32,509 bases of DNA from Lachnospiraceae bacterium. Lineage in GTDB: Bacteria; Bacillota; Clostridia; Lachnospirales; Lachnospiraceae. The position numbers and the translations under genes were made by a program. Where the stretch lies: NCBI GenBank assembly GCA_017521195.1, contig JAFXGP010000120.1, forward strand, positions 1-32,509, in the 5' to 3' direction. Shown piece after piece: positions 1 through 32,509 of the stretch; the first letter of the stretch is position 1, and every line of letters begins with the position of its first letter. Under the pieces are notes generated by a model. It worked only from the letters and a program-made list of their open reading frames with translations. It made no database searches and was not told where the DNA came from.

Positions 1-135
1 CCTCAAGATGATCCTGTCTACCTTTTTATGCTGAAAAAGGAGCAGGAAGGAAAACCTTACAACGTAGCCAAAATGGCTGGTGTAAATAAGTTTCTCCGAA
101 TTTACTATGCCCGTGCGATGGAGCTATATAAGTAA
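1..135 (+). mobile_element. 3' end of an IS110-family transposase gene (cut by window edge)
   Basis: The first 135 bases encode 44 residues ending in a TAA stop. The piece reads like the C-terminal tail of IS110/IS116/IS902 transposases: a Gly-Lys-Pro-Tyr segment, then an Ala-rich stretch and a helix with Asn-Lys-Phe-Leu-Arg-Ile. In that family this region belongs to the serine-containing C-terminal domain. The 5' part lies outside the window, so completeness cannot be judged. It is one of very few plus-strand genes here. The family assignment rests on a short segment. Confidence 0.6.
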
Positions 136-779
136 ATCCGAGTTCATTATCATATATTTCTAAAAAATCTACAATAGGTAGGTTTATTAAGGTTGTCCTT
201 TTTTACTCCTATTTTTTTAATATTTCTCATTGACAAACATTAGCTAGATTTTTCTAATTTCTTTTATTCTACCATGCTAAAGTATCTTTGAAAATAAACT
301 TCCGAAAATCTGCCCGCATGAGAACCATCCATCTGCGTATGATGAAATTGAAAAGAAAGTGTTAGATAATACCGTAACCTTTTCTCAAATAAAATCATTG
401 TAAAAATTCAATTTTAATAGTTTTTTGCAGAAAAAAGGTCATTTGTTCTACTATGCTTCCTTGGACATTTGTTCCTTGTGTAATACCCACCATTTTGCTA
501 GCGTTGGACACCACCAGTTGTTTTGCCATGTTTCTTGATTGCTACTGATCCACAGTGTAAGCAACATTCCGGGAGTACATAATGCAACTCTTGTTAGTTA
601 TAACGGCGAGTATATGGCTTAATCACAAAAGAATGACGCTCCCTGTTCATACAAGCGGGAGCATCCATTTATTTTAAATCATTGAATATTTGAACCAGGC
701 ATAGTTGACATTTACACAATTTTTATAATTCCCAAAACAAAAATTCCCCTTGTTAAACTCTTCTCTTGCTTCTACTGTA
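136..779. other. 644-bp AT-rich interval with no intact gene
   Basis: Only short open stretches are present. One plus-strand frame (281-403, no start codon) ends in a 34-residue piece with the run Pro-His-Glu-Asn-His-Pro-Ser-Ala-Tyr-Asp. A minus-strand 44-codon frame lies around 400-535, and a plus-strand frame ends at about 621. I recognise none of them, and they look like fragments. A hairpin sits at 635-665. The interval adjoins a transposase end and may contain the insertion-sequence terminus and decayed DNA. No tRNA is visible. Confidence 0.5.
635..665 (-). terminator. hairpin, possible terminator for the DUF4298 gene
   Basis: Inverted repeat GACGCTCCC / GGGAGCATC (9 bp with one wobble, 13-nt loop). 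On the minus strand it is followed by a T-rich tract (ATTCTTTTG). It lies about 115 bp beyond the stop of the minus-strand gene ending at 780. The distance and weak U-tract make this tentative. Confidence 0.3.
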
Positions 780-1349
780 TCATTTAATTTCCGAAAAGAA
801 ATCATACAGAGAGTCCTGTGATAAAATCCCTCTTTTTAAGTTTTTAGGTAGTTCGCCACGTTCATCGCATTCGTAATCTTGAAGCCATAATCCACTTTGA
901 TAGTACTCCTCCAAAACATTAATCTTATCTTGAAATATTTGAGACGTACGAAGCAATCCCGGATTTTTAAAGTTATCTTCTAACAACTCATCAAAATATC
1001 GTTCCATTTTTATGATTCGCTGAAGTCTTTCATTATCTGCATAGGACCATTGGTATACTTTTAGGTCAACTTTGTTGTTTTTTATGATAACACCATCCGC
1101 TTCCAAGCGCATCTTTTGGCAACCAACTCCACCAAAGGCATAATTTTTTGCTAAGTTTCCCTTTGCATTCACGACTTTATAACAGGGATACTTATCTCCA
1201 TCCGGATTTTCATGCAGAATATTTCCGACGATGCGTGCAAAGTTTTTGTTTCCTAAAAACTCTGCAATCTGACCGTAAGTTACCACTTTCCCATTAGGAA
1301 TTGCAATCAAATATTCATAAACTATCTGTTTATCAATCTTTCTGTCCAT
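780..1349 (-). CDS. O6-alkylguanine-DNA alkyltransferase-like domain fused to DUF4298
   Basis: Residues 1-95 match the DNA-binding domain of MGMT/Ogt and alkyltransferase-like proteins: a winged-helix region with Val-Thr-Tyr-Gly-Gln-Ile, the arginine-finger context Ala-Arg-Ile-Val-Gly (38-42), and PCYKVV at 55-60. Cys56 is in the position of the alkyl-accepting cysteine, but the usual PCHR reads PCYK; ATL proteins instead have Trp there. Residues 105-189 look like DUF4298, ending with the Gly-Glu-Leu-Pro-Lys-x-Leu-Lys-Arg-Gly-x-Leu-Ser motif. I chose the ATG at 1349 because GGAG lies 9 bases upstream; an in-frame TTG at 1364 would put that site inside the gene. The N-terminal half may repair or bind alkylated DNA; the role of DUF4298 is unknown. 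The family is fairly certain, the activity is not. Confidence 0.75.
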   Translation of the reverse strand: MDRKIDKQIVYEYLIAIPNGKVVTYGQIAEFLGNKNFARIVGNILHENPDGDKYPCYKVVNAKGNLAKNYAFGGVGCQKMRLEADGVIIKNNKVDLKVYQWSYADNERLQRIIKMERYFDELLEDNFKNPGLLRTSQIFQDKINVLEEYYQSGLWLQDYECDERGELPKNLKRGILSQDSLYDFFSEIK

Positions 1350-1366
1350 TACCAATAACTCCAAAC

Positions 1367-1404
1367 AAAGCTTCCTTCTCCTGATTTTCAGGAGCGGAAG
1401 CTTT
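1367..1404 (-). terminator. terminator-like hairpin after gldA
   Basis: A long stem AAAGCTTCC...GGAAGCTTT with an inner CTCCTGA/TCAGGAG extension and a 3-4 nt loop. On the minus strand it is followed by GTTTGG, a short imperfect U tract. It lies 76-113 bp past the gldA stop and just upstream of the next gene, so it may end gldA transcription. It is nearly symmetric and could act on either strand. Confidence 0.5.
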
Positions 1405-1479
1405 GTATTTACATCACATATTTTAAAATTTTATATGGCTACTCCGCTTCGCTTCGAGCCAATATAATATCTGTCGATA

Positions 1480-2565
1480 TTATACCATGGTTCTTCCAAT
1501 CGCATCTGCTGCAAGAATTGCAGCATAGATATCTTTCGCGGTTACTGCAAAAGGCATATTTCCAACAGTATCTACTGCTGTAGCTTCTGCAACTGCCATA
1601 ATTTCTTCTTCTTTAATTTCTGTAATTCCAAGTTCTTCCAAAGTTACAGGAAGTCCTACTCTTACACAGAAATCCAAAACTTCATATAATTCTTCTTCAG
1701 GAGAATTTTCAAGTACCAACTGTACGATAGTACCGAAAGCAACTTTTTCTCCGTGATACATATGGTGACACTGTGGAAGTACTGTAAGACCATTATGAAC
1801 CGCATGTGCACCTGCAAGTCCGCCGGATTCAAAACCGATACCGGAAAGCAAAGTATTTGCTTCTACTACGTTTTCAACTGCTTTGGTACAAACATGAGCT
1901 TCAGCCGCCAATTTAGCCAATTCACCTTCTGCGATTAATGTTTCATAACATTTTTTTGCAAGACACATTGCTGCTACAGTAGGAAGTCCGCCTGCACAAG
2001 AGTTGGCACCGGATGCTTCACATGCTCTTGCTTCAAAATATGTAGCTAATGCATCGCCCATACCGGAAACTAATAATCTGGCAGGAGCTTTCACAATAAC
2101 ATCTGTATCAACTAATACTAAATTAGGATTTGCAGGCAGCCAGTAATAATCTTCAAATACACCTTCATCAGAATATACTACAGATAATGCAGAACAAGGT
2201 GCATCTGTAGAAGCAATGGTAGGTACAATCGCTACCGGAATATTGTTTTCATGTGCAACCGCTTTAGAAGTATCCAAAATCTTTCCACCGCCTACACCAA
2301 CTACAACATCAATACCATTTTCTTTTACAATATTTACTAATCTTGCAATTTCATTTCTGGAACATTCTCCATTAAAATCTTCATAAACAATTTCCACATC
2401 TGCTGCTTTAAAAGATGCTTCAATCACTTCTGCATTTCTCTTTCTTCCGGAAGGAGAAACTACGATTAATGCTTTTTTTCCAAGTTTCGCAACGTATGCT
2501 CCAAGATTTGCCATTTCTCCTGCACCCTGTACATATTTACCCGGTGCAATAATTACTTTTCCCAT
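1480..2565 (-). CDS. gldA: Glycerol dehydrogenase, NAD-dependent
   Basis: A 361-residue iron-containing alcohol dehydrogenase-family protein that oxidises glycerol to dihydroxyacetone with NAD in the cytoplasm. The nucleotide-binding GVGGGKILDTSKA segment is at about 90-102. The metal ligands known from the Geobacillus enzyme fall at identical positions: Asp171 (GMGDA), His254 (AGAHAVHNG) and His271 (MYHGEK). The length is normal for the family. The ATG at 2565 follows a GGAGG site. A weak promoter (TTGCAA-17-TAGACT, 2599-2627) lies upstream, so the gene is probably monocistronic, with the hairpin at 1367-1404 downstream. Specificity for glycerol rather than related polyols is inferred from the family. 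Confidence 0.9.
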   Translation of the reverse strand: MGKVIIAPGKYVQGAGEMANLGAYVAKLGKKALIVVSPSGRKRNAEVIEASFKAADVEIVYEDFNGECSRNEIARLVNIVKENGIDVVVGVGGGKILDTSKAVAHENNIPVAIVPTIASTDAPCSALSVVYSDEGVFEDYYWLPANPNLVLVDTDVIVKAPARLLVSGMGDALATYFEARACEASGANSCAGGLPTVAAMCLAKKCYETLIAEGELAKLAAEAHVCTKAVENVVEANTLLSGIGFESGGLAGAHAVHNGLTVLPQCHHMYHGEKVAFGTIVQLVLENSPEEELYEVLDFCVRVGLPVTLEELGITEIKEEEIMAVAEATAVDTVGNMPFAVTAKDIYAAILAADAIGRTMV

Positions 2566-2650
2566 AAGAAACCTCCATTTATTTCTAATTTTTCTTATAG
2601 TCTAACATTGTACCTATACTCTTGCAATTACTTTTATCCGTCTCTTTCAC

Positions 2651-3250
2651 TTAAAATGTAAATTCACATTCCCATGTTCCGCTTATTACAAGCGGTTGTT
2701 CTGCTTTTGCACTGCCAATCAATTTACTGACAACTAATGTATATTTTCCTTCCGAAATAGTATTCAAAGGAATCTTTACGGTTACATTGTTATTTTCCAA
2801 CACTGACATTTCTATGGTTTCATTTTCTATGACCGTATTTCCATCTTCATCCACAATTTTGTATTCATTAATTCCAAACATCTCTAAAAAACTATATGGG
2901 GCAGTATCGGGTTCCAGCATTGTAAACTCTACAATAAGTTCATCTGTTATATTAGCAACCTTCATATCTATCTCGTCGGTTGCCTGTTCATATGATGTTC
3001 CGACAACAGCTCCATCCCATCGCTTAACATCTTTAAAAAAACCTTCTAATTTCCCGGTTGTAGCTAAGGCTGTTACACCTGTTAAACACACGCATAAAGC
3101 AAAAGATGCTGCCACCACCATAGGTCTCTTAAACATTTTATTCATTCTCTTTTTCTCCGTTTCCATATAACAATTTTCAATAATTCTTCGTTGCATATCT
3201 TTGGGCATTTCTATTTCTCTTATTTTATTAACAAATTCATTTTTATTCAT
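2651..3250 (-). CDS. Single-pass membrane anti-sigma-factor-like protein
   Basis: A 199-residue protein with a cytoplasmic N-terminus (1-41), one membrane helix (about 42-64, Val/Ala/Leu/Cys-rich) and an extracytoplasmic C-terminal domain (65-199) rich in beta-type sequence. This layout and its position directly after an ECF sigma gene suggest an anti-sigma factor of the kind often annotated near DUF4179. No zinc-binding anti-sigma motif is seen. I chose the ATG at 3250: it lies 1 base after the end of the upstream sigma frame, with AAGGAG 10 bases upstream. An upstream ATG at 3280 lies inside the sigma frame and is less likely. With the sigma gene interrupted, its partner may no longer be made at full length. 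Confidence 0.6.
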   Translation of the reverse strand: MNKNEFVNKIREIEMPKDMQRRIIENCYMETEKKRMNKMFKRPMVVAASFALCVCLTGVTALATTGKLEGFFKDVKRWDGAVVGTSYEQATDEIDMKVANITDELIVEFTMLEPDTAPYSFLEMFGINEYKIVDEDGNTVIENETIEMSVLENNNVTVKIPLNTISEGKYTLVVSKLIGSAKAEQPLVISGTWECEFTF

Positions 3251-3251
3251 G

Positions 3252-3740
3252 CTACGTATACTCCTTCCGATATGTTTCATTTAACATCCTGCGTCCTTTT
3301 TGTAATCGCATTTTAACAGCAGATGTAGATTTACCTATGAATCCTGCAATTTCTTTCACACTGTATTCCTCTACATAGTACAAAATCAGAACCACTCTGA
3401 ATCATTCAGGTAATGTCATAAGAGCATCTATGATATGGCTGTCATTTGCATCTTTTGTTAATTCCATGATTTCTTCCACATCCACTACCGGATGATTTTT
3501 CCTATATCGCAATACATCTCTGCATTTGTTCGTTGCCACCTTTATTAACCATGCTTTTTCATGTTCCCCGTTTTCAAACTTAGGAGCTTTTTGTAAATAT
3601 TTAATCATGGTTTCCTGCACAACATCCTCTGCATCACTTGCATTCCCCAGTGTAATAAGACATAAACGGAATAGCATATTTCCATATGTATGCACAACTT
3701 CTTCTATACTATCAGTCGGCCGTACCGAAGTATTTCTCAT
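3252..3740 (-). pseudogene. ECF-type RNA polymerase sigma factor, interrupted by an in-frame TGA
   Basis: Residues 1-112 contain sigma-70 region 2: a core-binding helix, then DAEDVVQETMIKYLQKAP, and AWLIKVATNKCRDVLRYRKN. They end at a TGA (3402-3404) directly after the conserved Leu-Pro-Glu that opens region 4. The same frame continues without shift for 49 codons to a TAG at 3252 and encodes a good region 4 (FRVVLILYYVEEYSVKEIAG then KSTSAVKMRLQKGRRML). The total of 162 residues plus the stop codon equals a normal ECF sigma length. The stop probably replaces an Arg codon (CGA or AGA) or Lys. Without region 4 the protein should not recognise a -35 element. The start has GGAGG upstream, and a candidate promoter lies at 3762-3791. 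It could be a recent null mutation, a readthrough site or a sequencing error. Confidence 0.8.
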
Positions 3741-3761
3741 TTCATCTACCTCCTTTCACTT

Positions 3762-3791
3762 ATTACACGTTTTAAAATATCATTTGGTCAA
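3762..3791 (-). promoter_or_regulatory. candidate promoter of the ECF sigma gene
   Basis: TTGACC (3786-3791) and TGTAAT (3762-3767) are separated by 18 bp, close to a sigma-A consensus, ending about 20 bp upstream of the sigma ATG. ECF operons are often autoregulated, but no repeated ECF-type promoter is evident. Confidence 0.4.
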
Positions 3792-3810
3792 TTTATTTTA
3801 TAATTTTATT

Positions 3811-3841
3811 TAAAAATAGAAAAGGCGAGGTATTCCCCGCC
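3811..3841 (-). terminator. intrinsic terminator after the M23 hydrolase gene
   Basis: On the minus strand GGCGGGG-AATA-CCTCGCC (7-bp stem, one mismatch) is followed by TTTTCTATTTTT. It lies 50 bp past the stop of the gene ending at 3892 and separates the BlaI operon from the sigma/anti-sigma genes. Confidence 0.8.
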
Positions 3842-3891
3842 TAATGCTATTTTTATACTATCACTTTTATTAACAAATAAAGTAACTATCC

Positions 3892-5103
3892 TTAATCACT
3901 TACATACTCCAATGGATCCACATAAGTTCCATTCTTAATGATTCCAAAATGCAAATGATTCCCACTGGAATATCCTGTCGATCCAACTTTAGCAATCATT
4001 TCGCCTTGCTCCACATTATCTCCCACGGACACTAAAAGCAAGGAACAATGCATGTATACTGTAGACATTCCATTTCCATGAGCAATTACTATATAATTAC
4101 CTGCAGAATTACTATGCGTAGCTGTCGTAACCATACCGGATGCGGATGCCAAAATAGCAGTACCATAAGATGCCGTTAAATCTATTCCTTTATGATTCGT
4201 AGAAGCTCCTGGTACCGGCTGTGGACGAGGCCCAAAATAACTGCTGATTCGATTATAATCCGGACAGGGCCAAATAAATCCACTAATGGTTCCTGTATAT
4301 CGATCTGGATTTGCAGCTTTCGCAATCTCCTCTTCTATTTCATTCAGCAACTTTTCCTGTTGTTCTAACTCCTCTTCATAATCCTTACGGTTTACAAGTG
4401 CATCACTAATTTCGCCGTTTTTTTCTATTAACTCCCCTTTTTTCCGATTAACAATATTATCTATCTTTTCCTTCTGAGTTCTCAATTCAGCCTGCATTAG
4501 TTCAAGATTATTAAGTTCTGCCTCCAAAACGTTTTCTTTCCTTGCAATCTCATCCTTTATGGCAGTATACTCATCCAACATATTGCGGTCATATGTATAT
4601 ACTGCTTCCATAAAAGTTGCCTGTTTTAACATTTCTGCCATGCTTTCTAATCCAATAAATATTTCTAATATATTAGATTTACCATTTTCATACATATACC
4701 GAATACGTAATTTCATAGCTTCGTATTGTTGTTCGCATGCTTCCTTTGCCTGTTCCAGCGAAATTCTTGTTTCTTCAATATCAACAATCTTTTCCTCTAT
4801 TTTTCTTTCAAAAGCCGTTATTTCATTTGTTAATATATTTATCTGACCATCCAATGATTTTATGTAGCCTTGAATATCATTTTTCTCTATTGTAAGATTA
4901 TCAATATCTTCCTGAACCTCGCTAATAGAAGATTTCAATCCTTCAATCATCTCCAGTGCCTGTTGCCGTTCCATTTCTAATTGCTCTATTTCTTCATTTA
5001 CAGAAGCATAAACAGACAATCTCATTCCCACAATCATAATTACAATTAATGGAAAAATAATAACAAACTTTATATATTTTAATAAGAACTGTTCCTTTTC
5101 CAT
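3892..5103 (-). CDS. EnvC/CwlO-like murein hydrolase with coiled coil and intact M23 domain
   Basis: A 403-residue protein. Residues 11-33 form a membrane segment (signal anchor or signal peptide). Residues 35-260 are heptad-rich, Glu/Lys/Gln/Leu-dominated coiled coil. Residues 275-400 form an M23 (LytM) zinc endopeptidase domain: His304 and Asp308 (NHKGID), His352 (YMHC), and His383/His385 (NHLHFG). All metal and catalytic positions of active M23 enzymes are present, so it probably cuts peptidoglycan cross-bridges outside the membrane. The coiled coil may hold it inactive until a partner binds, as known for EnvC and PcsB types. Only 3 bases separate it from the upstream BlaR1-like gene, and its ribosome binding site is weak (GAGAT), suggesting translational coupling. 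It is the last gene of the BlaI-controlled operon. Confidence 0.85.
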   Translation of the reverse strand: MEKEQFLLKYIKFVIIFPLIVIMIVGMRLSVYASVNEEIEQLEMERQQALEMIEGLKSSISEVQEDIDNLTIEKNDIQGYIKSLDGQINILTNEITAFERKIEEKIVDIEETRISLEQAKEACEQQYEAMKLRIRYMYENGKSNILEIFIGLESMAEMLKQATFMEAVYTYDRNMLDEYTAIKDEIARKENVLEAELNNLELMQAELRTQKEKIDNIVNRKKGELIEKNGEISDALVNRKDYEEELEQQEKLLNEIEEEIAKAANPDRYTGTISGFIWPCPDYNRISSYFGPRPQPVPGASTNHKGIDLTASYGTAILASASGMVTTATHSNSAGNYIVIAHGNGMSTVYMHCSLLLVSVGDNVEQGEMIAKVGSTGYSSGNHLHFGIIKNGTYVDPLEYVSD

Positions 5104-5106
5104 ATT

Positions 5107-7188
5107 TTATTTCTTAATCTCAAATTCTGCAAAATAGATGGCTGTATCAAAATCCCCGGTACTACAAAAATCCATAATATTCTTTCCAATTCGATATTTC
5201 CCACTCGGAACAGCTCCATATAACCATTCCCAATTTACTATCCATTCACGAGTATCATTCATGGGAATCATCCAAGCCTCAGATGTCCAGCCAATTTCAC
5301 CCTCTATAACATACGGCATTTCCTTCCACCCATACTCTCTTGTCCAGGTTTCTAAAATGTACCAACTACCCGTCTGTAATTCACCTGTTGGTTCTCCTCC
5401 GGATTGCGTACATCTGATTGTTACACCTGTCGATGTGATATCCTCTGCAGTGAGTGTAATCCCCCATGTTTCCTCGAATACCATAAATTCCGGTGGTAAA
5501 TAAGATGACAACATTTTTTCTTGTTCCGATAATTCTAACCATTTTAATGTAGCATTGCATAATTCAGATTTCTTATATTCTTTCCCATTATATGTAATGG
5601 TCTCTTCCAAAAAATCTGTTTCAAAATAAGGCATAGGATTTACTGCTTCTCCATCAACTTTTACAGATATGGATAGAAAAGGACCTGTTGCATTTCCGGT
5701 TTTTCCCATTACTCCTATAATCTCACCCGCCTTTACACTTGCTCCTTTTGGCACCTTACTTCCATCCAAATGTCCATAAGTTACTTCTTCACCTGTTGCG
5801 GTAACTAAGACAATATAGCTGCCTAGTGTATTATCAAATCCCACATCAGTGATATCACCATCCGTCACAGCATAAATAGAATCCCCTTGATTACCTGCTA
5901 TGCCAATATAATCTATCATCTTCTTTTCGCCGGTAATTGGGTGTATGCGTTCGCCAAATTCATTAGACATGATTGTACTCACTGTAGGCCAAACATATTT
6001 GGTTTCTTCTAGAATTATTTCTTCATCTGCCTCTGATGTACTCTCTCCTACAACATCTACAGTCTCATCCACGTCATTAAATACTTCTTCCTTTTCATTA
6101 ACAGCCTCTACTTCTTCCGATGTACTTTCATTCATCGATTCTCCAAAGGTGCATCCGATACATACTACAGATAATGCTATCGTTAATACCAATGCAATTC
6201 TACTTGTCTTTTTCCTTTTCACAATAACCTCAATCCTTTTCTTCATTTCTCTCTTGCCTCCAGTTGCAGTAGTGGAATTCAAAAAGACTACTGATGTAAT
6301 ATCATTTCCCTTGGAAGCTTTTGATACAACATCCAAAAGTGTTTGGCCATAAACAGTTCTCTTACTTTTTCCAAGGCGTCTGATAGTACCTTCATCACAA
6401 GCCAGTTCACTATCTTTCCTTGAAACAGAAGCTGCCAGCCAAACCAAGGGATTGTACCAATACAGCGCAACACATAAATTCCGTATCATGGACCATATAT
6501 GATCTCCATGAGCATAATGAACATATTCATGAAGCAGAATCATATGCTGCTGCTCACTTGACAAGTTTATATTATTTCCTACTATGATTACCGGTGAAAA
6601 ACCTCCGTATAAACAAGCTCCATAATAATCTTCTATCTTATATACAGGAATCTTATCATTGTATGTATTTATATATTTTCTTTTGTCTTTGAATGCCTTA
6701 TAAAAACAGATGTTGCTAACTAATATCATCACAAAACATATCATTACACCTGTAAAGTATACGACCTTAGCAACTACTGATAGTATCATTCTGCTGTCAG
6801 TTTTATTTTCGTTATTATCTTCTACAACAGCTTGCAACTTTTGATTCTCTTTTGTTTCTGCATAGGAATAATTCTCTAAATCATCTACTACTGTATGATT
6901 TGTTTCATTATTTATATTTTTATCTACAGTACCCAAGTCTTCATGCAGCAAATTGTCTTCTGTAGCTTTCTCCAAGCTATTACTTATCGCTTCTGCGCAG
7001 GATTCAATAAAGTTCATAATATGAAACTGAGATTCAAAACCCGGAACCGGTACCAAAAGCTTGATTACCACCAGTAGCCATAATGAATATTTCAAACATG
7101 CACTAATTTTATTTTCGAACAGAGTACCTATAAGCAACACAAAAATGATTACAAGTGATGATGTAATAATATGATTAATCATCATTTT
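5107..7188 (-). CDS. BlaR1-like M56 metalloprotease sensor with degenerate M23 domain and Ig-like C-terminus
   Basis: A 693-residue multi-domain membrane protein. Membrane helices lie near residues 5-24, 31-47, 138-158 and 331-346. The M56 zinc protease motif is HEYVH (220-224) with the downstream ELACDE (261-266), as in BlaR1/MecR1, which cleave the paired BlaI repressor. After an acidic Ser/Thr linker (about 350-397) comes an M23/LytM fold (about 399-520). It keeps YGHL (471-474), but the HxxxD motif reads MIDYIGI (424-430) and the HxH motif reads PFLSISV (503-509), so the metal ligands are lost. Residues 575-693 resemble the Ig-like domain of clostridial lipoproteins, ending in Gly-x-Tyr-Arg-Ile. 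BlaR1 proper has a penicillin-binding sensor; none is seen here. I chose ATG 7188 (GGGAGG 9 bases upstream, overlapping the blaI end) over ATG 7236. The sensing role is inferred. Confidence 0.85.
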   Translation of the reverse strand, partial: KMMINHIITSSLVIIFVLLIGTLFENKISACLKYSLWLLVVIKLLVPVPGFESQFHIMNFIESCAEAISNSLEKATEDNLLHEDLGTVDKNINNETNHTVVDDLENYSYAETKENQKLQAVVEDNNENKTDSRMILSVVAKVVYFTGVMICFVMILVSNICFYKAFKDKRKYINTYNDKIPVYKIEDYYGACLYGGFSPVIIVGNNINLSSEQQHMILLHEYVHYAHGDHIWSMIRNLCVALYWYNPLVWLAASVSRKDSELACDEGTIRRLGKSKRTVYGQTLLDVVSKASKGNDITSVVFLNSTTATGGKREMKKRIEVIVKRKKTSRIALVLTIALSVVCIGCTFGESMNESTSEEVEAVNEKEEVFNDVDETVDVVGESTSEADEEIILEETKYVWPTVSTIMSNEFGERIHPITGEKKMIDYIGIAGNQGDSIYAVTDGDITDVGFDNTLGSYIVLVTATGEEVTYGHLDGSKVPKGASVKAGEIIGVMGKTGNATGPFLSISVKVDGEAVNPMPYFETDFLEETITYNGKEYKKSELCNATLKWLELSEQEKMLSSYLPPEFMVFEETWGITLTAEDITSTGVTIRCTQSGGEPTGELQTGSWYILETWTREYGWKEMPYVIEGEIGWTSEAWMIPMNDTREWIVNWEWLYGAVPSGKYRIGKNIMDFCSTGDFDTAIYFAEFEIKK

Positions 7189-7561
7189 CCAACGCCTCCC
7201 CCAGAATCCGGTACAATTCTTCCATATCCGCTTCACTTATATTGTTATTTCTAATCAAGGTACTCATCATCATACTAACCGAACCTTTATACACTCGTTC
7301 TAATAAGCTTTCCGTTTCCGTAATTGCCGCATCATCCCGATTTACCTTTGGATAATACTGCTTTGCCTTTCCACCATCTTCGTAATAAAGAATTCCTTTA
7401 TCAACCATTCTACTAAGTAAAGTTGTTACTGTACTTTTGCTCCAGCCCGGTTCTACTTTTAATTCATGATATAACTGCATAAGTGTTTTCGGATGTAGCT
7501 CCCACAATTTTTCCATAATAATCCATTCACTTGGCTGTAACATGATTTTATTGGTATCCAT
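7175..7561 (-). CDS. BlaI/MecI/CopY-family transcriptional repressor
   Basis: A 128-residue penicillinase-repressor family protein. The N-terminal winged helix-turn-helix includes SEWIIMEKLWEL and the recognition-helix region WSKSTVTTLLSRMVDKG. The C-terminal helices (about 85-128) correspond to the dimerisation part where BlaR1-type proteases cut. The 3' end overlaps the BlaR1-like gene by 14 bases, the usual pairing. I chose the ATG at 7561 because GAGGG is 9 bases upstream; the ATG at 7570 abuts that site. Two operator-like dyads flank its promoter, so autorepression of the whole three-gene operon is likely. The target signal is unknown, but the operon content points to the cell wall rather than a beta-lactamase. 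Confidence 0.9.
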   Translation of the reverse strand: MDTNKIMLQPSEWIIMEKLWELHPKTLMQLYHELKVEPGWSKSTVTTLLSRMVDKGILYYEDGGKAKQYYPKVNRDDAAITETESLLERVYKGSVSMMMSTLIRNNNISEADMEELYRILGEALENDD

Positions 7562-7584
7562 ATCTATCATCCCTCTTTCTCATT

Positions 7585-7602
7585 GGTTTACTATAGTCGA
7601 CC
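7585..7602 (-). promoter_or_regulatory. BlaI operator dyad, downstream copy
   Basis: GGTTTACTATAGTCGACC is an imperfect dyad (GGTTTAC with GTCGACC). It matches the copy at 7627-7644 in 16 of 18 positions and lies 42 bp away, about four helical turns. It sits just downstream of the predicted transcription start and would block elongation or RNA polymerase entry. Confidence 0.7.
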
Positions 7603-7613
7603 TCATTACCCAC

Positions 7614-7642
7614 AGTATATTATTTAGGTTTACTATTGTCAA
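7614..7642 (-). promoter_or_regulatory. sigma-A promoter of the BlaI / BlaR1-like / M23 operon
   Basis: Perfect -35 TTGACA (7637-7642), a 17-bp spacer, and -10 TATACT (7614-7619). The -35 lies inside the upstream operator dyad. The promoter is strong, so the operon must rely on repression to stay off. Confidence 0.85.
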
Positions 7643-7644
7643 CC
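7627..7644 (-). promoter_or_regulatory. BlaI operator dyad, copy over the -35
   Basis: GGTTTACTATTGTCAACC is a dyad with 6 of 7 matching half-site positions (GGTTTAC / GTCAACC). It covers the -35 box. With the copy at 7585-7602 it brackets the promoter, as in bla and mec operons. Confidence 0.75.
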
Positions 7645-7653
7645 TTTTTTGCC

Positions 7654-7696
7654 CATAAAAAAACTCGGTCTATTACCTTTTTGTAATAAACCGAGC
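7654..7696 (-). terminator. intrinsic terminator after pgeF
   Basis: A 13-bp stem (CTCGGTTTATTAC paired with GTAATAGACCGAG, including one G-U pair), a 6-nt loop, then seven T on the minus strand. It starts about 16 bp past the pgeF stop and isolates that gene from the BlaI promoter. Confidence 0.9.
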
Positions 7697-7711
7697 TCAC
7701 TCCATATTCAT

Positions 7712-8452
7712 CTATCGCAACATAATATAAGTCAATATCTGCTTTTTCTTATCTCCGGTTCTCCTCCAGGATGAGAATGTAGTTGTATGATAGGTACAGT
7801 GACCCTCATCATAGATACTTTCCGGCTTCACACCCTCTTGATGCAGTGAAAGCCCTATGGCTGCACCTAAATCAAGCATATACTTTCCTTCCCTGTTCTT
7901 TTTCTTAAAGAACCTCTCACATTCGCCATCCGAAAAAGATTCCCTAAAGCGCTCCAGTACATCTTCTCCTACCTCATAACAGCAGGAATGATTGTACGGT
8001 CCTATCCCACAGATAATATTCTCCGGTCTGCAATGATATTCATGGACCATTTTTCTAACCGTTTTCCCGGCAATACGTTTTGCGGTTCCGACCCAGCCGC
8101 TATGGGCAATTCCTACCACCCGTTTCACCGGATCCAGCAAAACCACCGGAACACAATCCGCTGTATGAACACACAACATTATCCCTGTCCGGTCTGTAAT
8201 CATTGCATCCGCATAGTCGTCATCATGAGATTTGATAACTCCGTAGCCTGCATCTTCTATCCCAATTACTCTAACCTTGTCCGTATGCTTTTGATTTGCC
8301 ATAACCATCCTGGAAGTATCTGTATTCAGCAACGCAGCAACTCTTTGGAATCTTTCTTCTGTCCATTCTCCGCAAAGTCCGGAAGTATATCCTGCAGACG
8401 CCACTCCGGTATTGCTTATCTCCTCAAAGTGTCTGAGTAAATCCATCGTCAT
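7712..8452 (-). CDS. pgeF: PgeF/YfiH-family (multicopper polyphenol oxidase, LACC1-type) purine nucleoside phosphorylase
   Basis: A 246-residue protein of the DUF152/YfiH family. The conserved triad is visible: His56 (NQKHTDKV), Cys100 (HTADCVP) and His117 (AHSGW; the family more often has AHAGWRGT). Family members phosphorylise adenosine and inosine, deaminate adenosine, and the E. coli member has been linked to muropeptide editing. The function in this organism is inferred. The start at 8452 has AAAGGA 9-10 bases upstream. The gene ends at a strong terminator. Bacillus relatives (ylmD) lie just downstream of the division cluster; here it is separated from that cluster by about 8 kb. Confidence 0.85.
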   Translation of the reverse strand: MTMDLLRHFEEISNTGVASAGYTSGLCGEWTEERFQRVAALLNTDTSRMVMANQKHTDKVRVIGIEDAGYGVIKSHDDDYADAMITDRTGIMLCVHTADCVPVVLLDPVKRVVGIAHSGWVGTAKRIAGKTVRKMVHEYHCRPENIICGIGPYNHSCCYEVGEDVLERFRESFSDGECERFFKKKNREGKYMLDLGAAIGLSLHQEGVKPESIYDEGHCTYHTTTFSSWRRTGDKKKQILTYIMLR

Positions 8453-8517
8453 CCAAAATCATTCCTTTCACCAAAAAATTCTCCACTTCATTTTTTAAGA
8501 TTGACAACTTTACTATA

Positions 8518-9753
8518 TCACATATTTTTTACTTTTACACCGCTTACAGCTTCTTCCAAAGACCAGCCATATTTTAATCTCGATTTTAGGGTTCCCACAC
8601 TTATGTTATGTTCCTTAGCTAAATCTTTCATGGATGCATATGTCTTACCATTATACTCAACACTATTGTCTTCGATTGGTGTTTCCAATGCTTCCGATAT
8701 GCTTTTTCCACGCTTAATTCTTGTCGTATATAGTGCAGTACTTATGCCATATGCTGCACACATACTTTGAATCGTCGGAAAACTATTTCCTTTATGATCT
8801 GTAATGGATATAAAATCATCGGGTTCCGTAAGTGCTCTTTCACGAGAATATCCTTGGGAAATACGTCTTTGATAAGAATGGACGGAAATATTCCATGCTG
8901 TGCACATTTCTTTAAGATTTTCGTATTTTGTTCCCATATGGTCCTTAAATGTAAAACTATGTCCTTTTGTAACCGGTAATTCAAGAGACTCTTGTAAACT
9001 TAATCCCTCAGCCTGTCTTCTCTTAAACGTAGATAAACTGATTTCATAAGCCTTACACATTTCTGCTTGTGAATGATAGCCATTGCTTTTGTGGTCAAAA
9101 CATAAAAACTTCTTTTCTTTTGATGTTGCCTTAGAATTCTTTTTTGATGAATAAGATATATCCTTAACTTCAAATTTTTTCTTCTTTTTATTACTGCTGA
9201 TTTGTGTAATCATTTTCTTTCGTTTTCCAGTTAATGCTTCTTCAACAGTATAACCTTTTCTTATACGACACAAATAAGTAGAATTATTTACAGCATAAGC
9301 ACTGCACATCTCTTTAATCGTTGAATATGTATTCCCTAAATGATCAACAACTTGCTTTTTTCGTAATTTACCAATAGCAGTTGTAAGCGCCTCCTCACGT
9401 GTAAATCCATTCCGCATACGCGCTCTAAATGTAGCCGGCTTTATTCCATAATTTTCACACATTTCTTTTACATTGCGATAAGAATTTCCTTTATGGTCTG
9501 TTACAGATTCTGATCTGCTTTTATCCGTAAGCTTTTTATCAAATTGTTTTTCATGGAATGGCACAGTAACAGAAAATTTTCCAATATCAGCACTCATCTC
9601 TAAAATATCCACAGGAAAGATATAACGTTTTAAAACAGTACATATTTTTCCTTTATACCTTACTTCACCTTCAATTATATCTACCCTCGTTACCAACTGA
9701 ACTTTATTGTCCTCAATACTTTTTATCAGATATAGAAAATCTATCTTATCCAT
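8518..9753 (-). CDS. Protein with six tandem 42-residue helix-turn-helix-like repeats
   Basis: A 411-residue protein. The N-terminal 80 residues are unrecognised. Six modules follow at about 84-125, 135-176, 218-259, 269-310, 317-357 and 364-405. The consensus is D-H-x-G-N-x-Y at the front, K-E-M-C-x-A-Y-x-I-S in the middle, a T-F/Y-x-x-R-I-x-x-G step and a final S-x-E-E-A-L. The middle-to-end part reads like a small helix-turn-helix (helix, turn at Gly-Ile-Ser, recognition helix, then a third helix). It is reminiscent of NUMOD-type modular DNA-binding repeats. A Lys/Ser-rich linker (about 177-215) divides repeats 2 and 3. I chose the ATG at 9753 (GGGG 7 bases upstream) over a TTG at 9771. 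Nucleic-acid binding is inferred; no catalytic domain is seen. Confidence 0.75.
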   Translation of the reverse strand: MDKIDFLYLIKSIEDNKVQLVTRVDIIEGEVRYKGKICTVLKRYIFPVDILEMSADIGKFSVTVPFHEKQFDKKLTDKSRSESVTDHKGNSYRNVKEMCENYGIKPATFRARMRNGFTREEALTTAIGKLRKKQVVDHLGNTYSTIKEMCSAYAVNNSTYLCRIRKGYTVEEALTGKRKKMITQISSNKKKKKFEVKDISYSSKKNSKATSKEKKFLCFDHKSNGYHSQAEMCKAYEISLSTFKRRQAEGLSLQESLELPVTKGHSFTFKDHMGTKYENLKEMCTAWNISVHSYQRRISQGYSRERALTEPDDFISITDHKGNSFPTIQSMCAAYGISTALYTTRIKRGKSISEALETPIEDNSVEYNGKTYASMKDLAKEHNISVGTLKSRLKYGWSLEEAVSGVKVKNM

Positions 9754-9816
9754 TTTATCACCCCAAATCAAATAATATACAATCTATAACCCAATAGCTT
9801 TTTATATAAAGTGAAA

Positions 9817-9838
9817 CAGACAAGTATTCACTTGTCTG
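9817..9838 (-). terminator. hairpin after the 68-residue ORF
   Basis: A perfect 9-bp inverted repeat CAGACAAGT / ACTTGTCTG with a 4-nt loop, followed on the minus strand by TTTCACTTT. It lies about 32 bp past the stop at 9870. The U tract is broken, so it may be a weak terminator or an operator for the repeat-protein gene. Confidence 0.5.
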
Positions 9839-9869
9839 CTTCAAATAGGAAATTAATTACAAAAAAACG

Positions 9870-10076
9870 TTATAACCTCTCTTCTTTCATTCTTCTAAAA
9901 TAAGAACTCATTTCATCAGCCATTCCTGATAATCGATTTAACAAGGTGGAAAAATCTTTTAGCATTTCATTGTCTGTATTATATGGATATACAATATCAT
10001 GATCAATCTCACTCCACCCTTCCTCAAACAATGTTCTACCTTGGATTTCAACATAATATGGCATGTAATAATTCAT
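9870..10076 (-). CDS. Small protein of unknown function, 68 residues
   Basis: Not recognised. The N-terminus is Tyr-rich; the middle is acidic; the C-terminal half (about 38-68) is a likely amphipathic helix ending in charged Met-Lys-Glu-Glu-Arg-Leu. There is no membrane segment. Its ATG directly follows the TAG of the upstream 36-residue ORF (TAGATG), and it has no ribosome binding site of its own, so it is probably made by translational coupling. It is the last gene before the hairpin at 9817. Confidence 0.5.
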   Translation of the reverse strand: MNYYMPYYVEIQGRTLFEEGWSEIDHDIVYPYNTDNEMLKDFSTLLNRLSGMADEMSSYFRRMKEERL

Positions 10077-10187
10077 CTATTTTTTATATTCTTCTATGAT
10101 TAATTCTAATTCATCTAATCCTATTTTAGCTTCTTCTAAATCAGCATCTAAAATATTATAGTGAGATAAAAATTTCTCTTTTTGCAT
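10077..10187 (-). CDS. 36-residue acidic helical peptide
   Basis: A short frame with a good ribosome binding site (GGAGAGG, 4-5 bases before the ATG at 10187). Its stop is fused to the start of the next ORF. The product is Leu/Glu/Ile-rich with no Pro or Cys and would form one amphipathic helix. It starts 20 bases after the FAD dehydrogenase stop, in the same transcription unit. Function is unknown; a paired small-protein unit with the 68-residue ORF is possible. Confidence 0.5.
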   Translation of the reverse strand: MQKEKFLSHYNILDADLEEAKIGLDELELIIEEYKK

Positions 10188-10207
10188 TATCCTCTCCATA
10201 TAAAGTC

Positions 10208-11584
10208 TTACATTGCAAATTGTTCCACAATATCTCTTGCAACATGAACACCACTTGCAGAAGCATGCGATAAGGAATGAGTAATTCCGCTACCATCTCC
10301 AATAATATACATACCTTTGTGGCAAGTTTCTAATTTATCATCCACTTCTACTTCCATATTATAGAATTTAACTTCTACTCCATATAACAAGGTATCTTCA
10401 TTTGCTGTTCCCGGTGCAACTTTATCTAATGCATAAATCATTTCAATAATTCCATCCAAAATTCTCTTTGGAAGAACCAAACTTAAATCTCCAGGAGTTG
10501 CATTTAGTGTAGGAGTAATAAAAGCTTCTTCTATTCTGCTTGGTGTAGAACGTCTTCCTCGAATCAAATCCCCGAAACGTTGTACAATAACTCCGCCTCC
10601 CAGCATATTGCTAAGGCGTGCAATACTTTCTCCATATCCATTGGAATCTTTAAATGGCTCAGAAAAATTTTTAGCTACCAATAAAGCAAAATTTGTATTT
10701 TCTGTATGTTTTGCAGGATCTTCATAGCTGTGACCATTTACGGTAATAATACCGTTTGTATTCTCATTTACTACTGCTCCCTTAGGATTCATGCAGAATG
10801 TTCGAACTTTATCTCCGTATTTCTCTGTACGATAAACAATCTTGCTTTCATATAACTCATCTGTCAAATGAGCAAAAACTGTTGCAGGCAATTCTACTCT
10901 TACCCCTATATCAACACGATTGGATTTTGTATTAATCCTTAGTTCTTTGCATACTTTTTCCATCCATTTACTACCGACACGACCAACGGAAACAACACAT
11001 TTTGTACATTCATATGTATTATCTTTACATTTCACCTCAAATCCATCGGCTAATTTACAAACTGTTTCCACATAAGTATCAAAGAAGAAATCCACTTTTT
11101 CTTTAAGATACGAATATAAATTTTCCAATACAACATAATTAATGTCTGTACCGAGATGACGTACTGATGCATCTAAAAGATGCAAATCATTTTGAATACA
11201 AAGAGTTTTAAATTTACTGCCGGCTGTAGAATACAGTTTTGTGCCTTCTCCTCCGTATTTCATATTAATTTCATCTACATAGTGCATTAAATCCAGAGCC
11301 TGTTTTTTACCGATATACTCATATAAAGTACCACCAAAATCATTGGTAATATTATATTTTCCATCTGAAAATGCTCCTGCTCCTCCAAAACCACTCATGA
11401 TAGAACAGTTTTTACAACCAATACATGTTTTTATTTTATCTCCGTCAATTGGACATTTTCTCCTATCTAAAGCATGCCCTGCTTCAAAAACCGCTACTTT
11501 TAAATCAGAATTTTTTTGAAGCAATTCATATGCAGAAAAAATCCCTCCCGGTCCGGCTCCAATAATGATTACATCATATCTCAT
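10208..11584 (-). CDS. FAD-dependent dehydrogenase (NAD(P)/FAD oxidoreductase family)
   Basis: A 458-residue flavoprotein. The N-terminal Rossmann dinucleotide motif is IIIGAGPGGIFSAYEL (about 6-21). A Cys-rich segment follows (CIGCKNCSIMSGFGGAGAFSDGK, split by family as a flavin-contact loop). The C-terminal FAD contact is GMYIIGDGSGITHSLSHA. It belongs to the group annotated as uncharacterised FAD-dependent dehydrogenases in Firmicutes; the substrate is unknown. The ATG at 11584 follows a GAGAGGG region. It lies 26 bases after xpt on the same strand, so it is co-transcribed with purine salvage genes. Whether it acts on a purine-related substrate is only a guess from position. Confidence 0.75.
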   Translation of the reverse strand: MRYDVIIIGAGPGGIFSAYELLQKNSDLKVAVFEAGHALDRRKCPIDGDKIKTCIGCKNCSIMSGFGGAGAFSDGKYNITNDFGGTLYEYIGKKQALDLMHYVDEINMKYGGEGTKLYSTAGSKFKTLCIQNDLHLLDASVRHLGTDINYVVLENLYSYLKEKVDFFFDTYVETVCKLADGFEVKCKDNTYECTKCVVSVGRVGSKWMEKVCKELRINTKSNRVDIGVRVELPATVFAHLTDELYESKIVYRTEKYGDKVRTFCMNPKGAVVNENTNGIITVNGHSYEDPAKHTENTNFALLVAKNFSEPFKDSNGYGESIARLSNMLGGGVIVQRFGDLIRGRRSTPSRIEEAFITPTLNATPGDLSLVLPKRILDGIIEMIYALDKVAPGTANEDTLLYGVEVKFYNMEVEVDDKLETCHKGMYIIGDGSGITHSLSHASASGVHVARDIVEQFAM

Positions 11585-11610
11585 AATATTTTCTCTACCC
11601 TCTCTATTAT

Positions 11611-12192
11611 TTATTCTTCTCTAAATAATATCTCTCCGGTTTCTGCGTTCATAGCATCTACAATTGCTAATGACTCTAACTGATAACCTAAATTTCTAAT
11701 AATTTTTCCACCTGTCTGAAATCCCTTTTCAATGGCAATGCCGATTCCTTCTACCGTAGCTCCTGCAGACTGTACAATCTGAATTAATCCCTGAAGTGCA
11801 CAACCATTTGCAAGAAAATCATCAATCAAAAGAACACGATCATTTTCATTCAGAAATTTTTTTGCCACGATCACCTGATTTTTATTTTTATGTGTAAATG
11901 ATTCTACTTCTGCGGTATACATCTCACCTTCAAGATTGATACTCTTTGATTTTTTTGCAAACACTACCGGAACATTAAAATGCTGCGCAGCAATACATGC
12001 AATACCAATACCAGAAGCCTCAATAGTCAGAATCTTATTAATATTCTTTCCCTCAAAACGCTTTTTCCATTCTCTTCCCATTTCATTAAATAATTCAATG
12101 TCCATCTGATGATTCAGAAAATTGTCCACTTTAAGTACATTACCTTCTTTTACAATTCCTTCTTTTACAATTTTTTCTTCTAAAAAGTTCAT
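11611..12192 (-). CDS. xpt: Xanthine phosphoribosyltransferase
   Basis: A 193-residue type I phosphoribosyltransferase converting xanthine and PRPP to XMP in the cytoplasm. The PRPP-binding motif [11 protein letters not shown] is at 120-130. The family N-terminus is present ([14 protein letters not shown]), as is the base-side IEASGIG loop (58-63). The length matches Bacillus Xpt (194). A near-exact repeat of Ile-Val-Lys-Glu-Gly occurs at 8-12 and 13-17 but does not lengthen the protein unusually. AAGGA lies 9 bases before the ATG. It follows the permease genes at short distances, so import and conversion of xanthine are paired. No purine riboswitch was seen upstream. Confidence 0.9.
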
Positions 12193-12214
12193 CTCTCGTC
12201 ATCCTTTTCTATTT

Positions 12215-12466
12215 TTATAAAAATATATACTTTAACACAAACAACACTGCCAGTATATACATCAGTGGAGTAACTCGCTTTGCTTTTCCTGTTGCGCCCT
12301 GAAGCACTACATAAGAAATAATACCAAGACAAATTCCTTCGGAAATGCTATAAAACAGTGGCATTGCAAGAATATATGCCATTGTCATGAAAATTGTAAT
12401 ACCTGCAACAACCTCTGTTTTTATGTTTGTATTATGTTCTTTTAATTTAAATATTTTTTCTAACAT
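12215..12466 (-). pseudogene. Internally deleted remnant of an AzgA-type purine permease
   Basis: The 83-residue frame has the N-terminus of NCS2 adenine/hypoxanthine/guanine permeases (residues 1-34: MLEKIFKLKEH, then VAGITIFMTMAYILA). It is joined directly to their C-terminus (35-83: MPLFYSISEGICLGIISYVV and a final hydrophobic helix). Family members have about 430-480 residues, so roughly 350 residues from the middle are missing, without a frameshift. The remnant cannot transport as is. It sits between the intact permease and xpt with short spacing, so the deletion kept the operon in phase. A small functional membrane protein is conceivable but unlikely. Confidence 0.8.
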
Positions 12467-12484
12467 AGTTTCTTATCCCACATA

Positions 12485-13816
12485 TTAATCATTAACTTTT
12501 TCAACTTCCATGTTTTCTGGTAATATAATGTTTAAAATAATCGATGCCACGAACACCACTGCAACCACGTTTGCTGCAAATACATTTTGAACTATTTCAG
12601 GAAAAATATGCCATAATCCAATTTCACTTGCAGTTGTAAATCCTATACCAATTGATAATGAAAGGGCTGCAATTGTTACATTACGTTGTGTAAATCCTGC
12701 TTTTGCAACCATCTGCATACCGGATGTAAGGATAGTTCCAAACATCATAATCGTACATCCGCCAAGAACAGATTCCGGAAGTGATGCGAAAAAGTTTCCA
12801 ACCGGTGGCAATAATCCTGCGAAAATCATGCATACTGCTCCTGTCATGATAGTAAAACGGTTTACTACTTTTGTCATAGCAATCAAACCAACATTCTGCG
12901 AAAAAGAGGTAACAGGTGGACATCCAAACAGAGATGAAATAGCAGATGAATATCCATCACATCCTAAGGAACCGGAAATTTCTTTGTCTGTAATTTCCCG
13001 ATTTAAACCTGATGCTACCATTGCAGTTGTATCTCCAATTGTTTCCGCTGCAGATACAAGATAAATAATACATACTGAAAAAATAGCTCCTAAATTAAAC
13101 TCCGGAGTATATGGCAATAATTTAGGCAATGCAATGAAACCATCTGCAAAGATAACAGATAAATCAACTTTTCCCATAAAGATTGCTACAAGATATCCCA
13201 CAACTAATCCGGCTAAAACAGAAAGCTGTTTTAAATATCCTTTTGCCAAACAATTCCATGCTAAACATACCGCTAATGTAATACTTCCCAGAACAAGATT
13301 TTCTATGGAACCGAAATCTTCTGCATATCCTCCGCCAAAAGATCTTGCACCTACTGTAAAAAGGGAAAATCCGATAGCCGTTACTACAGATGCTGCCACA
13401 ATAGGAGAAATAATTTTTCTCCAATATTTCGCCAACAACCCTATTGTTCCCTCAAAAATACCACCAATTAATACAGCCCCTATTACTGCAGGATATCCAT
13501 AGTTAACAGCCACCGTGCTCAGTACTGTTACAAAGGTAAAACTAACTCCCATAACAATTGGAAGCTTTGCTCCTATCCTCCATACCGGATACAACTGAAT
13601 CATTGTTGCAATTCCGGCAACAAACATAGCATTCTGTAATAGGATTGCAATTTCATTCTGTGTCAATCCTCCTGCTGCTGCAATAATCGAAATTGGTGCT
13701 AAATTAGATACAAACATGGCTAAAATGTGCTGAAGTCCAAACGGAATTGCTTTTGCAATTGGCACACGTCCGTCTAATTTGTAAATATTATTTATACTAT
13801 TCTTTTGTTCGTTCAT
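12485..13816 (-). CDS. NCS2-family xanthine/uracil-type permease
   Basis: A 443-residue polytopic membrane protein with 12 or more hydrophobic segments. The nucleobase-ascorbate transporter signature QNVGLIAMTK is at 307-316, the conserved His30 lies in helix 1 (FGLQHILAMF), and Glu258 is in AAETIGD, a substrate-binding helix in UraA/XanQ. It imports a nucleobase with a proton. Adjacent xpt suggests xanthine (PbuX-like), but uracil or uric acid cannot be excluded. A consensus promoter (13882-13910) and a dyad lie upstream, and it heads the operon permease / remnant / xpt / FAD dehydrogenase / small ORFs. Confidence 0.85.
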   Translation of the reverse strand: MNEQKNSINNIYKLDGRVPIAKAIPFGLQHILAMFVSNLAPISIIAAAGGLTQNEIAILLQNAMFVAGIATMIQLYPVWRIGAKLPIVMGVSFTFVTVLSTVAVNYGYPAVIGAVLIGGIFEGTIGLLAKYWRKIISPIVAASVVTAIGFSLFTVGARSFGGGYAEDFGSIENLVLGSITLAVCLAWNCLAKGYLKQLSVLAGLVVGYLVAIFMGKVDLSVIFADGFIALPKLLPYTPEFNLGAIFSVCIIYLVSAAETIGDTTAMVASGLNREITDKEISGSLGCDGYSSAISSLFGCPPVTSFSQNVGLIAMTKVVNRFTIMTGAVCMIFAGLLPPVGNFFASLPESVLGGCTIMMFGTILTSGMQMVAKAGFTQRNVTIAALSLSIGIGFTTASEIGLWHIFPEIVQNVFAANVVAVVFVASIILNIILPENMEVEKVND

Positions 13817-13844
13817 GGTAATCTCCTATTTACTTTTCTTTTGT

Positions 13845-13867
13845 ATAGGTTTTAAAGGTCGACCTAT
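13845..13867 (-). promoter_or_regulatory. dyad operator downstream of the permease promoter
   Basis: AGGTCGACCT (13856-13865) is a perfect 10-bp palindrome. It is embedded in ATAGGT...ACCTAT at 13845-13867. It lies about 17 bp past the -10. A similar AGGT-ACCT dyad lies at the same place in the GntR promoter, so it may be the GntR operator. Confidence 0.5.
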
Positions 13868-13881
13868 CAAGCATCATTCGC

Positions 13882-13910
13882 ATTATACTTCATTAGATTA
13901 CCTTTTTCAA
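13882..13910 (-). promoter_or_regulatory. sigma-A promoter of the purine permease operon
   Basis: TTGAAA (13905-13910), a 17-bp spacer, and a perfect TATAAT (13882-13887). The transcript would carry a leader of about 60 nt before the permease ATG. Confidence 0.8.
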
Positions 13911-13940
13911 TTCTTTTCCAAATTTATACAATAGAAATAC

Positions 13941-13978
13941 AACAAAAAAAGAGTTGCTACCATTGTCTCAACTCTTTT
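13941..13978 (-). terminator. intrinsic terminator after the GntR gene
   Basis: A 10-bp stem AAAAGAGTTG / CAACTCTTTT with a 12-nt loop, then TTTTTTTG on the minus strand. It begins 11 bp past the TAG that ends the full GntR frame, supporting the view that the gene originally extended to 13989. Confidence 0.8.
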
Positions 13979-13988
13979 CATACTATCT

Positions 13989-14708
13989 CTATAATTTTTT
14001 TCTTAAAACTGTTTGCTCAAAATATTCATCAATAAAATACTGACTTGAATAAAAAACAATATTTCCGTCAATATCATAGTCTACTTCTTCCATATTTAAT
14101 AAAGGCGTTCCAATATTGATTTCCAAAGCATCTGAAACTTTTTCATCTGATAAAACAGCATGAAGCTATGTCAAATCCATATATGCTTCTCTATAGCAAC
14201 ATTTTTTCAAAAAATGAAAAATAGGTGCTTCCAGATCCTTTAAGGTATATTCTTCTTTCACCAGTTTTTTTTCAAGAACATCTTCACAGTAAATTGCAGG
14301 CTTTCCATCTGCCGTACAAACACGACTAATCCTTAGCACTTCTGTTTCTTCCAGAATTTGTAATTTCTTTGCTATAAAACTATCTGCCCGTTCCTCTATT
14401 ATGTTAACATGACTAACTCCCGGTAAATATCCGTTTTGGCGAATAATATCCAAAAATTCAACTTCTATATCCATACGATTTTTTATTTTTATGACATGAT
14501 GATTGATAATTGTTCCCACACCATGTATCCGGGTAATGAAACCTTCTCTTTCTAATTGCGCTAACACTTCACGCAAATGATTTCTGCTTATACCAAATTG
14601 TTCTGCCAACTCCAATTCCCTTGGTAATCTGTCACATTCTGAAAATTCTCCTGTCCTCATCTCTCGCAATAATTTCATTCGAATCAAATTAGAATAATCT
14701 ACTTTCAT
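13989..14708 (-). pseudogene. GntR-family regulator (HutC/UTRA subfamily) interrupted by an in-frame TAG
   Basis: Residues 1-70 form the GntR winged helix-turn-helix (Leu-Pro-Arg-Glu-Leu-Glu-Leu-Ala, then RNHLREVLAQLEREGFI). The rest is the UTRA ligand-binding domain. A TAG (14166-14168) ends the frame after residue 180, in Tyr-Met-Asp-Leu-Thr. The same frame continues with a well-conserved UTRA tail (LHAVLSDEKVSDALEI then TPLLNMEEVDYDIDGN, ending TVLRKKL) to a TAG at 13989. The restored length is 239 residues plus the interrupted codon, normal for the family. One C-to-T change from CAG (Gln) would create the stop. The truncated protein would lack about 60 residues of UTRA, but its DNA-binding domain is intact. 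It probably controlled the adjacent purine operon. Confidence 0.8.
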
Positions 14709-14729
14709 CTATTATTTCTGCCTTTCAAA

Positions 14730-14742
14730 ATAGGTGCCACCT
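14730..14742 (+). promoter_or_regulatory. dyad operator in the GntR leader
   Basis: ATAGGTGCCACCT contains the inverted repeat AGGT-GCC-ACCT. It lies 15 bp past the -10 of the GntR promoter, almost the same offset as the AGGTCGACCT dyad in the permease promoter. The strand is arbitrary. Autoregulation is inferred. Confidence 0.45.
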
Positions 14743-14756
14743 CTTAATCATTAGCT

Positions 14757-14785
14757 ATTATAATAGATTCATAGATGATTATCAA
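14757..14785 (-). promoter_or_regulatory. promoter of the GntR gene
   Basis: TTGATA (14780-14785) overlaps the TGA stop of sigE. After a 17-bp spacer comes a perfect TATAAT (14757-14762). The regulator is therefore likely transcribed separately from sigE. Confidence 0.7.
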
Positions 14786-15525
14786 CATTGCACTTTCATC
14801 ATTTCCTTCTTTAACCGTTTCATAATTTTCTTTTCCAATCTGGAAATATAGGATTGGGATATTCCAAGATAAGAAGCCACCTCTTTTTGTGTCATTTCCT
14901 CTCCGGAGGGAGTGGATAATCCATATCGCAGATTGATGATTACCTTTTCCCGCTCTCCCAAACGTTCCATAGCCTTTCTGAGAAGCTTTCTTTCTGCCTC
15001 ATTTTCCAAATCTTTGTAAATCACATCCTCATCGGTTCCCAAGATGTCACTTAACAAAAGCTCATTGCCATCCCAATCTACGTTTAAAGGTTCATCAATG
15101 GATACTTCCATTTTATTTTTACTTGTTTTTCTAAGATACATTAAAATCTCATTTTCAATACATCTGGATGCATAAGTTGCCAGTTTTATATTTTTATCTG
15201 CATTAAATGTATTGATAGCCTTAATTAGACCTATGGTTCCTATGGATATTAAATCTTCCACCCCAACTCCGGTATTGTCAAATTTCTTAGCTATGTATAC
15301 TACCAATCTAAGATTGTGCTCAATTAAAATTGCTCTTGCCCGAGGTTCTTCTTCTGTTCCAAGCTGCAATATTCTTTTATTTTCTTCATCTACATCCAAT
15401 GGAGGCGGTAAAACTTCTGTACCACCAATATAATGAATATCTCCTTTCTTTATCATCATCATCCCGGATTCTTTCTGAATCATTCTTAGACGCACTCCAA
15501 CCGGTAATGTTACATTAAAAACCAT
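14782..15525 (-). CDS. sigE: Sporulation sigma factor E precursor (early mother cell)
   Basis: A 247-residue sigma-70 family protein close to Bacillus SigE. The segment [13 protein letters not shown] (31-43) aligns with the Bacillus processing site, which is cut between two tyrosines; here the pro-region would be about residues 1-31. Region 2 is [20 protein letters not shown] and [18 protein letters not shown]; region 4 ends with [18 protein letters not shown]. It directs mother-cell genes after engulfment begins. The ATG at 15525 has AAGGAGG upstream and overlaps the spoIIGA end by 11 bases, so the two are translationally coupled. The common clostridial follower sigG is absent; a GntR gene comes next. 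Confidence 0.95.
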
Positions 15526-16327
15526 TATTTCTTCCTCCTTGTTCCAGTAATGCCGGATGTAATATCATCTGATAATTTTTACCTGCTGATATTCTGTCTT
15601 TAGTAATTGCAATGATGGGATTATATATAATCATGTTTTCTCCTTCATGTATGATTTCCATTTTATCTATAAAATAAGCTTCCATAATTCCCTGTTCTTT
15701 ACCTATACTATGAAAAGGAATCAGCCTAAATCTTTCTTCACGCAATCCATCTTTGTATGGCCGAATCATCTTCTCTTCCACAACTGATACCGGTACCTTA
15801 CTGATAGGTTCTTCCAATCCATTTCCAGAGTCTTTTAATGCAATCACTCTGCACTCCTTATTTTCTGACAAGGTAAGCACTACCGGGTAAATATCGCTTC
15901 TTAAACTTATTTTCATAAATACGACTTCCCAAAAAACTGTTATAGCCACAACAATAAGACTCCAGCATACAGCAGGTATCCCTTTCCCTCTCCATATGCT
16001 GTCCACCAAATTCATAGTTCCACCCAATACAAACATAGTTAAATAGGCACAAGTCAGCAATTTCCCAAAAAATTTTCTTGTTTTAGGTCTAAATAACCAA
16101 TAAATTCCCAATGCCATAATCCCACCAAAACCAAATACAATCTTAACCGCACTGCTTCCGTAAGGAATGCATAATATTAAGACTTCAAAAATTGCCGTAA
16201 CTATGGAAACAAGGATAATCTTTTGGACATTAACCCTACTATGAATAAAAAAACGGCATAAAAAAAGAACCCATAGATTCATCCACACATTAAATAGAAA
16301 ATATGTATCTATATATATTTTGTATAT
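15515..16327 (-). CDS. spoIIGA: Sigma-E processing peptidase SpoIIGA
   Basis: A membrane-embedded aspartic protease that cleaves the SigE pro-sequence. The N-terminal half holds about five hydrophobic helices; the C-terminal half holds the catalytic Asp166 in DSGN, as in Bacillus. The first ATG/GTG/TTG in frame is the GTG at 16288, which would remove the conserved N-terminus. Upstream in frame the sequence reads [12 protein letters not shown], matching the family start (Bacillus MKIYLD). The only initiation-type codon that fits AGGAGG (7-base spacing) is AUA at 16325-16327, so I give that start (270 residues). It is somewhat shorter than Bacillus SpoIIGA (309). It overlaps sigE. The gene identity is certain; the start is not. 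Confidence 0.85.
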
Positions 16328-16373
16328 AGAATCACCTCCTATGGGTTTATTGTACTCTTAAGACTATATAAAA

Positions 16374-16415
16374 TTTGTCGTATTCTGTATGCTTATCAAT
16401 TTTTTCGTATTCTCT
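16374..16415 (+). promoter_or_regulatory. candidate Spo0A-box pair upstream of spoIIGA
   Basis: TTTGTCGTATTCTGT (16374-16388) and TTTTTCGTATTCTCT (16401-16415) are direct repeats 27 bp apart with 13 of 15 matches. The first resembles the Spo0A box TTTGTCGAA. Bacillus spoIIG is activated by Spo0A at this position, so the location fits. No clear -35 was assigned; a TACAAT lies nearer the gene. Confidence 0.4.
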
Positions 16416-16470
16416 TTTTTTACAATTAGGGGCAATTTTAGACTTTAATTTTCTTTTCAGATTACACAAC

Positions 16471-16504
16471 AAAAAAGACCTCCGGTGTGTTAACACCAAA
16501 GGTC
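16471..16504 (-). terminator. intrinsic terminator after ftsZ
   Basis: The stem pairs GACCT and GGTGT arms (GACCTTTGGTGT with ACACCGGAGGTC, internal mismatch) around GTTA-type loop bases, followed by TTTTTTG on the minus strand. It is 15 bp past the ftsZ stop and ends the division cluster. Confidence 0.85.
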
Positions 16505-16518
16505 TCATAAATTATATC

Positions 16519-17673
16519 TTATTTTTTCTGAAGGAATTCAGGAATTTTTAAACTGTTTTCTTCTACTTTACTCTTAATGTCAGTCGGTTTCTGGATTCCT
16601 GTAAAAATAGGTTTCTGTACAGTTCCCTGCTGAGTTGCAGATTTTACAGTTGTGTTCTGAATGCTGGAACGAATTGCAGATACACTTGGACGTCCATACA
16701 TATCTCTTCCTGCAGGTGCATGAGGAGTATCTAATCCTGTAGCAATTACAGTTACTCGACAATAATCCGGCTGTGCATCATCGTACATTGCACCAAAGAT
16801 AATATTAACATCTTCACCTGTAAGCTGCTGTACAAATGAAGCTGCATCATCAGCATCATACATGGAAATATCTCCGGATACATTAATGATAACATCTGTT
16901 GCACCTGAAAGAGTAGTCTCAAGCAATGGACTCTCTACCGCCATCTTAATAGCTTCCGCAGCCTTGTCATCTCCTTTACCATAACCGATACCAATATGCG
17001 CAACACCCTTATCTTTCATTACAGTCTGCACGTCTGCAAAGTCAAGGTTAATAATTGCAGGTTTGTAAATTAAATCTGTAATTCCCTGAACCGCCTGCTG
17101 TAATACTTCATCTGCTTTCTTCAAAGCATCAGGCATAGTTGTTCTTCTATCAACGATTTCCAATAATTTATCATTAGGAATAACAATCAATGTATCTACG
17201 GCTGTTTTTAATTTTTCAATACCGCCAATAGCATTATTCATACGTGTTCTTGCTTCAAAACGGAAAGGTTTTGTAACAACACCAACTGTTAAAATTCCCA
17301 TGTCCTTTGCAATTTTAGCTACTACAGGAGCTGCACCTGTTCCGGTTCCGCCACCCATACCACAAGTTACAAACACCATATCGCAACCTGTCAAAGATTC
17401 TTTAATTTCTTCGTAACTTTCTTCCGCAGCTTTTTCACCAACTTCAGGTTTTGCTCCTGCGCCTAAACCTTTAGTAAGTTTTTCACCAATCTGTAATAAT
17501 TTAGGAGCCTTACATAACTGTAAAGCCTGTTTATCTGTGTTGATACCAATGAACTCAACACCTTCGATTACTTCGTCAACCATTCTATTAACAGCATTAT
17601 TACCTGCTCCGCCAACACCAACTACGACGATTTTTGCAGCAGATTCAGCATCATTTGTCTTAATTTCCAGCAA
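16519..17673 (-). CDS. ftsZ: Cell division GTPase FtsZ
   Basis: A 384-residue bacterial tubulin that polymerises at midcell to form the Z ring. The tubulin signature GGGTGTGAA is at 107-115, the GTP-binding N-terminus has [15 protein letters not shown] (17-31), and the T7 loop is [12 protein letters not shown] variable linker (about 318-370) leads to the C-terminal peptide IPEFLQKK that binds FtsA/SepF-type partners. The start is TTG at 17673, with AAGGAGG 8 bases upstream. It has its own promoter (17721-17749) and terminator, so it can be expressed apart from the upstream dcw genes. Confidence 0.97.
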
Positions 17674-17720
17674 GAGTTTGTCCTCCTTTTTAACATATTC
17701 CCACTAATCTCATCTTACTT

Positions 17721-17749
17721 ATAATATAATTATTTTGAGATTTAAGCAA
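17721..17749 (-). promoter_or_regulatory. promoter of ftsZ
   Basis: TTGCTT (17744-17749), a 17-bp spacer and TATTAT (17721-17726) in the AT-rich gap between ftsQ and ftsZ. It gives a leader of about 40 nt to the TTG start. Confidence 0.65.
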
Positions 17750-17809
17750 TAACTTTTTTCTATTTTTTATATCTTTTTAATAAATATTATTGTGTCATCT
17801 TATGAACGT

Positions 17810-18598
17810 TTAATCATTATTAAATGTTATATTTTTCATACCTTCTTCATAATTTTCCATTCGAAGAATACCCTTTTTCCCTTCAAGCTCAGGTAAAATA
17901 GCTTTTAAACGTATTATTTTATCGTCTATGTTGCTAATATCTCCCAAACGGACTCTTATATTCTCAAAATATAATGTCATCTGCTCATTTTTATCAAAGT
18001 ATATTTTTTCAGCACTGATTTCATATTTTTCCAAAAGCTGAGTAATATCCAAAATAGATTGGAAAATCTCCGCATTTTCTATAGGAAGACTTTCATGTAA
18101 TACTACATAACTAAATTCCAATCCTGTAATCTGTGGAATTCCGGCTGTTTTTTTATCCGAAGTTTCCACGATAATCCCATCTTTATCAAAATACATATAT
18201 TTGCCCAAATACTCAATATATCCTGCTACCGCTTTTTCATATACAGTAATTTTAATGGTATCCGGAGCCAGAATACTAACATTCATTTTCTCAATAAAAG
18301 GAATTCCTTCTATCCCTTTTTTTCTATATTTCATCGAAAGGTACAGCGAATTATGATCCAATCGCTTTTTAATTACCATATCTACAATTTCATCATTGGT
18401 GTAATGAACATTGCCTTCCACAGTAATGGTTCTCACCCTATATTTTTCTGTAATAAAAAGGAGGAGACATAAAAGAAACAGAACAATACCTATAGCAATC
18501 CATACCTTTGTATTTACTTTCTTTGTTCCGGGCATCTTCACAATATTGGAAGGCTTTTCATATGTAATCCTATTTTTCTTTCTCTTCTTTTTTGCCAT
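17810..18598 (-). CDS. divIB: Cell division protein FtsQ/DivIB
   Basis: A 262-residue bitopic membrane protein. A Lys/Arg-rich cytoplasmic tail (1-30) is followed by one membrane helix (about 32-50) and an external POTRA-type domain starting RVRTITVEGNVHYTNDEIVD (about 54-75). It stabilises the FtsL-DivIC-PBP complex at the division septum. The ATG at 18598 is 10 bases after the ftsW stop. The sequence is more divergent than its neighbours, as is usual for this family, but topology and position support the call. Confidence 0.85.
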   Translation of the reverse strand: MAKKKRKKNRITYEKPSNIVKMPGTKKVNTKVWIAIGIVLFLLCLLLFITEKYRVRTITVEGNVHYTNDEIVDMVIKKRLDHNSLYLSMKYRKKGIEGIPFIEKMNVSILAPDTIKITVYEKAVAGYIEYLGKYMYFDKDGIIVETSDKKTAGIPQITGLEFSYVVLHESLPIENAEIFQSILDITQLLEKYEISAEKIYFDKNEQMTLYFENIRVRLGDISNIDDKIIRLKAILPELEGKKGILRMENYEEGMKNITFNND

Positions 18599-18608
18599 GC
18601 TTTATCAT

Positions 18609-19796
18609 TTACACTCTTTCTTTAATTCGAATTCCTCTTCCTACACTTAAGACAAGTCCTATTTCTGCAAGAAGGAACACTACCGAAGAACCTCCATAAC
18701 TTATAAACGGCAATGATATCCCTGTATTCGGAATAGTATTGGTTACTACCGCAATATTTAAAATAACCTGAATTGCAATATGACCTAATACACCAACCAC
18801 TAACAACGCCCCAAACAAGTCAGTGGCATTACTGGCTATAATCATACATCTCCAAATCAACAATACAAAAAGCATAATTACACAGATTCCGCCAAAAATC
18901 CCCAGTTCTTCGCATATCAGGGCAAAAATCATATCATTCTGCACTTCCGGTAGATATCCTAATTTCTGCATGCTCTGTCCGATTCCTTTTCCAAAGAGAC
19001 CTCCGGAACCAATGGCATACAATGACTGTAACGTCTGAAATGCTTTTCCGGCTGCATAATCTTCCGGACTCAACCATGCAAGAATTCGTGCACTTCGAAA
19101 ACCCATTTCCTGTAATTTAGAAGTATCCATCATAGTTAAACCAATGACAACTGCTGCTGCAAATGCAATGACTCCACCACCAATAACAAAGAATTTTTTA
19201 TATTCCGGACTGGCTACAAAAAGCATCAAAAATGCAATTCCAAAAATAATGATTGCGGAACTTAAGTTATCAGTAATTTTCCACACCATTATACATATAG
19301 GTAACGGCACTCCGGCAACCAGCCAAAATCCCTTAGGTGTTCTGATAGCTTTCCCCATTTTACAAATCATACTGGCCAAAAACAAAATCATAGCCAATTT
19401 CGCAATCTCCGCAGGCTGCACAGAAATTCCCAGATTCAACCATCTTCTTGCACCATTGGCTTCAATTCCCAGTGGAGTTAATACCAATGCAATCAATACT
19501 GCAGAACCTAAATATCCCAACACTGCAAATTTTTCCCAAAAATGATAAGGAATAAAAGTTACAACAATCATTGCTATAATTCCCAGCATACTGGCAAATG
19601 CCTGTTTCTTAAGGAAATATGCTGCATCATTATTAAAAGATTTGGAGGTAGAAGCATCATAAAAACTGGCTGAATAAATCATAACCAAACCAAAGCCTAA
19701 CAAAAACAAAACCACTAATAATAAACTGTAGTCAAAAAAATATTCATTTTTTCTTTTTAAGTTAAAACTCCTGATTTTTCCTGTATTTCTACCCAC
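18609..19796 (-). CDS. ftsW: Lipid II polymerase of the SEDS family (FtsW/SpoVE)
   Basis: A 395-residue polytopic protein with about 10 membrane helices. SEDS hallmarks are present: GARRWLNLGISVQPAEIAKLA (about 127-147, split in the middle by the catalytic-loop region), QSLYAIGSGGLFGKGIGQS, PEVQNDMIFALICEELG and NTGISLPFISYGGSS near the C-terminus. It polymerises glycan strands with a class B PBP. The start is GTG at 19796, immediately after the murD TAA, with AAAGGAG 6 bases upstream. Whether it serves vegetative division (FtsW) or spore cortex (SpoVE) cannot be told from sequence; both names occur at this position in Firmicutes. Confidence 0.9.
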   Translation of the reverse strand: MGRNTGKIRSFNLKRKNEYFFDYSLLLVVLFLLGFGLVMIYSASFYDASTSKSFNNDAAYFLKKQAFASMLGIIAMIVVTFIPYHFWEKFAVLGYLGSAVLIALVLTPLGIEANGARRWLNLGISVQPAEIAKLAMILFLASMICKMGKAIRTPKGFWLVAGVPLPICIMVWKITDNLSSAIIIFGIAFLMLFVASPEYKKFFVIGGGVIAFAAAVVIGLTMMDTSKLQEMGFRSARILAWLSPEDYAAGKAFQTLQSLYAIGSGGLFGKGIGQSMQKLGYLPEVQNDMIFALICEELGIFGGICVIMLFVLLIWRCMIIASNATDLFGALLVVGVLGHIAIQVILNIAVVTNTIPNTGISLPFISYGGSSVVFLLAEIGLVLSVGRGIRIKERV

Positions 19797-21161
19797 TTAT
19801 GACTCCTTTAATTTATGAACTAATTCTTTAAACATTCTTCCTCTTACTTCATAATTGGGGAACATTCCCCAGCTTGCACAGGCCGGCGATAATAACACCG
19901 CACTTCCTGCTTCTGCTAATTTATAACATTCATTCACTGCTTCTTCCAAAGTTTCTACCATAACAACATGTTCATATCCATGAGCCTTTGCACAAGCGGC
20001 AATCTTTTCCTTTGTCTGACCCAGTAAAACCAACCATTTTACTTTGTCTCCAAAACTTTCAATCCATTCATCGTATTGACTGTCTTTATCGTAGCCACCA
20101 CCAATTACTATAGTAGGACGATTCATAGCCTGCACCGCCTTGATAGCTGCATCCGTATTAGTTCCTTTGGAATCGTTATAATAATCCACATCATTAATCG
20201 TGGTTACATATTCTATTCTATGTTCTACGGCTGCAAAATTCTTCACAACTTTAATCACGTGCTCTCTCGGAACACCAAAACCTTCAGAAATTGCAATGGC
20301 TGCCATTACATTTTCCACATTATGAATACCAAGTAATCTCATTTCATGGATATTCAATAAAATAACTTCTTCTCCATTTTGAGAATATTTAATGTCTTCT
20401 CCATCCAAAAAATATCCATTTTGCAGTTTTCTTGCAGAAGAAAAATATACTACTTTAGCAGGACATTTTACCGCAAATTCTTCGGTATAAGAATCTTCAT
20501 AATTTAACACACAAATATCCTCTTTTGTCTGATTCATGGTAATATCCTGCTTTGTCTTAGCATAATTTTCCATGGTATGGTGTCGGTCCAAATGATCTGG
20601 TGTAATGTTCAAAACTGCTGACACTTTCGGATGAAACTTCTTGATAGTTTCCAACTGAAAACTGCTGATTTCAGCTACTGTCACTGTGTCATCCTGCATT
20701 TCCAATGCTGCAGATGTATACGGATTCCCTATATTTCCAACAATATAAGAAGAAGCGAAGTATTCCTGCATAATCTTACCGGTCAACGCAGTTGTAGTAG
20801 TCTTCCCATTAGTCCCTGTTATGGCAAGAACACTACCCTTACCACACAAATATGCCAATTCGATTTCTCCGATTACCGGAATATTGCGTTTACGAAAACT
20901 GTCTGCAAACACAGTATCTGACGGTACTCCCGGACTTAACACTACCATTTCAATTCCATCTTCTACTTCTTTTGGTAATTGTCCTGTGATAATTTCTGCC
21001 TTTGTACCATTGGCAAATCTGTTTTTTACATTTTCTACATCTACTTTTATATTTTCATCAAATAAAACAGGGCTTGCTCCTACCTTTTCTAAAAGTTCGG
21101 TAGCACCGATACCACTGATTCCGCACCCTACTACCAGTACCTTTTTTCCCTTCCAGTTCAT
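19797..21161 (-). CDS. murD: UDP-N-acetylmuramoylalanine-D-glutamate ligase
   Basis: A 454-residue Mur ligase adding D-Glu to UDP-MurNAc-L-Ala in the cytoplasm. The N-terminal Rossmann motif is VLVVGCGISGIG, the ATP loop GTNGKTTTT is at 116-124, and the C-terminal domain has DYYNDSKGTNTDA and the final SPACASWGMFPNYEVRG. I chose the ATG at 21161 because it matches the family N-terminus and has AAGGA 8 bases upstream; a longer frame to 21284 would overlap mraY and adds unconserved residues. The gene lies 38 bases after mraY and is stop-to-start adjacent to ftsW. Confidence 0.95.
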   Translation of the reverse strand: MNWKGKKVLVVGCGISGIGATELLEKVGASPVLFDENIKVDVENVKNRFANGTKAEIITGQLPKEVEDGIEMVVLSPGVPSDTVFADSFRKRNIPVIGEIELAYLCGKGSVLAITGTNGKTTTTALTGKIMQEYFASSYIVGNIGNPYTSAALEMQDDTVTVAEISSFQLETIKKFHPKVSAVLNITPDHLDRHHTMENYAKTKQDITMNQTKEDICVLNYEDSYTEEFAVKCPAKVVYFSSARKLQNGYFLDGEDIKYSQNGEEVILLNIHEMRLLGIHNVENVMAAIAISEGFGVPREHVIKVVKNFAAVEHRIEYVTTINDVDYYNDSKGTNTDAAIKAVQAMNRPTIVIGGGYDKDSQYDEWIESFGDKVKWLVLLGQTKEKIAACAKAHGYEHVVMVETLEEAVNECYKLAEAGSAVLLSPACASWGMFPNYEVRGRMFKELVHKLKES

Positions 21162-21199
21162 ATACGAATCCTTCTTTCCTGTAATTGAAATCTGTATTT

Positions 21200-22156
21200 T
21201 TACATTGCCTTCAATGCAACCAGACACAAAAGTGCAGTAACGATTGAAAATACTGCTACAACTCTGGTTTCTGACCAGCCACACAATTCAAAATGGTGAT
21301 GAATCGGTGCCATTTTGAAAATTCTTTTTCCTTTTGTAAGTTTAAAGTAGCTTACCTGTAACATTACAGATAATACTTCAATCAAATAAATAGCTCCTAC
21401 AATAATGATAAAGATAGGCATCTGCAACATATAAGCTGTTCCTGCCACAAAACCTCCTAAAGCAAGAGAACCTGTATCTCCCATGAATACACTGGCAGGA
21501 TGAACATTAAATAATAAGAAACCAAGTAATGCACCTACAACCGCACAGGTAATTGGTTCAATTCCGCTTTCTGTTCCGATAGCAACTACTGAAAAGAAGG
21601 TTGCCACCATAACAGTTACACTGCTGGCAAGTCCATCTAATCCATCAGTAAAATTAGTTCCGTTTACAGTACCTACCACTACAACAAATACTGCAGGAAT
21701 AGCTAAAAATCCCAAGTCTAATAATTTTCCACTCATAAACGGAATTTTCATAAGCAACATTTCCGGATGGAATGTCAAAAGATAATATGCAAACAGACCT
21801 GTGACCACAATCTGCATTGCCATCTTCTGCCAAGCACGAAGTCCTAAGGATCTTTTTAAAACAACTTTAATATAATCATCGATAAAGCCAATAATCCCAA
21901 AACCTAATGTTAAGAAAAGAATCGGCAAAATTTTGGGATAATCTTTCATATATATAAGAGATGTAATTACCACTGCCAAAAGAATCATAATTCCACCCAT
22001 AGTTGGTGTACCATTTTTCTTAAGGTGAGACTGCGGTCCATCATCTCTGGTTGTCTGCCCTACTTTTAATCTTTTCAAATAAGGGATTACCACCGGTCCC
22101 AATAATGCGCTAATTGCAAATGAAATCAAAACCGGATAAACAAATGTAAAACTCAT
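21200..22156 (-). CDS. mraY: Phospho-N-acetylmuramoyl-pentapeptide transferase
   Basis: A 318-residue membrane enzyme that makes lipid I from UDP-MurNAc-pentapeptide and undecaprenyl phosphate. About 10 membrane helices are present. Conserved motifs: Asp93-Asp94 in FIDDYIKVVLKRSLGLR, GTNFTDGLDGLA, MGDTGSLALGG, and the histidine cluster HHHFEL near the C-terminus. The length matches the Bacillus enzyme. AGGAGG precedes the ATG. A 108-bp gap separates it from the upstream PBP gene; it contains a small AATAAAC / GTTTATT hairpin of unclear meaning. Confidence 0.97.
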   Translation of the reverse strand: MSFTFVYPVLISFAISALLGPVVIPYLKRLKVGQTTRDDGPQSHLKKNGTPTMGGIMILLAVVITSLIYMKDYPKILPILFLTLGFGIIGFIDDYIKVVLKRSLGLRAWQKMAMQIVVTGLFAYYLLTFHPEMLLMKIPFMSGKLLDLGFLAIPAVFVVVVGTVNGTNFTDGLDGLASSVTVMVATFFSVVAIGTESGIEPITCAVVGALLGFLLFNVHPASVFMGDTGSLALGGFVAGTAYMLQMPIFIIIVGAIYLIEVLSVMLQVSYFKLTKGKRIFKMAPIHHHFELCGWSETRVVAVFSIVTALLCLVALKAM

Positions 22157-22264
22157 AAACTGCCTCCTATTGCATTTTCATAATAAACTTATGGTTTATT
22201 TCACATTCAAATTGAAAAATCACCAGATTTCCCCATTTTTTCTTTTATCACATAATATGTTATA

Positions 22265-23953
22265 TCACATTCTATCCAAATAAGGAAGAATATTCTCGAA
22301 AAGCTGACGAATTATTGGTGCTGCTACCTGCCCACCATAATATACACCTTTGGGATTATGCACCACTGCCAAAGCAAGAACCTGCGGATTATCCGCCGGA
22401 GCGAATCCCACATAAGAAGCAATGTATTTCCCACTGTTTCTTGGTAATGTCTGACTGGTTGCCGTTTTCCCTCCTACCCGATATCCTTCCACATATCCGT
22501 TAGAACCGGTTCCTCCGTCAACTACCTGCTCCAACAGATACTGCAAAGTTTCACTGGTATTAGAAGACACTAATGTTTCACCTTTATCATAAGTATATTT
22601 TTTTATATTATTTCCATCTTTATCCAGTATCCTTAGTCCGATGTGAGGTGTAATTCTTTGCCCTCCGTTTACTAAAGAAGAAACTGTAGTTGCCATTTGT
22701 ATCGGTGTTATCTGAAAAGACTGTCCGAAAGCTACCGTAGCCAATTCTACAGGACCTATATTTTCTTTTTTATGCATAATAGTTCCTGCTTCTCCGGGCA
22801 AATCTACCCCTGTTTTCTCTAATAATCCAAACTTGGAAAAATAATCATAATAACGGTCAACCCCCAGAGTCAGTCCCAAAGAAATAAAAGTCGGATTACA
22901 GGAACCCTGCATACCTTCCACAAAACTTACCGAACCATGTCCTCCATACTTATGGCACCGAATTCTTCTGTCTCCTACCATAATGTACCCGGGGCAGTAA
23001 AAACGTTGTTCCAGCGAAACCACATTTTCTTCCAAGGCAGCTGCCGTGGTAATTATTTTAAATGTAGACCCCGGCTCATACGTATCATTAATGCACCCAT
23101 TTCTCCACATTTGATTTAAGTCACTATATTCACTTCCCATATCAAAGGGATGATTCAAATCAAATTCCGGCACATCCACCATACAATAAACTTCGCCATT
23201 TTGGGGATTCATAACAATAATAGATACCCTGTCTGCCTCCTTTTTCTCCATCGCAACTTTAGCCAACTGAGTGGCATATTGCTGTATATTGTAGTCCAGA
23301 CTGGTGACCAGATTACTGCCATCTACAGGTTCTATCCTTTTTTCTCCCCGTTCTTCCAGCTCAATGCCACGGGCATCTGTATACGTAAGAATAACCCCTT
23401 TTTCTCCTTGAAGCTCTTCTTCATAGATAACCTCTAATCCAATAATCCCTTGATTATCACCTCCGGCAAATCCCAACACCTTGGATGCCAGTTCTCCATA
23501 AGGATAATATCTTTTATAATCTTCATCCACTTTTATGCCTGCCAGATTATATCCTCTGATTTTGTCTCCGATTTCTTTACTCACATTACTTTTTATTTTC
23601 TCAATAGAAGTAACTTTATCTACTCTTTTCTCTACATATTCTCTGGAAAGATTCAATTCCTTGCACAATACATCGATTACTTTTTCCCGTTCCTGTATCT
23701 GGTTATGAATCACTGAAATATTACACACTGTAACATTATCTGCCAGAACCACACCATTCCGATCCAGAATCTTCCCCCGTTTTGCTTTGATGTATCGTTC
23801 CCTTACATGTAAATCTTCTGCCTTTTTACTGTAATACTGGGATTGAAAAACCATAAAATACACCAATCTTGCAATTAATCCCAAAAATAAAATCATAAAA
23901 AGAATGGTTGCAACAACAATCTTTTCTCTATTTTTAGTTTTATTTTTTAACAT
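22265..23953 (-). CDS. Class B penicillin-binding protein (SpoVD/FtsI-type transpeptidase)
   Basis: A 562-residue membrane-anchored transpeptidase. The N-terminal helix is at 12-34, and a dimerisation/pedestal region follows (RGKILDRNGVVLADN at 59-73). The active-site motifs are SxxK at Ser296-Lys299 (GSTFK), SxN at Ser351-Asn353 (GSCN) and the third motif Lys496-Thr-Ala498 (GGKTAT), where most PBPs have KTG. No C-terminal PASTA repeats are present, unlike Bacillus SpoVD. It cross-links stem peptides at the septum or the spore. It is the second of two tandem class B PBPs; their division of labour (vegetative against sporulation) is unresolved. Its ribosome binding site lies in a strong hairpin (23957-24006). 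Confidence 0.9.
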   Translation of the reverse strand: MLKNKTKNREKIVVATILFMILFLGLIARLVYFMVFQSQYYSKKAEDLHVRERYIKAKRGKILDRNGVVLADNVTVCNISVIHNQIQEREKVIDVLCKELNLSREYVEKRVDKVTSIEKIKSNVSKEIGDKIRGYNLAGIKVDEDYKRYYPYGELASKVLGFAGGDNQGIIGLEVIYEEELQGEKGVILTYTDARGIELEERGEKRIEPVDGSNLVTSLDYNIQQYATQLAKVAMEKKEADRVSIIVMNPQNGEVYCMVDVPEFDLNHPFDMGSEYSDLNQMWRNGCINDTYEPGSTFKIITTAAALEENVVSLEQRFYCPGYIMVGDRRIRCHKYGGHGSVSFVEGMQGSCNPTFISLGLTLGVDRYYDYFSKFGLLEKTGVDLPGEAGTIMHKKENIGPVELATVAFGQSFQITPIQMATTVSSLVNGGQRITPHIGLRILDKDGNNIKKYTYDKGETLVSSNTSETLQYLLEQVVDGGTGSNGYVEGYRVGGKTATSQTLPRNSGKYIASYVGFAPADNPQVLALAVVHNPKGVYYGGQVAAPIIRQLFENILPYLDRM

Positions 23954-23956
23954 GAA

Positions 23957-24006
23957 AACCTCATAAACCGATATTACTATAAATTTATTATCGAATTTAT
24001 GAGGTT
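23957..24006 (-). promoter_or_regulatory. ribosome-binding-site hairpin before the second PBP gene
   Basis: A perfect 11-bp inverted repeat AACCTCATAAA / TTTATGAGGTT is extended by an inner CGATA / TATCG helix. The 3' arm contains the GAGG ribosome binding site of the PBP gene starting at 23953. No U-tract follows, so translational control fits better than termination. It lies in a 62-bp gap between the two PBP genes. Confidence 0.7.
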
Positions 24007-24015
24007 ATTCTTCAT

Positions 24016-26238
24016 TTAATACGGAGAATCATCATCTTCGCTGTTAACTGCTTCTCCGGTTTCTTTATCCAATAATACACCGGTCAATGGAGCTGTGGAA
24101 CCTACATCTTCTTTTTCATAAGTAGATGATGTTATATCACCGCCATTTGCATCTGTAATTGTCTGCTGTCCGTCTTCTTCTGTGTTTTCTGTATCATTTT
24201 CTGTAACTTCATTTCCGGATACGGTGTCATCCTTATTTGCTTCCATGATAATTTCTAAATCCAGTTCTTCCAATTCTTTAATTTCGTCATTGCTTAATTC
24301 TTCTGTCATAAAAATATTCAAATAAGGAAGTACTTCTGTCAAAACACCCCTTACAATACGGGTCGCGTGTTTTGCATCGTCCTGCTTTCCAACATTTGGT
24401 CGGTCAACAACTACATAAACTGCAATCTGAGGATCATCCGCAGGAGCATATCCCATAAAGGAAACAACATAGTCCTGTTTATCTCTGGAACCCATTTCCG
24501 CAGTTCCGGTCTTACCTCCAATGGAGTAACCTGCCGGTCTGGCTGTTTTACCGGTACCATTATCTACTACCCCTTTACAATACTCACGAATCAACGCAGA
24601 GGTGCTTTCAGAAACAGTCTGTTTAATAATCCTTGGTTCAATTTCCTGTACCAATGCTCCGTCTGAGGTAGTGATTTTCTTTACCACATGAGGTTCATAA
24701 TAATATCCACCATTAATCAAAGAACAAAAACCACTAATCATCTGAATCATGGTTACGTTATATCCCTGTCCAAAAGTGGAGGTTGCCAACTCTGTAGGTC
24801 CCATATTATTTTTATTAAATACCAACGATTTGGTTCTGGATTCCCCATACAAATCAATATTGGTTCTAAGTCCGAAATTAAATCTTTCCTGATATTCCAG
24901 GAAAGTATCTTTTCCTATCTGGTTCCCCATCAGCATAAGCGCTACGTTGCATGACTGTTCCAAAGATTGCTGTACATTTAAAGTACCGTCTCCACCAATA
25001 CTGTAATTGTGACATTTAATAAAGTAATCTCCAACCCAAAGACCACCTTCGCAATTATAATATTCATTTCCGGTCATCTTACCGGATTCCAATCCTGCTG
25101 CTATAGTAAATGCCTTAGCTGTCGATCCCGGCTCATAAGTATTAGAAATACAGAAATTCTTCCATAAAGCATTTAAATTTGTGTTAGTAATATCATTATC
25201 TGATAATGACTCTTCCATATTTTCTGCCGAAAGAACAATATCCTGTTCCACCAGTTGCTTCTTTTCATTTAGGTTCAAAAGATGTGTTCCTTCCAAAACC
25301 TGTGTATCATAAGGATTGTTTAGGTCATATCCCACATAATCAGCCATAGCAAGAATTGCTCCGGTATTCACATCCATCACAATACAACCTGCATTTTTGG
25401 CACCATTCCCGGTACGATAATTATTAGTATATTCTTCGTTATGTTTCTTCAAATATTTTTCAACAATACTCTGAATATTGGCATCAATAGTTGTTACCAG
25501 ATTATATCCATCGGTTGCAGGAATCGTAGTTCTCTCCAGATTAGAATCTTCATTCAAATATCCATATTCCCTACCATTAGTTCCATTCAAAATATCATTG
25601 TAATAAGCTTCAAGACCATAGTTTCCCTGAAAATCAGTACCTTCTTTATTTTTTGTAGTGAAACCAATTACATCACAAGCCAGAGCACCATTAGGATACA
25701 TACGTTTGAATTCTTCCTCAAACCATACTCCCTGAACATTAGGATTTTCTTTTTTATTGTTTTGAATTTCTACAAAATCACTAATTTCATCATAAGTAAG
25801 CTGCTTTTTAACAACATAATACCTTCTGGCCGGATTTTCCTTAATATATTTTTCAATTTCCATATGATTAAGTTCCGGAAAACAAGTAGAAAGAGCAACC
25901 ATGGTTGCATCGAGATATTCTTCTTTTTCCAAAACCGCCTTACAATCTATAATCAAATTATAAACTTTTTCGCTGATTGCCAGTTTCGTTCCTTTACTAT
26001 CGAGAATATCCCCACGTTTATAAGGCAAAGTGGTACTCTGATATTTTTGCTGGCTCAGTACATTTTTGGTATATTCATCACCCTTAGCTTCTGTAATGTA
26101 AACCAATCTTGCCGCTAATCCCAAGAAAGCCAGTAGTATTATTATAAATAATACCACCAGCTTCTTTTGCATGTTCATATTAAAATAGCCACGGCTATTT
26201 CTATTTTTAACCTGTCTTATATTTCTATTTCGACTCAA
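24016..26238 (-). CDS. Class B penicillin-binding protein (FtsI/PBP2B-type) with acidic C-terminal tail
   Basis: A 740-residue transpeptidase. A basic cytoplasmic tail (1-23), one membrane helix (about 25-46) and the pedestal domain (YKRGDILDSKGTKLAISE at 73-90) precede the catalytic domain: SxxK Ser372-Lys375 (GSTAK), SxN Ser429-Asn431 (QSCN) and KTG 576-578. Residues 645-740 form an unusual Glu/Asp/Thr-rich, probably disordered tail with no PASTA repeats. It is placed as in Bacillus pbpB, after ftsL, so septal peptidoglycan cross-linking is likely. It lies 15 bases after the ftsL-like gene. Which of the two PBPs is essential cannot be told from sequence. Confidence 0.9.
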   Translation of the reverse strand: MSRNRNIRQVKNRNSRGYFNMNMQKKLVVLFIIILLAFLGLAARLVYITEAKGDEYTKNVLSQQKYQSTTLPYKRGDILDSKGTKLAISEKVYNLIIDCKAVLEKEEYLDATMVALSTCFPELNHMEIEKYIKENPARRYYVVKKQLTYDEISDFVEIQNNKKENPNVQGVWFEEEFKRMYPNGALACDVIGFTTKNKEGTDFQGNYGLEAYYNDILNGTNGREYGYLNEDSNLERTTIPATDGYNLVTTIDANIQSIVEKYLKKHNEEYTNNYRTGNGAKNAGCIVMDVNTGAILAMADYVGYDLNNPYDTQVLEGTHLLNLNEKKQLVEQDIVLSAENMEESLSDNDITNTNLNALWKNFCISNTYEPGSTAKAFTIAAGLESGKMTGNEYYNCEGGLWVGDYFIKCHNYSIGGDGTLNVQQSLEQSCNVALMLMGNQIGKDTFLEYQERFNFGLRTNIDLYGESRTKSLVFNKNNMGPTELATSTFGQGYNVTMIQMISGFCSLINGGYYYEPHVVKKITTSDGALVQEIEPRIIKQTVSESTSALIREYCKGVVDNGTGKTARPAGYSIGGKTGTAEMGSRDKQDYVVSFMGYAPADDPQIAVYVVVDRPNVGKQDDAKHATRIVRGVLTEVLPYLNIFMTEELSNDEIKELEELDLEIIMEANKDDTVSGNEVTENDTENTEEDGQQTITDANGGDITSSTYEKEDVGSTAPLTGVLLDKETGEAVNSEDDDSPY

Positions 26239-26253
26239 CTTTTAACACCTACT

Positions 26254-26736
26254 TTATTCTTGTATCTGTGCAAGCTGTCTAACATAGTCACTGCCTTCAC
26301 CGGATACATTAATAATCTGTCCTTCTTTCGCATATCTCATGCCTAATTCTCCGATAGCAACTCTTCTGATTTCTTCTAAATCCACAGAGCTTGCTGCTCT
26401 GGCATAATCTTCATCATTAGAAAGCTTTACATCATTCAACTCGCTTTCCAAGGATGCAATATTTCTTACTGAAATGATAATATCAGACTGTACTCTAATA
26501 TAACTCATTAAAATCATAGCTGCAACCACTAATGCACCTATTAAGAATATTACATATCCCAAATTCATGTAAAGAGATTTGTCATGTTTCTTATTATTTT
26601 TTTCTTTTGTATCTATTGGTTTCTGTAATTCTTCAACCACATTTAACTTACGTACGGTATTTCCTTCAACATAAGTACTTCTTCTTACGTTAACGGTTCT
26701 TGATTTTGCTACATTTCTGTACGCACTATAGGCCAT
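26254..26736 (-). CDS. ftsL: FtsL-like bitopic division protein
   Basis: A 160-residue protein with a long basic cytoplasmic tail (1-55), one membrane helix (about 56-79) and a short external coiled coil (about 84-125, Ile/Leu/Glu heptads), then a conserved-looking Arg-Val-Ala-x-Gly-Glu-Leu-Gly-Met-Arg-Tyr segment typical of FtsL/DivIC. It bridges FtsQ/DivIB and the class B PBP. Sequence conservation in this family is very low; the call rests on topology and on its place between rsmH and the PBP gene. Confidence 0.75.
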   Translation of the reverse strand: MAYSAYRNVAKSRTVNVRRSTYVEGNTVRKLNVVEELQKPIDTKEKNNKKHDKSLYMNLGYVIFLIGALVVAAMILMSYIRVQSDIIISVRNIASLESELNDVKLSNDEDYARAASSVDLEEIRRVAIGELGMRYAKEGQIINVSGEGSDYVRQLAQIQE

Positions 26737-26783
26737 GACTACTGCTCTCCATTCCTTATATCTAACAGATATAATATTTTTTC

Positions 26784-27719
26784 TTAGTTACATTTTTCAA
26801 AAACTCTTAATTTTGCGCTTTTGGATCTGGAATTTGCTTCCAACTCCTCTTCCGACGGCAATATCGGCTTTCTGGTAACCACTTTTCCTTTAGATTCGTT
26901 TCCGCATACACATACCGGAAAATCTGATGGGCATATACAAGGATTTTCTGCTTTACGAAAAGCTGATTTCACCAATCTGTCTTCCAGAGAATGGAATGTA
27001 ATAATACACAATCTTCCTCCCGGATTTAACAAATCAACCATGTCATCCAAAGTGTTTTTCAACACCTCCAATTCCCTATTACATTCAATACGGATTGCCT
27101 GAAATGTTTTTTTGGAAGGATGTCCACCGGTTACACGCATCTTGGCAGGAATTGCTGCTTTGATGATTTCATTCAACTGAAAAGTTGTTTCAATAGGGCT
27201 TTCTTCCCTATTTTTCACAATATGTTTTGCAATATTCTTTGCAAATTGGTCTTCCCCATAATCACGAATCACACGAAACAGCTCTTTCTCCGAATAATTG
27301 TTCACAATATCTTTTGCTGTTAATGTTTGTCTCTGATCCATACGCATGTCCAAATCAGTGTCGTATTTATAGGAGAAACCTCTTTCGATAGTATCTAATT
27401 GATAGGAAGATACTCCCAAGTCCAAGACGATTCCATCTACACCAAGAATCCCTTGTTCTTTCATAATCTCCTTCATATTACAATAGTTACTTCTAACAAT
27501 CGTTACCTTATCTCCAAACTCTTCTAAACGTTTTCCGGCTGCTTCTATTGCTGCCGCATCCTGATCAATACCAATAAAATGTCCTGATTCAAGTTGTTTA
27601 CATACATGATAAGCATGTCCGCCCCCACCTAAGGTGCCGTCTACATATGTACCATGTGGCTTTATCTGTAATCCCTCTATGGTTTCCTCTAAAAGTACTG
27701 AATAATGCTTAAACTCCAT
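26784..27719 (-). CDS. rsmH: 16S rRNA (cytosine-1402 N4)-methyltransferase
   Basis: A 311-residue SAM-dependent methyltransferase that modifies C1402 in the ribosomal P-site. The SAM-binding motif is [12 protein letters not shown] (about 25-36), with [17 protein letters not shown] in the substrate domain and the terminal [13 protein letters not shown] family motif. It has a Cys-rich stretch ([13 protein letters not shown]) near residue 265, common in the family. It lies 14 bases after mraZ and is the second gene of the dcw operon. Confidence 0.96.
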
Positions 27720-27733
27720 TCATCCTGCTCCTT

Positions 27734-28165
27734 CTATATTCCCAGTCCTAACTCTGCCATATGTTCTGCAATTTCTTCCACATCATCATAGGAAGCTGCA
27801 TCTTCCCATCTTGCCTTGCTCCAGATTTCTACTCTACTTGCTACACCTACAAGTACAACTTCTTTTTCCAGACCGGCAAATTCTCTTAAGTTGGCCGGAA
27901 CTAATATACGTCCCTGCTTGTCTACTTCCGCTAAAGTTGCGCCCGCAAGGAAAAAACGGACAAACTGTCTCGCATCTTTATTAGTAAGTGGTAATGCTTT
28001 TAATTTTTCTTCAAAAGCGGACCATTCTGCATTGTCGTACACAAAGAGACAGCCATCCAATCCCTTCGTCACAACGAACTCATCTCCTAACGTATCTCGG
28101 AACTTAGAGGGAATGATCAGCCTGCCTTTAGCGTCAATTGTATGATTGTATTCGCCCATAAACAT
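27734..28165 (-). CDS. mraZ: Transcriptional regulator MraZ
   Basis: A 143-residue protein with two SpoVT/AbrB-like swapped-hairpin repeats: [21 protein letters not shown] (2-22, split at Asp) and [20 protein letters not shown] (about 75-94). MraZ represses its own dcw operon and forms ring oligomers. The ATG at 28165 is preceded by GGGTGAT; a second ATG lies two codons later. Four DNA boxes with a 10-bp period lie just upstream (28176-28210). Confidence 0.95.
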
Positions 28166-28175
28166 CTATCAATCA

Positions 28176-28210
28176 CCCACTTTGTACCATTTGGCTCCAC
28201 TTTTCACCAC
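28176..28210 (-). promoter_or_regulatory. four MraZ binding boxes
   Basis: On the minus strand TGG occurs at exactly 10-bp intervals (28207-28209, 28197-28199, 28187-28189, 28177-28179), in the context AAGTGG or AAATGG. MraZ is known to bind TGG-rich direct repeats with 10-bp period. They begin about 12 bp after the -10, ideal for repression. Confidence 0.85.
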
Positions 28211-28220
28211 TTTTATGTCA

Positions 28221-28249
28221 ATTCTATACCCTAAATCTTCCTTTTGCAA
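28221..28249 (-). promoter_or_regulatory. dcw (mraZ) promoter
   Basis: TTGCAA (28244-28249), a 17-bp spacer and TAGAAT (28221-28226). It is directly upstream of the MraZ boxes and drives the cluster from mraZ through ftsQ. Confidence 0.65.
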
Positions 28250-28261
28250 GTAAAAAAATTC

Positions 28262-28301
28262 AAAAAAATACACTTTGTGATTTTTCACAAAGTGTATTTT
28301 T
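28262..28301 (-). terminator. terminator between ychF and mraZ
   Basis: A perfect 12-bp stem TACACTTTGTGA / TCACAAAGTGTA with a 4-nt T loop, flanked by A- and T-runs, so it could work on both strands. It sits about 130 bp past the ychF stop. The stretch in between (28302-28433) holds no gene; it contains a small ACATCTAGATGT palindrome. Confidence 0.85.
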
Positions 28302-28433
28302 AAGTATATCTATATATTGTGTTTTAAATTTATCAGCATCTACATCTAGATGTTCATTTAGTATTTATGTCTTATGGAAATTCTTACCAATACTCTTCCT
28401 ATTCTGCTAACAGTAATCTCTGTTTAAAAAACT

Positions 28434-29531
28434 TTATACGTTGAATCTGAAAAGAATTACATCCCCGTCTTTTACCACGTATTCTTTTCCTTCCATACCT
28501 ACAAGACCTTTTTCTCTTGCTGCTGCCAAAGAACCATATTCCAATAAATCTTTATAGTTAACTACTTCAGCCTTAATGAATCCTCTTTCAAAATCAGAAT
28601 GAATCTTACCTGCTGCCTGCGGAGCCTTTGTTCCTACCTTAATAGTCCATGCTCTTGTTTCATCTTCACCTGCTGTTAAGTAACTGATTAAACCTAACAA
28701 TTTGTAACTAGCTTTAATCAATTTATCAAGACCGGATTCTTTTAATCCTAAATCTTCCAGAAACATAGCTTTTTCTTCATCATCTAATTCAGAAATCTCC
28801 TGTTCAATCTGAGCACAGATTACAAATACTTCACTACCTGTTTCTGCTGCAAATTCACGAACCTCTTTTACACCTGCATTATCAGCAGCATCATCTGCCA
28901 ATTCATCTTCTGCAACATTTGCAGCGAAGATTACAGGTTTGGATGTTAACAGATTGTAAGATGCAAACAATGCTTCTTCATCTTCGTCTGCCAATTCAAT
29001 ATTTTTAGCAAGTTTTCCATCCTCTAATAAAGCTTTGATTCTCTTTAATAATTCCAATTCTTTTCCAAGAGTCTTGTCCATTCTGGCAGCCTTTTCTACT
29101 TTGGAAATTCTTCTTTCCAGAATCTCAAGGTCAGAGAAAATAAGTTCCAGATTAATAGTTTCAATATCTCTTAATGGATTGATATTACCATCTACATGAA
29201 TAATATTACTGTCTTCAAAACATCTTACTACATGTACAATGGCATCAACTTCACGGATATTGCTTAAGAACTGGTTCCCAAGGCCTTCTCCTTTGGAAGC
29301 TCCTTTTACCAAACCTGCAATATCTACGAATTCGATTACCGCAGGAGTAACTTTTTTAGACTGATACATATCTCCCAATAATTTTAATCTATGATCCGGT
29401 ACGGTAACAATTCCCACATTAGGGTCAATAGTACAGAACGGATAGTTAGCAGATTCTGCACCTGCTTTTGTTAATGAATTAAATAATGTACTTTTTCCAA
29501 CGTTTGGCAAGCCAACGATACCTAATTTCAT
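28434..29531 (-). CDS. ychF: Ribosome-binding ATPase YchF (Obg-like)
   Basis: A 365-residue TRAFAC-class P-loop protein. G1 is GLPNVGKST (7-15), the G3-like segment is [21 protein letters not shown], the coiled-coil domain covers about 125-195, and the C-terminal TGS domain ends with the conserved [18 protein letters not shown]. YchF prefers ATP to GTP and binds ribosomes. The ATG has AAGGAG upstream, and a promoter is proposed at 29585-29613. Identity is clear; its precise role is not settled in any organism. Confidence 0.96.
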
Positions 29532-29584
29532 TCTTCTATCTCCTTTGCCCTTAAAGCATTATTTTTTTTAAACTACCGTTAACT

Positions 29585-29613
29585 ACTATAACATGAAGGA
29601 AAAGAAAAGTAAA
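29585..29613 (-). promoter_or_regulatory. candidate ychF promoter
   Basis: TTTACT (29608-29613), a 17-bp spacer and TATAGT (29585-29590), about 50 bp upstream of the ychF ATG. The -35 matches consensus weakly. Confidence 0.45.
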
Positions 29614-29621
29614 TTTATAAA

Positions 29622-29951
29622 ATGCCGATATTTCAAGTTTTCTCTTATCCTAATGTATCTAGCATTGATTTGCTTATGTTAACCATCGAAAGCTTGATTA
29701 CTGTTATCAGTTTATGTTTAACCTGTTTCAGTCTTGGCTATTCGCTTGGTCGTAATAGCAAGACACAAAAAGATAATATTCTTGTTTCTGCATCAACTTG
29801 GGTATCATCTTGGGTATTTTCATCCAATCGTACCCCAGCAAACGGCATAGAAACCACTATCGAATTTTCTCTAAATTCATATGTTTCCTTACCATACACT
29901 TCTGTAATTTTAGACGCATGCGTTTCCCGTCTCTTCAGCCATTATCATTAA
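29622..29951 (+). CDS. Possible small membrane protein (holin-like N-terminal part)
   Basis: A plus-strand frame of 109 codons in an otherwise minus-strand region, lying opposite no other gene. Residues 17-43 form one hydrophobic helix followed by a basic Gly-Arg-Asn-Ser-Lys-Thr-Gln-Lys tail, the layout of small hydrophobic or holin-like peptides. Residues 50-109 are Ser/Thr-rich and look non-coding. There is no good ribosome binding site (AAGGA is 21 bases away). It may be a degraded small gene. Confidence 0.25.
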   Translation: MPIFQVFSYPNVSSIDLLMLTIESLITVISLCLTCFSLGYSLGRNSKTQKDNILVSASTWVSSWVFSSNRTPANGIETTIEFSLNSYVSLPYTSVILDACVSRLFSHYH

Positions 29952-29954
29952 CTT

Positions 29955-30506
29955 CTACTCTTTATATGTATTTCTAATCCATTGTTCCTTTGTCATATAA
30001 TTTGTATGTCCTACTCTCACTTCATTTAAAAGTGTTACCAGTACTTCATCACACGTATGATGATAAATAAATCCAACCTTTTCCTGTACTCTTTTTGATT
30101 TAGTGTTACCATCGTAATAGCCACACCAGATTGTCGTCATACCTAAATCTTCAAATCCATGTCGGATGATTTCACTCGCAGCCTCCGGCACATATCCTTT
30201 TCCCCAAAATGGCTTACCGAGCCAATAACCCAATTCGCACTCATCGTCACGTTCCGTCATATCTGTATGGCCGTTCAATTTCAAAGCAATCGCTCCGATT
30301 ACTTTTTCATTCTCCTTTTCACAGATTGCATAACTCTCCTCACCCATAAGAACATTTTTTACAATATCTAAGCTTTCCTCTACACTTTTATGCGGAGGCC
30401 ATCCTGCACTCGGTCCAATATCCGGATCTTTTGCATATTCATATACACTCTCTGCATCTGCTTCGCACCACGGACGAAGCAGTAGCCTTTCTGTCTGTAA
30501 AACCAT
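29955..30506 (-). CDS. GNAT acetyltransferase, RimJ/RimL type
   Basis: A 183-residue N-acetyltransferase. It opens with the RimJ/RimL N-terminus TERLLLRPWCEADAESVYEYA. The CoA-binding motif A is LGYWLGKPFWGKGYVPEAA (about 89-107), followed by the C-terminal Asn-x-Lys-Ser-x-Arg-Val-Gln-Glu-Lys-Val-Gly-Phe. Members acetylate amino groups of proteins, antibiotics or small molecules; the substrate is unknown here. It lies 21 bases after the ATPase gene and may be co-transcribed with it. Confidence 0.85.
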   Translation of the reverse strand: MVLQTERLLLRPWCEADAESVYEYAKDPDIGPSAGWPPHKSVEESLDIVKNVLMGEESYAICEKENEKVIGAIALKLNGHTDMTERDDECELGYWLGKPFWGKGYVPEAASEIIRHGFEDLGMTTIWCGYYDGNTKSKRVQEKVGFIYHHTCDEVLVTLLNEVRVGHTNYMTKEQWIRNTYKE

Positions 30507-30527
30507 TTTAAGCTCCTCCTATACGCG

Positions 30528-31892
30528 CTATCCTCTACTTTCCCGTTCAAGGCTTACTTCTTTCAAATAATTCTTCAGCAAAAAGGCACAGAAATACGGA
30601 AAAGTATAAATATTATCACTATACCCTATATTCCCGGATGTAAACTTTATACCATACTTAATATCTGGGTAACTATCGCTTCTAAGCAGTGTTCTGAGCG
30701 ATTTCGCTGTACCATTTGTTGCCTTTACCTCCACCGGCACAAGATAATCCTTCGTTCTGACAAAAAAATCTTCTTCCAAATAGGAATCATCCTTCTTGTA
30801 ATAGAATAATTCATATCCACACTTTCTCAATGCCTCCCCAACAATATTCTCGTACAAAGCACCTTTATACACACCCATATTTTTATTTGCTCTCAAATCC
30901 TCCTGTGCTTCTTCATCTAACATAGCAACAAAAATGCCGGTATCAAAGAAATACAACTTATATTTTGATTCATCATAATTTCCCTTCAATGGAAGCTCCG
31001 GAAATTTCATGCAATAACATATATTAACGATTCCGGCATCCCGAAGCCATTCAATACACCCTCGGTAGTCCCTAAAACGTGCTCCACTTGCAACTTTACT
31101 GATTTGAAATTTCTTGTTATCCTTTGCAAGCTGCATAGGTATCTGTTCAAATACATTCAAAATTCTTGTTTGATCCATTCCTTCTGCATACTTACGAATA
31201 TCCTCACGATAATCATTTAACAACTGCCTTTGTATATCCAGTGTACCTTCAAAAGTTCCTTTTGAAATATATTCTCTCACAACTGCAGGCATACCGCCCA
31301 AGATACAATAATCTAAAAACAAGCTACTGTATACTTTCATATCAATTTCATTAAAGGGCTTCTCTGTCTTCATATGCCAAAGCATATCTTCAATAGTTTC
31401 TCTTTCATATCCCTTTGCCCATAAAAATTCTTCAAAATCCATGGACATCATATTATAATCTGTTTTATATCCTACACTGTGACTCTCAATCCGCTTATAC
31501 TGAATACCTAGCAATGAACCACTACATATCACATCAAAACGGCCATCCAATTTAAAAAACTTTAAGGCTGTAGCAATTTCCGGGAATTCTTGCAGCTCAT
31601 CAAAGATCAATATTGTTTCTCCAGGTTCAAATTTCTTAAAAGGATCCATTCTGGATATATTTCGTATAATATCATCTATCTTGTATCCATCTTCTGCAAT
31701 CATCTTGTACTTAGGTTCTTCCACAAAATTGATATAAATAACATTTTTATAATTTTCTTCTGCAAAACGCCTAATAGACTCAGTCTTTCCAACCTGTCTC
31801 GCGCCTTTGACAATCAACGGTTTCCGCTCTGTGTCTTTCTTCCAATGAACTAAATAGTTATCAATCTTTCGCTTCAAATATATTTCTGCCAT
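30528..31892 (-). CDS. AAA ATPase with C-terminal DUF4143 (PD-(D/E)XK-like) region
   Basis: A 454-residue protein of the AAA_14/DUF4143 group. Walker A is GARQVGKT (30-37), Walker B is TILIFDELQE (93-102) and a sensor follows in CSGSLLG. The C-terminal part has the spaced residues EDFF...VPVEVKA, like an Asp...Glu-x-Lys nuclease core. These proteins are widespread in anaerobes, often accessory, and their function is unknown; a DNA-related defence or maintenance role has been suggested by domain content only. The ATG follows AGGAGG, with a promoter at 31918-31947. Confidence 0.85.
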   Translation of the reverse strand: MAEIYLKRKIDNYLVHWKKDTERKPLIVKGARQVGKTESIRRFAEENYKNVIYINFVEEPKYKMIAEDGYKIDDIIRNISRMDPFKKFEPGETILIFDELQEFPEIATALKFFKLDGRFDVICSGSLLGIQYKRIESHSVGYKTDYNMMSMDFEEFLWAKGYERETIEDMLWHMKTEKPFNEIDMKVYSSLFLDYCILGGMPAVVREYISKGTFEGTLDIQRQLLNDYREDIRKYAEGMDQTRILNVFEQIPMQLAKDNKKFQISKVASGARFRDYRGCIEWLRDAGIVNICYCMKFPELPLKGNYDESKYKLYFFDTGIFVAMLDEEAQEDLRANKNMGVYKGALYENIVGEALRKCGYELFYYKKDDSYLEEDFFVRTKDYLVPVEVKATNGTAKSLRTLLRSDSYPDIKYGIKFTSGNIGYSDNIYTFPYFCAFLLKNYLKEVSLERESRG

Positions 31893-31917
31893 TGTGCCAA
31901 CCCTCCTGCTACTATAC

Positions 31918-31947
31918 AGTATACAAAAAAATGGGCGAAATATTCAA
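31918..31947 (-). promoter_or_regulatory. promoter of the ATPase gene
   Basis: TTGAAT (31942-31947), an 18-bp spacer and TATACT (31918-31923). The -10 is part of the near-palindrome CTATACAGTATAC. Confidence 0.55.
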
Positions 31948-31975
31948 GTTAAAACACAAAAAATGAGGGACTTTT

Positions 31976-32509
31976 TTATTCTTTCTCACAAAAATCGTTT
32001 TTCCAAATCATCATAGTGCTTCTAATTGCTCGGCATCTATCAATATCTGCAAAAGTCTGCTGTATCACTTCATCTGTCGACATACCGCAAATCGTATCTC
32101 CCAACTTATCTTTTAATCCATTTTGGAGCATACTATGTATTTCTCTTTCTGCCGACTGTCCGGACTGCATCGCAAGCATAGTGTTCATGCTACTAAATCC
32201 GGAACTTCCAAAAGAGCCTCCACCCATAAAGGATAAACTGCTCAAATTAATATCTGATTTTCCTTCAAGCCAAAGTTGCATATACAAAGCATGGCGAGCC
32301 ATTCTCTCTGTCCACCAATCATATTCATCTTCATCATTGTTGTTCTTTTGCTTATTACTACGCATGGTATCACTTCCACCACATGCAAGAACATTTGCAA
32401 TTTCTCCATCCTCTCCAATGGCAATCGCCTGAGACATTCCGGTTGTACAGCCGGGAGAAATAGCTTCATTTCTGGCAATATCGTATGCCCACCAACTCTC
32501 AATACGTTC
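31976..32509 (-). CDS. Unrecognised protein, C-terminal 177 residues (cut by window edge)
   Basis: The frame stays open to the window edge, so the start is outside; an internal ATG at 32437 is not a convincing start. The visible part has two Trp-Trp motifs (ESWWAYD near the edge and YDWWTERMARHALYM), a charged Asn/Asp/Glu linker, and a Gly/Ser-rich loop (MGGGSFGSSGFSS). Spaced Cys residues are present. There is no membrane segment. I do not recognise the family. A stop 84 bases before the ATPase ATG, with a promoter in between, suggests a separate unit. Confidence 0.55.
   Translation of the reverse strand, partial: ERIESWWAYDIARNEAISPGCTTGMSQAIAIGEDGEIANVLACGGSDTMRSNKQKNNNDEDEYDWWTERMARHALYMQLWLEGKSDINLSSLSFMGGGSFGSSGFSSMNTMLAMQSGQSAEREIHSMLQNGLKDKLGDTICGMSTDEVIQQTFADIDRCRAIRSTMMIWKNDFCEKE

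Follow-up and report, generated by a model that had tools for sequence, protein, structure and literature searches.

Antibiotic sensing is what BlaR1-type proteins are mainly known for, and the locus described here, in which a membrane protease of this kind carries a cell-wall hydrolase fold in its outer part, raises the question of what such a sensor would read and what it would control. It lies on a 32,509-nucleotide contig (JAFXGP010000120.1; this whole stretch is the window hereafter) of a Lachnospiraceae MAG (GCA_017521195.1) that measures 2.54 Mb and is 82% complete; its two sister MAGs, also Lachnospiraceae, come from the gut of water buffalo. The original prediction held that a BlaR1-like protease had exchanged its penicillin-binding domain for a dead M23 peptidase and an Ig-like domain, and that the circuit may read cell-wall structure rather than antibiotics.

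Operon organization and sensor architecture

Three minus-strand genes, a BlaI/MecI/CopY-family repressor (7175..7561), a 692-aa M56 protein (5107..7185) and a 403-aa coiled-coil M23 endopeptidase (3892..5103), follow one another in that order and look like a single transcription unit. The ATG of the second gene, at 7185, overlaps the repressor stop, and the third gene starts 3 nt past the sensor stop codon. A promoter-like TTGACA-N17-TATACT (7614..7642, minus strand) agrees with the consensus at 11 of 12 positions and tops the 20 matches found across the region, where shuffled sequences are expected to give 19.0. Terminator-like hairpins lie 3' of the third gene (3823..3842, minus strand; three in the region against a shuffle mean of 1.4) and on the other flank of the operon (7698-7661, minus strand). 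The repressor, whose listed open reading frame begins at 7570, matches Pfam Penicillinase_R at 6.8e-27, as expected for the paired BlaI that had been predicted, and is hit by the NCBIfam BlaI, MecI and CopY models, all under their cut-offs. The third gene, absent from the original prediction, encodes an M23 hydrolase with intact motifs (HKGID...HLH) and matches Pfam Peptidase_M23 (8.7e-32) and CC_PcsB (7.9e-07).

The sensor protein comprises an M56 domain (residues 3-321), a TM-like segment (330-348), a linker (346-392), a pseudo-M23 domain (393-523) and a Big_14 region (524-692). Peptidase_M56 (PF05569, 5.4e-38, residues 3-321) and Peptidase_M23 (7.3e-19, residues 427-517) both match above their curated cut-offs. 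The predicted HEYVH zinc site occupies residues 219-223 (6517..6531, minus strand), and, judging from an alignment of 60 M56 proteins that includes this one, all nine residues invariant across the set are present, in keeping with the predicted M56 protease. Pfam finds no penicillin-binding (Transpeptidase, PF00905) domain in the sensor, as had been claimed, and model NF000326 reaches 103 bits where its cut-off demands 400. For the Ig-like domain predicted at the C-terminus (5107..5616, minus strand), a Big_14 match (PF20251, 1.2e-14, residues 576-677) stands at 54.6 bits against a cut-off of 27, but the predicted structure of this part is poor (block pLDDT 33-65) and the Pfam hit is the one source of the label; the best E-value in a sequence search for a solved Big_14 structure was 0.26.

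Small proteins that have no M56 domain contain stretches with 45-70% identity to the Big_14 part (L037 219-1025; L095 2348-3481; L041 4173-4949; L042 3457-4875). Separately, a lipobox-like CIGC ends the fourth TM-like segment (6151-6162, minus strand; residues 342-345). By a script pattern, 13 of the 60 M56 proteins, this sensor included, carry such a motif ending in Cys, and some M56 outer domains may be processed or lipidated.

Upstream of the repressor lie two operator-like sites, GGTTGACAATAGTAAACC (7627..7644, minus strand), which overlaps the -35 box, and GGTCGACTATAGTAAACC (7585..7602, minus strand), 42 bp from the first. Both are copies of the 18-bp near-palindrome GGTTGACNAYAGTAAACC, for which the mean over 100 shuffles was 0.00. 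At no more than one mismatch, eight distinct sites are present in five of seven congeneric genomes, each upstream of a BlaI of this kind: two apiece in the window's MAG (G000), G003 and G005, one apiece in G004 and G006, and none in G001 and G002. All three two-copy genomes share the 42-bp spacing. The promoter-like layout is identical in G003 and G005 and reads TTGACT-N17-TATACT in G006 and TTGACA-N17-TAAAAT in G004. From this arrangement we infer that BlaI binds the two sites. Since sites at this threshold stand only upstream of BlaI, the circuit seems, from the sequence, to regulate its own expression along with that of its third gene.

These data bear on whether the operon still serves the response to beta-lactams, with damage to the wall as an indirect sign of the drug. 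BlaI-M56 pairs classically regulate beta-lactamases, and a dipeptide derived from the wall can elicit a response of BlaI (PMC3305447); however, the sensor is devoid of a penicillin-binding domain, a beta-lactamase is absent from the three genes, and within the window's MAG (82% complete) sites with at most one mismatch were found at this operon only. We regard such a role as very improbable. At two mismatches, the same genome gave three further hits versus one for a reversed-pattern control, and the circuit may have another target among them.

The pseudo-M23 domain and its relatives

The pseudo-M23 (LytM) domain spans 5617..6009 on the minus strand. When it is aligned with nine other M23 domains, the histidine of HxxxD is replaced by I424 and its Asp by G428, HxH reads F503-L-S505, and the YxH histidine is retained as H472. 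Four of the five catalytic-site positions, whose zinc-binding role we take from the LytM literature, are thus replaced, and the predicted loss of both motifs is upheld. The predicted structure (block pLDDT 82-98, mostly 92-98) has an M23 fold and matches solved M23 structures, as the prediction required. The domain therefore has the fold of an M23 peptidase with neither catalytic motif, and its incomplete metal ligands on a LytM fold are those of a degenerate LytM factor.

EnvC, NlpD, DipM and Csd2, degenerate LytM factors that likewise combine an M23 fold with the loss of the metal site, are among its top structural matches. They are envelope proteins that act on proteins, whereas the domain in the window is the C-terminal part of a repressor-paired membrane protease. 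Ranked by Z, DipM-LytM (21.7; 1.4 Å) and EnvC-LytM (21.3; 1.8 Å) come first, tied with the active ShyA (21.0); ranked by Foldseek E-value, the active enzymes NMB0315 and ShyA lead and the regulators stand behind. The structure alignment took in 42 of 80 viral M23 loci, and a search of viral contigs for the pseudo-M23 gave two weak hits.

Within the genus, the full domain is found in three of seven genomes at 259-264 bits, the next best match scoring 86. Besides the window's, these are two MAGs, G005 (contig L093) and G004 (contig L094), in which this fusion is also present, with the same residues at the replaced positions. A chance or assembly join is excluded as the source of the fusion, given its recurrence in these two other assemblies. 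Homologues with intact metal ligands had been named as grounds for refuting the prediction, and on this point the outcome is mixed. The three orthologues found share the losses, but an M56-M23 protein of apparently separate origin, from Subdoligranulum (below), retains its ligands.

Nei-Gojobori-type dN/dS ratios, computed with our own script, were compared along the sensor. Between the window and G005 they are 0.20 for M56, 1.10 for the linker, 0.24 for the pseudo-M23, 0.14 for residues 524-575 and 0.15 for Big_14 (576-692), and 0.06 for the catalytic M23 domain encoded by the third gene. Between G005 and G004 the values are 0.22 (M56), 0.65 (linker) and 0.24 (pseudo-M23). Between the window and G004 they are 0.23 (M56) and 1.07 (linker), the pseudo-M23 being incomputable at saturated synonymous sites. 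By these ratios the pseudo-M23 is under constraint, weaker than that on the live M23 of the third gene, and free decay is ruled out by a value of 0.24 beside a neutral linker. Taken with the residue losses, the sequences indicate that the domain is catalytically dead, occupies the sensor position of BlaR1 and is kept by selection.

It could nonetheless be a leftover spacer, with the real sensing done by Big_14 or by X, a domain of about 240 aa that has no Pfam name and occurs in seven of 299 genomes of the family (near threshold in three). The loss of four of five catalytic-site positions, the very long stem branch of the pseudo-M23 clade (1.68 changes per column), the stronger constraint on Big_14 and the presence of X or Big_14 beside the pseudo-M23 in all three intact copies are compatible with a passenger role. 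Such a role is nevertheless quite improbable given the ratio of 0.24 next to a neutral linker and the identity of the replaced positions in all three copies. The architectures point the same way. G004 is M56-X-pseudoM23, G005 is M56-X-pseudoM23-Big_14 and the window is M56-pseudoM23-Big_14, so that G004 is without Big_14, the window is without X, and the pseudo-M23 is the only outer domain common to all three.

The nearest out-group protein found, in G028 of another genus (BlaI 76% identical), is M56-X. This comparison suggests that M23 joined an M56-X protein, that Big_14 came next and that X was lost in the window's species. The pseudo-M23 tree groups the window with G004 (95/88), at odds with the simplest order of gain and loss, and a loss of Big_14 in G004 is therefore also possible. 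In G003, BlaI is followed by a remnant consisting of the end of the pseudo-M23 (ILS at HxH) and Big_14, the protease having been lost; G006 has BlaI and a 270-aa M56 frame with no sensor, and G001 and G002 have neither the pseudo-M23 nor operator-like sites. These losses and absences indicate that the system is dispensable. At the G003 locus (L038 1771-2863), BlaI and two operator-like sites have outlasted the M56 part of the next gene, and the locus sits between two sigma-factor genes, as judged from translations read by eye.

A recent copying of the operon's own hydrolase was considered as the origin of the domain and rejected, because that enzyme ranks 68 of 72 in similarity and groups elsewhere, in a tree where placement of the pseudo-M23 is unsure owing to its long stem. 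The G005 operon hydrolase ranks 58. Nor is there support for dead M56-M23 proteins as a wide family. Among 397 family genomes, with up to 10 candidates scored in each and the genus represented by G000 and G001, the best non-self pseudo-M23 match reached 98 bits against 264, and all 29 non-self M23 matches inspected among the matches listed keep their motifs. A scan of genome contigs, using two peptide patterns specific to the pseudo-M23 and reaching its near relatives, returned two loci from 138 candidate stretches, those of the two sister MAGs.

M56 proteins at large and a second M56-M23 locus

The sample of M56 proteins combined picked rows of a longer list with loci on hand and gave 63 distinct proteins, 60 of which were aligned and scanned; L011, L117 and L138, being short or truncated, were excluded, and L110 was kept though cut by the locus end. 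A Pfam scan found the Transpeptidase domain in four of the 60, leaving 56, among them the proteins of the window, G004 and G005, without it. An M56 protein with no penicillin-binding domain is the rule in this sample. The predicted swap of a penicillin-binding domain for the present outer part accordingly finds no support, and the proteins of G028, G004 and G005 carry another outer domain, X. A homologue in M. tuberculosis is likewise described as having no equivalent of the BlaR1 sensor domain (PMC9834060). Among the 60, M23 and DUF4825 each occur in three proteins (for M23, those of the window, G004 and G005), and single proteins carry RCC1, LytR_cpsA_psr, PepSY and others. A further BlaI-M56 pair with an RCC1-repeat outer domain was noted at G000:C57 (L004 / L151), with WD40_RLD and RCC1 hits and a BlaI-like open reading frame recognized by eye.

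The operon shares with the BlaR1/MecR1-BlaI/MecI systems (the blaZ and mecA circuits) a repressor gene that overlaps the M56 gene, an HExxH...E protease, paired promoter dyads and an outer domain with relatives among enzymes that act on the wall or inactivate drugs. It differs in that the outer part is a dead M23 domain plus Big_14, and the third gene encodes an M23 hydrolase rather than a beta-lactamase or PBP2a. M56-M23 combinations as such are already on record: a review lists M56 among the catalytic domains that accompany M23, which jointly make up under 1% of all hits (PMC9662197). Its M23-M56 entry does not mention a dead M23, BlaI or an adjacent M23 hydrolase. A literature search for BlaI circuits with M23 sensors found none among the matches listed.

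In a tblastn search of the sensor against plasmids, a record of Subdoligranulum variabile (OY725877.1; L261) ranked second among the best 20 of 3,465 and was the only such case among those 20. It resembles the window in gene order (BlaI, M56-coiled coil-M23, M23 hydrolase), in having an M23 outer part with an M23 hydrolase as the next gene, and in the paired TTGACA/TGTCAA dyads seen by eye in its promoter region; the N-terminal part of M56 lies in a different frame in the record. Unlike in the window, the M23 motifs of the sensor are intact, and its M23 domain falls elsewhere in the tree. In that tree, built on few columns with long branches, the sensor and hydrolase M23 domains of Subdoligranulum group as sisters (100/99) outside the pseudo-M23 clade, and the fusion, which belongs to a different family from the window's, apparently arose separately. 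Among the matches listed from 391 genomes of the class, most with up to four candidates scored, none spanned both domains, and two guessed families (38 and 32 genomes, strict limits), which may be the wrong ones, yielded no further fusions.

The association with a hydrolase gene also extends beyond the window. In G005 the sensor contig ends within the start of an M23 gene, and a second contig that shares its last 141 bases exactly continues to an M23 protein 83% identical to that of the window over the 184 residues compared. In G004 the remaining 1.2 kb of the contig contains no M23 gene, and by eye a terminator and an opposite-strand gene follow. Hydrolase output is therefore not universal. 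A separate M23 gene adjoins three of the four M56-M23 loci (window, G005, G004 and Subdoligranulum) versus one of 71 other M56 loci, in a count of 75 loci with flanks of mostly about 2.5 kb, some of which are congeneric or near-copies and thus not independent. Because G005 and the window are congeneric, the link amounts to two lineages, one of them, Subdoligranulum, represented by a single record.

A putative wall-sensing circuit and its surroundings

We propose, as a moderately probable reading, an autoregulated cell-envelope circuit whose non-catalytic M23 receptor gates both BlaI proteolysis and hydrolase output. The groove of the dead M23 domain would hold a ligand without cutting it, and a change in its occupancy would signal to the M56 protease. 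Once activated, the protease would cleave BlaI, by analogy with S. aureus, where BlaR1 cleaves BlaI directly and has a sensor related to class D beta-lactamases (PMC9834060). The operon and its hydrolase would then stay on until the wall signal disappears.

For the ligand we rank first a peptidoglycan stem or cross-link peptide, the presumed substrate of the output enzyme, although our confidence in it falls slightly short of even. Where the function of a degenerate LytM domain is known (EnvC, NlpD and DipM), the domain binds proteins and not wall peptides (PMC9662197, PMC10336132), so that a partner hydrolase has to be taken as seriously as peptidoglycan; we rank second, with some reserve, a wall hydrolase that docks into the groove. 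Some other ligand is unlikely.

Docking may also define the whole system, the groove serving as an EnvC- or DipM-like dock for a wall hydrolase, so that the circuit gauges or controls the enzyme rather than the wall. The highest Z scores, to the inactive DipM-LytM and EnvC-LytM though tied with active ShyA, agree with this, as do the candidate partner gene within the same operon, the docking of autolysins in the degenerate LytM groove of DipM (PMC10336132; also PMC9662197) and the heterodimer of inactive Csd2 with active Csd1 (PMC5053510). However, Csd1 and Csd2 are reported to make contact through their helical domains, not their LytM domains (PMC5053510), and the intact ligands of the Subdoligranulum sensor are a better fit to substrate binding. 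G004, moreover, has the domain without the operon hydrolase, so that the operon's own enzyme is unlikely to be the only partner, though other M23 proteins are encoded in that genome. On balance we consider a circuit built on docking rather unlikely.

Under the preferred receptor circuit, sensor and output would be relatives. BlaR1 offers a parallel, in that its outer domain is related to class D serine beta-lactamases and the gene it controls, BlaZ, encodes a serine beta-lactamase (of class A). At least two M23-M56 fusions, in the window's genus and in Subdoligranulum, stand beside an M23 hydrolase, and we tentatively suggest a closed loop of wall homeostasis in which a copy of the hydrolase fold, rendered non-catalytic in the window's genus, senses the substrate or partner and sets the level of the enzyme through BlaI. 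If this is true, M56 circuits would follow a design rule, that the sensor is a crippled relative of the output enzyme, and BlaR1 with beta-lactamase would be its most familiar instance. If the dead M23 binds muropeptides, wall structure would be read out transcriptionally through a pseudoenzyme receptor. The operon is a concrete candidate for a wall-sensing M56 circuit, with a sensor domain, operator-like sites and a likely output enzyme.

Finally, two features of the window lie outside the operon. Past its end, an ECF sigma factor gene (3300-3740, minus strand) is interrupted by an in-frame stop and leaves a 112-aa open reading frame, and its homologue in G005 (L095 1739-2239) is open along its full length; such a gene also occurs on L037 and L095, two of the loci with Big_14-like regions. 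Further along, a single open reading frame (780-1364, minus strand) joins a 6-O-methylguanine-methyltransferase DNA-binding domain to DUF4298.
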